From Cystobacter fuscus (GTDB taxonomy: Bacteria > Myxococcota > Myxococcia > Myxococcales > Myxococcaceae), in contig NZ_CP022098.1 in the NCBI RefSeq assembly GCF_002305875.1, forward strand, positions 10,850,001-10,914,000: a stretch of 64,000 nucleotides of DNA, in the 5' to 3' direction. The translations under genes and the position numbers were made by a program. Below, in pieces: positions 1 to 64,000 of this stretch. Under the pieces are notes generated by a model. The model saw only the letters and a program-made list of their open reading frames with translations. It made no database searches and was not told the DNA's origin. The stretch's first letter is position 1. The number at the start of each line of letters is the position of its first letter.

Positions 1-539
1 TTCGCCGTCGAGGCCCTGTTGCCCGAGGAGTCGGTCATCGACGCGTCGGCCTTGATGTAGGCCGTGGTGCCGTTCGTGGACACGCCCGTCGTAAGCTCGA
101 CCGACAGCACGTGGTTATCGTTGCCGTAACTGAGCTCAAACCCGGAGAGGAAGGCGGCGTCGATCGAGAGCGTCGAGCTCGGGAGCGTGATGGCGCCGCT
201 CTGCGTGCCGGCGGAGATGCCGTTCTCGGAGGCGAGCACGACGTCGCCGTCCGCGTTGTCGACGATCGCGATGCAGCAGACTTCCGCCGAGCTGTCAGCC
301 ACGTGGATGTTGTTCCCGCTGTCGTCCCGGATCTCCCCGTTGACCTTGACGATGACCTGCGTTGCGCTCGGCTGGTTGGCGGTGAGGGACATCCTGAGGG
401 TGCGGACGTGGTTGTCGTTGTTGAAGCTCAACCTCCAGTACGCGAGGCCGACCGTATAGCTGAGCACTTTGTGCCCGCTGAAATCGAACGTCACGGACTT
501 GGAGGGTTGGGTGTGGGCGTGGCGAACAGCGATGGGCAT
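1..539 (-). CDS. Repeat-containing beta-rich protein, N-terminal part (runs off left edge)
   Basis: The minus strand is open for 179 codons from an ATG at 539 to the window edge, so only the N-terminal part is here. GGAG lies about 7 bases before the ATG, which supports this start. No signal peptide is visible. The peptide holds two related blocks about 99 residues apart: FNNDNHV at residues 39-45 closing with DDSGN at 72-76, and YGNDNHV at 138-144 closing with TDSSGN at 169-174. Between these marks the residues alternate in a beta-strand manner (LRMSL, VIVKV; LSVEL, AYIKA). This suggests a tandem beta-sandwich repeat that probably continues outside the window. I do not recognise the family. 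It could be a carbohydrate-binding or adhesion module, but that is a guess from the fold style. Confidence 0.7.
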   Translation of the reverse strand, partial: MPIAVRHAHTQPSKSVTFDFSGHKVLSYTVGLAYWRLSFNNDNHVRTLRMSLTANQPSATQVIVKVNGEIRDDSGNNIHVADSSAEVCCIAIVDNADGDVVLASENGISAGTQSGAITLPSSTLSIDAAFLSGFELSYGNDNHVLSVELTTGVSTNGTTAYIKADASMTDSSGNRASTA

Positions 540-667
540 GGCTTGGCTCCAGGCCGCCGGGGCGGCGTTGTGAAGGGTGAGTGACGATTTTTCGATCCGG
601 CTTCTGAAGGGCAGGCGATGAATCACTCGCCCGCGGGTTCGATGCGGCCTTCAGAGAGGCTTTGCGC

Positions 668-2272
668 TCAGGGCGCGTACATCTCCGCCGTGGCAAGTGA
701 GCGGGTGCCATCTTCGCCACCCACGACGAGAACCCTGCCTGAGGTCAGCAGCGTCGCGGTGTGAGCTCCGCGGGACGCGGCCATGGAGGGGGTTACGGAC
801 CAGGAAGAGGTGGCTGGGTCGTACAACTCCGCGGTGTTGTCATAGCTGCTGCCGTCGCCCCCCGCGACGAGAACCTGGCCCGAAGCGAGCAGCGTGGCGG
901 TGTGGCGGGAGCGGCCTTCGACCATGGCGCCAGCCGCGGACCAGCTGTTGGTGCCTGGATCATACAGCTCAGAGGAAGAGGGATCAGTAAGCGATTGCCC
1001 CCCTGAGATGAGCACCTTGCCAGAGGGAAGCAGCGTGGCCGCGTGAAGGTCATGGCGCGTCACCATGGTGGCAGCTGGAGCCCACGAATTGGTGGCCGGG
1101 TCGTACACCTCGGCGCTGCTCAAGCTCCCGGAGGCATTGGTCCCTCCCGAGACGAGGACCTTGCCCGAGGGGAGCAATGTGGCCGTGTGGTGGAAGCGGG
1201 CGGTGCTCATGGTGCTGGACTTGACCCAGAGGTTGGCGAGCGGCTCGAACACCTCCGCGGTGGCTGAAGCGTTGGTGCCATCGGTGCCGCCGGTGACGAG
1301 CACCTGGCCCGAGGGAAGCAGCGTCATGGTGTGACCGGAGCGGCCTCCACTCATGGAGCTGACCTCATACCAAGCGTTGTTCTCCGCATCATACATCTCC
1401 ACGCTGGTAAGGGCGCCGACGCCCCCAGTGACGAGCACGTAACCAGCGGGGAGCAAGAGGGCGGCGTGAGCGAAGCGGCCCTTGGACATGGCACGGGCTG
1501 GAGACCAGGAGTTGGTCGCTGGATCGTACAACTCCGCACTGCTCAGGGGGGTCGTCCCAGTGCGCCCCCCAGCGATGAGCACCCGGCCCGAGTCGAGCCG
1601 CGTGGCGGTGTGGTTGTCGCGGCTCGTGGACATGGACCCCGCGGACGTCCACCCGGTGACGCTGAGTTGAGCCGTGCCGCTCGCGTCCCCCAGGGTGGCG
1701 GTGAGGGTGACGGGCCCACCCCCGGCCACGCCGGTGCCCAGGCCCGTGCTGCTCACGGTGGCAATGTCGGTGTTGCTCGTCGTCCACGTCGCGCTGCTCG
1801 TCACGTCGGCCGTGGTGCCGTCGCTGTAGCTGCCTTGAGCGGTGAACTGCTGTGTCGAGCCCTGGATCACCGAAGCCGTCGCGGGGGTCAGCGTGATGGA
1901 GGTGAGCACGGGCGGCGGAGGGGTGATCTCGAGGGTTGCCTCGCCCGAGGCTTCATCCGCGTTGACCGTGATGATGGCACTACCGGGCTTGAGAGCCGTC
2001 ACTTTGACGGTGCCGTCCGGTTGCGGTTCGACGGAGGCCACTTGAGGATCGGACGATGTCCATTGCTGTGAAGTGGAGGCGTCGAGGTCGACGACGCGGC
2101 CATCGTCATAGACCCGCTGGGCCTTCGCGGTGGTCTTCATCCCCGCGGAGATGCGGGTCTCCGCGAGGACGACACTGATCGAGAAATCGTCTGATGGAGA
2201 TGGAGAGCAGCGGCAGCCATTGACTGCAAGCGTCAAGCAGAAGGCGAGAAGGGAGAGCGGTAGGTTTTTCAT
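668..2272 (-). CDS. Lipoprotein with two Big2-like Ig domains and a seven-bladed kelch propeller
   Basis: Predicted outer-surface lipoprotein of 534 residues. A hydrophobic signal ends in a lipobox with Cys20 (AVNGC). Two bacterial Ig-like (Big2) domains follow, roughly residues 30-125 and 125-205, with the typical ending of the kind 'GSAIITV'. The rest is seven kelch blades, each with the pattern HTATLLPSGKVLVSGG, then a Tyr/Glu-containing AELYDPATNSW strand; the last blade ends at MYAP. The ATG at 2272 is preferred over one 21 bases upstream (2293) because GGAG lies 9 bases before it and the lipobox distance fits. Kelch/Big2 lipoproteins of this kind are common in myxobacteria; their ligands are mostly unknown. 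The neighbour downstream in genome order is also a propeller lipoprotein, but with a different (YWTD) blade. Confidence 0.85.
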   Translation of the reverse strand: MKNLPLSLLAFCLTLAVNGCRCSPSPSDDFSISVVLAETRISAGMKTTAKAQRVYDDGRVVDLDASTSQQWTSSDPQVASVEPQPDGTVKVTALKPGSAIITVNADEASGEATLEITPPPPVLTSITLTPATASVIQGSTQQFTAQGSYSDGTTADVTSSATWTTSNTDIATVSSTGLGTGVAGGGPVTLTATLGDASGTAQLSVTGWTSAGSMSTSRDNHTATRLDSGRVLIAGGRTGTTPLSSAELYDPATNSWSPARAMSKGRFAHAALLLPAGYVLVTGGVGALTSVEMYDAENNAWYEVSSMSGGRSGHTMTLLPSGQVLVTGGTDGTNASATAEVFEPLANLWVKSSTMSTARFHHTATLLPSGKVLVSGGTNASGSLSSAEVYDPATNSWAPAATMVTRHDLHAATLLPSGKVLISGGQSLTDPSSSELYDPGTNSWSAAGAMVEGRSRHTATLLASGQVLVAGGDGSSYDNTAELYDPATSSWSVTPSMAASRGAHTATLLTSGRVLVVGGEDGTRSLATAEMYAP

Positions 2273-2428
2273 GCGAAGTGGCTCCGGGTTCATGGTGGGG
2301 AAAGGCCCAGACGGCCAGCAGTCAGAGGAGGTGCCGGATCATGTCAGCGCGGCTACCTCTACTCAGAAGCCGCACCAGCCCAGTCCGCCCCCTCTCGACA
2401 GGCCTTCAATCCTTCCCAGGCTTCCTGG

Positions 2429-3856
2429 CTACGGCGCGGGCATCCAGGCCAGACTCAAGTTCCTGCCGCTGCCCGAGCTCACGTCCTGGATATCGCTGCC
2501 GTCGGCCAGATTGGCGCTCCGGAGCACTTCACCCAGCCAATCCGCCCAATACAGCCGCCCGGCCGTGACATCGATGGCAATCCCGTGCACTGTGTTCTGG
2601 TTGGTCACCAGGGTGGTGGCGTTGGAGCCGTCCAGGTTGGCGACATAGATACTGTTGCCGCGGGTCGAGTAGTACACCTTCCCGCCGCTCGAGTCGACCG
2701 CCAGGCCCACGCCCTGGCCGCCCAGGCCCGAGCCGATGGTCTCCAGGTTGGTACCATCGAGATTGAATCGTACGAGCCTGGTGTTGTTGTAGGTAATGAC
2801 ATACACCTTGCCGCTCGGGACATCGAACGCGAGGGCGGACGGGCTATCGATGCCGCCGACGACCTGCGTTGGATTGCTGCCGTCCAGCTCGGCGCGCATG
2901 ACCCGTTTCCCGTTGAAATCGGACCAGTACAGCTTGCGGTTCGTCGAATCGACTGCCAGCCCGGAGGGGGAGCCTCCGTTGGCCACGATATCGACCGGGT
3001 TCGCCCCATCACTGTCCACTCGAGCGATTGCGCTGCCGCGGGAGTAGAAGATGGTACGGGTTACCGGGTCGGTGGCGACGAGAGCTGCCCCGCCGATGCC
3101 GGTCCGGAGCTCAATGGCATTCGTGCCGTTCACGTCAACCCTCCACAGCGAGCCGGCGGCAGTCACCCAGTAGAGGCTCGCAAGAGCGGTGACGTCGACC
3201 ACGAAGGTGGTGGAGGTGGTGGCGGAGCCGTCACTCACCGAGAGGGTGATGGTGGTGGAGCCGCTGGTGCCGGCGGCGGAGACGACGTTGAGGGTGCGGC
3301 TGGAGCCGGAGCCGCCGAGGACGAGATGGCTGGGGTCGTTGGGCACCAGGTCGGTATTGGAGGAAGTGGCGGTGACCGTGAGGCTGTCGGCGGCGGTCTC
3401 CACGTCACCCACGGTGAAGGCCAGGTCGCCGGTCGAGCTGCCAGCGGTGATGCCCTGGTTGGCCACCGAGGAGAGGGTGGGCGTGTCGTTCACTGGCGTG
3501 ATGGTGAGGGTCACCGTGGCCTGGGCGCTTTGGCCCTCGCGGTTGGTGGCGCGGAAGGTGAAGGCATCTTCGCCATTGTAGTCGGCGCCGGGGGTGTAGG
3601 TGACGAAGCCATTGGCGCTGATCTCACCCAGCGTGCCGTGGTCCGGCGCGTCGACGATGCTGAAAGTGAGTGCCCCGTTGCCGCTGGCCGGCAGGTGCAC
3701 CTCGAGGGGCGTGTCTTCCGCCGTCTCGAGAGTGCCGTCTTGGGCCACCGGCGGTGGGTTACAAGCGGCGAGGATGCTGGCAGCCAGTCCAAACACCAGT
3801 CCGGCGCGCAATGCGGTGGCTGGCGCTGCGAGCCACCTCGAAAGCAAATAGGACAT
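2429..3856 (-). CDS. Lipoprotein with cadherin-like domain and YWTD (LDL-receptor class B) propeller
   Basis: Lipoprotein of 475 residues with signal peptide and lipobox Cys32 (ILAAC). Residues about 40-120 form a cadherin-like/Big9 domain (GFVTYTPGADYNGEDAFTF, then TLTITPVNDTP). A second beta domain at about 120-225 ends in TTFVVDV. From about residue 228 to the end there are YWTD-type blades (SLYWVTAAGSLWRVDVNG, RKLYWSDFNGKRVMRAEL, KVYYSTRGNSIYVANLDG, GRLYWADWLGEVLRSANL). These are the blades of LDL-receptor class B propellers, which bind protein or sugar ligands. GGAGGAGAG lies just upstream of the ATG. The gene is on the same strand as the kelch lipoprotein, 156 bases apart, and may be co-transcribed with it. 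The IS element sits about 150 bases upstream of its start, so an IS-borne promoter could affect it. Confidence 0.85.
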   Translation of the reverse strand: MSYLLSRWLAAPATALRAGLVFGLAASILAACNPPPVAQDGTLETAEDTPLEVHLPASGNGALTFSIVDAPDHGTLGEISANGFVTYTPGADYNGEDAFTFRATNREGQSAQATVTLTITPVNDTPTLSSVANQGITAGSSTGDLAFTVGDVETAADSLTVTATSSNTDLVPNDPSHLVLGGSGSSRTLNVVSAAGTSGSTTITLSVSDGSATTSTTFVVDVTALASLYWVTAAGSLWRVDVNGTNAIELRTGIGGAALVATDPVTRTIFYSRGSAIARVDSDGANPVDIVANGGSPSGLAVDSTNRKLYWSDFNGKRVMRAELDGSNPTQVVGGIDSPSALAFDVPSGKVYVITYNNTRLVRFNLDGTNLETIGSGLGGQGVGLAVDSSGGKVYYSTRGNSIYVANLDGSNATTLVTNQNTVHGIAIDVTAGRLYWADWLGEVLRSANLADGSDIQDVSSGSGRNLSLAWMPAP

Positions 3857-4007
3857 GAACTCTCCTCCCCAAAGATGGCGGCGCCGCCCGGGTTCGAGCA
3901 GTCGCCAGGCACCCCGTGACGCACACGAGGCTCCGCTGGAGACAGCGAGCGTGCGCCCCGCTCTCTACTTAGAATGTCGGGAAGTGGATATTGGACCTTG
4001 TGCTTAC

Positions 4008-4024
4008 TTCGAGTTTCGCACTTT
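4008..4024 (+). repeat. IS left terminal inverted repeat
   Basis: TTCGAGTTTCGCACTTT; it matches the reverse complement of 5538-5554 at all 17 positions, and is flanked outside by the CTTAC duplication. Confidence 0.93.
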
Positions 4025-4034
4025 CTGGCGAGGC

Positions 4035-5348
4035 TCAAGCCGCCGCTTGGGAGGAGCCCGGGAGGAGGAGGAGCGGTTTTTGTTGACCCTGCTCATCGCG
4101 CGGGGTCGCAGAAAATGCCGAGCGCAAACAGGCGTAGCGCAAGGTGGTGAGCATGTCGGCGAAGGAAGGGCGCACCTTGTGGCGGTACCAGGGGCGGAAG
4201 GGAGGCTCGTAGTGGGTGTGCCCTTCTCTGGCGAACCACAGCACGGTCAGGCTGTAGAGCAGCATGGCCATAGGAGCGGTTCTCCGCACCGCCAAGCGGC
4301 TCCAACCCTGCGGCTCCTCGAAACCCAGGTGGCTCTTGCTTCCTTGGAAGGCTTCCTCAATGGACCATCGTCCGGCGTACCCCTGCAACACCTCCTCCGC
4401 CGTCTGTGTGGAGACGGTGGAGTAGAAAGCTTGCACGGGTCGATTTCCCGTCAGGGGCTCGACGACGACGACCTTGAGCAGACGGTTGGGAACGCTGTAC
4501 CAATACACCAGCCCCTCGACGACACGCACCTTGTCTTGACGTCCATACAGTCGCAGCGTCAGGTGCCGCGCCTTCTGCTTTTCCAACATTTGTTCCGGGT
4601 TGGGCAAGCGAGGCCCACGCCGGCGAGGCCGACCCCGAGTCGTCGTCCGGCGCGCGGGGACAGGGGCGTGCAACCGGGCATCCAATGGCATTCGGCTGGT
4701 GAGGTCAAACCGGTCAGGGAGATGGGCCAGAACACTCTGTCCGCCGTAGGCCGAGTCGGCATACACGTGAAAGCGTCGCTCGGGCACTCCCTTGCTCAAG
4801 CACTTGAGCATTTCGACAGCCAGCTGGGGCCGCGTGCGATAAGTCAGGCGCCAGCGCGCTGCGGATTTGCGATTGAGATAAAGGCGGAAGAGGAGCGGCA
4901 GGCTGAAATAGCGGCCTGGAACACAAGGCAGTTGCACGCGCACGGCCAGCACGACCCACGAGTGCCCCCAGCTGAGGACAGCGCACTGGCGACTGCTGGC
5001 CAACGGGTCATGGTGCATGCCCGTGCCAAACATCTTCACGCCCCGCTTGCGCGCCAGGGTATCGTCCAGAGTGAGGGGCACTGCGCCCGGTTCAAGCAAG
5101 GGCCTGGCCAGGGCGAAGAGCGCCAGGCCCAATGCATCCAGGCTCCAGCGGGCGGTGGCGAAAACCCGGTAATAGGCCGAGTGGTGCTTGTCGCCCACGG
5201 CTCCAGCGGCCACCAGGACCCCCGTCAGAGTGCGGCGTCCAGCGAACAGCCAGCCTTTGACCACCGTCACCCACGAGGCCCGCGTGGGCGCGTTCATGGT
5301 GGCGCCCAGCGCCAGGAGCAATTGGAGGAAGGAATCCGGCAAGAACAT
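4035..5348 (-). CDS. DDE transposase, IS701-like family
   Basis: Transposase of 437 residues that cuts and moves the surrounding IS. The catalytic DDE residues can be placed in the DDTLARKRGVKMFGTGMHHD motif (first Asp), YADSAYGG (second Asp) and GRWSIEEAFQGSKSHLGFEE (Glu), the layout of the DDE_5/IS701 group. The length is normal for the family and there is no frameshift. The C-terminus ends within 11 bases of the left inverted repeat, the usual compact arrangement. A purine-rich AAGGGGA lies just before the ATG at 5348. IS701 members usually make 4-bp target duplications; the 5 bp seen here could place it in a related IS4-superfamily group. Confidence 0.9.
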   Translation of the reverse strand: MFLPDSFLQLLLALGATMNAPTRASWVTVVKGWLFAGRRTLTGVLVAAGAVGDKHHSAYYRVFATARWSLDALGLALFALARPLLEPGAVPLTLDDTLARKRGVKMFGTGMHHDPLASSRQCAVLSWGHSWVVLAVRVQLPCVPGRYFSLPLLFRLYLNRKSAARWRLTYRTRPQLAVEMLKCLSKGVPERRFHVYADSAYGGQSVLAHLPDRFDLTSRMPLDARLHAPVPARRTTTRGRPRRRGPRLPNPEQMLEKQKARHLTLRLYGRQDKVRVVEGLVYWYSVPNRLLKVVVVEPLTGNRPVQAFYSTVSTQTAEEVLQGYAGRWSIEEAFQGSKSHLGFEEPQGWSRLAVRRTAPMAMLLYSLTVLWFAREGHTHYEPPFRPWYRHKVRPSFADMLTTLRYACLRSAFSATPRDEQGQQKPLLLLPGSSQAAA

Positions 5349-5537
5349 GGTGTCCCCTTGGCGAGAGGGGACAGCCAGCTCGACTCGACGCTCCCCACCT
5401 CCGCCATCAGCTTGCAGTGGATGACTTCTAACGTCCTGCGGCGCCTCTCGCCCCTCCTGCTCGCCCTCCTGCCGCCAGCTCGCATGAGGAGCAGCCCACT
5501 CTTCAGCCCCTTCTTCTCTTCCTCTCTCAGCGCATCA

Positions 5538-5554
5538 AAAGTGCGAAACTCGAA
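5538..5554 (-). repeat. IS right terminal inverted repeat
   Basis: Exact reverse complement of 4008-4024; followed outside by CTTAC at 5555-5559, the second copy of the target duplication. Confidence 0.93.
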
Positions 5555-5570
5555 CTTACACCGCGCGGGC

Positions 5571-6185
5571 TCAGCCCTGGCCCAGCCGATCCACGAACCG
5601 CACCAGCTCCGCCACCGAGTCCACGTCCAGCTTCTGGATGACGCGGGCGCGGTGCACCTTGATGGTCTTCTCGGTGGTGCCCAGCCGCTGGGCGACCTCC
5701 CTGTTGGTCAGCCCCTGGGCCACCAGCGCGCAGACCTCGCGCTCGCGGGGGGTGAGGACGGCATGACGGGCATGCAGCGCGGCTGTCTCGGCGCGGCCGG
5801 CGCGGGCCGCCGCGTCCTTGAGCAAGGCCTGGGAGATGGCTCCCAGCAGTTGTTGCTCATCAAAGGGCTTCAGGAGGAAGTCCACGGCGCCGGCCTTCAT
5901 GGCCCTGACGCTGGCCGGCACATCCCCGTGGCCGGAGATGAAGATGACAGGCAGGTGGCAGCCCTTGGACTCCATGGCCTGCTGCAGCTCCAGCCCGTTC
6001 AGCCCCGGCATCCGCAGGTCCAGCACGGCGCAGCCCGGCGTGTCCCCGGACAGCTGCGCGAGGAACTCGGAGGGCGAGGCGAAGGGCTTCGTGGCATGGC
6101 CGGCGGCCCGCAGCAGCCGCCCCAGCCCCCTCAGCACGGACTCATCGTCGTCCACGAGGAAGATGGTGGCGGGGGCTTGTGTCAT
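5571..6185 (-). CDS. FixJ/NarL-type response regulator
   Basis: Response regulator of 204 residues: an N-terminal receiver (VDDDESV acidic pocket, phospho-acceptor Asp in CAVLDLRMPGLNG, Lys in LLKPFDE) and a C-terminal LuxR-type helix-turn-helix (LTPREREVCALVAQGLTNREVAQRLGTTEKTIKVH cut here at 20-residue scale: LTPREREV ... TNREVAQRLG ... KTIKVHR). This is the FixJ/TtrR/StyR layout. The start codon overlaps the stop of the upstream kinase by 4 bases (ATGA at 6182-6185), so the two are translationally coupled and the kinase is almost certainly its partner. It should activate transcription when phosphorylated. The IS element has landed right after its stop codon and probably now separates it from whatever followed. 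Confidence 0.92.
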   Translation of the reverse strand: MTQAPATIFLVDDDESVLRGLGRLLRAAGHATKPFASPSEFLAQLSGDTPGCAVLDLRMPGLNGLELQQAMESKGCHLPVIFISGHGDVPASVRAMKAGAVDFLLKPFDEQQLLGAISQALLKDAAARAGRAETAALHARHAVLTPREREVCALVAQGLTNREVAQRLGTTEKTIKVHRARVIQKLDVDSVAELVRFVDRLGQG

Positions 6186-8125
6186 GGCGAGGACTCCGTG
6201 TGCGCCGCGGGAAGCACGAACCGTAGCAGAGCCCCCTGCCCCGAATGGCTCTCGGCTTGCAGGCGGCCGCCGTGCGCCTCGACGATGGAGCGGCTGATGG
6301 ACAGCCCCATGCCCAGCCCATTCTCCTTGGTGGAGTAGAAGGGCTCGAAGACGAGGGCCAGCCGCGACGGCTCGATGCCCCCTCCCGAGTCCTGCACGCT
6401 CAGCTCCACCCGCCCCGGGCCTGGCGAGGCGGTGCGGACCCGCAGCTGGCGCTGGCCCGCGGGGACATCGGCCATGGCATCCATGGCGTTGATGAGCAGG
6501 TTGAGCACCACCTGTTGGAGCTGGATTCCGTCCCCCTGGACGGCGGGCAGCGACGGGGCCAGCGCCAGCTGCAGGGTCGCGCCGCGCAGGTGCATGTCGT
6601 TGGCCAGCAGGCGCGCCACCTCGCGCACCAGGTCATTGAGTGAGTGGAGTTCCTGCCGGGGCTCCCCCCGCTTGAGCAGCGCGCGCATGCGGTGAATGAC
6701 TTCGCCCGCGCGCTTGTCGTCGGAGATGATGTCCCCGAGGGCCTCGCGCACCTCGTCCAGTTGCGCGGGCGTGGCATTGAGCAGGCGGCGCGCGGCCTGG
6801 GCGTTGCTGAGGATGGCGGCCAGGGGCTGGTTGAGCTCATGAGCCAGTGAGGCGGCCAGCTCGCCCAGGGCGGCCACCCGGCTCACGTGGGCCAGTTGCT
6901 CCAGGGTTCGACGCGCCTCCATCTCCGCGAGCTTCTCCAGGCGTTGGCGCTCGAGGAGCTCGGCCTGGGCACGCATGCGGCGGCGGCGCTCCACCACGAG
7001 CCCCCCGGCCACCAGCGCCTGCAGGCCGCTGATCGTCAGAGCCCCCAGGACCCACCAGCGGTAGCGCTCCCAGAGCGTGGGCTCGTCGAAGGCGAGCCGC
7101 ACCCCGGGAGGCACCCGATCGCGGGGAATGCCCCAGCGCCGCAGCGCGCGGGCATCGACCGTCAGCGTGTCCACGGGTGCCGGCTTCAGGGGCGCGAGGA
7201 ATTCCTCCTGCTCTCCGCGCAACACGCGGGAGGTGAGCAGGCCCAGCTGTTGGCCCACGGCCTCGTAGCTGACGAGCGCTCCGCCGACGAACCCCAGACC
7301 CAGGACGGTGTCGTGGAGGGCGAAGCAGGGCCGGTTGCTGGCGGAGAGCAACATGCGTGCGATCTCGCGCCCCACGAAGGGTCTCCCGCTGGGATCGGTC
7401 ATGAAGGTGAAGGTGAGGACAGTGGTGTCGTCCGGCAGGGTCCTCGCGCGCTCGAGCAGCTCGGCCAGCGGCAGGTTGCTCAGGTCGATGAACTCCAGCC
7501 CCCGCTGCGCCAGCAGCGGTTGCAGCTCTCGCACCAGCTGCTCCTGCCGAGCGCGCTCCCAGGGGCTGGAGCCGTTGATGAGCGCCAGCCTCCGTGTACC
7601 AGGCAGCAGCCGCAGGGCCAGCTCCGCGGTGGCCCGCATGTCATAATGCAGCCAGAGGCCCGCCACCCGCTCCGGGCGAGGCTGCTGCTCCCAGAGCCGC
7701 TCGTCCTCGGAGAGGACGATCATCGGGATATCCGGCCACAGCTCCCGGCGCAGTTGCAGGGCCAACTGGATGGCGTCGGAGCGGAAGGCGATGAGGGCAT
7801 CCGGCCGACGCTCCCGGTACTTGGCCAGATACCAGGTGTGCAGGGCGTGTGTGTAGGCAGGCCCGCGGGCCCAACCCAGATCCAGGCTCTCGACATCCAG
7901 AGTGATCGGGCCGTCCTGGGCCTCCCACAAGGAGGAGCGGAGACTGGCGACGAGCGTCGCCATGGCGGGCAGCGCCGTATCCTCGGGAATGAGCAGGAGC
8001 ACGGACTTTCCAGCCGGACGCGCCTCCTGGGCCACCGCCTGGGGGGGCAGCAGCCAGAGGAGGCAGAAGACAAAGACCATGCGCCAGGACATGGTGGACA
8101 CATTGAACGACACTTTGAACCGCAT
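6182..8125 (-). CDS. Sensor histidine kinase with periplasmic substrate-binding-like sensor
   Basis: Membrane sensor kinase of 647 residues. A signal-like hydrophobic stretch (VFVFCLLWLLPPQAVAQE) is followed by about 310 residues resembling the ABC substrate-binding fold (PF04392 style, VLLLIPEDTALPAM at its start and repeated VLTF/ALINGS strands). A transmembrane segment lies near residues 355-378 (WWVLGALTISGLQALVAGG). The kinase core has ELAASLAHELNQPLAAIL with the phospho-His, then N, G1 and G2 boxes (NLLINAMDAM, DSGGGI, GLGMGLSIS). The HELNQP form is typical of kinases paired with FixJ/DctD-like regulators. The ATG at 8125 and one 33 bases downstream (8092) are both possible; neither has a strong ribosome site. 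The ligand cannot be read from the sequence. Confidence 0.88.
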   Translation of the reverse strand: MRFKVSFNVSTMSWRMVFVFCLLWLLPPQAVAQEARPAGKSVLLLIPEDTALPAMATLVASLRSSLWEAQDGPITLDVESLDLGWARGPAYTHALHTWYLAKYRERRPDALIAFRSDAIQLALQLRRELWPDIPMIVLSEDERLWEQQPRPERVAGLWLHYDMRATAELALRLLPGTRRLALINGSSPWERARQEQLVRELQPLLAQRGLEFIDLSNLPLAELLERARTLPDDTTVLTFTFMTDPSGRPFVGREIARMLLSASNRPCFALHDTVLGLGFVGGALVSYEAVGQQLGLLTSRVLRGEQEEFLAPLKPAPVDTLTVDARALRRWGIPRDRVPPGVRLAFDEPTLWERYRWWVLGALTISGLQALVAGGLVVERRRRMRAQAELLERQRLEKLAEMEARRTLEQLAHVSRVAALGELAASLAHELNQPLAAILSNAQAARRLLNATPAQLDEVREALGDIISDDKRAGEVIHRMRALLKRGEPRQELHSLNDLVREVARLLANDMHLRGATLQLALAPSLPAVQGDGIQLQQVVLNLLINAMDAMADVPAGQRQLRVRTASPGPGRVELSVQDSGGGIEPSRLALVFEPFYSTKENGLGMGLSISRSIVEAHGGRLQAESHSGQGALLRFVLPAAHTESSP

Positions 8126-8273
8126 GAGGGGTACCAGGAGACTCTAACGCTGGACGGCGAGGAGCGGTTCCCCGTGTGGGCACGTAACCCCGGACCCCGG
8201 CCGTGCACCTGCGTCATTCCTGGCCAGCTCGCCCGCGAAATCATGCCTGGCGGTGAAGTGACGTGCGGCCGGG

Positions 8274-8732
8274 TCACTCCGGGGACAATTGCCGCGAGAG
8301 CCGCTCGATTCCGGCACGGATCATCCGGCCATAACCGTCCTCACCCAAGGCATCCGCTGAGCCCTTCTCCCGCTCCACGTGCTCCCGCGCCCGAGCGAGG
8401 TCACCCAGCTTGCGGTAGTCCTCGGCGAGGTTGAGGTGCAGTGATGGCTGGAACGCGCGCACGGAGAGCGAGGCGTGGAGTTCCCGCGCCCGCTCATCCG
8501 TCGACAACGCCGCGGCCTCGAGCGCCCTCAGGTCCCAGGCCAGCTCCTCGCGCGGATCGTCCTGCACATCGGCCATGTAGTGCGCGAGCAGGCAGCGGTG
8601 GAACGGTTCACCCTCGGGGGAGAGTTCCTCCCAGATTCTCGTGAACAGTTGGCGCGCCCTCTCGCGGTCACCTCGCTGGCTCCTCTCGATGGCCTCGGCG
8701 ATTCTGTTCATGACTTCGTCCTGCCCCGGCAT
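8274..8732 (-). CDS. Small TPR-like protein
   Basis: A 152-residue soluble protein built of helix-turn-helix pairs typical of tetratricopeptide repeats (AIERSQRGDRERARQLFTRI, then HLNLAEDYRKLGDLARAREH). The frame stays open further upstream, but the ATG at 8732 is chosen because GGAGGAGG lies 4 bases before it and the upstream extension would run into the terminator-like hairpin of the next gene. No signal peptide. Proteins of this type (TPR, about 150 residues) are widespread in myxobacteria and have no assigned role; the repeats imply a protein partner. It lies between the sensor kinase and the NGLGT lipoprotein, all on the minus strand but with gaps over 140 bases, so co-transcription is uncertain. 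Confidence 0.7.
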   Translation of the reverse strand: MPGQDEVMNRIAEAIERSQRGDRERARQLFTRIWEELSPEGEPFHRCLLAHYMADVQDDPREELAWDLRALEAAALSTDERARELHASLSVRAFQPSLHLNLAEDYRKLGDLARAREHVEREKGSADALGEDGYGRMIRAGIERLSRQLSPE

Positions 8733-8856
8733 GGCACCTCCTCCCTGGTCAGCGTGCCGGACCCGCCCCCGGGGTGTCGAGGGTGCTGCGGTCGGGGCCA
8801 GTCCAAGGGCTGGCGTCAGGGCTGGATCCTCCAGGGCTCGTTGTCCCCCATCGTGT

Positions 8857-8881
8857 AGCGAGCGGGCAATCACCGCTCGCT
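8857..8881 (-). terminator. Hairpin after the NGLGT lipoprotein
   Basis: AGCGAGCGG, 7-base loop, CCGCTCGCT: a perfect 9-bp stem 40 bases beyond the lipoprotein stop at 8921. There is no clear U-tract, as is common in high-GC genomes. Confidence 0.5.
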
Positions 8882-8920
8882 GGCGCGATGCCCGCGCGAG
8901 GCGCAGCCGTTCCTCGGGGG

Positions 8921-9910
8921 CTACTGGCAGGGACCGCAATCCTTGCAGTTGTCGGGGGTATCTCTCGTGCCGCACTGCTCCGTGTATTGGCAGATGCCGT
9001 CACCGCACTTGAAGACCTCGTCGTGGCGCATCCGCGTGGTGATGGCCCGGTAGGTGACGCCATTGAAGGTGCAGGTCGAGTAGAACGCCCCCTTCGGGTC
9101 CTTCTCGCAGAGGTTGTTGCACTTGAGGCGGCGGATGCGGCGCATGGGAGCGCAGCGCGCGTCGTCCTCCTGCTCGTCGTCCTTGGAATCCGAGTCGTCC
9201 GTCAGCGCGCAGAAGCGTGAGGAGCTGTTGTGCTTGTGGAGCCGACCCCTGTCACTGCTGGCGAAGACCCCCTCGCCATTGAAGAGGTTGCCGAAGAAGC
9301 AGGCCTCCTTCTCTTGAAAGTCCTTCAGCTCCTCGTTGGTGAAGGGAATGACCTCTCCCCTCGCGTCGCGCCCCAGCAGGGAGATGGGGACGTGGGCCCC
9401 ATACATGTTCACGTGCGCCGCCAGGCAGGCGGAGACGAGCTGCTGCTCGGCCACGTTTGCCGGCATCCCTTCGGACCAGTCCGGCGCCAGCCCCAGTCCA
9501 CCCCTCCAGGAGTAGGTGGTGCCCGAGGCGGAGTCGGCATAGGTGCGCGTCGCCCCCGCGGGGACCGCGCAGAAGACGAAGTACTTCATCACCTGGGCGT
9601 TGAGCTCCGGGTCCGTCTGGAACCAGGTGGAGAACTCGGCGGAGGCCAGCCCGTTGGTTCCCAGCCCGTTGGTTCCCAGGCCATTGGTTCCCAGCCCGTT
9701 GGTTCCCAGGCCATTGGTTCCCAGCCCGTTGAGCTCCTCTACCGCCTGCTTCCTGGCGGCGAGGACCTGCTCCGGTGGCCGCGCCTCCACGCTCCCACAG
9801 CCACTCAGGGAGGAGATCTGCAGCGCAGCCCCCAGGAGGAAGAGGGAGTGAGCGCGACCCGGACGTCGGCCCCCCCGGCGATGGACAATTTCGAACCAAT
9901 GGCTTCGCAT
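8921..9910 (-). CDS. Lipoprotein with NGLGT pentapeptide repeats and CGDGIC tail
   Basis: Predicted lipoprotein of 329 residues; the lipobox Cys is Cys38 (LSGC). Residues 61-88 are five exact NGLGT repeats plus a closing NGL. The body (about 90-290) has a conserved look but I do not recognise a fold: it includes FQTDPELNAQVMKYFVFCAV and several cysteines. The last 35 residues carry the CGDGIC...E.C...DNC.DC pattern that ends many myxobacterial exported proteins. Repeated Gly-Leu-Gly-Thr-Asn blocks followed by a Cys-rich body occur in other myxobacterial lipoproteins, as far as I recall. Function is unknown; the repeat may be a flexible or self-associating linker at the cell surface. The start at 9910 is the furthest upstream ATG; signal length (37) allows a slightly later start. 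Confidence 0.78.
   Translation of the reverse strand: MRSHWFEIVHRRGGRRPGRAHSLFLLGAALQISSLSGCGSVEARPPEQVLAARKQAVEELNGLGTNGLGTNGLGTNGLGTNGLGTNGLASAEFSTWFQTDPELNAQVMKYFVFCAVPAGATRTYADSASGTTYSWRGGLGLAPDWSEGMPANVAEQQLVSACLAAHVNMYGAHVPISLLGRDARGEVIPFTNEELKDFQEKEACFFGNLFNGEGVFASSDRGRLHKHNSSSRFCALTDDSDSKDDEQEDDARCAPMRRIRRLKCNNLCEKDPKGAFYSTCTFNGVTYRAITTRMRHDEVFKCGDGICQYTEQCGTRDTPDNCKDCGPCQ
9647..9730 (-). repeat. 15-bp coding tandem repeat (NGLGT)
   Basis: Five and a half 15-bp units in frame. Codons alternate between neighbouring units (AAC GGG / AAT GGC), giving a 30-bp higher-order period, which suggests growth by duplication of two-unit blocks. Confidence 0.9.
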
Positions 9911-10311
9911 GGTGCCCCCAGATGACCAAGAGATGCTCCGGGCGCGAACGACCGCGGGCCCGGGGAGCCACGAAGGAGCAGGTACCCAGGAGACAGGCTC
10001 CAGGGTTCAGACTGTATCACGAACAGAGGGCTCGGATTTCCGTAGCACCGGGGAGCACGGTGCGGCATCCGGTCGTCAACACCACGAGGAGCCGTTGCAC
10101 GACGCTCCACGGTGCGACGCGGCCCTCAGGCGCGAGACACGAGGCCGTGCAGGCCCAACAGGGCGAAACGAGTTCTTTGACACCTTTTCAGGAGTTATAT
10201 AAGTGCAGGTGTAATAATAATTGTGTTTGGGATTCGGTGAAGAGATTACCGAAGAAACAAGCCAACACCGCGAGGAGCCGCTGCACGACGCTCCGCGGTG
10301 CGACGCGGCCC
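9911..10311. other. 400-bp region without a gene, holding duplicated DNA and an AT-rich patch
   Basis: No credible gene. It contains the upstream region of the NGLGT lipoprotein, a copy of the 3' end of the OPT gene (10077-10166), an AT-rich stretch of about 96 bases (10167-10262) with one copy of the TTCTTTGACACC element at about 10171-10183, and then the original sequence just after the OPT stop. Confidence 0.7.
10077..10166. repeat. Direct repeat, copy A (partial copy of OPT gene 3' end)
   Basis: About 90 bases that match 10263-10352 at an offset of 186, with four visible mismatches. The second half corresponds to the last codons of the OPT gene. Confidence 0.88.
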
Positions 10312-10352
10312 TCAGGCGCGAGACACGAGGCCGAGCAGGCCCAACAGGGCGA
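10263..10352. repeat. Direct repeat, copy B (spans OPT stop codon)
   Basis: Partner of 10077-10166. It covers the last 39 or so coding bases of the OPT gene and about 50 bases beyond its stop. It includes a near-perfect palindrome (CGCTCCGCGGTGCG) that could form the gene's terminator hairpin. Confidence 0.88.
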
Positions 10353-12129
10353 GGAGCACCCCCATGAGGGACTCGCCGATGATGAGCCCCGCTCCGACTC
10401 CCCGCGGGGCCGGAGTCGAGGCGGGCCACGCACGGCTCACGCCCGCGGCCAGCAGTGCGCCCAGGCAGATGGTCACCGAGTAGTACGCTGGCACCAGGAA
10501 GCCGATACCCACCGCCACCGCCGAGGGGACGAAGTGCTCCAGGCGGCCCCGGGCGAGCAGCGACAGCAGGATGCCGGCCAGCAGTCCCAGGCCCGCCGCC
10601 AGCGCGCCGGAGGGAGGCAGGCCCTCCACTCCCCGGGCGCTCAACTCGGCCAGGGCCTGGAACTGCAGCGCCGCGGGCACGGGGAGCTCCGGCGAGCCCA
10701 GGCCATGGGCCTCCACCAGCAGGACATACGTGGGCAGGGACACCGCCGCGCCCAGCACCACCCCCAGCAACTGCGCCTGGAACTGACGGAGCACGGAGGT
10801 CCCCAGCAGGCGCCCGGTCTGCAGCGACCACAGGCCCACGCTGGTGCTCGCCAGGGGCCCCGCCACCACCGAGCCGGCGACGACGCCGAGCGTGGGCTGG
10901 CCCTGCACCACGGCCCCGAAGGCCACCTGCTGCAGGGCCCCCATGGTGGCCACCGGGCAGATGTCCGTCTGGCCCGCCGCGCGCGCGCCCACCGTGCACA
11001 GCGGGAGCAGCAGCACCAGCGCCAGCAGCAAGTGCCACGGCCTCAGTCCGAATACGGTGCTTCCCAGGAGCAGCACCAGGAGCACGGCCAGCGGCACCAC
11101 GCTCGCCTGCCACTGGAACGCCAGGCGCTCCCCGGCCGCGCGCCTCCGCCAGAGCCGGAGCACATCCGCCCCCAGCGCCGGCACCTGACGCCCCAGGGCC
11201 GCGAACGTGACGACCGAGGCCCCCACCATCAGCCCCACCCCGGGCCACGTGAGCCAGGCCACCAGGTGCTCGAACCCGCTCGTCGCCACCCTCCCTTCCC
11301 GCACCAGCCAGGGCGCCAGGAGGCCCCACGCCACCACCGCCCCCAGCAGCAGGCTCACTCCCACGCGCGGCCCCACCAGCACGCCGAGGCCCAGCAGCAG
11401 CGGGCTCCAGCCCACCCCGAGTTGGAGTTGCTCCGCCGCCACGCCCCCGAGTCTCCCCGGGAAGAACGAGCACCCCGGGAACAGCCGCGGTCCCTCGCGC
11501 AGCCAGGTCACCCCCACCGCGCCCAGGCCCGCCCACCCAAGTCCCCGGGCCCCCACCGGAGGCGCCTCCCCTCGGGCTTTCAGCGTGGAGATGAGGTCCG
11601 CGGTGGCCACCCCGGTGGGAAACGGCAACGCCTCCTCCTCCAGCAACCTCCGGCGCAGCACGAACGCGACCCACACGCCCAGCGAGCCCAGCCCCACGCC
11701 CCACAGCGCCACCGCCCAGCCCGGCGGGGTGGCCCCCATGAGCGTCAGCGCCGGAATGGCCCCCATCAGTCCCGCGGTGGCCGAATGGATGCCCATCGAG
11801 GTCGCCACCGTCTGCGCCAACTGGAGCTCTCCCGTTGATGGGCCCGCGGTTCCCCTCCACCTCGACAGCGCCGCCATCCCGCCGAAGGCCAGCAACGTGG
11901 CGATGATGTTGCCGCTCTCCCACAGGCCCAGCTTCAGCCCCATGTAGACATTGCTGACGGCCAGCACCGCGCCGATGAGGCTGCCCACCACCAGCGCCCG
12001 CGCCATCGGCTCATCCCTGGCGGATGGCCGCGGCCCGGCCCCGACGAGGTAGCGCGGACCTTCGATACGAGTCTCCGGCCCCGGGACGTCCTCCTTCTTC
12101 AGGACGGAATCCACCTGGTTCCTCGTCAT
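10312..12129 (-). CDS. OPT/YSL family oligopeptide transporter
   Basis: Polytopic inner-membrane protein of 605 residues, the usual length for bacterial OPT (oligopeptide/metal-chelate) transporters. The frame shows about 14-16 hydrophobic segments, the early NVYMGLKLGLWESGNIIATL stretch typical of the family, the Gly/Pro-rich EEEALPFPTGVATADLI loop, and a late GAGLIIGESLMG segment. OPT proteins bring peptides or metal-peptide complexes into the cell by proton coupling. The frame extends to 12234, but the ATG at 12129 has GGGGGA close upstream and gives a sensible short N-terminus. No peptidase or regulator is adjacent. The 3' end has been copied once downstream (10077-10166). Confidence 0.9.
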   Translation of the reverse strand: MTRNQVDSVLKKEDVPGPETRIEGPRYLVGAGPRPSARDEPMARALVVGSLIGAVLAVSNVYMGLKLGLWESGNIIATLLAFGGMAALSRWRGTAGPSTGELQLAQTVATSMGIHSATAGLMGAIPALTLMGATPPGWAVALWGVGLGSLGVWVAFVLRRRLLEEEALPFPTGVATADLISTLKARGEAPPVGARGLGWAGLGAVGVTWLREGPRLFPGCSFFPGRLGGVAAEQLQLGVGWSPLLLGLGVLVGPRVGVSLLLGAVVAWGLLAPWLVREGRVATSGFEHLVAWLTWPGVGLMVGASVVTFAALGRQVPALGADVLRLWRRRAAGERLAFQWQASVVPLAVLLVLLLGSTVFGLRPWHLLLALVLLLPLCTVGARAAGQTDICPVATMGALQQVAFGAVVQGQPTLGVVAGSVVAGPLASTSVGLWSLQTGRLLGTSVLRQFQAQLLGVVLGAAVSLPTYVLLVEAHGLGSPELPVPAALQFQALAELSARGVEGLPPSGALAAGLGLLAGILLSLLARGRLEHFVPSAVAVGIGFLVPAYYSVTICLGALLAAGVSRAWPASTPAPRGVGAGLIIGESLMGVLLALLGLLGLVSRA

Positions 12130-12278
12130 GTCTGTCCCCCTGGGAGGCCGCGCCCCGGGCCTCTCCTCCAGGTTCCGGCAGACCCGCTCTCCCTGAGAAT
12201 CCCTCTCACCACCCGCCAGCGTGCAACTGTTCACGCTCCGACACCGTCCTCCCGCCGGGCGAGGTTATCTCTCGCTCT

Positions 12279-12340
12279 CTCTGTCACCGCCTCCGCCCTC
12301 CATGTCTGGGTATGAGGCTTCGACTCCGCGGGTGACAGAG
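12279..12340. promoter_or_regulatory. Inverted repeat in the divergent OPT/kinase control region
   Basis: CTCTGTCACC (12279-12288) and GGTGACAGAG (12331-12340) form a perfect 10-bp inverted pair 42 bases apart. It lies in the 300-base region between the divergent OPT and kinase starts (12130-12429), in which I see no gene. It could be two operator half-sites or a long-loop hairpin. Confidence 0.4.
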
Positions 12341-12429
12341 CTGGCTAGTTTTCCCGTGATACATCGATTTGCCGGCTGGCTTCTGATACGATTGAGTTTC
12401 GTCAATGCGTGACTCCAGGGGGGAGAGCC

Positions 12430-15400
12430 ATGCCACGCTGCATGACATGCGGTCGGCGTTGGGCCGGGAGCCATCTGCGCTGTCCCGAGGGGGCCATCCC
12501 CTCCGAGACGCCTTCCCTCATGTCTCCGCCTCCGCTGGTCATTCCCGGATATGAAGTGGAGCGCCCGGTGGCGCGAGGCGGCTTCGGCACCCTGCTGTCC
12601 GCCCGGCGCCAGCGAGATGGCCAGCACGTCGCCATCAAGGTCGCCCACCGCAGCGGAGCCCCCGTCGAGGAGGGCATGCGCCAGGAGGCCGAGGCGCTGC
12701 GCACCATCGGTCCACCCACCGTGCCCGAGGTGTACGAGACGGACCGGCTGGCCATGGGCCGGCCCTACCTCGTCATGCAGTTCATCGCCCACCCGACGCT
12801 GGCCGGGCTGCTGGAGCGGCAGGAGGGGCCTCTGGCCGAGGCGGGCCGCTGCGCGCTGGCGCTGGTGGAGGCGCTCGAGGCCGTCCACGGCCGGGGCCTC
12901 ATCCACTGCGATCTCAAGCCGGAGAACGTCTTCGTCGACGAGGCCGCTGGGGCCGTGGGCCTCTTCGACTTCGGGCTGGCGCGACCGCTGGTCGTCGTGG
13001 AGGACGGCGCTCCTTCCATCGACGAACAGGTCTACATCGGCACCGCCGAGTACATGGCGCCCGAGCAGTGCCTGGGGGCGACGCTGGACGCGCGCACGGA
13101 CGTGTACGCGGCGGGAGTGCTCCTCTTCGAGATACTCACCGGCCGGACGCCCTTCTTCGGCTCCGTCGCGGACGTCCATCGCGCCCACCTCACGCGCCGC
13201 CCGCCCCGTCCCTCCGAACTGGGTGCGGTGCCCCCCTCGCTGGAGGAGGTGGTGCTGCGCTGTCTGGCCAAGGAGCGCTCCCGCCGCTACGCCTCCGCCC
13301 GGGAGCTGTCCCTCGCCCTGCGGCGGGCGCTGGAGCAACCCTCCCTGGCGCCTGCTCCCCAGCGCGCTGCGCCTCCAGGCCCGTCCGCCACTGCTTCTTC
13401 CTGCTCCGTGGCCGCGCTCTTCCTGCGCTCTGGCGCCAACCCCGTCACGGTCCAGAAGGCATTGGCCCAGTGCGGCGGACAGCTCGCCTTCCAGAGGGGC
13501 ACCTGCTTCGCCGCCGTCTTCGCCCCCGAGGCCGAGGCCCATCCCCTCCAGGGCGCCCGCCAATGCGCCGAGCGCGTGCTGACCGAGGGGCTGGCCCTCA
13601 CCGCCCTGGTGGACGTGGCCAAGGTGAAGGTGCTGCGCAACGCCAACGGCCTTCCTCGCTACCTGAGCCCCGTCTTCTCCCGCCCGGAGCACTACCCCAC
13701 CGAGCAGGGGCCGCACACGCTGCTGCTGACGGCGGCGGCGGTGAAGATGCTGCCGGGAATGGCCTTCGTCCCGGTGCCGGAGCACCCGGGCCTGTTCCGC
13801 AAGGCCCCTCTCCCTCCAGAGGCCGGTGGTGAAGACACCTCCACCGTGCTGCGGCTGGAGCACGGGATGCTGCTGGGTCTGCAACGGGAGCTGGAGGCGA
13901 TGGTGCGGAGCGCCGTCACGGCGGTGCGACAGCGGGCCCCGACCCTGGCCACCGTGAGAGGTGATCAGGGATTGGGCAAGAGCCACCTGGCCACCGCGTT
14001 CCTCCACCTCATGGAGCAGCAACTCCCCGAGGCCCGCATCCTCACCCTGCGCGCGCGGGCGCCGGTGCAGGGAGATTCCGAGCGAACCCTCCGCCTGCTG
14101 CTGCGCCGGGTGCTGGGAGGCAGGGGCACGGAACCGGAGGAGCTCGAGGCCTCCGGCCACGCCCGGTGCGAGGCGTTGTTGGGGGCCGAGCTGGCCCGCG
14201 AGCTGTGGCCCGTGGTGGCCAGCTGCCTGGGATGGCTCACCCCCACCACCGACCTGTCGAACCAGGCGGCCGCCCCCGGAGCCCTGCGTGCGCTCACGGT
14301 ACGCGCCGCCGGCGAGTTGCTGGCCGCCAGTGCCCGGGCCCACCCCCTGCTGCTGTTGCTGGACGATGCCCACTTCGCCGAGGAGGTGGCCCTGGAGGCG
14401 CTCGAGTACGCCGCGCGGGCCGAGTCCCGGATTTCCCTCTGGGTCTGCGTGCTCTCCCGCCCCGGCTTCCTGCGCACCCATCCCCAGTGGGGCTCGCGCG
14501 CCGCCCACCACCACTCCCTGCGACTCGGCCCCCTGGCCCTCTCCGATGCGATCGAGCTGTGCCGCGCCGAGCTGCGCCCCGCGGAGAGCGTGCCCGAGGA
14601 GGCCCTGGTCCGGCTGGCCGAGCGCGCTCAGCGCGTGCCCCTCTTCATCGTCGAGCTGGTGCGCGGCCTCAAGCGCCAGGGCATGGTGCGCCAGCGCCCC
14701 GGCGGAAGCTGGTACCTGGCCACGGACGAGCTGGAGCGGGTGCCGGAAATCCATCTCGTGGCGTGGCTGGCCCAGCATGAGCTGGCGGCCATGCCGGCCG
14801 AGCTCACCGTGCATACCCGGCTGTGCGCGCTGCTGGGCAGCGACTTCAGCCTCGAGGAGGTGGAGGCGGTGGTGGAGGAGCTGGCGCGGGAGGACGGCGC
14901 CTCCGACTTCCCCTTGGATCCGCGCCACGCCACCCACCGGCTGGTGGAGCTGGGGCTGCTGGTGGCCCAACCGCAAGAGGGCCTGCGCTTCCGCAACGCG
15001 CTGATACGGGAGGCGGTGGTCCGATCGATCTCCGAGGGCTGGCGCTGGCGCATCCACCGCGCGGCCCACCGCTACTACCTCCGCGAGGCCCACGATGGGC
15101 GCCCGCGCCTGCCCCCACTGGCCTTCCACGCCGCTTCCTGCGGCCTGCGGGAGGAGGCCACGGCCCTCTACCTGGAGCTGGCCGAGTCGGCCCGGGGCCG
15201 TCACGCCTACCTGGAGGCCGAGACCACCTACACCCGTGCCCTGGAGCTGATGCCGGAGACGGCCGGCCCGTGGTGCCTCGCCGCGCTGCGCGGCCGGGGC
15301 CTCATGCGCTACCGGATGGGCCGCTACGAGGACTCGCTGGCCGACCTGGTGCGCGCCCGGGAGCTGGCCCGGCAGCTCGGCGACGCGCGTGAGGAGGTGG

Positions 15401-16413
15401 AGGTTCTGCTGGACGAGGCCACCGCCCTGGATTGGACCAATGATTACGCGCGCTCCGCGGAGCGCGTCGAGCAGGCGGTGTCCCTGGCCCTCGTGGCCCG
15501 ACTCGACACCCCGCTGCTGCAGGTGCGGATGCTGCTCGGCATGGGGCGCGTCCACTTCCGCCAGGGCCTGTGGAAGCGCGCCCGCCTCCTGCTGGAGGCC
15601 GCCGCGACCCAGGGACACCGTCTGGGGGATTCCGGCTACGAGTCGCGCATCATCTCCCTGCTGTTGCTGGGCTTCATCCTCCCCAACCTGGGCCGGATCG
15701 ACGACGCGCAGCGGGTGCTGGAGGAGTGCATCGCCGCCTGCACCGAGCGCGGAGACAAGCTGCACCTGGGCAGCGCCATCAACAACCGCCGCAACCTCTG
15801 GGTGGCGCGCGGCGAGCTCGCGCGGGCGCTGGAGGACCAGGAGCATTTCAAGCGACTGGGGCGGGAGCTGGGCATGGTGGGCTGGGAGTACTTCGCCGAG
15901 TACAACCAGGGAGAGCTGCACTATCAGGCGGGAAACGTCCGGGCGGCCGAGCCACACATCGCACGGGCGGTGGAGCTGGAGCGCGCCCACCCGGAGGTGG
16001 CGTCCCGTCCGTGGGGGCTGCTGCTGCGGGCACGAGTCCTGGCCTACGAAGGAAAGGAGGAACAGGCCCTCCAGGCGCTGCAAGCCATCCGCCAGGCGCT
16101 GGCGGAGCGGCCGGGCACGGCGCTCAGTTCCTCCGAGCTCGTCCTCTTCTCGGTGGTGGAGATGACCACGCGACCGACCTCGCCCGAGGAGTGGCAGACC
16201 CTGCAGGCGAGCTCGGACGCGTGCTCCATGGAGCAGGAGCCGCTGGAGGTGCTGGAGGTGCAGGCCCTGGCCCGGCTGCGGCGGGGCGAGTGCCAGGCCG
16301 CCGTGGCGCTGCTGGAGGAAGCGCTGAGGCGCGCGGAGCACATTCCCACCATCATGCGCCCGCGGTTGCGCAACAGCCTGCGGGGTGGGCTTGCCCGGTT
16401 ATGTGGACAGTAG
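12430..16413 (+). CDS. Ser/Thr kinase fused to an AAA-type ATPase and TPR array
   Basis: Cytoplasmic signalling protein of 1327 residues. Residues 4-18 hold Cys4, Cys7 and Cys18, a possible small zinc knuckle. The kinase domain spans about 40-310: glycine loop ARGGFGT (49-54), Lys70 in AIK, catalytic loop HCDLKPEN with Asp161, DFG at 180-182, and GTAEYMAPEQ. A predicted-ATPase (STAND-like) region follows with Walker A GLGKS (Lys517) and Walker B LLLLLDDAH (Asp645/646). The last 450 residues are TPR-like helices. This kinase-ATPase-TPR design is known in myxobacteria and probably senses a partner through the TPRs. The HRD Arg is Cys160, so the kinase may not need activation-loop phosphorylation. 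The ATG at 12430 has GGGGGAGAG just before it and is preferred over a GTG/ATG further upstream. Confidence 0.9.
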   Translation: MPRCMTCGRRWAGSHLRCPEGAIPSETPSLMSPPPLVIPGYEVERPVARGGFGTLLSARRQRDGQHVAIKVAHRSGAPVEEGMRQEAEALRTIGPPTVPEVYETDRLAMGRPYLVMQFIAHPTLAGLLERQEGPLAEAGRCALALVEALEAVHGRGLIHCDLKPENVFVDEAAGAVGLFDFGLARPLVVVEDGAPSIDEQVYIGTAEYMAPEQCLGATLDARTDVYAAGVLLFEILTGRTPFFGSVADVHRAHLTRRPPRPSELGAVPPSLEEVVLRCLAKERSRRYASARELSLALRRALEQPSLAPAPQRAAPPGPSATASSCSVAALFLRSGANPVTVQKALAQCGGQLAFQRGTCFAAVFAPEAEAHPLQGARQCAERVLTEGLALTALVDVAKVKVLRNANGLPRYLSPVFSRPEHYPTEQGPHTLLLTAAAVKMLPGMAFVPVPEHPGLFRKAPLPPEAGGEDTSTVLRLEHGMLLGLQRELEAMVRSAVTAVRQRAPTLATVRGDQGLGKSHLATAFLHLMEQQLPEARILTLRARAPVQGDSERTLRLLLRRVLGGRGTEPEELEASGHARCEALLGAELARELWPVVASCLGWLTPTTDLSNQAAAPGALRALTVRAAGELLAASARAHPLLLLLDDAHFAEEVALEALEYAARAESRISLWVCVLSRPGFLRTHPQWGSRAAHHHSLRLGPLALSDAIELCRAELRPAESVPEEALVRLAERAQRVPLFIVELVRGLKRQGMVRQRPGGSWYLATDELERVPEIHLVAWLAQHELAAMPAELTVHTRLCALLGSDFSLEEVEAVVEELAREDGASDFPLDPRHATHRLVELGLLVAQPQEGLRFRNALIREAVVRSISEGWRWRIHRAAHRYYLREAHDGRPRLPPLAFHAASCGLREEATALYLELAESARGRHAYLEAETTYTRALELMPETAGPWCLAALRGRGLMRYRMGRYEDSLADLVRARELARQLGDAREEVEVLLDEATALDWTNDYARSAERVEQAVSLALVARLDTPLLQVRMLLGMGRVHFRQGLWKRARLLLEAAATQGHRLGDSGYESRIISLLLLGFILPNLGRIDDAQRVLEECIAACTERGDKLHLGSAINNRRNLWVARGELARALEDQEHFKRLGRELGMVGWEYFAEYNQGELHYQAGNVRAAEPHIARAVELERAHPEVASRPWGLLLRARVLAYEGKEEQALQALQAIRQALAERPGTALSSSELVLFSVVEMTTRPTSPEEWQTLQASSDACSMEQEPLEVLEVQALARLRRGECQAAVALLEEALRRAEHIPTIMRPRLRNSLRGGLARLCGQ

Positions 16414-16421
16414 ACGGCTCA

Positions 16422-16460
16422 AGTTCTTTGACACCCTCTCCAGACACCCTCTCCAGAACT
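16422..16460. repeat. TTCTTTGACACC element with 13-bp tandem repeat, inside an AGTTCT/AGAACT pair
   Basis: AGTTCT (16422-16427) pairs with AGAACT (16455-16460). Between them GACACCCTCTCCA occurs twice in tandem (16430-16442, 16443-16455). The element lies between the converging ends of the kinase and the M48 protease and may work as a two-way terminator. The same TTCTTTGACACC core recurs near 10.17 and 21.09 kb. Confidence 0.6.
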
Positions 16461-18006
16461 AGCCGGAGCGGCGCTGCTGGACGTCCTCGGGGGTGAGGGG
16501 CGCGTCGGCGAGCCCGGCCTCCTGCCAGCTCGCGCTCCAGGCCTCACGACCGAGCTCCCCGCGGAGGTAGCGCCCCACCAGCGAGGAGGGCTCGAGCCGG
16601 AGTTCGCCCCGGGTGAAGGCGATGGCCTCTCCCGGGTTGTTCGAGGGCGTGAAGCCGTGGTCCACCAGCACGGCGCTCAGCACGCGCAGGTAGAGGCCGG
16701 TTGCCCACTGCTGGAGGGTGTCCTCGGGAACATGGGTCGTGTCCTGTCCGGTCACCTTGGCGGCCAGCTCGCGCAGGGCCGGGGTCTCGGTGGGCAGCGT
16801 GAGGGCCGTGGTGCCGTGTGCGAGTCCTCGCTGGGCGTCCAGCAGCGCCGCCCGCCAGTCGGGAACGAACACGCTCGCGCTCTCCGCCCACTCGATGGGG
16901 GTGAGCGTCGCCCCTTGCGTCCACTCCGAGTAGAGCTTCGCCTCCAGCTGCGGCACGTCCGCGAGCAGCTCCACCGCGGGGCGCACGTCCTGGGCCACCC
17001 ACGGCGCATCGAGCGACTCGGCGTGACGGATGCGCTCGCGCAGCGGCGGGTGCGTGTCGTACGGGTCCTGCTTGCCCTCGCTGAGCTCCTCCTTCTCCAA
17101 CTGCCCCAGCCGCTCGGCGACATTCGGAGCGCCGAGGAAGCGGCGGAAGCCCTCGCCCAGTGGCGCGTGGCGCTTGTTCTCGAGCAGCGGTCCCAGCTCG
17201 CTGTCGACGAACGCCGAGAACGCGAGCCCTCCGCGGTGCGTCTTCTTCAGCCCCTCCACCAGCGCCGCCGCCCCCTGGGTCCGGACCGCGATCCCATCCG
17301 CGCTGTACTCCTGCGCGCGGCTGATGGCCTGGGTGATGCGCAGGTAGCCCTTCGCGAACCCCTCGAACGGCTTGCCCACCGCCTTGAGGACGAAGGCGAC
17401 GGTGCCCACCTCCGCCGAGGCCTCGCCGGCCGCGTAAAGGTTCTGGACGGTGCGGATGATGGCCCCGCGCGTCTTGTAGATCCACGGCCCGAGCTTGGTG
17501 TCTCCCCCATGGAAGTGGCCGAACTCGTGCGCGATGACCGCGCGCAGCTCGCTCACGCCGAGGATGTTCACGAGCCCCAGACCGAGCCCCATCACCCGCT
17601 GGCTGCCCAGGCCCATCCAGCCACCCCGCTCCGTGACGAACGCGTTCACGTCCGGGACGAGGTACACGTGGGTGGGGGGCTCCTGGCCCGTCATCTCCGC
17701 GATGCGGTGAATCTCCTGGAAGAGCACCGGCTGCTCCTTCGCCGTCAGCTCCGGCCCCGGCGGGGTGAAGCGGTCGATCCGCGGGACGATGGACCAGAGG
17801 ATGACCAGGCCCCCGAAGCCCATGGCGCCCGCGACGAGCAGGAGCAAGACGAGGCCGCGGCCGCGCACGTGCTCGAGGGTGAAGGCTCCCAGCTCGTACG
17901 CGCCGTAGACGAGGCCCGCGGAGGCGGTGAGCGCGAGGCTGAAGAAGAGGACCATCAGGAGGATGGCAACCGCTGCGCGGAACAGGAGACCGGTGGAGTG
18001 GGCCAT
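16459..18006 (-). CDS. M48 family membrane metalloprotease
   Basis: Membrane peptidase of 515 residues related to HtpX/Ste24 (M48). Two hydrophobic hairpins at about residues 8-35 and 50-74 anchor the N-terminus. The zinc site is HEFGH (His160, Glu161, His164), with the third ligand expected in SRAQEYSADGIAV about 85 residues later. Such enzymes cut misfolded or specific membrane proteins on the cytoplasmic side. The ATG at 18006 (MAHSTG) is chosen because the upstream 19 residues of open frame look non-coding, though no strong ribosome site marks it. The stop overlaps the AGTTCT/AGAACT element shared with the kinase gene. The C-terminal 200 residues are extra compared with minimal HtpX and unassigned. 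Confidence 0.87.
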   Translation of the reverse strand: MAHSTGLLFRAAVAILLMVLFFSLALTASAGLVYGAYELGAFTLEHVRGRGLVLLLLVAGAMGFGGLVILWSIVPRIDRFTPPGPELTAKEQPVLFQEIHRIAEMTGQEPPTHVYLVPDVNAFVTERGGWMGLGSQRVMGLGLGLVNILGVSELRAVIAHEFGHFHGGDTKLGPWIYKTRGAIIRTVQNLYAAGEASAEVGTVAFVLKAVGKPFEGFAKGYLRITQAISRAQEYSADGIAVRTQGAAALVEGLKKTHRGGLAFSAFVDSELGPLLENKRHAPLGEGFRRFLGAPNVAERLGQLEKEELSEGKQDPYDTHPPLRERIRHAESLDAPWVAQDVRPAVELLADVPQLEAKLYSEWTQGATLTPIEWAESASVFVPDWRAALLDAQRGLAHGTTALTLPTETPALRELAAKVTGQDTTHVPEDTLQQWATGLYLRVLSAVLVDHGFTPSNNPGEAIAFTRGELRLEPSSLVGRYLRGELGREAWSASWQEAGLADAPLTPEDVQQRRSG

Positions 18007-18198
18007 GATGAGAGCCAATGCTTCCACACCCCGGCGCCGGCAGCCAGTCACCCCCTGAGCCAAACAGGGTGACGCATCACCTCAAGCTTTGGTGGCACCG
18101 GCTCCGCGTGCATGAAGGTGTATGGACAGGACTGCGAAATCCAAGCGCGCAGGGCACGGCGGCAGGGCGTGCGCGGTGGACAGACCGGGGCCGTCTCC

Positions 18199-18609
18199 CT
18201 AACCAGCCGCAGCTGGTGCTTTGGCTCTGGATGCCAACAGCTCGCTCGCCGCACACGTCGGCAATGCATCGGGTTCGACACCCTGACTGAGCAGGTAGGT
18301 CACGCCCCATTCGCGCAGCGTGAGCAATACCGGCGCCAATGAGCGACCGAACGGCGTGAGTTCGTACTCGACCTTCGGCGGCACCTGCGGATAGACGCGG
18401 CGCACGACGACGCCGTCGTCCTCCAGCTCGCGCAGCTGCAGCGTGAGCATGCGTTGTGTGGCTTTCGGGATGCGCCGCGTGATTTCCATGAAGCGCAGCG
18501 TGCCGCCCATCAGGTGGAACAGGATCAGCGGCTTCCACAGCCCGCCAATCACCGAGACCGTGGCTTCCACAGGGCAACCGCTCTTGGGGTCATGGCGCTT
18601 GGATCGCAT
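18199..18609 (-). CDS. HxlR-family winged-helix regulator
   Basis: DNA-binding repressor or activator of 136 residues, normal for HxlR. It shows the family's SGCPVE Cys near the N-terminus, GGLWKPLILFHLMGGTLRF, the recognition region TRRIPKATQRMLTLQLRELE, and the wing VEYELTPFGRSLAPVL. Several HxlR proteins (HypR, YodB) sense aldehydes, quinones or disulfide stress through that Cys. The ATG at 18609 has AAGGA about 8 bases upstream. It is divergent from the AcuI-like reductase gene, the usual setting for an HxlR regulator and its target. Its first 17 codons and its ribosome site are duplicated in tandem directly upstream (18631-18701). Confidence 0.9.
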   Translation of the reverse strand: MRSKRHDPKSGCPVEATVSVIGGLWKPLILFHLMGGTLRFMEITRRIPKATQRMLTLQLRELEDDGVVVRRVYPQVPPKVEYELTPFGRSLAPVLLTLREWGVTYLLSQGVEPDALPTCAASELLASRAKAPAAAG

Positions 18610-18701
18610 ACACACATCCTTGATAGTAGCGTGGCTTCCACAGGGCAACCGCTCTTGGGGTCATGGCGCTTGGACCGCATACGTACACCCTTGGTAGTAA
18701 C
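18560..18701. repeat. 71-bp imperfect tandem duplication over the hxlR-type start
   Basis: Copy 1 is 18560-18630 and copy 2 is 18631-18701. The first 45 or so bases are identical and the rest differ at a few positions. Each copy contains an ATG, a ribosome site and the codons for MRSKRHDPKSGCPVEAT; only copy 1 continues into the full gene. Confidence 0.9.
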
Positions 18702-18757
18702 CATCATTATTGTACCTTCTTGTGGTTTTGTCAGTACCCGCCGCATTGTGGGCATCC

Positions 18758-19747
18758 ATGAGAGGCTCCATTCGCGCACTGCTGACAAAGAAAACAGAGG
18801 CCGGGCTGTCGACGACCCTCACCCACCTCGATCCCGCCGAGCTCGGCGAAGGCGACGTCACCGTCCGGGTCGAATGGTCGACGGTGAACTACAAGGACGC
18901 GCTCGCGCTTTCAGGGCGCGGCGAGATCATCAAGAGGCTGCCGCTGGTAGGCGGTATCGACCTCGCGGGCACGGTCGAGTCGTCGAATGACACCCGGTTC
19001 GCGCCGGGCGACCGCGTGCTCGTCAACGGCTGGGACCTGAGCCAGACGCACCACGGCGGCTACGCCGAGAAGGCGCGCGTGCCGGCCAACTGGCTCGTCC
19101 CCGTGCCCGACGCCTTCAGCACGCGCGATGCCATGGCGATCGGGACGGCCGGCTACAGCGCGATGCTGTGCGTGCTCGCGCTCGAGCATTCCGGCCTGAC
19201 ACCCGATGACGGCGATGTCCTCGTCACCGGTGCGAACGGCGGCGTCGGCTCCATCGCGATCGCACTGCTGTCGAAGCTCGGCTACCGGGTCGTCGCCTCC
19301 ACCGGCCGCGTGTCGGAGGCGGAGCACCTTCGCGCGCTGGGCGCGGCGGACGTCATCGACCGCAATGACCTCGCGCGGCCCGGCCCGCCTCTGGGTCCGG
19401 AGCGCTGGGCCGGCGCGGTGGACGCCGTCGGCAGCCACACGCTCGCCAACGTTCTGGCGCAGACGCGCTATCGCGGCGTCGTGGCCGCCTGCGGACTCGC
19501 GCAGGGCCTGGACCTGCCGACGTCGATGGCGCCCTTCATCCTCCGCGGCATCACCCTGGCCGGTATCGATACCGTGAGAGCGCCCCGCGCTCTGCGGCTG
19601 GCGGCATGGGCACGCCTCGCGACGGATCTCGAGCTGCCCAAGCTGGCCGCCGCCACGCGGGAAATCGAACTCGCCGACGTCCCCGACACCGTCGCGCACC
19701 TGCTGCGCGGTGAGGTCAGGGGGCGCCTGGTGGTGCGGATTCCCTGA
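18758..19747 (+). CDS. AcuI/YhdH-type NADPH quinone/acrylyl-CoA reductase
   Basis: Cytosolic medium-chain dehydrogenase of 329 residues without zinc-binding cysteines. It matches the YhdH/AcuI group: STVNYKDALALSGRGEI, GIDLAGTVESS, GDRVLVNGWDL, and a nucleotide-binding loop VTGANGGVGSIAIALLSKLG, near residues 150-170. AcuI reduces acryloyl-CoA to propionyl-CoA, and relatives detoxify reactive enals and quinones with NADPH. The ATG at 18758 gives the family's usual N-terminus (RALLTKKTEAGLSTTL); a frame extension upstream would enter the duplicated control region. It is divergent from the HxlR regulator, which probably controls it, and is followed 108 bases later by a crotonase. Confidence 0.9.
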   Translation: MRGSIRALLTKKTEAGLSTTLTHLDPAELGEGDVTVRVEWSTVNYKDALALSGRGEIIKRLPLVGGIDLAGTVESSNDTRFAPGDRVLVNGWDLSQTHHGGYAEKARVPANWLVPVPDAFSTRDAMAIGTAGYSAMLCVLALEHSGLTPDDGDVLVTGANGGVGSIAIALLSKLGYRVVASTGRVSEAEHLRALGAADVIDRNDLARPGPPLGPERWAGAVDAVGSHTLANVLAQTRYRGVVAACGLAQGLDLPTSMAPFILRGITLAGIDTVRAPRALRLAAWARLATDLELPKLAAATREIELADVPDTVAHLLRGEVRGRLVVRIP

Positions 19748-19855
19748 ACGGTCGAGTGGAACGCCGTCGGCGCAGGCCGTCCCTCGAGGCGCCGACGATC
19801 GAACCGAATCGAGGGACGCGTCACATCCGAAACACCAAGGCACGGAAGACAGCAC

Positions 19856-20749
19856 ATGACACAACGACAAGCCACGCCCTCTCTCTTCGATATCAAAGCG
19901 CACGGCTCCACGCTGGTGGTGCGCATCGACGGCGGTCCGCTGCAGCTCTTCAGCGCCGACGTGGCTCTGCAGCTCGAAGCGCTCGTGGAGCGCGTGGACA
20001 AGGATCCCGATGTGCGTGCGGTGGTCTTCGCCAGCACGCATCCGCAGCGGTTCATGAGCCATGCGGACGTGAAATGGCTGCAGGAAGGCGGCGCCGACTT
20101 CGTCGCGCGCCAGAAGTCGGGTGCGCCGCCGCCGGCGGCCTCGGAGGGCTACGTCGGGCTCGACCGCCTGCACGCGATCTTCCTTCGCATGAACAGCATC
20201 GGCGTGGTGTTCGTCGCCGCACTCGAGGGCCAGGCGCTGGGGCTCGGCGCGGAGTTCGCATGGGCTTGCGACCTGCGGGTGATGGCCGACACGGACGCCT
20301 TCATCGGCCAGCCGGAAGTGCTGCTGGGGATCATGCCGGGCGGCGGCGGCAGCCAGCGCCTGACCCGGCTGGTCGGGTCACATCGCTCGCTCGTCGCGAT
20401 CCTCGAAGGCAAGCCATTCACGCCCGCGCAGGCACTGGAGTTCGGTGCGGTGGATGCGGTGGTGCCGAAGGCCGACGTCGTAGCGAAGGCCATCGAGCTC
20501 GCCCAACATCTGGGCAAGCGCGACAAGGCGGCCGTAGGCGCCATCAAGCGTACGGTCTACTTCGGTGGTTCACTACCGCTGCCAGACGGCATCAAGCTCG
20601 AAGCCAAGGAATTCCTCACGCTCAACGTCTCCGCGAATGGTCAGAAGTTGATGCTCGCCTACCAGGCGAAGACAGCCGAGATTGGGGAGCTTCCGCTCTA
20701 CGCTCCTGGTGGCTATGACGCCGCGCTACGGGCAGGGCAGGTCGGCTAG
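19856..20749 (+). CDS. Enoyl-CoA hydratase/isomerase (crotonase) family protein
   Basis: Crotonase-fold protein of 297 residues. The oxyanion-hole and active-site regions are readable: ALEGQALGLGAEFAWACDLR (about 122-142) and FIGQPEVLLGIMPGGGGSQR (about 152-172), with the Glu in GQPEV a likely catalytic acid. The N-terminal hole motif is less standard (FMSHADVKWL). Crotonases hydrate, isomerise or decarboxylate acyl-CoAs. With the AcuI-type reductase upstream (same strand, 108 bases) and an HxlR regulator divergent, the pair may handle a small unsaturated acyl-CoA or reactive enone; this is inference. The substrate cannot be read from the sequence. Confidence 0.87.
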   Translation: MTQRQATPSLFDIKAHGSTLVVRIDGGPLQLFSADVALQLEALVERVDKDPDVRAVVFASTHPQRFMSHADVKWLQEGGADFVARQKSGAPPPAASEGYVGLDRLHAIFLRMNSIGVVFVAALEGQALGLGAEFAWACDLRVMADTDAFIGQPEVLLGIMPGGGGSQRLTRLVGSHRSLVAILEGKPFTPAQALEFGAVDAVVPKADVVAKAIELAQHLGKRDKAAVGAIKRTVYFGGSLPLPDGIKLEAKEFLTLNVSANGQKLMLAYQAKTAEIGELPLYAPGGYDAALRAGQVG

Positions 20750-21283
20750 CTGGCGTCCCGCGTCGCCCGCCTTGGTTGATCAATCCCATTCAGCGGCGCA
20801 TGCATGCGGATGGGACTGATCCGCTTTCGTGGCTCTCCCGTACATTTTGTGCTTCGCCGGTGGCGGGCAGACAAGCTGCTCTCGTCCGGTCAGTTCAATG
20901 CGTGCGGAGTGCACACAAACCGTGGGAGAGCCAGAAGCGCCGGAGGTGTCAAAGGATTTGAAACGAGAGACCCGAACCAGAACGAGACTCGGCGTGGACG
21001 TTTGAACCCTTTCCCTTCAAATGCTTCCGCGGACTTGCGAGTTGGCGCGCACGGTGCATTCGGCCTGGCGGAGCGCACACGGGGGGCTTCTTTGACACCC
21101 TCTCGGGACACCCTTCCGGGATGGCGAGAGCACCCCCACGGCGGCGACCCGCCCGCCCCCACCTCCGCGAGGATGCGCAGGCCCCGGGGACGCCGAAGAC
21201 GGCTTCCACGTCATTGGAGCAGGAGCGAGGCCCGCGATCGCGCCTATACTCCATCCGACCCGAGCCTCCGCCCCCACGAGACC
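20750..21283. other. 534-bp region without a convincing gene
   Basis: Open frames here lack ribosome sites and family-like sequence. Visible items are GGTGTCAAAG at 20945-20954 and, facing it, TTCTTTGACACCCTCTCGG GACACCCTTCCGG in two tandem half-units at about 21090-21118. These form one copy of the recurrent element plus an inverted 10-base partner about 145 bases away. The last 100 bases should hold the promoter of the toxin remnant; TATACT at 21245-21250 is a possible -10 but has no well-placed -35. Confidence 0.55.
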
Positions 21284-21489
21284 ATGCGCCCCCTTCCCTG
21301 CCCACGATGGCTCGCGCTTCTCTGTGTGCTGCTGGCAGCCTGCGCCACCTCGCTGGCACGCGGACCCATGCCCCAGGCCATGCGGCCGCTCCTGGTGGGA
21401 GCACCTGGTCGCTGGTGAGATCGCACCCTGGCGGCACCCAGCTACCTGGAGTGAACGGCCCTCTCACGCCTTATTATTGTCAGGGCTGA
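21284..21489 (+). pseudogene. Collapsed SitA6-like polymorphic toxin lipoprotein
   Basis: The ATG at 21284 begins a clear lipoprotein signal (PCPRWLALLCVLLAACATS) with lipobox Cys at residue 20. The frame stops after only 44 codons (21418). In another frame, open to 21489, the last residues are NGPLTPYYCQG followed by a stop, 16 bases before the immunity start. From memory, SitA5/SitA6 toxins (formerly the TIGR02269 lipoprotein family) end in a similar '...GP..PYY' tail and are followed directly by the double-CXXCG immunity gene. I read this as a toxin gene that lost its body by internal deletion and frameshift, leaving its signal and tail. In intact form it would be a lipoprotein passed to neighbours by outer-membrane exchange. 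The tail match needs an alignment. Confidence 0.6.
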
Positions 21490-21505
21490 GTCTTGGAGCA
21501 CATGG

Positions 21506-22225
21506 ATGCCGTATTTCAGAATCAAAGAAGACACATCACCCTCGGAATACACGGGCGATATTGACGCCGCCCACAAATGGAAGCTGCCGGGTGTCTTTGA
21601 GTGTCCCGGCTGCAGAGCCACTTGGGGTGACAACTCCATCGCCTATCCTTCGGTGGACCTCACGCCTATCGCCACCAAGGCAGACTTCGAGGAAGCGCGA
21701 GCAGAGCCCATTGAAGAATATGAACGACTGTGTGGACTGGTGCGACCTTATCTACCGCCGGGGGCAATGCTGGAACCGGGCACAGCGCTTGGCCCCCTCG
21801 TAGGCAAGGCCCAGGGCCGCTTCGGGCCGCTCGTGTCTCCCTATCCCTGGTGGCTGTTGGTGGAGCGCACGGCACTGGAAAAGCTCCAGGCCGAAGGTGT
21901 GCGCGGCCTCAAGGGCTGCCGCACCCAATTGCGCTTCCGTCAGCGCGCACCACCCGAACTCCTCGAGTTGGAACTCGTCGTCACGGGCCGTGCCCATCCA
22001 GACTGCCTGCCCCCGAACCCCAAGCCGCCTTGCCCTCGCTGCAGCCGTCGTGGACTTCGCTTGCCCGACAATCTCCTGCTGGACCTCAGCACACTTCCGA
22101 AGCACCTGGACGTCTTCCGGTTGGAGGACTTCTCCACCGTCATCGTCTGCACGGAGCGTTTCGTCGAAACCTGCCGCTGCTTGGGCCTGAAGGGTGTGTC
22201 ATTTCACCCTCTGCGCGCGAAATAG
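21506..22225 (+). CDS. SitI6-family double-CXXCG immunity protein
   Basis: Cytoplasmic protein of 239 residues with the two hallmark zinc knuckles: FECPGCRATWG (Cys33 and Cys36) and PPCPRCSRRGL (about Cys174 and Cys177). The starting MPYFRIKED, the middle WWLLVERTALEKLQAEGVRGL and the late LDVFRLEDFSTVIVCTERFVE stretch fit the Myxococcus double-CXXCG family (TIGR02264), now named SitI6. SitI proteins protect kin from SitA toxins delivered by outer-membrane exchange. TTGGAG lies 9 bases before the ATG. The cognate toxin upstream is only a remnant, so this is an orphan immunity gene that is still open and full length; it would protect against a toxin the cell no longer makes. Length and motifs look intact. 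Confidence 0.85.
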   Translation: MPYFRIKEDTSPSEYTGDIDAAHKWKLPGVFECPGCRATWGDNSIAYPSVDLTPIATKADFEEARAEPIEEYERLCGLVRPYLPPGAMLEPGTALGPLVGKAQGRFGPLVSPYPWWLLVERTALEKLQAEGVRGLKGCRTQLRFRQRAPPELLELELVVTGRAHPDCLPPNPKPPCPRCSRRGLRLPDNLLLDLSTLPKHLDVFRLEDFSTVIVCTERFVETCRCLGLKGVSFHPLRAK

Positions 22226-22368
22226 CAGGACTATGCGGGCAACATCGTGAACTTCGGCAAGGCGCGAGGAGAAATCAGGGAGGGAACACGGTTGTTGGTC
22301 CAAGGTGCGCGGAGCCGGTGTGGGATTTCACGGAGCTGAGCAAAACGAGCTGTCCAAGTGTCATAAGG

Positions 22369-22394
22369 CCCGGCGCGAGAACCCGTGCGCCGGG
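22369..22394 (-). terminator. Hairpin between converging immunity and TOPRIM-like genes
   Basis: CCCGGCGC, 10-base loop, GCGCCGGG: an 8-bp perfect stem 7 bases past the stop of the minus-strand gene at 22402. It probably ends that transcript and may serve both directions. Confidence 0.55.
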
Positions 22395-22401
22395 CGGCAC
22401 G

Positions 22402-23229
22402 CTATAGCGGCTGCGCGGCATCCTTGATGCGAGTCGATGGTAATGGAGCCAACAACGCATCAACGAACGCGCGGAACATCTTCACGCGTGGCAGCGCAAG
22501 GGCATCGCCATCGACCCAACGATTGTCCTGGATTGATATTTGGATGGACTTTCCGGGCCGAAGGATCGAGCCAATCGAGCCAACAACGGCCTTCCGTCGG
22601 CCCGCTGGACTCAGGAAATCCTCAAGGTCGCTCTTCTCATACGGTGGAACCTCGGACTGTACGGACTCGACATGAATGCGCGCGGACGCGAGGAGCTGTG
22701 GATACTGCTTCTCCGCGCACTCGATGAGCAGATCCTCGAGGGTACCGGCGGTCGCGTTATCGGGAAGCACGAAGATTCCGAGCCGAGGCGGGCCCTCGAC
22801 CACTTGGCCCGGGGCTGTCGCAAGGGGGAACCTCTCCGCATTGAGTCCCTTTGCGATCGTGTTGAATCTCGCCATGGCCGACTCGTTCTGGTCCGAGTCG
22901 AGGACGACCCCGATGGCGTGGAGGACCTCTCCGCCGGGCTGCTCGACCGTGCCATGGGTGTTGATGGTGCTGGAGAGTAGCTGGCTGTCTCCGGTGACCG
23001 AGTCGATGGCGACAGATACGTGCTGGTTCTGGAAGAACACCGGCACCGGAACCCGCTTCAGCAAATCCGTGGACCCGGGCGGCGACGGCCAGCTCTTCGG
23101 CAGGAGCGGCGTCCAGAACGGAGCGAGTCGTGGTTTGTGCTGGACCCTCTTGAGACCGTGGAGTTTGAGGAAGCGGCCTACGAATTCAACGTCGTGTGGA
23201 CCCTCGACAGCGAAATACACATGGTGCAT
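22402..23229 (-). CDS. DUF3226-type TOPRIM-like nuclease candidate (partner of ATPase)
   Basis: Protein of 275 residues with TOPRIM-like features: VEGPHDVEFVGRFLKLHG at the N-terminus (the Glu/Asp pocket), AIGVVLDSDQNESAMARF (Asp-x-Asp strand, about 106-123) and IFVLPDNATAGTLEDLLIE (about 152-170). This order fits DUF3226, a family related to OLD-type TOPRIM nucleases. OLD-like nucleases nick or cut DNA or RNA and are often paired with an SMC-like ATPase. The start lies 3 bases after the ATPase stop, so the genes are coupled. In PARIS (AriA-AriB) and AbiL systems, an ATPase with a TOPRIM-like partner aborts phage infection; the architecture here is similar but the families differ. Nuclease activity is inferred. 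Confidence 0.72.
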   Translation of the reverse strand: MHHVYFAVEGPHDVEFVGRFLKLHGLKRVQHKPRLAPFWTPLLPKSWPSPPGSTDLLKRVPVPVFFQNQHVSVAIDSVTGDSQLLSSTINTHGTVEQPGGEVLHAIGVVLDSDQNESAMARFNTIAKGLNAERFPLATAPGQVVEGPPRLGIFVLPDNATAGTLEDLLIECAEKQYPQLLASARIHVESVQSEVPPYEKSDLEDFLSPAGRRKAVVGSIGSILRPGKSIQISIQDNRWVDGDALALPRVKMFRAFVDALLAPLPSTRIKDAAQPL

Positions 23230-23232
23230 GGG

Positions 23233-24312
23233 TTATCTCACTTCGAGACCACGCTCGAACCGCATCCACTTGAGCTGCCCTTCACCATAGCGCTTGGCCA
23301 CGCTCCGCCCGTCATGACGGCCGAGCTTGAATGCGACGACGTCCTCCTCGGGAGTCGTATCGGCGGCAAGTAGCGCATCGATGGCTTCGAGGCTGTGCGT
23401 CGTCACGAAGAGTTGAACATCGAACTCGCGGCAACTGCGGACAAGCCAGGAGTAGACACCACTCAACGCGCTGACATGGATTCCGGTTTCGATCTCGTCG
23501 ACGAGGAGGAGACCCCCCTTCGCATTCACCACGGATTCGGCGAGAAGCAACGTGCGACGAATGCCATCTCCATAGACGCTGAGCGGCACCGGTCCGTGGA
23601 TCGCGTGCGTCACGTAGAGGACCGGCTCCTCTTCCGGTTGCAGGATCTCCAATCCCCGGATCTCTGGGTCGATGAGGGAAAGCAAGCGTGCCAGCACCTC
23701 ACTCGTTCCCTGCAGGCGAGCTTGGGAGTAGCCGCGGAGGGGAAGTGTCGGCATCCAATGATGATAGGCGAGCACCACCTCACAGGGCGGACCCCTGCTC
23801 TCCTTGTCAGGCCGCCGTGTGGGTTCATTCGGCCATAGGGTGAAGGAGCGCGTGTGCGATTGGCCCGCAGAGGCGAACTCGATATGGAGTTCGGCACCGG
23901 TAGTCTCCTTCTCCAGCGCTCCAGTATCCCGGCGAACGCCACGTTCCGGTCGCATCGCAACGACCCGCTTGAACCTCGCTGTCAAATCCGTGATGGGAAG
24001 TCGCCCTCCAGCCTTGATGACCAGTTCCGCGGGGTCGCCCTCGGGCCGCCCGCTCGGAGGAAAAAGCCACCGGATGCGTTCGGTGCTCGAGAGGTATCTC
24101 AAAGGCACGGGCGATGGCTCCCGCTGGCGCGCGAGGCGAACCCACCCCAGTTGGTCAAGCGGCCGCGCCATCAGCGAGACAGCTTCAAGCACGCTCGTCT
24201 TCCCGCTATCGTTCAGTCCCACGAGCAGATTGACGCGACCGAGCTTTTCCAGCGTCAACTCGCGAAGGCCTCGGAACGCCGTAATGGAGAGGTGCTCAAA
24301 GGGCAGGGGCAT
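23233..24312 (-). CDS. SMC/OLD-like AAA ATPase of a two-gene defence-type module
   Basis: ATPase of 359 residues of the AAA_15/AAA_21 (ABC-like, OLD-type) group. It has Walker A GLNDSGKTS (residues 32-40), a signature-like SVYGDGIRRTLLL, Walker B GGLLLVDEIETGIH, and the H-loop VTTHSLEAIDAL. Helical sequence between Walker A and the signature is shorter than in true SMC proteins. The N-terminus FEHLSITAFRGLRELTLEKL is the family's usual opening; the ATG at 24312 has GGTGAG 7 bases before it, and the further upstream frame is probably untranslated. The gene is coupled to the DUF3226 protein that follows. Such ATPases usually sense phage or damaged DNA and switch on the partner. Neighbours include toxin/immunity remains, which fits an accessory island. 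Confidence 0.82.
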   Translation of the reverse strand: MPLPFEHLSITAFRGLRELTLEKLGRVNLLVGLNDSGKTSVLEAVSLMARPLDQLGWVRLARQREPSPVPLRYLSSTERIRWLFPPSGRPEGDPAELVIKAGGRLPITDLTARFKRVVAMRPERGVRRDTGALEKETTGAELHIEFASAGQSHTRSFTLWPNEPTRRPDKESRGPPCEVVLAYHHWMPTLPLRGYSQARLQGTSEVLARLLSLIDPEIRGLEILQPEEEPVLYVTHAIHGPVPLSVYGDGIRRTLLLAESVVNAKGGLLLVDEIETGIHVSALSGVYSWLVRSCREFDVQLFVTTHSLEAIDALLAADTTPEEDVVAFKLGRHDGRSVAKRYGEGQLKWMRFERGLEVR

Positions 24313-24569
24313 GGCATTCTCACCGGCCCGGGTCATACCGAAGGACCGGCCCGGTGCCGACCTCATCCGATATTCGTTGGTTTGACGCGAGAGCGCCAGA
24401 ACCTCACCGCAGGTGATGCGCCTCTGCGCACACCGCCTCGGAATGCGCCCGGCCACGTGGGACTCGTGCTGGAGCGCTCTCAGTACAGCTCGGCATGGGG
24501 CACAGGAGGCGGCAGAAGCGTCCGGTACAAAAACCGCACTCGGCCAAGTCGAAGCGCTCTCGCGCCATG

Positions 24570-24593
24570 CGCTGGCCCATTCGAGGGCCAGCG
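24570..24593 (-). terminator. Hairpin after the peroxiredoxin gene
   Basis: CGCTGGCCC, loop ATTCGA, GGGCCAGCG: a perfect 9-bp stem about 25 bases past the peroxiredoxin stop. No U-tract is visible. Confidence 0.5.
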
Positions 24594-24617
24594 AGCCAGC
24601 GCGTGGGTCAGCGCCCG

Positions 24618-25151
24618 TTACTTCGCGGGAGCCTTCGACGCGTCCTTCGCCGCCGCGTCGGCCTTCTTGCGCAGCGGGCAGGCTGCAATGGCGGCCTTGG
24701 GATCGATGGCGTCCTTGCCCTCGTCCACCTTGAGAACCTTGCGCTCCTCTCCAATCACGAACGTGTAGCGATTGGCCAGATTCATCACCGGCATCTTCAC
24801 GTCATACAGGGAGGTGAGCTTCGCATCCGGATCCGGCACGAAGGCGAAGGGCGCCTTGAGCGACTCCTTGAACTTCACCAGGTCCTCCTGCGCGTCCGTG
24901 CTGACGGCGAGCAGCTGGCCATCGAGCTTCTGCACGTCCGCGTACCGCTCCGTGTACGCCGTGAGCTCCTTCGTGCAGCCGCCGGTGAAGGCCTTGGGGA
25001 AGAAGGCGAGGATGACCGGACCCGTCTTCACCATCTCCGACAGGGTGTAGCTCTTGCCGGAGGTGTCCTTCACCGTGAAGTCCGGCGCGACCTGGCCGAC
25101 CTGGGGGGTGGCTCCCATGAGGAAGCCCGCTACGAGCATGGAGTTGAGCAT
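24618..25151 (-). CDS. Peroxiredoxin, BCP/AhpC-TSA type, probably exported
   Basis: Thiol peroxidase of 177 residues. The peroxidatic Cys is Cys59 in [13 protein letters not shown] (the usual form is FTPGCT). The thioredoxin-fold strands [10 protein letters not shown] and [11 protein letters not shown] are clear, and the end is Lys/Ala rich with one more Cys (AACPLRK). The N-terminus [22 protein letters not shown] looks like a short signal peptide, so the protein may act in the envelope. It reduces H2O2 or organic peroxides with a thioredoxin partner. The ATG at 25151 is used; one 12 bases later is also possible. The Pro before Gly in the usual FTPGC motif is Gly here (TGGC), an unusual change close to the active Cys. 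Confidence 0.85.
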
Positions 25152-25217
25152 GGCCGGAGGCTTATCACTTCCCGCCCGGGTGTACCCAGGCCCACACCGT
25201 GGCGGCCTGTCCACCGG

Positions 25218-26534
25218 TCATCGGGACTCGCCCATGCGCGCCCAGATGGCGGCGGCGGCCTCCCGCGCCTGCTCGGCCACCACGGACGGGTTGACCGACA
25301 GGGGCCGGCGCGCCCACACCCGCCACACCCCATCCACCATCACCGACTCCACGTGGCGCGAGCCCAGGCCGAACACCACGTGCCACGCCAGGTTCTCCGC
25401 CGTGAGCGGCGTGGCCGGCAGGTAGTCCATGACGAGCAGGTCCGCCACCGCCCCCTCGCGCATCGCTCCCATCTGCAACCCGAAAGCCTGAGAGGCCAGG
25501 CGCTGGCCATTGGCCAGGTAGCGCAGCACGTCGATGGGCTGTCCCGCATCGCGCGAGCGCAGCCACGCCGCCTGGGCCTCGGCGAACATGTCCGCGCTCA
25601 CCCCGTCCGCCCCCAGCGTCGCCCGGTGGCCGAACTTCAGCGCCGGCGCGTAGCCCACCTCGGACTCCATGTTGGAGCGCGGCGTGTGCACGAGCCACGC
25701 GCCCGTGGGCAACAACTGCGCGAGCTCCGGCCACGCCAGGTGGCCCACGTGCACCAGCACCGTCTGGGGAGACACCAGGCCCCCCTCCACCAGCCGCGAC
25801 ACCGGAGAGCTGCCGTAGCGCTCCACCGACAGCTTCTCGTCCAGCGGATCCTCCGCCAGGGGCACGTGCAGGCCCACGCCCGTGCTCTTCACCGCCTCGG
25901 TCAGGCCCTCCAGGGCCTCCTTGCCCACGGTGAACAGCGGCGCCGCGCCCACCTGCCCACGCAGCCGGCCCCGCGCCTTGCGCGCGAAGGACACCGTCTC
26001 GTCCAACCCCTCCTCGCGCCCCAGCGCTCCCCGGCGATCCGACACCGCGTAGGAGAGCACCCCGCGCACGCCCACCTCGTGCAGTCCGCGGGCCGCGCGC
26101 AAGAGCGAGCCCTGCACGGCCCGGGGTGAAGAGTGCAGATCGAAGAGCGTGGTGGTGCCGCACTGCAGCGCCTCCAGGCCCCCCGCCGTGGCGGCCACCT
26201 GCACCGCGTCCAGGTCCAGCGCGTCCTCGTAGCGCCAGCGCACCTTGTCCACCAGTTCCTGGTAGCTCTCGAGCTTCGGCCGGGGCATGCCGCGCCCCAG
26301 GCTCGCGCTCAGCCGCTGGTGCGCGCTCACCAAGCCCGGAAAGACGAGCTTGCCCGAGAGCGCCACCACCTCGTCGTCCGGCGCCGCCTGGAGGTCGGGA
26401 CCCCGGGCGACGATGCGCTCACCCTCGATGCGCAGATCCACGCGCTCGACGTGCGCCGGCTCGAGTTCGACGACGATGCCACCTTTCAGGAGCGTGCCCA
26501 ACCCGTCCCTCCAGTCAATCCGCGGCCATTTCAC
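25218..26534 (-). CDS. Amidohydrolase-superfamily protein (SsnA/TRZ-ATZ-like)
   Basis: Protein of 438 residues with the deaminase-like amidohydrolase fold of the ATZ/TRZ and SsnA group: GKLVFPGLVSAHQRL, GGLEALQCGTTTLFDLHSSP, VGLHVPLAED, TVLVHVGHLAWPEL, and TLGADGVSAD. Enzymes of this group hydrolyse C-N or C-Cl bonds on heterocycles using one metal. The first metal motif is normally HxH after PGL(V)xxH; here it is His72-Gln-Arg74, so one ligand is missing. The other expected His residues and the Asp in GADG are present. The protein may use a different metal site or be catalytically changed. It is followed 66 bases later by the peroxiredoxin on the same strand. No gene seen between 26535 and 26697. 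Confidence 0.8.
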   Translation of the reverse strand: MKWPRIDWRDGLGTLLKGGIVVELEPAHVERVDLRIEGERIVARGPDLQAAPDDEVVALSGKLVFPGLVSAHQRLSASLGRGMPRPKLESYQELVDKVRWRYEDALDLDAVQVAATAGGLEALQCGTTTLFDLHSSPRAVQGSLLRAARGLHEVGVRGVLSYAVSDRRGALGREEGLDETVSFARKARGRLRGQVGAAPLFTVGKEALEGLTEAVKSTGVGLHVPLAEDPLDEKLSVERYGSSPVSRLVEGGLVSPQTVLVHVGHLAWPELAQLLPTGAWLVHTPRSNMESEVGYAPALKFGHRATLGADGVSADMFAEAQAAWLRSRDAGQPIDVLRYLANGQRLASQAFGLQMGAMREGAVADLLVMDYLPATPLTAENLAWHVVFGLGSRHVESVMVDGVWRVWARRPLSVNPSVVAEQAREAAAAIWARMGESR

Positions 26535-26697
26535 CGGTCTGGCGCCCGCGAGCCCACCCCAGACGCCGATCCGCTGGCCACCCTAGCACTGCCCCCACGC
26601 GCGCGTCCCCTCCTACCCGCTCTTCCGGGGACCCGCCCCCCACGACGAGACGGCGGAGGGAGGCCGCCCGCGCAACACTCCGCGCGAAAACCCCCGC

Positions 26698-29600
26698 TCA
26701 GCCAGCACGCTCCCCGTCGGCGCTCGCGCGCAAGAGGCCCAGGAGCTGCTCGGTGGAGAGCGCCGCGGCCCCGTCCGCTTCCGACAGGAGGCTGCTCGCC
26801 AGGTCGCGCTTCTCCTCGTGCAACGCGAGGATCGTCTCCTCGATGGTGCCCTCCGCGATGAGGCGCATCACCGTGACGGGCCGGGTCTGGCCGATGCGGT
26901 GGGCCCGATCCGTGGCCTGATCCTCGGCCGCCGGGTTCCACCAGGGGTCCAGGTGGAAGACATGGTCCGCCGCGGTGAGGTTGAGGCCCGTGCCACCCGC
27001 CTTCAGGGAGATGAGGAAGACGTCCCCCTCGCCGCCCTGGAAGGCCGCCACGCGCGCCTCCCGCTCGGCGGCCGGTGTCCCCCCGTCCAGGTATTGCGAG
27101 GACACGCCCCGCGCGTCCAGGGCCTCGCGCACCAGGGTCAGGTGCTTGACGAACTGGCTGAAGACGAGCGCCCGGCCGCCCTCGGCACGCAGCCCGTCCA
27201 CCAGTTCCAGCAGACGCTCCAGCTTGGAGGACGGCACCGGGGAGTCGGCGTCCACGAACCGCGGGTGGCACGCCGCCAGCCGCAGGCGCGTGAGGGCCGC
27301 CAGCACCGCGAAGCGCTTCTCCAGGCCCTCCGCCTTCGCGATGCGGTCGAGCGCCGCCAGGCGCGTGTCCTCGTACAGCCGCCGCTCCTGCTCGGACAGG
27401 GTGATGGGCACCACCGTCTCCACGCGGGCGGGCAGCTCGCGCGCCACCTGCGCCTTGGTGCGCCGCAACAGGAAGGGCCGCACCAACCGCGCCAGCGCCG
27501 CACGCGCCTCGGGATCCTTGTCGCGCTCGATGGGGCCCGCGAAGCGCTGGCGGAAGGACTCCCGGCTGCCCAGCAGCCCCGGAAAGACGAGCCGGAAGAG
27601 ACTCCACAGCTCCGACAGGCGGTTCTCCACCGGCGTGCCCGAGAGCGCGATCCGCGCCTCGGCCTGGAGCGAGCGCAGCGCCCGGGCCCGGGCCGTGTCG
27701 GGATTCTTCACCGCCTGGGCCTCGTCCAACACCAGCGTGGCGAAGGACACGGGCGAGAAGCGCTCCAGCTCGCGCGTCAGCAGGCCGTAGCTCACCACCA
27801 CCACGTCCCCGGCGCCCACTCGGGACAACAAGGCCTCGCGCTCCGCCTCCCGGTAGGCATGCACCTTCAAGGACGGCGTGAAACGCTCCGCCTCGCGCAG
27901 CCAGTTGAAGCACACCGAGGTGGGCGCCACCACCAGGGCGGGGCCCTCGCTCGCACGGCGCAGCAGCAGCGCGAGCGTCTGCAACGTCTTGCCCAGCCCC
28001 ATGTCGTCCGCCAGGCACCCTCCCCCACCCCACTCGGCCAGCCGTGCCATCCACTCGAAGCCCTCGCGCTGGTAGTCACGCAGCTCGGCCCGAAGCCCGG
28101 CGGGCACCGGCACCTCCAAGCGCCCCGCCTTCCGGATGCGTCCGGCCAGCCGGCGCCAGTCCGGAGGCGCCTCGACGTCGGCGCCCGCCTCGGCCAGCGC
28201 GTCCAGGGCGGGCACCGCCGCCGCCCCCACCTCCCAATGGCCCCGCGAGGCATGCGCCACGTCCGCCAGCGGCTGGAGTTGCCCGCGCAGCTCCTGGGTG
28301 ATCCGCAGCCACCGATCCTTGCCCAGGGAGACGTACCGGTGACCCCGCCGCAGCGCGTCCAGCAGCACCGCCAGCTCCACCCGCTCGTCTTCGACCCGCA
28401 CACCCCCTTTCACGCCGAACCAATCCCGCTCCCGATGCACCGACACCTTCAACCCCTTCGCATCCGGTGTCCGCACCAGGCGCCAGGGACGCTCCTCCCA
28501 CTCCACGTCCCACGCGGGGCGCCCCGGCTCCTCCAGGCGCTCCAGGAAACCGAGCGAGGCCTCCGCGCCCACCCGCTCGAAGCGGCCCGGCTCCGTCATC
28601 GGCAGGCCCAGCCACTCCATCGCCGTGGCCATCCGGGCCCGCTCGTCCTCCAGGTTCCGGCGCGTCCACACGCGCTCGCCCTCACGCGAGCCCCGAACGA
28701 TATCCCCCCCCTCTCCCGGCACCCGGGGCCGGGCCCCGGACAGGGGCCGCGCGAACCACCGCCCCTCCAGGGCCTCGCCCCCCGTGGGCCGCAGGCGCAG
28801 CAACAATCCAGGCTCCGCCGGCACCTCGCGCCCTTCCAGGGAGGGTGGCAGGGAGAGCGGAAAGGCCGACTCCACACCCCCGAGCCGCTCCAACAACTCC
28901 GTACGCCATGCGAGCGGCAGCCGTCCGCCATGCTCCACCACGGTGCGCAACACCGCCATCGCCGCGGGCGAGACGGACACCAGCATCAGCTCCGGTGGAT
29001 CGGGCGCCACGTCGTGCAGGAGCAGCCACGGCGAGGGGGCCTGCTCGCGCAGCTTCCCCCGAGCCCACTCCAGCACCACGATGCCATCCACGCTCGGCTG
29101 CACCCACAGCTCGTCCCCGCCCACCTCCACCTCGCGCAGGGAGAAGCCCAGCGGCAGGGAGCGCACCCGCAGTGGTGAGTCCCGTCGGGAGTCGAGCACC
29201 ACGCGGGAGCCGTGCTCGAGCAATCTCAAGGCCTGCACCAGCACGGGGTGCTTGACCTGGCCATACCGCCGCTCCATCTCCATCAACAGACACAGCTCGA
29301 GCGCCTGCACCTCCTCGGGAGAAGAGAGGGCCTCACGCGCCTCGGCCGCGTCACGCGGGGACACCACGCTCCCCGTGGACAGCCCTCCCCGCTTCGCGGG
29401 CCGATGCAGGAAGGGCCGAAGCCGGGGAGTGTTGGACTCCACCCCTTCCAGACGGAAGATCACCTGGGCTCCCGGAGCCGAGCCGGACCGGGCGTCCGAC
29501 AGCACCCGGGCCTTGTCCAACGCCTCCAGCAGCTTGCGGCCCGGCTCCACGAAGAGCCGCTCGGCGAGCCGGGCATTCTCCTCTGCCCGCCGCTCCTCGC

Positions 29601-30594
29601 CCAGAGCGTCCATCACCCGCTCCAACGCGGACACGGCATGGACACACCGCGCGGGACCCGTGGCATCGCAGTGCGAGCACACCACCGCCTCCTCACCTCC
29701 GAGCACCCGGAGCGGCTCCACCTTCACCGATAGCGAGGGCGGAGGGTCCTGGATGCTCGGGTGCGCGTCGCCGGCGGAGCGCTCGTACACGACGAAGGCG
29801 GGAGGCTCGTCCTGGAAGGCGAGGTGGAGCGAGCCCGTGGGCAACTCCCGTGGAACGGCCTGCTCGCGCACCCGGGCCCGGAGCCGGTGAAGCGCCTGGA
29901 CCAGGGGAACGAGACGCGCATCCGTGGGAGGTGGAGGCTCCGGATGAAGGCGCTCACGCTCCAGCCCCTGGCGCACCCGCTCGACCTCGGTCTCCACCCG
30001 GGCCCAGGCGGCGCGCTCCACCACGGCGCGCTGCTCGGCGGAGAGGGAGGAGAGCGGACGCGCGGTCCCCTCCAGGACCGAGAGCAAGGGATAGGGGACA
30101 AGCCACGCCAGGATGCGGAGGAACTCGGCCGAATGGGGCAGGTGTTGCCTCAGCTCCAGCATGGAAGCACGCATCAGGTGCGCGATCCGGTGCTCCGCCA
30201 GCCACGCCCGTACCTGTTCTGGAGTCCGCGGCCGTGACGAGGCGTCCCCGGCGGACGTCCCGGGGGCCTGGGCTCTGTTCCACGCCAGGGCCAGCGCCAC
30301 CAGATGCTCGCAGAAGCCACTCAGGAGGTAGCGCTCGCAGGAGCAATCCCCATCCAGACCCCGCTCGTCCACGGAGAGCACGACGTCGTGGAGCGCGCGG
30401 CCCGGACCTCGGACATCTCCCTCCAGGCCCGTGGGCGTCACCGCCCACTTCGTTACGCGCCCCGTGTCCGCCAGTTCCTCGCCCCGGGCGTAGACCCGGG
30501 CCTCCACGAGTTCCTTCAACCGGGACGGAGCGAACCAGGAAGACAGCTGGGAGGGGAAGGACGAGGACGACTCTGCAAGTGGTTGCCGCGACAT
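26698..30594 (-). CDS. SWIM zinc finger plus SNF2-family helicase
   Basis: Large helicase-like ATPase of 1298 residues. A SWIM zinc finger lies near residues 80-105 (CSCERYLLSGFCEHLVAL, the CxC...CxH pattern). A long middle region (about 150-800) is family specific. The SNF2 motor fills the C-terminal 500 residues: GCLADDMGLGKTLQT (Walker A), LVVAPTSVCFNW, FATLVLDEAQAVKN (DEAQ variant of DEAH), LSGTPVENRLSELWSLFRL, ALVFSQFVKHL, and the arginine-finger motif RAHRIGQTRPV. Such SWIM-SNF2 proteins remodel or translocate on DNA and are common in Myxococcota and Firmicutes, where their cell role is unclear. The ATG at 30594 is preceded by GGAGG; a TTG nine bases upstream would be the alternative. 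It is also consistent with roles reported for bacterial SNF2 proteins in repair or transcription. Confidence 0.9.
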   Translation of the reverse strand: MSRQPLAESSSSFPSQLSSWFAPSRLKELVEARVYARGEELADTGRVTKWAVTPTGLEGDVRGPGRALHDVVLSVDERGLDGDCSCERYLLSGFCEHLVALALAWNRAQAPGTSAGDASSRPRTPEQVRAWLAEHRIAHLMRASMLELRQHLPHSAEFLRILAWLVPYPLLSVLEGTARPLSSLSAEQRAVVERAAWARVETEVERVRQGLERERLHPEPPPPTDARLVPLVQALHRLRARVREQAVPRELPTGSLHLAFQDEPPAFVVYERSAGDAHPSIQDPPPSLSVKVEPLRVLGGEEAVVCSHCDATGPARCVHAVSALERVMDALGEERRAEENARLAERLFVEPGRKLLEALDKARVLSDARSGSAPGAQVIFRLEGVESNTPRLRPFLHRPAKRGGLSTGSVVSPRDAAEAREALSSPEEVQALELCLLMEMERRYGQVKHPVLVQALRLLEHGSRVVLDSRRDSPLRVRSLPLGFSLREVEVGGDELWVQPSVDGIVVLEWARGKLREQAPSPWLLLHDVAPDPPELMLVSVSPAAMAVLRTVVEHGGRLPLAWRTELLERLGGVESAFPLSLPPSLEGREVPAEPGLLLRLRPTGGEALEGRWFARPLSGARPRVPGEGGDIVRGSREGERVWTRRNLEDERARMATAMEWLGLPMTEPGRFERVGAEASLGFLERLEEPGRPAWDVEWEERPWRLVRTPDAKGLKVSVHRERDWFGVKGGVRVEDERVELAVLLDALRRGHRYVSLGKDRWLRITQELRGQLQPLADVAHASRGHWEVGAAAVPALDALAEAGADVEAPPDWRRLAGRIRKAGRLEVPVPAGLRAELRDYQREGFEWMARLAEWGGGGCLADDMGLGKTLQTLALLLRRASEGPALVVAPTSVCFNWLREAERFTPSLKVHAYREAEREALLSRVGAGDVVVVSYGLLTRELERFSPVSFATLVLDEAQAVKNPDTARARALRSLQAEARIALSGTPVENRLSELWSLFRLVFPGLLGSRESFRQRFAGPIERDKDPEARAALARLVRPFLLRRTKAQVARELPARVETVVPITLSEQERRLYEDTRLAALDRIAKAEGLEKRFAVLAALTRLRLAACHPRFVDADSPVPSSKLERLLELVDGLRAEGGRALVFSQFVKHLTLVREALDARGVSSQYLDGGTPAAEREARVAAFQGGEGDVFLISLKAGGTGLNLTAADHVFHLDPWWNPAAEDQATDRAHRIGQTRPVTVMRLIAEGTIEETILALHEEKRDLASSLLSEADGAAALSTEQLLGLLRASADGERAG

Positions 30595-30675
30595 GACCTC
30601 CAAGATAACGCCTGGAAGCGCGGCGGACCCACTTTCGAGCCCGCCATCATGCCGGGTAGCCAGAAAGGCACGGCA

Positions 30676-30697
30676 ACCGTCTCCATGAGGAGACGGT
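30676..30697 (-). terminator. Terminator-like hairpin after gltD
   Basis: ACCGTCTCC, loop ATGA, GGAGACGGT: a perfect 9-bp stem with a tetraloop, 3 bases after the gltD stop at 30701. On the minus strand it is followed by TTGCCGTGCC rather than a U-run, so it is a strong stem with a weak tail. Confidence 0.6.
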
Positions 30698-30700
30698 CAC

Positions 30701-32164
30701 TCAGCCGACGGCGCAGTCCTTGCCACGCGTGGGCAGGGCGGAGGTGCCCCGGGAGAGGTACGCATCGACGGAGCGGGCCGTCTCGCGCCCGTCCGCGAAC
30801 GCCCAGACGATGAGGCTCGCCCCGCGGCTCGCGTCGCCCGCGCAGAACACGCCGTCCGCCGAGGTGGCGAAGTGGGAGTCCACCTGCACGGTCCCCCGGG
30901 GAGTGAGCTTCACGCCCAGCTCCTCGGACAACGAGGGGCTGTCCGGTCCCGTGAAGCCAATGGCGAGCACGAGCAGGTCCACCGGGTGGGCCGTCTGCGA
31001 GCCGGGAATCTCCACGAGCGAGGGCTTGCCATCCGTCCCCGTCGTCAGCTCCACCTTCACCGAGTGCAGGGCCTTGAGCTGGCCGTCCTGCCCCTCCAGG
31101 CGCTGGGTGACCAGACCGAACTCGCGCTGGCCGCCCTCCTCCTGGCTGGACGAGGTGCGGAAGACGAGCGGCCAGCGGGGCCACGGGTTGTTCAGGGCCC
31201 GCACCGCGGGGGGCGGGGGCGCGTACGACACCTGCATCACGTGCGCCGCGCCCTGACGCAGCGCCGTGCCCAGGCAGTCCGAGCCCGTGTCGCCACCCCC
31301 GAGGATGATCACCCGCTTGCCGGCCGCGTTGAACCGGGGCTCGAGCGAGGCGAGGCCCGCCACCACCCGGTTCTGGTGCGTCAGGTAGTCCATGGCCATC
31401 ACCACGCCGGACAGCTCACGCCCGGGCACGGTGAGATCCTTGCCGCGCTGGGCACCCACGGCCAGCACCAGCGCGTCGTACTGCCCGCGCAGCGCGCGCC
31501 AGCCCGGCTCGCGGCCCACGTCCACGCCGCAGCGGAACTCGATGCCCTCCTGCTCCAGGAGCTTGATCCGCCGGTCGATGACGGACTTCTCCAGCTTGAA
31601 GTCGGGGATGCCGTAGCGAAGCATGCCGCCCGGACGATCATCCCGCTCGAACACGGTGACGTGGTGTCCCGCCTGGTTGAGCTGCGCCGCCGCCGCGAGC
31701 CCCGCGGGTCCCGAGCCCACCACCGCCACGCGCTTGCCGGTGCGGTGCGCGGGCGGATGGGCCTTCACCCACCCTTCCGCGAAGGCGCGCTCGATGATCT
31801 CCTTCTCCATCTGCTCGATGGTCACCGGATCCTGATCGATGTTGAGCACGCACGCGGCCTCGCAGGGCGCGGGGCACAGGCGACCGGTGAACTCGGGGAA
31901 GTTGTGGGTGCCGCTGAGCGCGAGGAATGCCTCCCTCCACTTGCCCCGATACACCGCGTCGTTGAACTCGGGGATGGGATTGCCCAGCGGACAGCCCTGG
32001 TGACAGAAGGGCACACCACAGTCCATACATCGCCCCGACTGCCGCTTCGCCTCGTCGGCGGACAGAGGGAGGGTGAACTCGCGCCAGTCCTTGATGCGCT
32101 CGGACTTCTCCCGCTTCGGCGCGGGCACGTGCTGCCACTCCTGGAAACCCGTCGTCTTGCCCAT
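30701..32164 (-). CDS. gltD: Glutamate synthase (NADPH) small subunit
   Basis: FAD- and NADPH-binding subunit of 487 residues that feeds electrons to GltB for making glutamate from glutamine and 2-oxoglutarate. Two N-terminal cysteine clusters bind the iron-sulfur centres (SGRCMDCGVPFCHQGCPLGN, residues about 43-62, and GRLCPAPCEAACVLN). The FAD site is VVGSGPAGLAAAAQLNQAGH and the NADPH site is VIILGGGDTGSDCLGTAL. The C-terminal FCAGDASRGASLIVWA closes the FAD pocket. The start is 3 bases after the gltB stop with AGGAGAG upstream, so the two are one operon. The length is normal for the family and all landmarks are intact. Confidence 0.97.
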   Translation of the reverse strand: MGKTTGFQEWQHVPAPKREKSERIKDWREFTLPLSADEAKRQSGRCMDCGVPFCHQGCPLGNPIPEFNDAVYRGKWREAFLALSGTHNFPEFTGRLCPAPCEAACVLNIDQDPVTIEQMEKEIIERAFAEGWVKAHPPAHRTGKRVAVVGSGPAGLAAAAQLNQAGHHVTVFERDDRPGGMLRYGIPDFKLEKSVIDRRIKLLEQEGIEFRCGVDVGREPGWRALRGQYDALVLAVGAQRGKDLTVPGRELSGVVMAMDYLTHQNRVVAGLASLEPRFNAAGKRVIILGGGDTGSDCLGTALRQGAAHVMQVSYAPPPPAVRALNNPWPRWPLVFRTSSSQEEGGQREFGLVTQRLEGQDGQLKALHSVKVELTTGTDGKPSLVEIPGSQTAHPVDLLVLAIGFTGPDSPSLSEELGVKLTPRGTVQVDSHFATSADGVFCAGDASRGASLIVWAFADGRETARSVDAYLSRGTSALPTRGKDCAVG

Positions 32165-32167
32165 GGT

Positions 32168-36721
<4,554 letters not shown>

Positions 36722-36856
36722 CAGTAGTGCTCCCCTCGCGGCGGATGGAACCACGCGTGAACCGGCAACTCTAACGCGTTGCTTCCGGCGAGGGGAACAA
36801 GAGTCCGCGAGCCAGCGCTTGGGGCAGGCGGGCGGGCATCGAAACGTCGTCTTCCG

Positions 36857-38821
36857 CTAGGAGTGAAGTTGGGAGGCGGCCGGAAGTGCGGCCAGGGGCT
36901 CCAGGGAGGGGCTGGTGGGAGTGGCGACCGCGGCGCCCGGGGGCTCGCTGGAGCGGCTGCCCTCCTCCCGGGGGCCGATCAGGGCGTGCACCGCGGCGAG
37001 CAGCTCGGCGCCATGGTAGGGCCGGGCGCACACGGCGGCGTCCGGCTGGGCCCAGGCGGGCCGGGTGGCTCCGGCCAGGACGATGGGAATGGGCCGGGCG
37101 CGCGGCAGCTCCGCGAAGGCCGCCAGGAAGATGCCCAGGTGGGTGGGAGGAACACTCGAGGACAACAGCACCAGGTCCACGGGCAGCACCGAGGCCCGGC
37201 GCAGCGCCTCCACGCCCCCGTTGGCGGTGAGCACCTCGAAGCCCTCGGCGCACAGCATCCGCTCGGCCGCCGCCTCCTGTTTCGGATCCTCGTCGAGCAG
37301 CAGCACCCGCCGGGGCAGCCGGCGCACCTCGCCCACCGGCATGCGCGGCAGCGACAGGGTGAAGGTGGAGCCCTGTCCCTCGGAGCTCGACATGGACAGC
37401 GCGCCGCCGTGCAGCCGCGCGATGGAGTCGCTGATGAACAGGCCCAGCCCCAGGCCGCCGAAGTGGCGATGCGAGGAGTTGGCCGCCCGGTAGAAGCGCT
37501 CGAAGAGCCGGGATTGATCCGACGCGGGCACGCCGATGCCCTGGTCCTTCACGTGGATGCGGGCCTGACCCGCCAGCGACTCCACCTCCACGCCGATGAG
37601 CTCGCCCGCCGGGCTGTACTTGTTCGCGTTCTCCAGCAGGTTGACGAGCACCTGCTCCAGCCTGTCCCGATCGCCGCGCACCCAGAGGTGCTCGCGCGGC
37701 ACCACCAGGGTGAAGGGCCGCGCGAAGGCATGGCGGAACTGGTCCACCACCTCCGCCACCAGGTGGCCCATCTCCAGGGGCGCGGGCTGTAGCGACAGCC
37801 GACCCAGCTCCAGCCGCGACACGTCCAGCAGGTCATTCACCAGCCCCGCCAGCCGCTCCACCTGACGCTTGGACTTGATGACGCTGGAGAGCTCCACCGG
37901 CAGGCCCTGCGCGATTCTCCGCTCCATGGAGTAGAGCGTGAGCTTGAGCGGGGTCAGCGGCGTCTTGAGCTCGTGCGAGGCGATGGACATGAACTCCTCG
38001 CGCACCCGCAGGGCCGCCTGGGCCTCGCGCAAGAGGCGCGCGTTCTGCACGGACACCGCCACCTGCCCGGCCGCGGCGCTCCACAACTCCAGCTCGCGCA
38101 GCGAGAAGGAGCGGCCCTGTTCCTTGTAGAGCACGAGCAGTCCCAGGGCGCGCTTCTGGGACAGCAGGGGCACCGCGGCGAAGATGGAGCCGGCCGAGTC
38201 CCCCATCCCCCTCTGCACGCCAATCTGGGGCTGGCGGGTGACGAGCGCCGCCTCGAAGGAGTCGGCGTGCTGGTCCAGCGCATCGTCGGGGGTCTCGGTG
38301 TTGGCCAGATCCGACACCGCCACCCGACGAGGCGCCTGGCCATCTTCGGTGAGGAATACCTCCGCCCGTCGCACCTGGGCGCAGCGCACCACCGCCAGCA
38401 CCGCCGCCTTGCACACGCTGTCCACGTCCAGCGTCTCGCCCACCTCGCGGGCGATCTCCTGGAGCGCCTGGGAGAAGGCCACGTCGTCGTCGGCGCCCGA
38501 GCTCTCGAAGAGCAACCAGGCACCCGGGGGCGTCCCAGGACGACATGGCCGCGCCTGGATGCGCGTCTGCTTGAGTCCCACGGTGATGACGTGGCCCGAG
38601 TGGCTGCGTCCCTCGCGCAGGGCCCGCTCCAGGTCATCCCGGCCCCGCCCGGACTCCAGCGCGGAGAGCACGGAGTCTCCCACCTGGAGCACCACCCCCG
38701 TCTTGGCGGCGAAGTCCGGCTCCAGCCACTCCACCCGCAGATCCGCGCCCAACCGCATCACCCCTTGGGGGACGCACGCGAGTAGATCTGGGAAATCGGG
38801 CGGCAGCATGGGGGACAACAT
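36857..38821 (-). CDS. GAF histidine kinase with degenerate C-terminal receiver
   Basis: Cytoplasmic sensor kinase of 654 residues. It has an N-terminal PAS-like segment (about 10-105), a GAF domain (about 115-270, EVGETLDVDSVCKAAVLAVV at its start), the dimerisation domain with SIASHELKTPLTPLK (phospho-His), and an ATPase domain with N box LVNLLENANKYSPAG, G1 DQGIGVP, and G2 GGLGLGLFIS. The C-terminal 130 residues fold like a receiver (RRVLLLDEDPKQEAAAERML) but where the phospho-Asp should be the strand reads LVLLSSSVPP, and the usual Lys-Pro is CARPY. So it cannot take a phosphate in the normal way; it may act as a docking or control module. No membrane segment. No partner regulator sits next to it, so its target is elsewhere. 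Confidence 0.88.
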   Translation of the reverse strand: MLSPMLPPDFPDLLACVPQGVMRLGADLRVEWLEPDFAAKTGVVLQVGDSVLSALESGRGRDDLERALREGRSHSGHVITVGLKQTRIQARPCRPGTPPGAWLLFESSGADDDVAFSQALQEIAREVGETLDVDSVCKAAVLAVVRCAQVRRAEVFLTEDGQAPRRVAVSDLANTETPDDALDQHADSFEAALVTRQPQIGVQRGMGDSAGSIFAAVPLLSQKRALGLLVLYKEQGRSFSLRELELWSAAAGQVAVSVQNARLLREAQAALRVREEFMSIASHELKTPLTPLKLTLYSMERRIAQGLPVELSSVIKSKRQVERLAGLVNDLLDVSRLELGRLSLQPAPLEMGHLVAEVVDQFRHAFARPFTLVVPREHLWVRGDRDRLEQVLVNLLENANKYSPAGELIGVEVESLAGQARIHVKDQGIGVPASDQSRLFERFYRAANSSHRHFGGLGLGLFISDSIARLHGGALSMSSSEGQGSTFTLSLPRMPVGEVRRLPRRVLLLDEDPKQEAAAERMLCAEGFEVLTANGGVEALRRASVLPVDLVLLSSSVPPTHLGIFLAAFAELPRARPIPIVLAGATRPAWAQPDAAVCARPYHGAELLAAVHALIGPREEGSRSSEPPGAAVATPTSPSLEPLAALPAASQLHS

Positions 38822-38987
38822 GAGGAGTTACGCCCTGCCTCGCGCGCCGACAAGGTGGCCCGGTTCACTCCTGCCCTCCAAGGTGTCGATCTCGTTGAGG
38901 GCCGGACAACCCGACAGCCCAGGAGACGGGAGAGCGTTCACCATTGGCGACTGGAATCCCCGAGGTGTGTGTTAGACGACATCCGCC

Positions 38988-39404
38988 ATGGCTTCCCAAC
39001 GTGCCCCGTCCCAACCCACCCAGCCCACCAAGGAGCTGCAGACCTTCCCCAACCCCGCGCCGGATCGCGACTATGAGATCGCCTTCGACGTGCCGGAGTT
39101 CACCTGCCTCTGTCCCCTCACGGGGCAGCCGGACTTCGCCCGGTTCCGGATCCGCTACGTGCCGGACACACTATGTGTGGAACTCAAGAGCCTCAAGCTC
39201 TACATGTGGTCCTACCGCAACGAGGGCGCCTTCCACGAGAAGGTGACCAACACGATCGCCGACGACATCGTGCGCGCCATCCAGCCGCGCAAGCTCACGG
39301 TGGAGGGGGACTTCTTCGTGCGCGGCGGCATCGGCACGGTGATCACCGTCACCCACGAGAAGCCGGCGCGCGGCGCGAAGAAGAGCCCGGCGCGCCGCAA
39401 GTAG
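38988..39404 (+). CDS. queF: NADPH-dependent 7-cyano-7-deazaguanine reductase
   Basis: Enzyme of 138 residues that reduces preQ0 to preQ1 with NADPH in queuosine biosynthesis (tRNA wobble modification). This is the short, single-domain QueF. The active-site Cys42 (in EFTCLCPLTGQPDF) forms the thioimide and Asp49 is the acid. The substrate-binding ELKSLKLYMWSYR and GAFHEKVTNTI follow. The length and order match Bacillus-type QueF with a short Pro-rich extension at the start. I looked upstream (38822-38987) for a preQ1 riboswitch and did not find the expected pseudoknot sequence. Neighbours are unrelated. Confidence 0.96.
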   Translation: MASQRAPSQPTQPTKELQTFPNPAPDRDYEIAFDVPEFTCLCPLTGQPDFARFRIRYVPDTLCVELKSLKLYMWSYRNEGAFHEKVTNTIADDIVRAIQPRKLTVEGDFFVRGGIGTVITVTHEKPARGAKKSPARRK

Positions 39405-39410
39405 GCCCCG

Positions 39411-39623
39411 TCAGTCGGTCCGCATCTTCGCTTCCAGCTCCTTGGCGCGCGCGTCCGCCTCCGACTCGATGCGGCTGGCGGCGCCGCGCACGTTGTCGAG
39501 CTGCCGCCGGGGCGCGCTGGTGCCAGGGGCGGTGGAGTCCACCGCCGCCGCGCGCTGGAGGGCGTACCACGCACCGCCCCCGAGCAGGGCGAGACCAAGA
39601 ACCGCGGTGAGAACCTTTCCCAT
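39411..39623 (-). CDS. Small single-pass membrane protein
   Basis: A 70-residue protein with one N-terminal hydrophobic segment (VLTAVLGLALLGGGAWYAL) and a charged helical tail (RGAASRIESEADARAKELEA) that could form a short coiled coil. It is not recognised. It lies 18 bases after the Ser/Thr kinase stop on the same strand and has GGAG-type purines upstream (TGGCTCCATG context), so it is probably co-transcribed with the kinase. Its position converges with queF, whose stop is 6 bases away. It may be a membrane partner of the kinase, but that is only inferred from the location. Confidence 0.6.
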   Translation of the reverse strand: MGKVLTAVLGLALLGGGAWYALQRAAAVDSTAPGTSAPRRQLDNVRGAASRIESEADARAKELEAKMRTD

Positions 39624-39641
39624 GGAGCCACTCCGGATGCG

Positions 39642-40790
39642 TCAGCGGACGGAGAGCCGCTGGACGAGCTCCATCCAATAGGATTGGGTGGACAGCAGTC
39701 CAGCCCCCACCCCCCCGGCGGCGATGGCGAAGGCGGCGAGCCAGCGCTTCCACGGCCGCACGGGCGCCAACTCCCGGGCGAGGTTGCCCGCCACGCCCAG
39801 CTCCTCCTGGGTGAGGTGGGCCAGCGCCTCGCTCTCGGTGAGCTTCTCGCGGTGGCGCAGGAAGCCCACCAGGAAGGCCTCGCAGGACATGCCCAGCCGG
39901 GGCGACAGGAAGGCCTCCAGGTCGCGGCGCATGGCGGCGGCATTGGGGTAGCGCTCCTCGGGCTTCACGCGCAGGGCGCGGTGGACGATGTCCGCCAGCG
40001 CCTTGGGCACCTGGGGCGCCGCCTTGTGCAGCGGCTTGAAGGCCCCCTCGCGGATGCGGGCGAACACCTCGCCCGCGTTGCGGCCCAGGAAGGGGCGCTG
40101 CCCGGCGAGCGACTCGTACATCAGCACCCCGAGGGAGAACAGATCCGTGCGGCCGTCGATGGGCGCCCCCGTCACCTGCTCGGGAGACATGTACGAGGGG
40201 GTTCCCACCGCCATGCCCTGCGCGGTGAGCGCCTCCAGGCCCACGTCCTTGGCCACGCCGAAGTCCATCAGCTTCACGTCCCCCGCCTTGGTGAGCATCA
40301 CGTTGGCGGGCTTCAGGTCGCGGTGGATGATGCGGCGGAAGTGGGCGTGCTCCAGCGCGTCGGCGATGCGCGCCGCCACGGCGGCACCCACCTCGGGGGG
40401 CAGCGCGCCCTCCTTGATGAGCTCGTGCAGCGTGGGCCCATCCACGTACTCCATCACCATGAAGAGCACGTCGTTCTTCTCCACCAGATCGTACAGGGTG
40501 ACGATGTTCTGGTGGCGGAAGGCGGCGAGCGCGAGCGCCTCGCGGCGGAAGCGCGACACGGACTCCTTGTCCCTCAGCGGGTCCGCGAGCATCTCCTTGA
40601 TGGCCACCTCGCGCTGCAGCATCTCGTGCAGCCCTCGGTACACCTGGGCCATGCCACCCCGGCCCAGCTCTCCGAGCACGCGGTAGGCACCTATCTTGCG
40701 ATGTTTGACGACGGGTTTGTCAGTGGAGGGCACGGGCGCGAGGGTAGCGATTCGTCCCGGAGGCGTCGACCCGTCCGGAGGAGCACACAC
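39642..40790 (-). CDS. Membrane Ser/Thr protein kinase
   Basis: Eukaryotic-like kinase of about 382 residues. The kinase domain covers about 34-300: GELGRGGMAQVYRG, Lys in AIKEML, IIHRDLKPANVML with the catalytic Asp, MDFGVAK, and GTPSYMSPEQ. The last 40 residues contain a transmembrane helix (WLAAFAIAAGGVGAGLLS), so it is tail-anchored with the kinase in the cytoplasm. The first codon used here is GTG at 40790; the kinase core begins only at residue 34, so a start nearer to it (for example GTG at 40733) is possible. All catalytic residues are present, unlike the HCD kinase at 12.4 kb. Its target is unknown; the small membrane protein follows it. Confidence 0.88.
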   Translation of the reverse strand: MCAPPDGSTPPGRIATLAPVPSTDKPVVKHRKIGAYRVLGELGRGGMAQVYRGLHEMLQREVAIKEMLADPLRDKESVSRFRREALALAAFRHQNIVTLYDLVEKNDVLFMVMEYVDGPTLHELIKEGALPPEVGAAVAARIADALEHAHFRRIIHRDLKPANVMLTKAGDVKLMDFGVAKDVGLEALTAQGMAVGTPSYMSPEQVTGAPIDGRTDLFSLGVLMYESLAGQRPFLGRNAGEVFARIREGAFKPLHKAAPQVPKALADIVHRALRVKPEERYPNAAAMRRDLEAFLSPRLGMSCEAFLVGFLRHREKLTESEALAHLTQEELGVAGNLARELAPVRPWKRWLAAFAIAAGGVGAGLLSTQSYWMELVQRLSVR

Positions 40791-40855
40791 CTCCGCGGTA
40801 GAAATCGCCAGTCATCGCACACACTTCTCCGTCACGTCACACGCGCAGTGAGGGC

Positions 40856-41218
40856 TCAGCCCCGCCCGTCCGGGAACAGGCGGTTGACCGCGTCCAGGAG
40901 TTGCTCGAGCCGGAAGGGCTTCTTGAGGAAGAACTGCCAGGACTGGGAGGGGATGGACCTGGGAATGGTCTCGCTCATGATGATGACGGGCACCTGGTCC
41001 AGGCCCGGCGTCTTGCGCATCACCTCCAGCACATGCACGCCGGAGAGCACGGGGAGCATGATGTCCATGAGGACGACATCCGGGTGGGACTCGCTCAGAC
41101 GCCGCAGCGCCTCGGTGCCGGTGCCGCACACGGACACCTCATAACCCTCGTCCTTCAGCACGTCGGCGACGACCTGCTGCACGTCGAACTCGTCCTCGAC
41201 GACCAGGATGGTCTTCAA
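40856..41218 (-). CDS. Single-domain response regulator
   Basis: Receiver-only protein of 120 residues: VVEDEFDV acidic pair, phospho-Asp in PDVVLMDIMLPVLSG, Thr/Ser in IIMSETIP and Lys in FFLKKPFRL. There is no output domain, so it must act on a protein partner. Its start overlaps the stop of the KaiC-like ATPase by 4 bases (41215-41218), so the two are made together and probably act together, for example in controlling motility, development or a timing process. No histidine kinase is adjacent. Confidence 0.93.
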   Translation of the reverse strand: MKTILVVEDEFDVQQVVADVLKDEGYEVSVCGTGTEALRRLSESHPDVVLMDIMLPVLSGVHVLEVMRKTPGLDQVPVIIMSETIPRSIPSQSWQFFLKKPFRLEQLLDAVNRLFPDGRG

Positions 41219-42816
41219 CGGCCCCTCCTGGAGGGCCGCGCGCGCCCCTTGTCCTTCGGACCGGGGGTTCCCGCGCCCTTCTTTACCGCGCCCTTCCTTC
41301 CCCCGCCCGTCCTCGGAGCCGTCCTGCGCCGGGGCGCCGGGCGCACCTCGCGCCCATGCCCGCTGAGGATGGACTCGGCGCTCTGGAAGGACTCGGCCAC
41401 ATCGATGCCGCCGGGAGAGATGTGGAACTCGCGCAGCGAGGTGTCATAGCGGCTCTCGCGCATCTTCATGACCGACAGGAGCCGGTAGATCTGCGAGCGC
41501 AACTCCACGTAGCGCAACAGCACCACGGACTCCGCCACGTTGGCCAGCTCGGGGGTGGGCAGCGCCAGCTCGGACTGGAACAGCTCGAGCTCGTCGGTGA
41601 TGACGGTGGTGATGTCCAGCGAGCGCAACTGGTTGGTGAGCGCCGACAGGAAGATGGGGACGCGCTCCGGGTAGACCGCCGCGGCGCGGAAGCCCTCGGC
41701 CCCGTCGACGAACAGGCGCCGGCGCTCGCGCGCCGACTCGGCCCGGATCTTCTCCAGCAGCTGCTCGGCCAGCGAGTCCATGAGGTGCTCGAGCGGAGGC
41801 TGCCACACGAGAGAGATGCTGCCGTCCTTGACGTAGCGATCCAGGGGGATGCCCACCGCCTCGGCCTTCTCGATGAGGCGGGGGGGAGGCTCATAGAAGC
41901 CGAAGTACGTGCCCCGCTCGCCCCGCCGGGCCCCCTCCACCAGGAAGGAGAGTCCGAGCAGCGTCTTGCCCGTGCCGGGCGAGCCCACGAGCGCGGTGGT
42001 GGACCCCGAGGGCAGACCACCCCCGAGCATCTCGTCGAAGCGGGGCAGGCCGAAGGCCATGCGCAGACGTTGCTCGCGGGCGGAGGGGCCCGGGTGGGCG
42101 AACTGCACCTCGGTCCGGGGATGGATGGAGATGCCGTCGGCGGAGATCTCCACTTCGTGACGGCCCCGGAGATAGTCGCTGCCCCGGAACTTGTGCACCG
42201 TCAGCTCGCGCACCGCGCGCGGGCCGATGAGCCGGTCCGACAGCTCGACGACCCCATCGACCAGGGCGTTCTCCGTGTGCGTGCGCTCGCGCATGTTGGA
42301 GATGAGGAACGTGGTGCACCCCAGGAGGCTGGCGAGCGCCTGGAGGGAGTGCACGAACTCGCCGTAGGCCTGGACGGTGGGAGCGAACTGCTCCGCGCTC
42401 TCCATGCCATCGATGACGAACACGGTGGCCCGCCGCTCGCGCAGCGTGCCGCGGATGAGCTCCAGCAGCCCGCTGAAGCCCTGGTCCCGCACCACCTTGT
42501 AGCCACTGATGTAGTAGAGATTGTCGGGGATCTCCTCCAACCGGAAGAAGCTCAAGGACCCGAGGTGGCGCAGCATCTTCGCGTGCGACTCGATGAGCAG
42601 CGTCATGTAGACGCACCGCCCCTCGCTCTTGTCGATGTGGTTGAAGCACAGCTGGTTGGCGAGGATCGTCTTGCCACTGCCAGGCGGGCCCATCAGCGCG
42701 TAGATGCCGCCCTGTTTGAACCCCCCCTTGAGGATGAAATCCAGGCGGGGAATGCCGCTCTCGACGCGCTCCTCACGCGATGGCTGCCCCGAATCGTCCG
42801 TGTCGGATCCGCTCAT
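41215..42816 (-). CDS. KaiC-like double RecA-fold ATPase
   Basis: Protein of 533 residues with two KaiC/RadA-type ATPase domains. P-loop 1 is GPPGSGKTILANQLC (about 40-55) and P-loop 2 is GSPGTGKTLLGLSFL (about 277-292), each followed by an Asp-ended strand (VFVIDGMES; LFVDGAEGF). The C-terminus (about 490-533) is a basic Arg/Lys/Pro tail that might bind nucleic acid or membranes. KaiC-like ATPases outside cyanobacteria are linked to signal timing and motility but have no set role. The ATG at 42816 is chosen because an AGGCGGA ribosome site precedes it. It is coupled by overlap to the receiver protein downstream. Confidence 0.88.
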   Translation of the reverse strand: MSGSDTDDSGQPSREERVESGIPRLDFILKGGFKQGGIYALMGPPGSGKTILANQLCFNHIDKSEGRCVYMTLLIESHAKMLRHLGSLSFFRLEEIPDNLYYISGYKVVRDQGFSGLLELIRGTLRERRATVFVIDGMESAEQFAPTVQAYGEFVHSLQALASLLGCTTFLISNMRERTHTENALVDGVVELSDRLIGPRAVRELTVHKFRGSDYLRGRHEVEISADGISIHPRTEVQFAHPGPSAREQRLRMAFGLPRFDEMLGGGLPSGSTTALVGSPGTGKTLLGLSFLVEGARRGERGTYFGFYEPPPRLIEKAEAVGIPLDRYVKDGSISLVWQPPLEHLMDSLAEQLLEKIRAESARERRRLFVDGAEGFRAAAVYPERVPIFLSALTNQLRSLDITTVITDELELFQSELALPTPELANVAESVVLLRYVELRSQIYRLLSVMKMRESRYDTSLREFHISPGGIDVAESFQSAESILSGHGREVRPAPRRRTAPRTGGGRKGAVKKGAGTPGPKDKGRARPSRRGR

Positions 42817-42945
42817 TCCGCCTGCCGTGCTCCTCGGGTCACTCCCGTGTGGAGGGATGTGCCACAAGCTGGGCACATCCGAGCACGCGGAAAAGCGAGG
42901 GCCAGGCCGAACCGTCGCGTGGCGGACGAATGCGTGCGAACGGGC

Positions 42946-43668
42946 TCACCCCGCCCGAGCCGGCAGCAGGCCCGAGCGTTCCAGCCGCTCGCGGACGCGC
43001 CCGGCCAGCTCCGCGTGTGCCGGATTGCCCGGCGAGAAGGGCCGCGGCGTGAGGATGATGAGCGTGCCCAGCTCCTCCACCGGCTCGACGCGCACCGAGC
43101 GCGGCAGGGAGGGAACGCGCCCATGCGCTCGCGAGAAGTACGTGAGCCAGCCGATGCACGCGCCGTCCGCCTCCACCACCCGCCCGGCGGCGGGGTCCTC
43201 CTCGGACACCACCGCGCACCGGTCCGGCTCCCAGGCCAGCGCCATGGCGCGCACCACCTGCTTGAGCACCGACACGGTGAGCACGCGCTGCGCGGCCACC
43301 CCCTCGCGCGGCAGGTGGAGCAGACAGCCATTGGCGTAGAAGGGCGTCCCCGAGCCACAGGTGAGGTTGAGCAGCCCACCCCGCCCCGTCTGCTCCTGCC
43401 CCGTCCACGCATCGAAGTAGAAGGCATCCCGGCCAAGCCGGTACTTCTTGCGCTCGAAGAAGCGCAGGAACGTCTCCGCGGTGGGCTCGAAGGGCAGCCG
43501 CAGCGCGTTCTTGCGGGAGTACGCGTACTCGAACCAGCGGGAATAGGCAGGATCGCACCCGGCCAGCAGGCGGAAGAACTCTTCCGCCCGCGCGGCACAC
43601 GCCGCGGCGGACTCCTTGCGACCTCCCCAATGCGCCCCCGCCTGGAAACGTTCCATCCGCCATGTCAT
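42946..43668 (-). CDS. Imm52-family immunity protein
   Basis: Cytoplasmic protein of 240 residues that fits Imm52, an immunity family found next to polymorphic toxins in myxobacteria. The N-terminus is typical (AGAHWGGRKESAAACAARAE, then FFRLLAGCDPAYSRWFE), followed by the RKNALRLPFEPTAETFLRFF stretch and a central GSGTPFYANGCLLHL. No toxin gene lies next to it: upstream is Ppx on the opposite strand, downstream (minus strand) is the KaiC-like gene. So it is an orphan immunity gene. It may protect against toxins of kin or rivals. The ATG at 43668 is used; an ATG 12 bases downstream is possible. Recognition is from memory of the family and not from an alignment. Confidence 0.72.
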   Translation of the reverse strand: MTWRMERFQAGAHWGGRKESAAACAARAEEFFRLLAGCDPAYSRWFEYAYSRKNALRLPFEPTAETFLRFFERKKYRLGRDAFYFDAWTGQEQTGRGGLLNLTCGSGTPFYANGCLLHLPREGVAAQRVLTVSVLKQVVRAMALAWEPDRCAVVSEEDPAAGRVVEADGACIGWLTYFSRAHGRVPSLPRSVRVEPVEELGTLIILTPRPFSPGNPAHAELAGRVRERLERSGLLPARAG

Positions 43669-43728
43669 ACGCCATGGGTAACAAAGGCACCACCCGGAAG
43701 CGCATCGGAACGCCCCGGCCCCAATCTG

Positions 43729-43758
43729 TTACCAAAGGCTCCCCGGGAACTTTGGTAA
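43729..43758. promoter_or_regulatory. Operator-like inverted repeat before ppx
   Basis: TTACCAAAG (43729-43737) and CTTTGGTAA (43750-43758) form a perfect 9-bp inverted pair around 12 bases, ending 11 bases before the ppx start and lying between two divergent genes. A related half-site, GTAACAAAG, occurs at about 43678-43686. It could be a repressor site or an mRNA hairpin over the ppx ribosome site. Confidence 0.55.
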
Positions 43759-43769
43759 GCAGGGCCTCC

Positions 43770-45272
43770 ATGGCCACTCCGCCCCTCCAAACCGTGCTCG
43801 CCGCCATCGACGTGGGCACGAACGCCGTGCGCCTGGAACTGGCGCGGCCGGACGCCGACGGCGCCCTGGAAACCCTGCACCAGGAGCGCGACCCCATCCG
43901 CCCGGGAGAAGGGGTGTTCGCCAGTGGAGTCATGCCCGAGGAGACCGCGGACCGGCTCCTGTCCACGCTGCGGCGCTACGCGGCGCTGTGCCGGCGGCAC
44001 AAGGCCCGGGTGCGCGCGGTGGCCACCAGCGCGATGCGCGACGCGCGCAACCAGGAGCAGATCGTCCAGCGGGTGCGCGACGAGGCGGGGCTCAACCTGG
44101 AGGTGGTCAGCGGCAAGGAGGAGGCGCGCCTCATCTGCCTGGGCGTGCTGCACCGCAAGCCGCCCAACGTCCGCTCGCTGCTGGTGGACATCGGCGGAGG
44201 CTCCACCGAGGTGGTGCTCGCCACCGGGGAGCGGCCGGATGAGCTATGGAGCCTGCCCATGGGCTCGGTGCGGCTCACGGAGATGTTCGACGCGGCCGGC
44301 AAGGTGACGCCCAAGCAGTTGCGGCTGATGCGCAGCTACGTGGAGGAGCACCTGCGCAAGGCCATCCCCGAGCGCCTTCCGGGCCTGCCGCGCATGGCCC
44401 TGGGCTCCTCGGGCACCATCAGCGCGGTGGTGGGCTTCGCGGCCAGCGAGGGCACGGCGCACGCGTCCCTGCGCCAGTTGCAGAACACGGCGGAGACGCT
44501 GGCGGAGATGACGCCCGAGCGGCGGCGCAAGCGCTTCGATCCGCGGCGCGCGGACATCATCGTCGCGGGCGCCACCATCCTCGAGCGCACGGCGCGGCAC
44601 CTGGGCGTGGAGAGCATCGCCGCGGTCAACCGGGGCCTGAGAGATGGGCTGCTGGTGGACCTGCTCTACCGGCAGGACGAGACGCGGGAGGACCACTCGC
44701 TCGCGGACGCGGCGGTGGCCATGGGGCGGCGCCTGTTCTTCGACGAGAAGCACGCGCGCCAGGTGACGCGGCTGGCGCTCACGCTCTTCGACGAGCTGGC
44801 GGCGCTGCACCACCTGCCCCTGTCCTCCCGGCCCTACCTGGAGACGGCGGCGCTGCTGCACGACGTGGGCAACGCCGTGAGCTACGAGCGCCACCACAAG
44901 CACTCCTACTACCTCATCCACCACGGCGACATCCCGGGCCTGGCCGACCGTGAGCGCGAGCTGGTGGCGCGGGTGGCGCGCTACCACCAGCGCAGCCCGC
45001 CGGAGCTCAACCACTCGGGGATGCAGGGGCTGAGCGCCGCCGAGGCCCGCCTGGTGCGCAAGCTGGCCACGCTGCTGCGCATCGCCAACGCGCTGGACGG
45101 CAGCCATCACCAACCCATCAAGGAGATGCGCGCCACGAATGGCCGGGACGCGGTGTCCCTGCACCTCAAGGCGCGCCAGCCCGTGGACCTGGAGCTGTGG
45201 TCCGCCGAGCGCGAGGTGGCCCTCTTCCGCCGCGTCTTCGGCAAGCGGCTGACCTTCCACATCGGCCGCTGA
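43770..45272 (+). CDS. ppx: Ppx/GppA-family exopolyphosphatase with HD domain
   Basis: Enzyme of 500 residues that removes phosphate from polyphosphate or (p)ppGpp. The actin-like ATPase-type fold shows the P1 loop AAIDVGTNAVRLEL, EEARLICLGVL, DIGGGSTEVVLATG and SSGTISAVVGF. The C-terminal half adds an HD hydrolase-type domain (LLHDVGNAVSYERHHKHSYYL), as in long-form Ppx/GppA proteins. The ATG at 43770 follows a weak AGGG; the upstream frame includes the inverted repeat at 43729-43758 and is not used. It is divergent from the Imm52 gene. The regulator of the operator-like site is not in the window. Confidence 0.9.
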   Translation: MATPPLQTVLAAIDVGTNAVRLELARPDADGALETLHQERDPIRPGEGVFASGVMPEETADRLLSTLRRYAALCRRHKARVRAVATSAMRDARNQEQIVQRVRDEAGLNLEVVSGKEEARLICLGVLHRKPPNVRSLLVDIGGGSTEVVLATGERPDELWSLPMGSVRLTEMFDAAGKVTPKQLRLMRSYVEEHLRKAIPERLPGLPRMALGSSGTISAVVGFAASEGTAHASLRQLQNTAETLAEMTPERRRKRFDPRRADIIVAGATILERTARHLGVESIAAVNRGLRDGLLVDLLYRQDETREDHSLADAAVAMGRRLFFDEKHARQVTRLALTLFDELAALHHLPLSSRPYLETAALLHDVGNAVSYERHHKHSYYLIHHGDIPGLADRERELVARVARYHQRSPPELNHSGMQGLSAAEARLVRKLATLLRIANALDGSHHQPIKEMRATNGRDAVSLHLKARQPVDLELWSAEREVALFRRVFGKRLTFHIGR

Positions 45273-45283
45273 CCATTCCCATC

Positions 45284-45306
45284 GCGGCGGCCGGTCCCCC
45301 CGCCGC
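45284..45306 (+). terminator. Hairpin after ppx
   Basis: GCGGCGG, 9-base loop, CCGCCGC: a 7-bp stem 12 bases after the ppx stop and 128 bases before the next gene. No U-tract. Confidence 0.4.
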
Positions 45307-45434
45307 CTGCCCTCCACGAGGGGAAGCAGCCACCGCTGGCACCCGCACGGGCACGTGCCCACTCCTCACCGGGAAGAGTCCAGACCGGTGGCGCCCCTGG
45401 CGCCCGGCGTCCCCCGCGGGGAGAAGGAGCGGCA

Positions 45435-46655
45435 ATGAAGGCGGTCGTCTTTCATGGAATTGGAGACATCCGGCTCGACGACGTGAAGGAGCCCGTCCTC
45501 CAGGAGGACACGGATGCCATCGTCAAGCTGACGGCGAGTGCCATCTGTGGCACGGACCTGCACATGGTGCGCGGCACGATGCCGGGCATGGTGCCGGGCA
45601 CCATCCTCGGGCACGAGGGCGTGGGAGTCGTCGAGGCCCTGGGCAAGGACGTGCGCAACCTGCGCGTGGGGGACCGGGTGGTGATTCCCTCCACCATCGC
45701 CTGCGGGAGCTGCTCGTACTGCCGCGCGGGCTACTACGCGCAATGCGACGTGGCCAACCCCCATGGCAAGCGCGCCGGGACGGCCTTCTTCGGCGGGCCG
45801 GCGGCGTCGGGCCCCTTCCATGGCTTGCAGGCGGAGAAGGCGCGCATCCCCTTCGCGCACGTGGGGCTGGTGAAGCTGCCGGACGAGGTGGCCGACGAGC
45901 AGGCCATCCTCCTGTCGGACATCTTCCCCACGGGGTACTTCGGCGCGGACCTGGCGGAGATCAAACCGGGTGACACCGTGGCGGTGTTCGGCTGCGGCCC
46001 GGTGGGTCAGTTCACCATCCTGAGCGCCAGACTCATGAACGCCGGGCGCATCTTCGCCATCGACTGCCACCAGGACCGACTCGATGCCGCGCGGGCCCAG
46101 GGCGCCGAGGTCATCAACTTCGAGGAGGAGGATCCCGTCGAGACGATCGTGCGGCTGACGGGCGGCATCGGGGTGGACCGGGCCATCGACGCGGTGGGCG
46201 TGGACTCGATGCACGCGCACCACGGCCCCGCGGGCAAGAAGGCCGACGCGCTCAAGGACGAGTTCAAGCGCGAGCAGAAGGAAGCGGCCCCCAAGACGAA
46301 GTCCCACGGGGACAACTGGGTCCAGGGCGATGCGCCCATGCAGGCGGTGATGTGGGCGGTGGAGGCACTCGCCAAGGCGGGCACCCTGTCCATCATCGGC
46401 GTGTACCCGCAGCAGATGAACACCTTCCCCATCGGCATGGCGATGAACAAGAACCTGTCGCTGCGGATGGGCAACTGCCACCACCGCAAGTACATCCCCC
46501 ACCTGGTCGAGCTGGTGCGCACGGGCGCCGTGGAGCCCACGGAGCTGCTCACGCGCGTGCAGCCCATCACCAGCGCCATCGAGGCCTACCGCGCCTTCGA
46601 CGTGCGCCAGCCGGGCTGGCTCAAGGTGGAGCTCGAGCCACAGCTGCTCACCTGA
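45435..46655 (+). CDS. Zinc-dependent alcohol dehydrogenase (formaldehyde-dehydrogenase-like)
   Basis: Medium-chain dehydrogenase of 406 residues. The catalytic zinc ligands are in AICGTDLHMV and LGHEGVGVVE; the structural zinc cysteines are in IACGSCSYCRAGYYAQC; the NAD-binding loop is AVFGCGPVGQFTILSARLM. An insertion around residues 250-300 (GPAGKKADALKDEFKRE) is typical of the glutathione-independent formaldehyde dehydrogenase-like branch. It oxidises small alcohols or aldehydes with NAD. GGGAGAAGGAG lies directly before the ATG. It is isolated from Ppx by about 160 bases and converges with the 2OG-oxygenase. The substrate is inferred from the branch only. Confidence 0.92.
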   Translation: MKAVVFHGIGDIRLDDVKEPVLQEDTDAIVKLTASAICGTDLHMVRGTMPGMVPGTILGHEGVGVVEALGKDVRNLRVGDRVVIPSTIACGSCSYCRAGYYAQCDVANPHGKRAGTAFFGGPAASGPFHGLQAEKARIPFAHVGLVKLPDEVADEQAILLSDIFPTGYFGADLAEIKPGDTVAVFGCGPVGQFTILSARLMNAGRIFAIDCHQDRLDAARAQGAEVINFEEEDPVETIVRLTGGIGVDRAIDAVGVDSMHAHHGPAGKKADALKDEFKREQKEAAPKTKSHGDNWVQGDAPMQAVMWAVEALAKAGTLSIIGVYPQQMNTFPIGMAMNKNLSLRMGNCHHRKYIPHLVELVRTGAVEPTELLTRVQPITSAIEAYRAFDVRQPGWLKVELEPQLLT

Positions 46656-46662
46656 GCCCGCG

Positions 46663-47274
46663 TCACCCCGCGTCGCGGCCGTAGAACCAGGCCGTGAGCG
46701 CGAGCCGGGAAGCCCGCGCGGCAAGGACCTCGTGCTCGATGCGCTCGCTGAGGAACACGACGAGCCGATCGAGCCGGGGCTCCACGTCCACGGGCTCCCC
46801 CCCGGGGTAGAGGCGCAGGAGTCCCCCGTGCTCCGGCGTCCACTCCGGGTTGAGGTAGTAGATGGCCGTCACCCGCCGGTTGGACTGGCCGGGAAAGGCA
46901 TCGGCGTGGCGGGCATAGCGCTCGCCTCCGCCCGGATACCAGGCGAGCTGGAGATCGAAGCGGCCGAGTCCCAGGTAGGCCCCGGCCGACAGGGCGTCCC
47001 CGAGCGCGGTGTACGTGTCCCGGAGCCGGCCGAACGCGGTGTCGGCCTCTCCCGGCTCCACCCAGGTGATGAAGTCGCCCCGCGTGGAGCGGTCCAGGGT
47101 GAGATCCGCGCCCCGACGGATGCCCGCGGGCCGCAGCCGGCCGGCCTCCACGCACGCCCTCGCCTCCACGAGCAGCGCCCGGGCCTCGGTCTCCCCGAGG
47201 AAGTTCTCGCGGGTGAACCAGCCGTGCTCACCGAGTGCTTGGACTTCCTCATCGCGCAGGGACAGGGGGTGCAT
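46663..47274 (-). CDS. 2-oxoglutarate/Fe(II) oxygenase (prolyl hydroxylase type)
   Basis: Soluble oxygenase of 203 residues. The jelly-roll core has the metal motif HADAF (His-x-Asp in GERYARHADAFPG), the distal His in SERIEHEVLA and the 2-oxoglutarate-binding Arg in ASRLALTAWFYGRD. This matches the P4Hc family, which hydroxylates proline or related residues on protein partners. The ATG at 47274 (MHPLSLRDEE) is chosen because the longer frame upstream would overlap the start of the DUF4230 gene on the other strand. It converges with the dehydrogenase, 7 bases between stops. The target protein is not known. Confidence 0.86.
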   Translation of the reverse strand: MHPLSLRDEEVQALGEHGWFTRENFLGETEARALLVEARACVEAGRLRPAGIRRGADLTLDRSTRGDFITWVEPGEADTAFGRLRDTYTALGDALSAGAYLGLGRFDLQLAWYPGGGERYARHADAFPGQSNRRVTAIYYLNPEWTPEHGGLLRLYPGGEPVDVEPRLDRLVVFLSERIEHEVLAARASRLALTAWFYGRDAG

Positions 47275-47323
47275 GGCGGGGGCGAACCCTACCGCACCTC
47301 CAGATGACCTAGAATGGCGGACC

Positions 47324-47944
47324 ATGGTGCGTCTGCTCGTGCGGGTGGTGGTCGTCGTTCTCGCCCTGGTTGCCGGTGCCGTGGGCACCTTCCTGTTGAT
47401 GCGTCCCAAGCCGCCCGCCCTGCCGGACACGCCCGCGCTCGTCACCCGCGTGCGCGAGGTGGCGCGGCTGGAGACCCTGACCGTCTCCCTCTACAAGAAG
47501 GTGGAGTTCTCACCCGAGCCCCAGAGCACGAACTCGCTCTGGAAGGACGTCATCAACTGGGCGAGCTACTCGCTGCACACGCCGCGGGGCCGCGCCATCG
47601 TCTTCGCCGACGTGCACCTGGGCTACGACTTCGGCCGGCTCGATGACTCCGCGCTGCGCGTGCAGGGCTCGCGCGTGGACGTGGTCCTCCCCCCCCTGGA
47701 GACGAAGGTGGAGCTCAAACCGGGCGAGACGGAGATCATCGGCTCCAACCTGGACAGCGCCGAGACCACCCAGCTCCTGGAGAAGGCACGCGAGGCCTTC
47801 GAGCGCGAGGTGAAGGCGGACGCCCGCCTCAGGGAGCGCGCCCGGCGCTCGGCGGAGAACACCCTGCGGGTGCTGTTCTTCTCCGCGGGCTTTCGCGAGG
47901 TGAACGTGGTGGACGTGCTCCCGCCCAAGGCCACCGCGGGGTGA
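47324..47944 (+). CDS. DUF4230 family membrane-anchored protein
   Basis: Protein of 206 residues with one N-terminal membrane segment (VRVVVVVLALVAGAVGTFLL) and a conserved extracytoplasmic domain: LVTRVREVARLETLTVSLYKK, IVFADVHLGYDFGRLDDSAL, and LETKVELKPGETEIIG. These fit DUF4230, whose role is unknown. The ATG at 47324 is divergent from the 2OG oxygenase and begins inside a 49-base gap. It converges with the anti-sigma factor gene (stop at 47970, 25 bases away). A role in envelope quality control is possible but not supported here. Confidence 0.82.
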   Translation: MVRLLVRVVVVVLALVAGAVGTFLLMRPKPPALPDTPALVTRVREVARLETLTVSLYKKVEFSPEPQSTNSLWKDVINWASYSLHTPRGRAIVFADVHLGYDFGRLDDSALRVQGSRVDVVLPPLETKVELKPGETEIIGSNLDSAETTQLLEKAREAFEREVKADARLRERARRSAENTLRVLFFSAGFREVNVVDVLPPKATAG

Positions 47945-47969
47945 CGCGCGCCGCGGGACACGAGCAGAC

Positions 47970-49610
47970 CTAGGGCAGCCGTGAAGCCGCTTCATTCGAG
48001 TAGGCCCGGGCCAGGGCGAACGCGCCCCGGTCACGGCTGATGTCGCTCAAATGTTGGAGGAACCGCGTCTCCAACTCCATGTTGTTCGTGGCGCGTGCGC
48101 GCTGCCTACCGTGGAGCGCGTGCTCGCGCGCTTCCACCAACCGATGCTGCACCGTGTAGAGGTGCGTGAGGAACGACTCGAGCTCCCCGCATCGCGCATC
48201 CAGCCCCTGCCGCTCGCACTCGGGCAGGGCCGTGAGCACCGTGGCCTCGGCCTCACCCAGACGGGTCTGCGCGAATTGGGCCTCGGCACGTCGCAGCTCC
48301 ACGTCCATCAGGAACCACGGATCTCCCAACTCGCGCGCCGCCCGCGTGTACTCGTCCAACCGGGCCGGGAGCAGTCCGAGCAGGGGCAGTGCCCCCAACA
48401 ACAGATCCGTCTCGCCCGCCGCCTGGATGTTCCGAATGAAGGTCTCCGCCGCGCCGGGGGCGCTCCGTCCCGCCAGCACCTCGGAGAAGGTGGCCGCCAG
48501 CGGTCCTCGCTGGCGGAAGTCACGCCGGGCCATGCGCTCGACGTAGGGCTCCAGGACCCGGGCGCCGTAATGGGCGTCCAGTTCCCGGGCCAGGGGCAGC
48601 AGCTCGCGGAGGCGCCGCGCGCTCGGGGCCGACCAGACCGACAGGTACAGGGACTCGCGCGCGAGCAACGGCGCATCACGCAGCGTCCCCTCGGGCAGGG
48701 GCGTGCCCTTCTCGAGCAGCGCCTTGTTCGCGTCCAAGGCCATCACCCACCGGCGGGAGCGCGCCTCGGTCCGTGCCTTCAACGACGCGGCCCTCTCGCG
48801 CGCCTCGGTGCTCCAGCCCGGCTCGTTGCGCTCCGCCACGCGCGTGAAGGCCTGGGCCGCCAGGAGGTTCAGCTCCAGCTCGCGCAACACCAGCCCGCGG
48901 TTCCACAGCGCGGCGGAATGGTTCGGGTCCCGCTCGAGCACGTCCTCGAGCAGGATGAGCGCCGCCTCCAGCTCGCCCTTGGACAGCAAGGCCAGGGCCC
49001 GGTCACTGTCCGCGTCCGGTGTGGAGGGCGCCCGCTCGAGGGCCTCGGCGGCCTGCTCCCGCTCGCCTCGCAGCAGGTGCGCCGCCGCGACACCCTGGAA
49101 GTCCCCCTCCTCTTCCAGCCGCGCCAGCACCTTGAGCGGCACCGGCTCCGTCGGGCGCTCGTTGCCCGAGCGGTTCACCGCATAGGGCCGGTACGTGCTC
49201 GTCCCCCGCCAGCTCAGCCGTCCCTCGAGGGAGCGGGTCGGCCCCAGCGCCAGCGCCTCGGGCCCCCACTCCTCCGAGCCCGACAGCCGTGGAAGGACGA
49301 AGAGCAGGGCCGCGGCGAGCGACACGCCCACCGCAGAAGCCAGCCAGGTGCGGTGGACCCAGACGGGACGGAAGGCTCGCCCCCTCGAGGCCTTCTCCGG
49401 GCGGGGGGTCGTCCGGAGCGGAGGGGATGCCTGTTGCCGCGCCAGCTGCTCACCGAGGGACTGGAGCTGGAGCACGTCTTCCATTTCCTCCTGGCAGCGC
49501 GTGCACTCCCCGAGGTGGTCGCGAAAGGCCTCCGCCTCGGCGGGCTCCAGCTCGCCATCCACGAAGGCATGCAGCCGATCATGAATCTCTTCATCGATGG
49601 GCGTGCTCAT
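47970..49610 (-). CDS. Anti-sigma factor with zinc finger, membrane segment and TPR domain
   Basis: Membrane regulator of 546 residues. The N-terminal ZAS zinc site is His32-x3-Cys36-x2-Cys39 (DHLGECTRCQ), which holds the sigma factor inactive. One membrane helix lies near residues 86-107 (TWLASAVGVSLAAALLFVL). The remaining 440 residues, outside the membrane, are TPR-like helices. The stretch ALWNRGLVLRELELNLLAAQ and EPGWSTEARERA is nearly repeated in the divergent CHAT protein (ALWNRGLVLRELGLGLMAAD, EPGWSTEAKQRA), so the two are paralogous outside the membrane. Its start overlaps the sigma stop (49607-49610). Normal anti-sigma factors of this kind are about 200-250 residues, so the TPR domain is a major addition that could serve as a sensor or a protease docking site. 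Confidence 0.87.
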   Translation of the reverse strand: MSTPIDEEIHDRLHAFVDGELEPAEAEAFRDHLGECTRCQEEMEDVLQLQSLGEQLARQQASPPLRTTPRPEKASRGRAFRPVWVHRTWLASAVGVSLAAALLFVLPRLSGSEEWGPEALALGPTRSLEGRLSWRGTSTYRPYAVNRSGNERPTEPVPLKVLARLEEEGDFQGVAAAHLLRGEREQAAEALERAPSTPDADSDRALALLSKGELEAALILLEDVLERDPNHSAALWNRGLVLRELELNLLAAQAFTRVAERNEPGWSTEARERAASLKARTEARSRRWVMALDANKALLEKGTPLPEGTLRDAPLLARESLYLSVWSAPSARRLRELLPLARELDAHYGARVLEPYVERMARRDFRQRGPLAATFSEVLAGRSAPGAAETFIRNIQAAGETDLLLGALPLLGLLPARLDEYTRAARELGDPWFLMDVELRRAEAQFAQTRLGEAEATVLTALPECERQGLDARCGELESFLTHLYTVQHRLVEAREHALHGRQRARATNNMELETRFLQHLSDISRDRGAFALARAYSNEAASRLP

Positions 49611-50263
49611 CGGGAGGTGTCCTGTCCGCTGGTGGGGGGGATCAGCAGCTCCTTCAACCGGCGGCGCGCGCGAATGAGGCGCGTGCCCACCGTGGCCTTG
49701 GGAATGCCCAGGCTCTGGGCGATCTCCTGGTAGGAGCGGCCCTCCAGGGCGTGGAGCCGGTACACGGTGCGAAACTCCTCGGGAAGCCGCTCCAGCGCCG
49801 CGTGCAGGGCGTCCGGCCCCAGCGTGGCCCACGCCGGAGCGTCCTCGCGCTCGGGTTGCGCCACGTGCTCCTCGAGGCTCTCCGGGGACACGTCCGCACG
49901 GGGTTCGCGCTTGCGCGAGCGGCACCGGTCAATGAAGAGGCGGTTGAGAATGGTGAGCAGCCAGGCCCGTCCGTTCGTCCCAGGCTGGAAGCGCGCGAGG
50001 TTGCGCAGGCCCTTCTCGAGGGTGTCCTGCACCAGATCCCGCGCGTCCGTGGAATTGCCGCACAGCCGGAGCGCGGTGGCATGAAGCGCCGCCTCATGCT
50101 CCCTCACGAAGGCAGTGAACCAGGGACCGTCCAAGGCGACGGCGGTAGGAGGAGCCGATTCCAAGAGGTCAGCACAGTGGACCGTGCCCGCCAGGCCGGT
50201 CAAGCTCCGTGAAATCCAGGAATCCCGTACCGAAGGCCGCGCTGAGAGAGAGAAGGCATTCAT
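49607..50263 (-). CDS. ECF RNA polymerase sigma factor
   Basis: Sigma factor of 218 residues, normal for the ECF group. Region 2 is REHEAALHATALRLCGNSTD and ARDLVQDTLEKGLRNL followed by GRAWLLTILNRLFIDRCRSR; region 4 is ALERLPEEFRTVYRLHALEG and SYQEIAQSLGIPKATVGTRL. It directs RNA polymerase to a small set of promoters. GAGAAGGCGGACC lies directly before the ATG at 50263. A promoter of the same pattern as three downstream genes sits only 13 bases before that ATG (50277-50301), so the gene is probably autoregulated with a very short leader. It overlaps the anti-sigma start and is divergent from the CHAT gene. Confidence 0.95.
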   Translation of the reverse strand: MNAFSLSARPSVRDSWISRSLTGLAGTVHCADLLESAPPTAVALDGPWFTAFVREHEAALHATALRLCGNSTDARDLVQDTLEKGLRNLARFQPGTNGRAWLLTILNRLFIDRCRSRKREPRADVSPESLEEHVAQPEREDAPAWATLGPDALHAALERLPEEFRTVYRLHALEGRSYQEIAQSLGIPKATVGTRLIRARRRLKELLIPPTSGQDTSR

Positions 50264-50276
50264 GGTCCGCCTTCTC

Positions 50277-50301
50277 AACGCCACGGCCCCAGGATTTTCC
50301 C
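50277..50301 (-). promoter_or_regulatory. Predicted ECF promoter of the sigma operon
   Basis: On the minus strand GGGAAAAT (50301-50294), then 13 bases, then CGTT (50280-50277), preceded by C. It shares CGGGAARAT-N13-CGTT with three sites before genes on the other side (53207, 53972, 56536). The -10-like CGTT ends 13 bases before the ATG. Confidence 0.75.
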
Positions 50302-50325
50302 GGGCCGATTTTCCGCTGATTTTCC
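50293..50325. repeat. Three GATTTTCC repeats in the divergent control region
   Basis: GATTTTCC at 50293-50300, 50307-50314 and 50318-50325. The first overlaps the -35 part of the predicted sigma promoter. They may be activator or duplicated -35 sites. Confidence 0.55.
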
Positions 50326-50449
50326 GGACCCTCGGGGCCCACGGCCCCATCTTCATCGGGGTCCACGCGAGCACCGCCGCCTGTCTGCTCGCTACACTGC
50401 CCCCCCTTGGGACCTGACTCCGTCCCACCATGAAAGGCGAATCGAACCC

Positions 50450-53182
50450 GTGAAACTCCCCGTGAGGCTCCATGGAAGCGGGTGGGGCGTGGGGCTGGTG
50501 CTCGCCGCGGTCGCGGCTGGAGCGCTCTTCTTCTTCGCGCGGCCGCGAAAGCCCTCGGGGGATGTGTGGCTCGCCCGGACGCAGACGCGCGCTCGCGAGG
50601 CCCGCCTCGGCTACCCGGCCGCCGATGTCTACCGCCCCCACTCCCCCGTGCGCGCGGGAGCCTCCACCCTGCTCCCTCCACCGCTCCTCCAGGAGCTCGC
50701 CGCGCTCGAGGAGGCCCAGGACTTCCACGGCCTCGCCGCCGCGTATCTGCTGCGCGGCAACGCCACCCAGGCCGCGGTGTACCTGGACAAGGCCGGGCAC
50801 TCCCCGGACGTGGACTGCGACCGCGCCCTCCTCGCCCTGGACAGGGGAGACCTCCCCGAGGCGCTGGTGCTGCTCGACGGCGTGCTGACCGCCTCCCCCC
50901 GGCACCCGCGGGCGCTGTGGAATCGCGGACTGGTGCTGCGTGAGCTCGGCCTGGGCCTGATGGCCGCCGACGCCTTCGAGCGTGTCGCCTCCGTGGGCGA
51001 GCCCGGCTGGAGCACCGAGGCGAAGCAGCGCGCGGAGGAACTGCGCCGACAGGTGGAGGCGCACCAGTCCGCCTACGCCAGGGCCCTCGAGGTCGGCAAC
51101 GCGATGCGCGCCGGAGGCCCCGTCCCGCTGGAGCAGGCCCGCGCCTTCCCGGGACTCTTCCGCCTCTTCTTCTACGATGCGCTGCGCGCCGCCCCCACGC
51201 GGGAGCGGACGCTGGAGCTGCTCCCACTGGCCCAGGCGCTGGACACGCACGAGGGCCAGGACACCCTGGTGGCGCTGGTGTACCACGTGGCCGGGCGGGA
51301 CTTCTCCCGCCGGGGGCCGCTGGCGCGCGAGCATGATCGGCTCCGCCGCGAGCACGGCCCTCCCGCCGGGTGGCGGGCCCTCATCGAGCAGTCCCGCCGG
51401 GCGGGTGAGACGGACGTGCTCATGGGCGCGCTCTTCCACAGCCAGTCCATCCCCGCCCACCTGGAGGACTACGAGGCGCTCGCCGCCAGCACCAATGACA
51501 CCTGGTTCACCCTGCTCGCCGCGCACTGGCGCGCCGAGGCCGTGCAGAAGCTCGGAGACCGTGTCCACGCCGAGCAGCTTCTCCAGGCCGCGCTGCGCAC
51601 CTGCTCCACGAGCAGGCTGGACTACCGCTGCGCCGAGCTCGAGAACGATCTCGCCTTCGTCTATTCCGTGCTCCACCGCCCCGCCGACGCACGCCACCAC
51701 GCGCTCGCCGGGCTCCAGCGCGCCCGGCGAGACCACGACTGGGTGATGGAAATACGCCTGCTCCTCGCACTGGGGCAGATCGCGTACGTCGCGCTCAGCC
51801 CTCCGCTGGCGGAGGCCTGGTTCGGTGAGGCGCTCGCACGGGCGCCCCGGGACTGCCGCATGGTGCAGGGCATCCAGCAGAACCTCGCGGTGATGTACCA
51901 GCTGGCCCTGCGTCCCGCCGAGGCCCGCGCGCGCCTCGAGTTGGCGAGGGCGTGCGGCCCGCTCAACCAGCTCTCCGGCGTGGCCGTGCTCGCCGAGCTG
52001 GCCCGCTCCAGCACCCAGCTCGACGAGGACGCGAAGCACTTCGGGGCCGCGCTGGCGTCCCTCCGGGCCAGCGGGACGCTCAACCCCGGCGAGCAGCTCC
52101 TGCTGGCCCACTACGAGGCCCGCTTCGAGCTGGAGCGTGACCCGGCCCGGGGCCGCGAGCTGCTGCGAGGCAATCTGGAGGACGCGGCGAAGCTCGCGCG
52201 CGAGGACGTGAACGCCCGCAAGGCCCGCACGGCCAGCTACTCCTCGTTGATGTTCGACGCGGGCGGGGCCGGGGACTTCGAGGCCGCGCTGGCGCTCTTC
52301 GCCGAGGAGCAAGGCATGCCGGTACCGGAGCGCTGCTCGTTGGCGGTGGCCGTGGACGACGAGCGCACCCTGCTGGTGGCTCGCGGCCCCGAGGGAGGTG
52401 TGCGGGGCCAGCAGGACGCGAGCCGCACCACCCCCTTCCGCGAGGCCGAGGGGCTCGTGCCCGCCCCCCTTTTGGAGGTGCTCCGTCCGTGTGAGCGCAT
52501 CCAGGTGCTCGCGCGTCCCCCCGTGCAGGGGCACGCGGGTCTGCTGCCCCCCGAGCTGCCCTGGAGCTACCACGTGGGCCGCGCCGCTCCCCTCCACCCG
52601 GCTCCCGTCGCGGCCCGTCACCTGGTCGTCTCCGACGTGGAGCCCCCGGCGGCGCTCGGCCTGCCTCGGCTCAAGGCCTGGGCTCCGGGCGAGCCGGACG
52701 TGCGGCGCGGCGTGCTCTCCGGGGCCTCGGCCACTCCCGGACGGGTGCTCGCGGAGATGGTGGACGCCACCGAGCTCGAGATCCACGCCCACGGCCTGTT
52801 GAATCCCGAGGTCTCGGACGCCTCGCTGGTGGTGCTGTCCCCGGAGCCGGACGGGCGTTACGCCCTGACGGCCCGCGAGGTCCGCGCACAGACCCTGCGG
52901 GGCTCGCCGGTGGTCATCCTGGCGGCCTGCCGCGCGGCGTACACCGCCCCCTTCCTGCACGAGTCCTTCAGCCTGCCGGTGGCCTTCGTGGAGGCCGGAG
53001 CCCGTGCCGTCTTCGCCGCCACCGTGGACCTTCCGGACGCCGAGGCCGGTCCCTTCTTCGAGTCCGTGCGTGGGCGCATCCGGGCCGGGGCCACGCCCTC
53101 GGTGGCGCTCCGGGACGAGCGTCAGCTCTGGCTTCAGCGCTCCCACGCGCCCTGGGTCCGCGACGTGCTGCTCTTCGAGTGA
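50450..53182 (+). CDS. Membrane-anchored TPR-CHAT (caspase-like) protease
   Basis: Protein of 910 residues. A signal anchor lies near residues 10-28 (GWGVGLVLAAVAAGALFFF), so the bulk is outside the cytoplasm. Residues 70-640 are TPR-like helices, paralogous to those of the divergent anti-sigma factor. The C-terminal CHAT domain (about 690-905) has the catalytic His781 in EIHAHGLLN and Cys827 in VILAACRAAY, with the VSDASLVVLSPEPDGRYALT and AFVEAGARAVFAATVDLPDA strands between and after. CHAT peptidases are relatives of separase and caspases and cut specific protein partners. Placed back to back with an ECF sigma/anti-sigma pair, it may cut the anti-sigma TPR domain or a co-regulated protein. 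The ATG codon at 50450 is a GTG in the local sequence context (ACCCGTG); no strong ribosome site is seen. No promoter of the shared pattern precedes it. Confidence 0.85.
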   Translation: MKLPVRLHGSGWGVGLVLAAVAAGALFFFARPRKPSGDVWLARTQTRAREARLGYPAADVYRPHSPVRAGASTLLPPPLLQELAALEEAQDFHGLAAAYLLRGNATQAAVYLDKAGHSPDVDCDRALLALDRGDLPEALVLLDGVLTASPRHPRALWNRGLVLRELGLGLMAADAFERVASVGEPGWSTEAKQRAEELRRQVEAHQSAYARALEVGNAMRAGGPVPLEQARAFPGLFRLFFYDALRAAPTRERTLELLPLAQALDTHEGQDTLVALVYHVAGRDFSRRGPLAREHDRLRREHGPPAGWRALIEQSRRAGETDVLMGALFHSQSIPAHLEDYEALAASTNDTWFTLLAAHWRAEAVQKLGDRVHAEQLLQAALRTCSTSRLDYRCAELENDLAFVYSVLHRPADARHHALAGLQRARRDHDWVMEIRLLLALGQIAYVALSPPLAEAWFGEALARAPRDCRMVQGIQQNLAVMYQLALRPAEARARLELARACGPLNQLSGVAVLAELARSSTQLDEDAKHFGAALASLRASGTLNPGEQLLLAHYEARFELERDPARGRELLRGNLEDAAKLAREDVNARKARTASYSSLMFDAGGAGDFEAALALFAEEQGMPVPERCSLAVAVDDERTLLVARGPEGGVRGQQDASRTTPFREAEGLVPAPLLEVLRPCERIQVLARPPVQGHAGLLPPELPWSYHVGRAAPLHPAPVAARHLVVSDVEPPAALGLPRLKAWAPGEPDVRRGVLSGASATPGRVLAEMVDATELEIHAHGLLNPEVSDASLVVLSPEPDGRYALTAREVRAQTLRGSPVVILAACRAAYTAPFLHESFSLPVAFVEAGARAVFAATVDLPDAEAGPFFESVRGRIRAGATPSVALRDERQLWLQRSHAPWVRDVLLFE

Positions 53183-53206
53183 GCAAATCCCTGGGAAATT
53201 TCCCCC

Positions 53207-53231
53207 GGGAAGATTCCAGGGAGGCATCGTT
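53207..53231 (+). promoter_or_regulatory. Predicted ECF promoter before the unknown gene
   Basis: GGGAAGAT, 13 bases, CGTT, preceded by C. CGTT is followed by CTCC as in the 53972 site. It lies 53 bases before the ATG at 53284. A GGGAAATTTCCC palindrome (53193-53204) sits just upstream and may bind a regulator. Confidence 0.75.
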
Positions 53232-53283
53232 CTCCTCGCGGCACGTGAGAGTTCCAGGAGCCATGTCGCGAGGGAGAATGACG

Positions 53284-53916
53284 ATGAAGGACGTGAAGCC
53301 GTTGATGGGGGCGCAGGGGTCTGGGTTGTCCGTCGCGGGCGGCATCAAGCCGACGGAGCCCCTTCAGGAGGAGAGCGGAGCGAGCGACGCGAGCGGGATC
53401 CCGGTGCGCCCGGGGGTTCCCCCCCCCGTCATCACCCTGTCGAGCACGGTGAACCTGAACCAGCTCTGGCGGACGACGAGGACCGCGCGCAAGTTCGTCC
53501 AGGTGGTGGCGTACACGCTCCCGCCCAATGCCGCGGGCCAGGTTCCTCCGCCGCGCTTCCGCGCCTTTGGCCTGGACATGTCCACCGGCGCCTACGTCTT
53601 CGTGATCGATGGGCAGCTCCAGACGGAGCTGGGCCCCTTCACCGAGAACATGCTCAGCCAAAAGGCCATCCTCATCACCACGCCTCCCGGGGTCAGCTAC
53701 CACCGCTCGTCCCCGAGCCAGGCCACGGACGCGGCGGCCGGTGATGCGGGCCCCCCCATCTCGTGGGGCACCCAGCCCATCACCCCGCCCCCCCCGCCCC
53801 AGGGCAGGGACGGTTACGTTTACGGCTGGGAGCTCAATTGGAATCGCTTGCCGGAGATGGCCCGCGCGGTGAACTCCGTCCTCCCCGACAGCTTCCTGCC
53901 GGCCGAGATCATCTGA
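53284..53916 (+). CDS. Unknown protein of the ECF/CHAT locus
   Basis: Protein of 210 residues without signal or membrane segment. The first 55 residues are disordered and Pro/Gly rich (KPTEPLQEESGASDASG). The middle (about 60-145) looks folded (VNLNQLWRTTRTARKFVQVV, RAFGLDMSTGAYVFVIDGQL). A Pro-rich stretch (ITPPPPPQGRDG) precedes a conserved-looking end (YVYGWELNWNRLPEMARAVN). I do not recognise it. The ATG at 53284 has AGGGAGA 6 bases upstream and is preferred over ATGs at 53263 and 53278. It follows the CHAT gene by 101 bases with its own ECF-type promoter, so it is a likely target of the sigma factor and a candidate partner or substrate of the CHAT protease. The last two points are inference. 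Confidence 0.75.
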   Translation: MKDVKPLMGAQGSGLSVAGGIKPTEPLQEESGASDASGIPVRPGVPPPVITLSSTVNLNQLWRTTRTARKFVQVVAYTLPPNAAGQVPPPRFRAFGLDMSTGAYVFVIDGQLQTELGPFTENMLSQKAILITTPPGVSYHRSSPSQATDAAAGDAGPPISWGTQPITPPPPPQGRDGYVYGWELNWNRLPEMARAVNSVLPDSFLPAEII

Positions 53917-53971
53917 CCCGGGCCCCGGCCCTGTGTCACGTGGCCCTCGCGAGTCTTCGCGCTGAACTCGC

Positions 53972-53996
53972 GGGAAGATACGGGGCCGCCTCCGTT
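53972..53996 (+). promoter_or_regulatory. Predicted ECF promoter before the phospholipase-like gene
   Basis: GGGAAGAT, 13 bases, CGTT, preceded by C, followed by CTCC. CGTT ends 29 bases before the ATG at 54026. Confidence 0.75.
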
Positions 53997-54025
53997 CTCC
54001 AAGGCACAACGCTTCTGGAGGACGC

Positions 54026-56455
54026 ATGCCGCCCGATTTCCACCCTCGCTTCGCCCGCTCGAATCGCACGCTCGCGGGTGCCCTGCTGCTGGGGCTGCTC
54101 TCGCCCCCGAGCGCTTCCGCCTACAACGCCTCGCTCAAGGCCCAGGCCCATCAGTATTTCGCCGGTGAGGCCTACCAGTGCCTCCCGTCCTCCACGCCGG
54201 ACCAGCAGGCCGTGCGCACCGAGTTCGCCCCGTACATCGGCCAGCGCATCCTCTGGAACGCGGCTGGAAAGAACAACCAGACGGTGGACGGCCAGGAGGC
54301 GTGGACGGGCCAGTTCTGGACGTACACGGGGGATGGCGAGGCCAACCCCGCCACGGGGCTGCCGTACACGTCCGGCTACCCGCTCCAGTCCATCGACATG
54401 ACGGACGACTCCTCCATGTCGAACCTCACGTTGCATCCCGCCAATGACGTCATCGAGGGTTCCTTCGCCGAGGACTACCGCGATGGACTCACCGGTCACG
54501 CCGTGCCCACTGGCGGTGTGGAGCAGTGGGAATTCTGGGACCACCACTTCTGGAACCCCGAGAGCGACGACGACGGCGAGTTCTCCGACGACTTCGGGGG
54601 CGGCAACGGCTCGGCCGTCAACCGCGCGGAGACGTACTGGCGCGGGACGATCGTTCCCCACTACGACGAGTGGGTCCTCACCGGTGATCCCGCCGCGAAG
54701 GGCCTCGCCTACGGGTACCTCGGGCGCACGGTGCACCTGCTGGAGGACATCTCCGGGCCGGACCACGCGCACAACGATGGGCACATCCCCGCCGACTCGG
54801 AGGACGAGTGGGAACTGCCCGGCCTCGCCTTCGGAGGCTGCGGCTTCGAGGACTACACGAGCATCCACTACGCGGACTACCAGGGCTCGGCCGCGCTGGC
54901 TCCGGTGAGCTACCGCATCGACGATCCGGTGGATCCCTTCATGTCCAAGGCGCGCCAGGAGTGGAACGCCCACGGCTTCCCCTCCGCCTGGCGCGCCGCG
55001 AAGGCGCCGCTCTTCTGGCTCTTCTACAGCCAGGCCGAGTACGCCAACGACTACCCCTCCAACGACGAGGACGGCGAGAACCCCGGGTACAACTCGTCCG
55101 CGTACCTCACCTTCGCGGATGACTGGACCTGGACGAACTCGTGGGTGGGCAAGGCGTTCGCGGATGACCTGGTGCCCACGGCGCTGCGGCACGTGGCGGG
55201 CCTCTACCGGCTCTTCTACGACACCACGCACCCGATCCAGGGCCTCGTCGTCAACAACGGGGTGGTGGGCCGGACCCCCATGTCCTGGTTCTCCGGGGGG
55301 CTCGCCACGGATGCCGCCTTCTATCTCAACCACGCCAACGCCGCGGGCGGGATGCCCTTCCAGCTCTCCCTGCGTCCGGGGCTGCCCTATGCCTCCATTG
55401 CGCTGGTGGCGCGCTCCTCGCTCTACCGCGATCCCTCGCAGGCCCTGCTCATGTACAACATCGAGAAGGCGATGAAGCTGGTGAACCCGGCCTCCCGCCA
55501 CCCGGCCTGGAAGGTGCTCTACAGCGCCAGCACGAGCGCCACGGAGCACATCGCGTCCCTCGCCCTGCCCGAGGACGGGGACTATGACCTCTACCTGGAG
55601 GTGACGTACCGCGCGGACCCCTTCGCCCTGGTGGACGACAACGGGCACCACGGCAGCGCGTACACGGTGCACCAGCGCATCGGGAGGGTGCTGCTCGACC
55701 GCGTGGCGCCCATGGCTCCCACCACCGTCACCGGGCCCGTGCAGACGGCACAGCCCTTCGTGAGCGTCACCTGGAGCTACGGCCAGTCCCCGGCGATGGC
55801 GTCCTTCGAGGCGCTGGTGTCCCGCGACACGGGCAACCCCAACGTCATCGGCACCGAGGTGTACTCCGAGCAGACCGCGTACCAGGGCATCACCACGCCC
55901 ATGCCGCTCGAGGACGGGAAGTACGTGGTGCGGGTTCGCGCGCGGGACATCGTGGGCAACACCTCCGCGTGGACCCTGTCCAACGTCATCCATGTGGACA
56001 CCACCCACCCCAAGCTGGCCCTCACCACGCCCAGGGGCGCCTCCCCGTACTCGAAGTGGGACGCGAGCCCCCTGTTCCGCGTGGCCGGCTGGACGCATGA
56101 CTGGAGCACCGGCGTGGGGCTCCGGTCGCTTCAGGTGTGGAATGACTCCCGCTTGCGTTCGCCGGTGTACCCGGTGGATTCGAGCGTGCTGCTGCCCGGG
56201 ACGGTGCCGCCCACCACCGAGCTCTGCACGGGCCTCTGCCCCATCCCCATCGAGCTCCCGGAGCCAGTGCCCTCGTGGGAGGACACCCACCAGCAGCCCT
56301 TCGCCTATGACGTCACCGTCTACGATGGGCCCAACTCCCTCCATGTCCGCGCGGAGGATCTGCTGGGCCACGTGACCGAGCTGGTGCTGGAGGTGAACTA
56401 CTCGGCGCCCAGGACGAGCCTCCACCCAGGACTTCAGCGCACCCCGGGGCAGTGA
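54026..56455 (+). CDS. Secreted zinc phospholipase C-like protein
   Basis: Exported protein of 809 residues. A signal peptide (TLAGALLLGLLSPPSASAYN) is cut near residue 32. Residues about 45-440 resemble zinc-dependent phospholipase C/S1-P1 nuclease folds: an early Trp/His face (WNAAGKNNQ), RGTIVPHYDEWVLTGDPAA and GRTVHLLEDISGPDHAHND (about 233-252), whose His and Asp residues could bind zinc ions. The C-terminal 370 residues contain beta domains with fibronectin-like strands (FVSVTWSYGQSPAMASFEAL, YVVRVRARDIVGNTSAWTL). Such enzymes attack phospholipids of other cells, which fits a predatory lifestyle. GGAGGACGC lies before the ATG. It has its own ECF-type promoter at 53972. The enzyme activity is inferred from the motif layout. 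Confidence 0.72.
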   Translation: MPPDFHPRFARSNRTLAGALLLGLLSPPSASAYNASLKAQAHQYFAGEAYQCLPSSTPDQQAVRTEFAPYIGQRILWNAAGKNNQTVDGQEAWTGQFWTYTGDGEANPATGLPYTSGYPLQSIDMTDDSSMSNLTLHPANDVIEGSFAEDYRDGLTGHAVPTGGVEQWEFWDHHFWNPESDDDGEFSDDFGGGNGSAVNRAETYWRGTIVPHYDEWVLTGDPAAKGLAYGYLGRTVHLLEDISGPDHAHNDGHIPADSEDEWELPGLAFGGCGFEDYTSIHYADYQGSAALAPVSYRIDDPVDPFMSKARQEWNAHGFPSAWRAAKAPLFWLFYSQAEYANDYPSNDEDGENPGYNSSAYLTFADDWTWTNSWVGKAFADDLVPTALRHVAGLYRLFYDTTHPIQGLVVNNGVVGRTPMSWFSGGLATDAAFYLNHANAAGGMPFQLSLRPGLPYASIALVARSSLYRDPSQALLMYNIEKAMKLVNPASRHPAWKVLYSASTSATEHIASLALPEDGDYDLYLEVTYRADPFALVDDNGHHGSAYTVHQRIGRVLLDRVAPMAPTTVTGPVQTAQPFVSVTWSYGQSPAMASFEALVSRDTGNPNVIGTEVYSEQTAYQGITTPMPLEDGKYVVRVRARDIVGNTSAWTLSNVIHVDTTHPKLALTTPRGASPYSKWDASPLFRVAGWTHDWSTGVGLRSLQVWNDSRLRSPVYPVDSSVLLPGTVPPTTELCTGLCPIPIELPEPVPSWEDTHQQPFAYDVTVYDGPNSLHVRAEDLLGHVTELVLEVNYSAPRTSLHPGLQRTPGQ

Positions 56456-56535
56456 AGCCCTCCGATGACCTGTCCAGGCTTCATCCCCCACAAGGAGTTG
56501 CCTGGCAGGTGGCCTTCGTCGATGAAATGCCCAGC

Positions 56536-56560
56536 GGGAAGATCTCCTCCGAGCTTCGTT
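56536..56560 (+). promoter_or_regulatory. Predicted ECF promoter before the C39-like lipoprotein
   Basis: GGGAAGAT, 13 bases, CGTT, preceded by C and followed by TCCTCC. It lies 79 bases before the ATG at 56640 and is the fourth site of the pattern. Confidence 0.72.
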
Positions 56561-56639
56561 TCCTCCACGAGCGCCCCGACAAGCGGATGAGCGCGAGGAA
56601 GCTGAGCGAGCCTGAAGGCTCGCGGAGAGACGACTCGTG

Positions 56640-58472
56640 ATGAAGAACAAGAACTCCTGGACCGCCGTTTTCGCACTCACCCTGGCTGGCTGCGGGGTGG
56701 GGGATCCCCAGACGGACCTCGCGGCCGACGTGCCACAACGCCCCGAGCCGCGGACAGAGCAGCCATTGATGAGCAGACAGGCCCTGCCGGTCACGCGGGT
56801 GCCGCGGGAGTCCCATCGCCTGGCGGCGCAGCTCCTCGAGGACGTGCGGGGGACCGAGAGCGCCCCGACCTGGGGGAGCGCCATCCTGGCTCCCGATGTG
56901 CAGCCCCTGTACCGGCCGGATGTCCTGGGCGTGGCCTACTACGAGTTCCGCGTGCTCGTCCGGGAACGGCCCATGGGCTTCATCATCGTGTCGACGGGCT
57001 CACACGACTATCCCATCGCCCACTGGAACTTCGAGGGGCTGTCGCCGACCGAGACCCTGAGTCAGACGACGGGCAAGGCGGTCACCACCTTCTACAAGGT
57101 GGACGCCCTCTCCTACGTGGCCGAGGGTCTCGAGGGCGAGCTGCTGGCGAACATGGGCGGCCTGCCCCACCGCATCGTGGGTCAGGACCCGGCCGCGCTC
57201 GATGGCCCCATCACGCCAACAGACGTCTCGTGGGTGCCGGAGGTGGCGATCGCCGATGATCGCGAAGCCTCCAGGGCCGTGGCCCGCCGGGTCGTCGATG
57301 GCCCGAGCACTCCCACCCAACCCATCGAGCTGACCGGCTGGCGATCGTGGCAGGAGCTCAAGGCGGGCTACCGTGAGTCCTATGCCCCCATCGCGGAGTC
57401 GCTGAAGCGTCAGGCGGAGGAGGAGTGGAAGACGGATGCCCTGGCGCGGGACTCGGGGGAGGGGCTCGTCGAGGGCCGGTCCGCCGAGCTGGCGTTGCTG
57501 TACCCCCAGGCCGAGGTCCGGCTCAGCGGGGACGGCTCCAAGTACGTCAGGTCCGAGCTCGTCACCACTTCCGCGGGCAACCAGAAGCTGGTGCTGACCG
57601 CGTTCGCGGCCAAGCCCGGCGTCGAGCTGCCGCTGACCGTGGACATCCATTACGGCAACGCCTCCGCCGAGTCGCTGCGCTTCATCGTCCTGGCGCGCGG
57701 GGATGTGAGTCTGGCGGAGGCGTCCACCTCGAGCTCCGACGGCTCCGAGAGCGTGCACTGGGCGGACCTGGGACTGCTGGGGGCCTGGAGTCCATGGTCC
57801 ACCTCCTACGCCAGCACTCATGCGGATCAGCGCCTCTACGGGCAGATGCCCTCCGGCACCGGGCCGAACACCTCCGGGTGCTACAGCGGTTGTGGCGCCA
57901 CGGCCTGGTCGATGCTGCTCGGCTGGGGTGATCTCCAGGCGTCCCTGGGCAACCCGACCTGGGTCAAGCGCTGGGGCATGTACCGCGCGAACGGCGGCTA
58001 CGACGCCGACGCGGTGGCGCCCGTGAGCATGGACACCGGCGTGCGCAACATGACCTGGGAGTTGCGCAACCACGTCGACACCTTCTGCAACCCCTTCAAT
58101 GACAATGGTGCCACCGCCCCCTGGGACATGGACGAGGCCAACGACTACCTGAAGGGTCGCTCGGGGGCGACCGTGTCCACCCACTACAACATCCTGGGTT
58201 ACCACGCGACGGGGCTGCGCGAGAGGGCGCGTGACTCCATCAAGGATCGGAAGGTACCCGCCATCATCGGCACGGGCTGGCTGACCCACTACCCGCTGGC
58301 CTACGGCTACCGGTTCCGCAGCCGCACCGTGAAGACGTGCTTGCTCTTCATCTGCTGGAAGGACACCGAGTACCAGCGCGAGTTCTACGTCAACCAGGGT
58401 CACAGCGGGTACGGCAACAGCTGGATCGGCGCGGGCACGTGGTTCGCGGGCGAACTCTCTCCCAACAACTGA
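56640..58472 (+). CDS. Lipoprotein with C39-like cysteine peptidase domain
   Basis: Exported lipoprotein of 610 residues with lipobox Cys (LTLAGCGVGD, near residue 19). The N-terminal 370 residues are a family-specific pro-like region. The C-terminal domain has the papain/C39-like triad: Cys418 (CYSGCGATAWSMLLGW), His550 (GTGWLTHYPLAYGYR) and an Asn/Asp in YGNSWIGAGTW near residue 595. This matches C39_2-type peptidases, which trim leader peptides or digest protein. Either GTG (56637) or ATG (56640) could start it; GGAGAG lies close upstream. It is followed 9 bases later by the metzincin gene and so heads an operon that has an ECF-type promoter at 56536. Confidence 0.82.
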   Translation: MKNKNSWTAVFALTLAGCGVGDPQTDLAADVPQRPEPRTEQPLMSRQALPVTRVPRESHRLAAQLLEDVRGTESAPTWGSAILAPDVQPLYRPDVLGVAYYEFRVLVRERPMGFIIVSTGSHDYPIAHWNFEGLSPTETLSQTTGKAVTTFYKVDALSYVAEGLEGELLANMGGLPHRIVGQDPAALDGPITPTDVSWVPEVAIADDREASRAVARRVVDGPSTPTQPIELTGWRSWQELKAGYRESYAPIAESLKRQAEEEWKTDALARDSGEGLVEGRSAELALLYPQAEVRLSGDGSKYVRSELVTTSAGNQKLVLTAFAAKPGVELPLTVDIHYGNASAESLRFIVLARGDVSLAEASTSSSDGSESVHWADLGLLGAWSPWSTSYASTHADQRLYGQMPSGTGPNTSGCYSGCGATAWSMLLGWGDLQASLGNPTWVKRWGMYRANGGYDADAVAPVSMDTGVRNMTWELRNHVDTFCNPFNDNGATAPWDMDEANDYLKGRSGATVSTHYNILGYHATGLRERARDSIKDRKVPAIIGTGWLTHYPLAYGYRFRSRTVKTCLLFICWKDTEYQREFYVNQGHSGYGNSWIGAGTWFAGELSPNN

Positions 58473-58481
58473 GGGATGCAC

Positions 58482-61400
58482 ATGAGAACATCATCCATTG
58501 GACTGGGCCTGCTCGTCGTCCTGGGTCTCACCCCACCTGTGCGAGCCGACACACCGTCGACCCTGCTGACGGACACGGACGGCATTTCTGGTTTCGAGTT
58601 GTACGGCCAGGGCCTCCACTGGTGGCGCGGCGATGGCGGCTGCGGGGGCGAGTTCCCCGTGACCGCGACCCTCCGGCTCCGGGGGACCCCCACCGGGGCG
58701 ACGAAGAAGCTGGCGCGGGACTGCGCCCTCCTCGACGGTGTCTCGAACGTCGTGCGAGATGACGCCTACGTCTACTTCATCAGCAACGGTCAACTCCAGC
58801 GCAAGGCCCTCAACGCCGCCGAGACCGACCCCTCCACCGAAGTCGCCACCCCGCCGTACAGCCCCACGCTGCCGTCCTGGCAGAATGGCGCGGTCCTGGA
58901 ACTGGCCAACGGGCAGCTCTACTTCGCCCGACTGCTCTCCTCGGGTGGCAACAGCGCGCTCTACTCCCTGAAGACAGACGGGAGCGGCTCGGCGGCGTGG
59001 CTCGCCAGCCTGGGCCAGGGCGGGGTCTCCCAGATGGAGTGGGTGAACTACTCGGACTCCGGCACCAGCACGGATGCCCTGGTCATCCTCATGAGCGATG
59101 GCCGGCTGCTGCGCTACAAGATCGGCGGTGGCGTCACGCAGCTCGCCTCGGGCATCGCCAGCTTCGCCCTCCATTCGGTGTGGAGTTTCTTCTCCAGCAC
59201 TACCTCCGTGTACGCCGCGCAGGGCGCGCAGACGGGCAAACTCTTCAAGATCAACCTCGCCACGGGCAGCGGCGCCACCACGGCCATCTACACCGCCTCT
59301 GGCATCAACCAGTTGTCGGGGGTCACCACGGACAGCGCGCTGAGCCTCATCTCGCTGGGCAACCCGGTGGAGAAGTACGTCTACATCTCCGAGGCGCCGG
59401 TGACCTGCGGGAGTCTCCTCTGCGTGCCGGGAGTGCCATTCATCAAGCGGCACGCGCTGTCCACCAGCACGTTCAACAACTGGCAGCTCATCGTCTCCAG
59501 CGGCAACGGGGGCGGCAACCTGCGCAGTGATGACCAGTGGCTCTATTTCACCCGTGGCAACAGCATCATGAAGATCTCCACGGGCGCGGCACCGCTCCAA
59601 CTGGACCTGAAAGCAGACGCGATGGAGGTGGTGCAGGCATCCCAGACACTCAACAACTCCGTACCGCTGGTGGCCAACCGGCCCACGTTCGTGCGTGCCT
59701 ATGCCCACGTGGAGACCAATACCACGGGGAACTCCACCTTCCTGCCCGAGGCCACCCTGCGTGGCTTCCGCAACGGCGTGGAGATCTCCGGCTCGCCGCT
59801 CAGCCCCACCAACGATCCGAAAATCGACTCGACGAAGGACATGAACACGCTGCGTCCGGCCCTGGACCGCAGCTTCCTCTTCCAGCTGCCCGACAGCTGG
59901 ACCTCCGCCGGGTCCATCTCCCTGCAGTTCACCGTGAACCCCCACGCGACCCTCCCCGAGACCGGCGCCGCTTCCAACACCGTGGGCCCGGCGGTCTTCA
60001 CGTTCAACTCCAAGGCCTCGCCCTGCCTGGTGTTCGTCCCCGTGTGGACCCGTCCGGCGACCATCTCCAGCAACCCACCGGGCCTGTCGCAGATGGTCGC
60101 CAGGGCCCGATCGCTGCTGCCGGTGGAGCGCTTCAAGACATTCGTCAAGACGTCGCCGCTGGTCAAACCGGTGGTGCACGTCGAGGTCATCTGGACCCCG
60201 CTGCCCATCCCCGTGCCCGTCATCCATGACGAGCCCTATGACTTCCCGGGTGACCAGGACACGGCCATGGCGTGGTTGACGATACGAGACCTCACCTCGA
60301 GCGACCCTTCCGGCTGCCTGGATCCCTCGCACTGGGTCGGCATGGTCCACCCGGACGAGCCTGGCTTCAACGGCCTCGGTCTGACGAGCTTCAACAAGGA
60401 TCTGCTGGTGCGCATGGATGCGGGGGGCAACGTGAGCTCGCTCAAGAGCTGGGGCCTGCCGATGGGTGGGCGCACGCTGGCCCACGAGCTCAGCCACAAC
60501 TACGGCCGCGAGCACATCGACCAGAGCACCACCTCGATGCCCACGGCCTGCGGCGGCAAGGCTCCCAAGGGTCCGTTCGACGTGCCCCCGTTCGATACGT
60601 GCACCATTGGCTCTCCCACGGATCCGACGGCGCTCTTCGGTCTGGACTCGCTCAAGCCCACGGTCATCCCCCCGGGCGCGGTGGGGGACCTGATGTCGTA
60701 CGCCACCACCCGGTGGGTCTCGGACTTCACCTGGAAGGCCCTCTTCAATGAGCTGCCCGCGACCAGCTCGTTCGCTCCCTTGCTGGCGCCCGGCATGACG
60801 CCCTTGCTGAGCGGCCCGGTGCTGCTCGTCACGGGGCTCGTGGATGACACACGGCAGACCGCGACCTTCGAGAGCTTCCTCCAGTTCCCCCAGGGCGTGG
60901 CGGATGCGGGCAAGCTGGCGAAGTCCGCCTCCGCGTCGGCGGCGGCCAGCCGGGACGCCCAGCCGTTCTACCTCCGGCTGCTGGATGCCTCGGGCGCGGT
61001 GCTCTCCGACACCCCGCTGGCGACGGACGCCGGCACGGAGGAGGGCTCGAAGCGGGTCTTCGTGCAGTACGTCCCGTTCGCCAGCGAGACGGCGCGCGTG
61101 CAACTGGTGCGCGGCTCCCTCGTGTATGTGGAGCGGGCGGTGAGCGCCAACGCGCCAGTGCTGTCGCTGGGCACGCCCGTGGCCGACACGGCGGCACGGA
61201 CACTGACGGTGAGCTGGAGCGCCTCGGACGCGGACACCGACGACGCGCTGCTCTACACCTTGCAGTACAGCTCCGATGACGGGCAGACGTGGCAGACGGT
61301 GCTGACGGCGCACCCCTGGTCCACCGCGGTGCTGGACACACGGATGCTCGCGGGCACCCCCACGGCACGCGTCCGGGTGCTGGTCTCCGACGGCGTCAAC

Positions 61401-62567
61401 ACCCGCATGGCCACCAGCAACGCCTTCACCCTCCCGCGCAATGCTCCCGAGGCGCGGATCGACGGCATCCTCGAGGGCGAGCGCCTGCCGTATGGGCAGC
61501 AGCTCTCGTTGCAGGGACTCGCCGTGGACGCGGAGGACGGTGCCCTGCTGCGTCAGCTGCGCTGGAGCCTCAGCGGGCCCGTGGGCGCGAGCGGCAGTGG
61601 CGAGTCGCTGCTGGTGGGGGACCTGCCGCCGGGCAGCTACACCGCGACCCTGAGCGCCACCGACTCCGACAAGCAGGTGGGCTCCGCCGTGCGGCACTTC
61701 GAGGTGCTGCCCCTGGCCATCCCCGAGGGCGTGGCGCCCCGGCTGGATGGCGAGTGCAACGACTCGGCCTACACCTCGGGTGCCTCCATCCGGTTGTCGC
61801 TGGGCAACGGGCGGTACGCGAGGGGCTGGCTGCTTCACTCGGGCACGACCCTCTCCGCGTGCTTCACCGACTTGAAGCTCGCCAGCGGCTCCTCCACGGC
61901 CACCGCCGTGGGGCTCCGGATGGATGCCAACGCCAGCCGGGACACCGTGGCGCAGCCGGGGGATCTCGGCTTCTACGTGGACCAGGAGGGCATTCCGTTC
62001 CAGGTGGTGGGCACTGGCTCGGCCATGCCCGTCACGCTCTCGCCGCAGGCGGGTTACACGGCGGTCATCCAGCGCAATGCCAATGGCTGGAGCGCGGAGC
62101 TGAGCATCGCGGACAGCCTCGTCGGGGGATGGAACCACGCCGCCGGAGTGATGGTGAGTCACACGGGCCTGACGTCGGTGGGAGATGACTGGGTGTGGCC
62201 GACGCGGGCCGTCTCCGACAAGCCCTCCACCTGGGCATCCGCCTGGCTGGGCACGCTCCCGGCGCAGCCCAACCGCGCGCCCACGGCCGAGGCCGGTGAG
62301 CCGCAGCGCATCGTCATCGGCGCCGAGCGCGCCATCTCCCTGGACGGGGGCGCGAGCTTCGATCCGGACGGCGACGCGCTGGCCTACAGTTGGACGCAGG
62401 TGTCCGGCCCGGCGGTGACGTTGACCGAGGCCGGCACGGCCACGCCGAACTTCACCATGGACCGCATCACCGCTCCGGTGACGCTCCAGTTCCAGCTCTC
62501 CGTGAGTGATGGCTCGCTGCGGAGCGCCGCGGACACCGTACAGGTGCAGCTCATCCCTGGCCGATAA
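58482..62567 (+). CDS. Secreted metzincin-type metallopeptidase with beta-domains
   Basis: Exported protein of 1361 residues. A signal peptide (IGLGLLVVLGLTPPVRA) starts it. The first 350 residues are propeller-like repeats. The zinc site is His668-Glu-Leu-Ser-His672-Asn-Tyr-Gly-Arg-Glu-His678, which is the metzincin HExxHxxGxxH form, and a Met-turn candidate lies in GDLMSYATTRW about 75 residues later. After the peptidase come Ig-like domains (about 870-1080), a carbohydrate-binding-like domain (about 1080-1240, APRLDGECNDSAYTSG) and a PKD-like end (DGGASFDPDGDALAYSW). It probably degrades protein outside the cell. GAGGG lies 6 bases before the ATG at 58482, favoured over the ATG at 58476. 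It is in an operon with the C39-like lipoprotein. Confidence 0.85.
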   Translation: MRTSSIGLGLLVVLGLTPPVRADTPSTLLTDTDGISGFELYGQGLHWWRGDGGCGGEFPVTATLRLRGTPTGATKKLARDCALLDGVSNVVRDDAYVYFISNGQLQRKALNAAETDPSTEVATPPYSPTLPSWQNGAVLELANGQLYFARLLSSGGNSALYSLKTDGSGSAAWLASLGQGGVSQMEWVNYSDSGTSTDALVILMSDGRLLRYKIGGGVTQLASGIASFALHSVWSFFSSTTSVYAAQGAQTGKLFKINLATGSGATTAIYTASGINQLSGVTTDSALSLISLGNPVEKYVYISEAPVTCGSLLCVPGVPFIKRHALSTSTFNNWQLIVSSGNGGGNLRSDDQWLYFTRGNSIMKISTGAAPLQLDLKADAMEVVQASQTLNNSVPLVANRPTFVRAYAHVETNTTGNSTFLPEATLRGFRNGVEISGSPLSPTNDPKIDSTKDMNTLRPALDRSFLFQLPDSWTSAGSISLQFTVNPHATLPETGAASNTVGPAVFTFNSKASPCLVFVPVWTRPATISSNPPGLSQMVARARSLLPVERFKTFVKTSPLVKPVVHVEVIWTPLPIPVPVIHDEPYDFPGDQDTAMAWLTIRDLTSSDPSGCLDPSHWVGMVHPDEPGFNGLGLTSFNKDLLVRMDAGGNVSSLKSWGLPMGGRTLAHELSHNYGREHIDQSTTSMPTACGGKAPKGPFDVPPFDTCTIGSPTDPTALFGLDSLKPTVIPPGAVGDLMSYATTRWVSDFTWKALFNELPATSSFAPLLAPGMTPLLSGPVLLVTGLVDDTRQTATFESFLQFPQGVADAGKLAKSASASAAASRDAQPFYLRLLDASGAVLSDTPLATDAGTEEGSKRVFVQYVPFASETARVQLVRGSLVYVERAVSANAPVLSLGTPVADTAARTLTVSWSASDADTDDALLYTLQYSSDDGQTWQTVLTAHPWSTAVLDTRMLAGTPTARVRVLVSDGVNTRMATSNAFTLPRNAPEARIDGILEGERLPYGQQLSLQGLAVDAEDGALLRQLRWSLSGPVGASGSGESLLVGDLPPGSYTATLSATDSDKQVGSAVRHFEVLPLAIPEGVAPRLDGECNDSAYTSGASIRLSLGNGRYARGWLLHSGTTLSACFTDLKLASGSSTATAVGLRMDANASRDTVAQPGDLGFYVDQEGIPFQVVGTGSAMPVTLSPQAGYTAVIQRNANGWSAELSIADSLVGGWNHAAGVMVSHTGLTSVGDDWVWPTRAVSDKPSTWASAWLGTLPAQPNRAPTAEAGEPQRIVIGAERAISLDGGASFDPDGDALAYSWTQVSGPAVTLTEAGTATPNFTMDRITAPVTLQFQLSVSDGSLRSAADTVQVQLIPGR

Positions 62568-62622
62568 ACCCGTGACGCCCCCCTCCGGCCCGTGGGGAGA
62601 CGGCCGTGAGGGGCGGCGGGAC

Positions 62623-63870
62623 TCACGGCACCTCGAACCCCCCGTCCACCCGCCGGAAGAGGCCCTCGATTCCATCCGGGGCCGAGCCCAGCCGGGAGAG
62701 CGCGCCGCGCGAGGCCTCGTCCGACTCCCGGCACACCAACGCGAACTCGCGCCAGCCCAGGTGGACGCACCACGGACCCTCGCCCACGTGCGCGACGAGC
62801 CGCCTCCGCTGGGCCTCGGTGAGCAGCCGGGCCCCATCCAACCCGTCACCCCCCGCCACCGCCCAGATGCCGGTGCCCCCGTCCACGAGCACCACCCGCC
62901 CCTCCTCCAGCACCACGGCGCGCACCGGCGCGGGGTGCGCCTCCAGGTGGCTCCAGGCGAGCGCATCCACCTGGGACGCGGAGAGCCCGGCGGGCCCGAG
63001 CGACGTCTCGGGCAGGTAGCGCACGAAGGCCTCGTCCTCCAGGACATAGAAGACCTCGAGCCCCGCGCCCGCGGGCCGGTGCAGCGCGCCCACCGCCCGC
63101 TCCGAGAACCGCGCGGGCCGCAGCACCGGGCGCACCCGTCGCTCCCACCCGTCCTCCGCCCCGGCGGCGGGCCCCGACAACCCCCGCAGCCGCGCCACCA
63201 GCTCCGCCACGTGCTCCGTCAGCGGCTGCGTGCCCTCGCGGTAGGCGGCATGGAGCGAGTCCACGTCCACCCGGCCCACCCCTCCCGAGGCGAACTTCAC
63301 CAGCAGGTGCGTCCCCTGCCGCCGGCACGCCACGCCCGCGCGGTGCAGCGCGGCGAGCAACGCGGCGAGGAACTCCGCGCGCGACGCCGGAGCCGGGGGC
63401 GCGGGGGGTGGAGCCAGCTCACCGGACTCCAGCTCCTCCTTGAGCAGGCGCGCCTCCGCGTCGAACGGATCCCTCTCCAGCGCGTCCGCCACGAAGGCCC
63501 GCGCGCGGCCGTGCTCTCCCCGCCGCAGGGCGAGCACCGCGAGCACCTTGAGCGCCTCGGGATCTCCCGGGTTGAGGGCGAGCACCTCGCGCAGCACGGC
63601 CTCCGCCTCGCCCATCCGCTCCAGCCCGAGCAGCGCCCGCGCCAGCCCCAGGCGCACTTGAAGCTCCTGGGGAAAGTCACGCCGCAGGGACTCGAGCAGA
63701 CGCAGCGCCTCGCGCTCGGCGCCCGCGTTCACCCACGCATGCGCCAGGGTGAGCCGCAGCGTGGGCCCCGGGGTGTCCCGGGCCGCCGAGCGCAGCACCT
63801 CCCACTCCCCTTCCTCCAGGGGCTCGCCAGCCTCCACCTTGCGACGGATCCGCTCCAGGGCAGTCAGCAC
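62623..63870 (-). CDS. TPR protein with DUF1444-like C-terminal domain
   Basis: Cytosolic protein of 415 residues. Residues about 20-150 are TPR-like helices (ALRLLESLRRDFPQELQVRL, AVLREVLALNPGDPEALKVL). From about 165 on (RAEFLAALLAALHRAGVACR, HLLVKFASGGVGRVDVDSL, VFYVLEDEAFVRYLPETSL) it resembles the DUF1444/YtpQ family, whose function is unknown. The ATG at 63870 gives a short, sensible N-terminus. It converges with the metzincin gene (56 bases between stops) and follows the partial gene at the right edge on the same strand. Confidence 0.75.
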   Translation of the reverse strand: MLTALERIRRKVEAGEPLEEGEWEVLRSAARDTPGPTLRLTLAHAWVNAGAEREALRLLESLRRDFPQELQVRLGLARALLGLERMGEAEAVLREVLALNPGDPEALKVLAVLALRRGEHGRARAFVADALERDPFDAEARLLKEELESGELAPPPAPPAPASRAEFLAALLAALHRAGVACRRQGTHLLVKFASGGVGRVDVDSLHAAYREGTQPLTEHVAELVARLRGLSGPAAGAEDGWERRVRPVLRPARFSERAVGALHRPAGAGLEVFYVLEDEAFVRYLPETSLGPAGLSASQVDALAWSHLEAHPAPVRAVVLEEGRVVLVDGGTGIWAVAGGDGLDGARLLTEAQRRRLVAHVGEGPWCVHLGWREFALVCRESDEASRGALSRLGSAPDGIEGLFRRVDGGFEVP

Positions 63871-63903
63871 GGGGCGAGTGTAGCCCTCCAGCGCCGCCCT
63901 GGC

Positions 63904-64000
63904 TCAGCGCCAGGAGATGTCGTACTCGCCCTCGAGCGTGTCCAGTTGCCGGCCGAGCACCGTCACGTTCAGGATCCGCGCCTCCTCGAACAGGCCCTGG
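63904..64000 (-). CDS. C-terminal end of a gene entering from the right edge
   Basis: The minus strand is open from the edge to a TGA at 63904-63906, giving 31 residues that end in LDTLEGEYDISWR. The codon use fits the region. It ends 33 bases before the TPR/DUF1444-like start, so the two may form one operon. The family cannot be named from the fragment. Confidence 0.5.
   Translation of the reverse strand, partial: QGLFEEARILNVTVLGRQLDTLEGEYDISWR

Follow-up and report, generated by a model that had tools for sequence, protein, structure and literature searches.

What does the ECF sigma factor encoded at this locus control, and by what means might it be set free? The stretch of DNA analysed here, referred to below as the window, comprises 64,000 nucleotides of the Cystobacter fuscus genome. 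An initial annotation had proposed that four matching promoters in it define a local, autoregulated sigma regulon which switches on a block of exported hydrolases. We followed this proposal through the window, its own genome and 96 genomes of the family.

The four sites and their surroundings

The predicted promoters and the genes around them are as follows, in order along the window.

47970..49610, minus strand: presumed anti-sigma factor, 546 aa, with zf-HC2 (1.6e-9) and TPR matches and one hydrophobic segment seen by eye
49607..50263, minus strand: ECF sigma factor gene, 218 aa, with Sigma70_r2 and r4_2 (Pfam, 4.6e-16 each); 20 relatives aligned
50277..50302, minus strand: predicted sigma promoter, CGGGAAAAT-N13-CGTT, implying autoregulation; orthologous site in relatives
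50450..53182, plus strand: TM-TPR-CHAT protein, 910 aa, CHAT (PF12770) at 6.5e-12; divergent from the sigma gene
53206..53231, plus strand: predicted promoter of the 210-aa gene, CGGGAAGAT-N13-CGTT; conserved in the sister species G033
53284..53916, plus strand: 210-aa protein, no signal peptide seen; 82% identical homolog in G033
53971..53996, plus strand: predicted promoter of the gene for the 809-aa exported protein; site and gene both missing from G033
54026..56455, plus strand: 809-aa exported-type protein with a signal-peptide-like start; Ig-like Big_13 match at 2e-4, below the Pfam cut-off
56535..56560, plus strand: predicted promoter serving the C39-like gene and, probably, the metzincin gene behind it; conserved in G033
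56640..58472, plus strand: 610-aa lipoprotein-like protein with a lipobox-like start; papain/C39-like Cys...His seen by eye
58476..62567, plus strand: 1363-aa protein whose start looks exported-type by eye; metzincin signature HExxHxxGxxH; K319L-like_PKD at 9.1e-13

The pattern GGGAARATN{12,14}CGTT matches four times in the window, each time with a spacer of N13, where shuffled sequences lead to an expectation of 0.02 and none of 100 shuffles reaches four. These are the places and strands that the initial annotation had named. Its further statement that all four sites are intergenic and point in the correct direction also holds, given the gene starts chosen. Genome-wide (12,349,744 bases), CGGGAARATN13CGTT has exactly four matches, every one at this locus, and a control with the pattern reversed has none; the exact motif is therefore found in the 12.35 Mb genome only at the four sites originally listed. 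The spacer sequences of the four are unlike one another, so that nothing in them suggests duplication of a single stretch.

The GGAA/CGTT form is known for ECF promoters. In its loosest version, GGAAN{14,19}CGTT, it is not significant (9 matches against 4.7 expected, a number reached by 8 of 100 shuffles), and GGGAARNTN12-14CGTY is at background level, with 53 matches against 63 in the control. Since looser patterns sink to background in this way, the signal appears to be carried by the extended -35 element together with the exact spacer. When one mismatch is permitted, the genome yields 10 sites against four for the control. Nothing convincing as a further regulon member was seen among the six extra sites: four lie inside called genes, one is followed by no called gene in the 1.5 kb inspected, and one is found some 175 bases upstream of a gene and has an altered -10 element. 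From its motif sites, the regulon of the window genome looks local.

The sigma factor itself contains only sigma regions 2 and 4, with Sigma70_r2 at residues 52-119 and r4_2 at residues 152-203 of 218, and it scores 96.3 bits against TIGR02937 (sigma70-ECF), for which the cut-off is 42.9. The site upstream of its gene ends 13 bases before the ATG. It is predicted to recognise a GGAA-type -35 and a CGTT-type -10 element at fixed spacing, its own promoter included.

Conservation of the motif with the sigma factor

Among the 96 family genomes sampled, a sigma relative was defined as a match of at least 170 bits, a cut set after a gap between 172 and 138.5 bits had been noticed. Close relatives so defined are present in 30 of the 96. 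The motif occurs in all 30 of these genomes, compared with 4 of the 66 others (Fisher 6.8e-21). Counted as sites, there are 137 in the 30 genomes and five in the four others, giving 142 sites in 34 genomes; the control pattern gives three and six in the 30 and the 66 genomes, respectively. With a looser cut for the sigma match (E up to 1e-30), which takes in 36 genomes, the motif is found in 31 of them versus 3 of the remaining 60. Within genus g19 it is present in 14 of 14 genomes that have the sigma factor and in none of 13 that do not, and in the window's own genus two genomes without a sigma relative (G032 and G034) are also without the motif.

The spacing is equally characteristic. In the 30 genomes N13 accounts for 137 sites, 135 of them in the G form alone, and spacers of N10, 11, 12, 14, 15 and 16 account for 4, 22, 4, 20, 3 and 2 sites, respectively; the corresponding figures for these six spacers in the 66 other genomes are 7, 37, 5, 56, 2 and 6. 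(Motif counts per genome and spacer lengths were entered by hand.) Spacers of N11 and N14 keep the half-sites in one reading frame, and the same N14 string recurs across many genomes, so that these two peaks are taken for coding sequence. Conservation in related genomes, which had been suggested as a check on the regulon, is thus seen with the N13 spacer only.

Twenty of the 30 genomes have one exact site each upstream of the sigma gene. It ends 9-17 bases from an in-frame ATG in 19 of them and 123 bases away in the other, the short distances suggesting a leader that is very short or absent. In two of the ten genomes without an exact site there (G014 and G040), a one-mismatch site is present, and nothing convincing was found upstream of the sigma gene in the other eight. 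Autoregulation is therefore not universal. Nevertheless, the autoregulated ECF sigma factor originally proposed gains support from the co-occurrence of motif and sigma gene, from the exact spacing and from the sigma-gene site in two-thirds of the genomes (20 of 30). Leaving aside the CHAT step discussed below, we consider it highly probable, on this comparative sequence evidence, that the locus encodes an autoregulated ECF sigma factor with its promoter and a regulon of exported proteins.

Two other accounts of the motif have to be set beside a sigma promoter. It might be the binding site of some other regulator, an activator or a repressor, that travels with the locus, and co-occurrence alone cannot separate the sigma factor from such a linked regulator. 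The two half-sites at exactly one spacer, their ECF-like GGAA/CGTT form and the short distance to gene starts are, however, more readily understood as a promoter, and the motif is also found in genomes where, of three regulatory genes of the locus, the sigma gene is the sole one found; another regulator is therefore very unlikely. Chance, or a repeated element, has nothing in its favour except that the window genome holds only a few sites. We regard it as negligible, being refuted by the four exact sites genome-wide, the co-occurrence with the sigma factor and the restriction to N13. The low expectation in the window (0.02, with 0 of 100 shuffles reaching four) and the 142 sites in 34 genomes, whose spacers are variable, speak against it too.

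Cargo of the regulon

All 142 sites could be placed, and a called start lies no more than 110 bases downstream at 98 of them. Twenty of the 142 precede the sigma gene and 14 precede standalone TM-TPR-CHAT genes (14 loci in 13 genomes, with three more such genes behind a one-mismatch site). Subtracting 7 sigma and 13 CHAT genes from the 98 leaves a set of 78, of which 59 are signal-peptide-like by a home-made hydrophobicity rule, compared with 97 of 409 other genes at the same loci (Fisher 4e-18).

The genes were called by a simple GC-by-codon-position method, which overlooked 13 of the 20 sigma genes along with some small open reading frames of exported type. Thirty of the 142 sites belong to neither sigma nor CHAT genes and are without a called start in the next 110 bases. 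Inspection by eye places ten of them ahead of an exported open reading frame that the method had missed and groups seven into a conserved family of non-coding appearance. Three uncalled sites in genomes lacking the sigma factor share a common recurring open reading frame with one of the 19 genes that did not score as signal-peptide-like, and look like background. Several of those 19 genes resemble lipoproteins or exported proteins by eye.

The regulon proteins split into many small families, and in relatives the regulon is scattered over the genome. Pfam matches at E up to 0.01 were obtained for 17 of 30 representative products, leaving 13 without one. Eight of the 30 are peptidase- or beta-lactamase-like above the Pfam cut-off (M23, S8, M64, S9, met-zincin DUF4953, M10, astacin (M12A) and Beta-lactamase2), and the remaining matches are to DUF6345, RCC1, RHS/FG-GAP and ricin-lectin. 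The description of the cargo as hydrolases thus finds partial support in these products of relatives. With 8 of 30 products hydrolase-like and 59 of 78 genes signal-peptide-like, hydrolases are best seen as a part of the cargo and export as its common trait.

In the window, the block proposed as exported retains the 809-aa, 610-aa and 1363-aa proteins, by the simple rule or by eye, and loses the 210-aa protein, for which no Pfam or NCBIfam match was found. The term hydrolase finds partial support there in the metzincin signature and the C39-like Cys/His, both read by eye; the name phospholipase, given to the 809-aa protein, has no family match behind it. A Pfam search at E up to 10 with portions of the 809-aa and 610-aa proteins gave no match, so that both 'phospholipase' and 'C39' derive from reading by eye. 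The best Pfam peptidase match of the 1363-aa protein is to Reprolysin_5, at only 0.085, its metzincin signature having been read from the translation. AlphaFold2 models gave a mean pLDDT of 31.6 for the 809-aa protein (one sequence) and 29.6 for the C39-like protein (two sequences).

These genes have narrow distributions. The 809-aa gene is matched in one of the 96 genomes, its own, and the 610-aa C39-like gene in two; a full-length match to the 1363-aa gene is seen in one of the four genomes of the genus, again its own. G033, the sister species, lacks the 809-aa gene together with its promoter and keeps the 210-aa and C39-like genes along with theirs. As far as motif and gene content allow one to judge, the predicted promoter is constant across relatives while the cargo changes. 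A literature search, with subscription journals mostly outside it and bioRxiv not included, found no description of the regulon, and the available portions of the literature on DdvS/DdvA named no DdvS regulon of exported proteins. The regulon and its lineage-specific cargo are thus new as far as found.

The CHAT protein and comparison with known systems

The presumed anti-sigma gene directly follows the sigma gene, with a 4-base overlap, and its product ends after the TPR region, without a CHAT domain. A CHAT domain is present in the divergently encoded 910-aa protein; its TPR region and the one in the anti-sigma factor share 42% identity across 443 aa. Neither this anti-sigma gene nor the CHAT gene next to the sigma gene figured in the initial annotation of the regulon. 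The caspase-like His and Cys of CHAT do not vary across 38 aligned rows, a set that leaves out the CHAT-less anti-sigma rows, a broken row from G067 and the duplicate locus L086; the two residues are aligned also in the solved relative 8rot. The window CHAT protein is accordingly described here as a putative protease with catalytic His and Cys present. No motif was found on the strand of its gene in 50251-50500, even with up to four mismatches allowed.

A TPR anti-sigma gene adjoins the sigma gene in 24 of the 30 genomes, and none was found in G004, G007 and G035-G038 (5-8 kb stretch, E up to 1e-3). Judging from these six genomes, the promoter can do without this regulator, and the orthology of their sigma factors is less sure. 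At 17 of the 24 loci with both genes the CHAT domain is within the anti-sigma chain; it is absent from the anti-sigma factor in six (G000, G033 and G039-G042), and the locus in G067 is broken. In the TPR tree all six of these CHAT-less anti-sigma factors fall into a single clade (89/84). Each of the six genomes carries an additional full-length CHAT relative, apparently standalone; absence of the zinc finger was checked in five, and G040 was judged by open-frame length only. In G039, G041 and G042 the gene for this separate relative apparently stands under the motif, and the G000 copy, adjacent to the sigma gene, does not.

An origin of the window CHAT gene as a split product of its neighbour was considered. 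The TPR tree, however, puts the CHAT protein with the standalone clade (92/90, just below the starred level) and the window anti-sigma factor in the anti-sigma clade (100/99), so that the former has probably not split from the latter. The split design, in which an anti-sigma factor without CHAT adjoins a separate TM-TPR-CHAT protein, is new as far as found.

How might these components work together? The zinc-finger/TPR anti-sigma factor would hold the sigma factor at the membrane, and its TPR parts would lie outside the cytoplasm, where they could sense an outside signal. Once that signal reached the TPR region, the CHAT protein would most likely cleave or otherwise inactivate the anti-sigma factor, acting in cis or in trans; in the window it would do so as a separate TM-TPR-CHAT protein with a TPR region homologous to that of its target. 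The freed sigma factor would then recognise the CGGGAAGAT-N13-CGTT sites as active promoters, raising expression of its own operon and of exported proteins, part of them hydrolases, and in many relatives of the CHAT gene too. The system may serve predation or digestion outside the cell. For the whole scheme, an autoregulated ECF sigma switch operating in the manner of DdvS/DdvA and with the CHAT step included, we put the probability at roughly 0.5. Initiation of sigma release by the CHAT protease is the weak step, and we would give it slightly short of an even chance.

The main competing possibility leaves the sigma factor and promoter as described and makes the CHAT protein an output with no action on the anti-sigma factor. 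It would then be a protease for maturing exported proteins or for attacking cell or prey, and the anti-sigma factor would be released by a conformational change or by ordinary site-1/site-2 proteases. Standalone CHAT genes preceded by the motif at 14 loci are just what would be expected of outputs, and the six anti-sigma factors without a CHAT domain, like the six genomes that have sigma factor and motif without a TPR anti-sigma gene adjoining the sigma gene, point the same way. On the other hand, the homologous TPR region that the anti-sigma and CHAT proteins have in common (42%, 443 aa), the inclusion of CHAT in the anti-sigma chain at 17 of 24 loci, and the retention of a separate CHAT relative in each genome with a CHAT-less anti-sigma factor all argue against this possibility. 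We see the output role as a serious contender, at somewhat less than even odds.

Returning to the switch like DdvS/DdvA, its most specific form may be stated tentatively, at rather less than even odds: a caspase-gated switch in which a membrane TPR-CHAT protease cuts the anti-sigma factor, in cis at most of the loci compared and here in trans, with a promoter constant across genera, a cargo turned over almost completely and CHAT genes driven by the motif in many relatives. If this is true, a conserved trigger would set off an arsenal that is private and fast-changing. The private cargo hints at a way in which predatory bacteria could swap exported proteins with the trigger unchanged. Since the protease and the anti-sigma factor are already two genes in natural strains, the idea of cleavage is directly testable.

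Three known systems invite comparison. In ECF54, according to the available part of its description, CHAT and subtilase genes lie close to the gene for an ECF factor that works without an anti-sigma factor (PMC8999054). The window shares with it the proximity of CHAT and peptidase genes to an ECF sigma gene, but differs in the zf-HC2 protein encoded directly downstream of the sigma gene. In Craspase, as set out in the accessible text, the TPR-CHAT protein Csx29 cleaves Csx30, an inhibitor of CASP-sigma, which has binding sites in its own locus (PMC10028731). A TPR-CHAT protease that cleaves a sigma inhibitor is a precedent for the CHAT step proposed here. Craspase is, however, RNA-activated through Cas7-11, whereas the window locus has no CRISPR part among the genes examined, and the window inhibitor carries a zinc finger and a hydrophobic segment. 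The locus may therefore be a non-CRISPR counterpart of the Craspase TPR-CHAT/sigma circuit.

In Myxococcus xanthus, the ddvS promoter requires the ECF factor DdvS, itself active once the anti-sigma factor DdvA has been inactivated, by a signal given as unknown in the portion of the report available (PMC4374960). The solved chain 8rlz, named 'Antisigma factor DdvA', is shorter than the 991-aa 8rot/8rw5, named 'CHAT domain-containing protein', which is the only solved relative by sequence besides 8rlz. As the zinc-finger stretch is identical in both, we take 8rot/8rw5 for full-length DdvA. The window anti-sigma factor is DdvA-like in its zinc finger, TPR region and single TM segment (by eye) and in the position of its gene directly after the sigma gene, and its sequence is related to both 8rlz and 8rot. 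The match to 8rot covers zinc finger and TPR for the window anti-sigma factor, and TPR and CHAT for the window CHAT protein. In 8rot, however, zinc finger, TPR and CHAT form one chain, whereas in the window they are divided between two genes, belonging to two clades. With its CHAT domain in a neighbouring gene, the window pair is filed as DdvS/DdvA-like in its working rather than as a plain member. Judged by these sequence relationships, DdvS/DdvA is the closest known system, and for a relative of it the present analysis offers a predicted promoter, a sigma factor and a list of candidate targets (142 sites in 34 genomes).

Leader of the sigma gene

In the window, the CGTT element of the motif (CGGGAARAT-N13-CGTT) lies 13 bases before the ATG of the sigma gene (both within 50263-50302), a value that fits the 9-17 bases found at 19 of the 20 sigma-gene sites of relatives. 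Because the ATG follows so closely, as in most relatives, the sequence suggests that the transcript of the sigma gene may have almost no leader.

Anti-sigma genes and their sigma partners

The zinc-finger/TPR protein, the presumed anti-sigma factor, has up to 10 matches per genome (for example C1:7061940-7063541 in genome G000), many of them in open frames near 1000 residues with a fused CHAT domain. Each match fetched is adjoined by a sigma gene of its own, and each of these loci may have its own promoter. Two further arrangements are seen among the fetched loci (L) of the genomes searched (G):

L215 143-1737 (G067): exact motif site at the sigma gene, next to an interrupted anti-sigma gene
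L237, L238, L282-L285 (G004, G007, G035-G038): sigma relative without a TPR anti-sigma neighbour

In the former, a stop interrupts the anti-sigma gene behind the sigma gene; either the strain naturally has a broken anti-sigma gene or the stop is an error of the assembly. In the latter, the sigma relatives are 59-64% identical over the matched part and no TPR anti-sigma gene was found nearby in the 5-8 kb fetched; motif sites are nevertheless present in these genomes, with seven in G035 alone.

Sequences behind the motif

L144 4501-4616 (G035): two back-to-back motif sites, each directed at one very large gene
L174, L181, L200, L209, L218, L226, L229 (seven genomes): motif followed by a stretch, about 250 bases long, that is conserved

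The genes behind the paired sites, in opposite orientations, encode 1478 and 1482 residues as called, and one is RHS/FG-GAP-like. At the seven other loci the conserved stretch lacks an evident exported open frame, and the first called gene beyond the motif, found in six of the seven, starts 359-1274 bases off. The stretch may represent a small RNA or a leader whose transcription is driven by the sigma factor.
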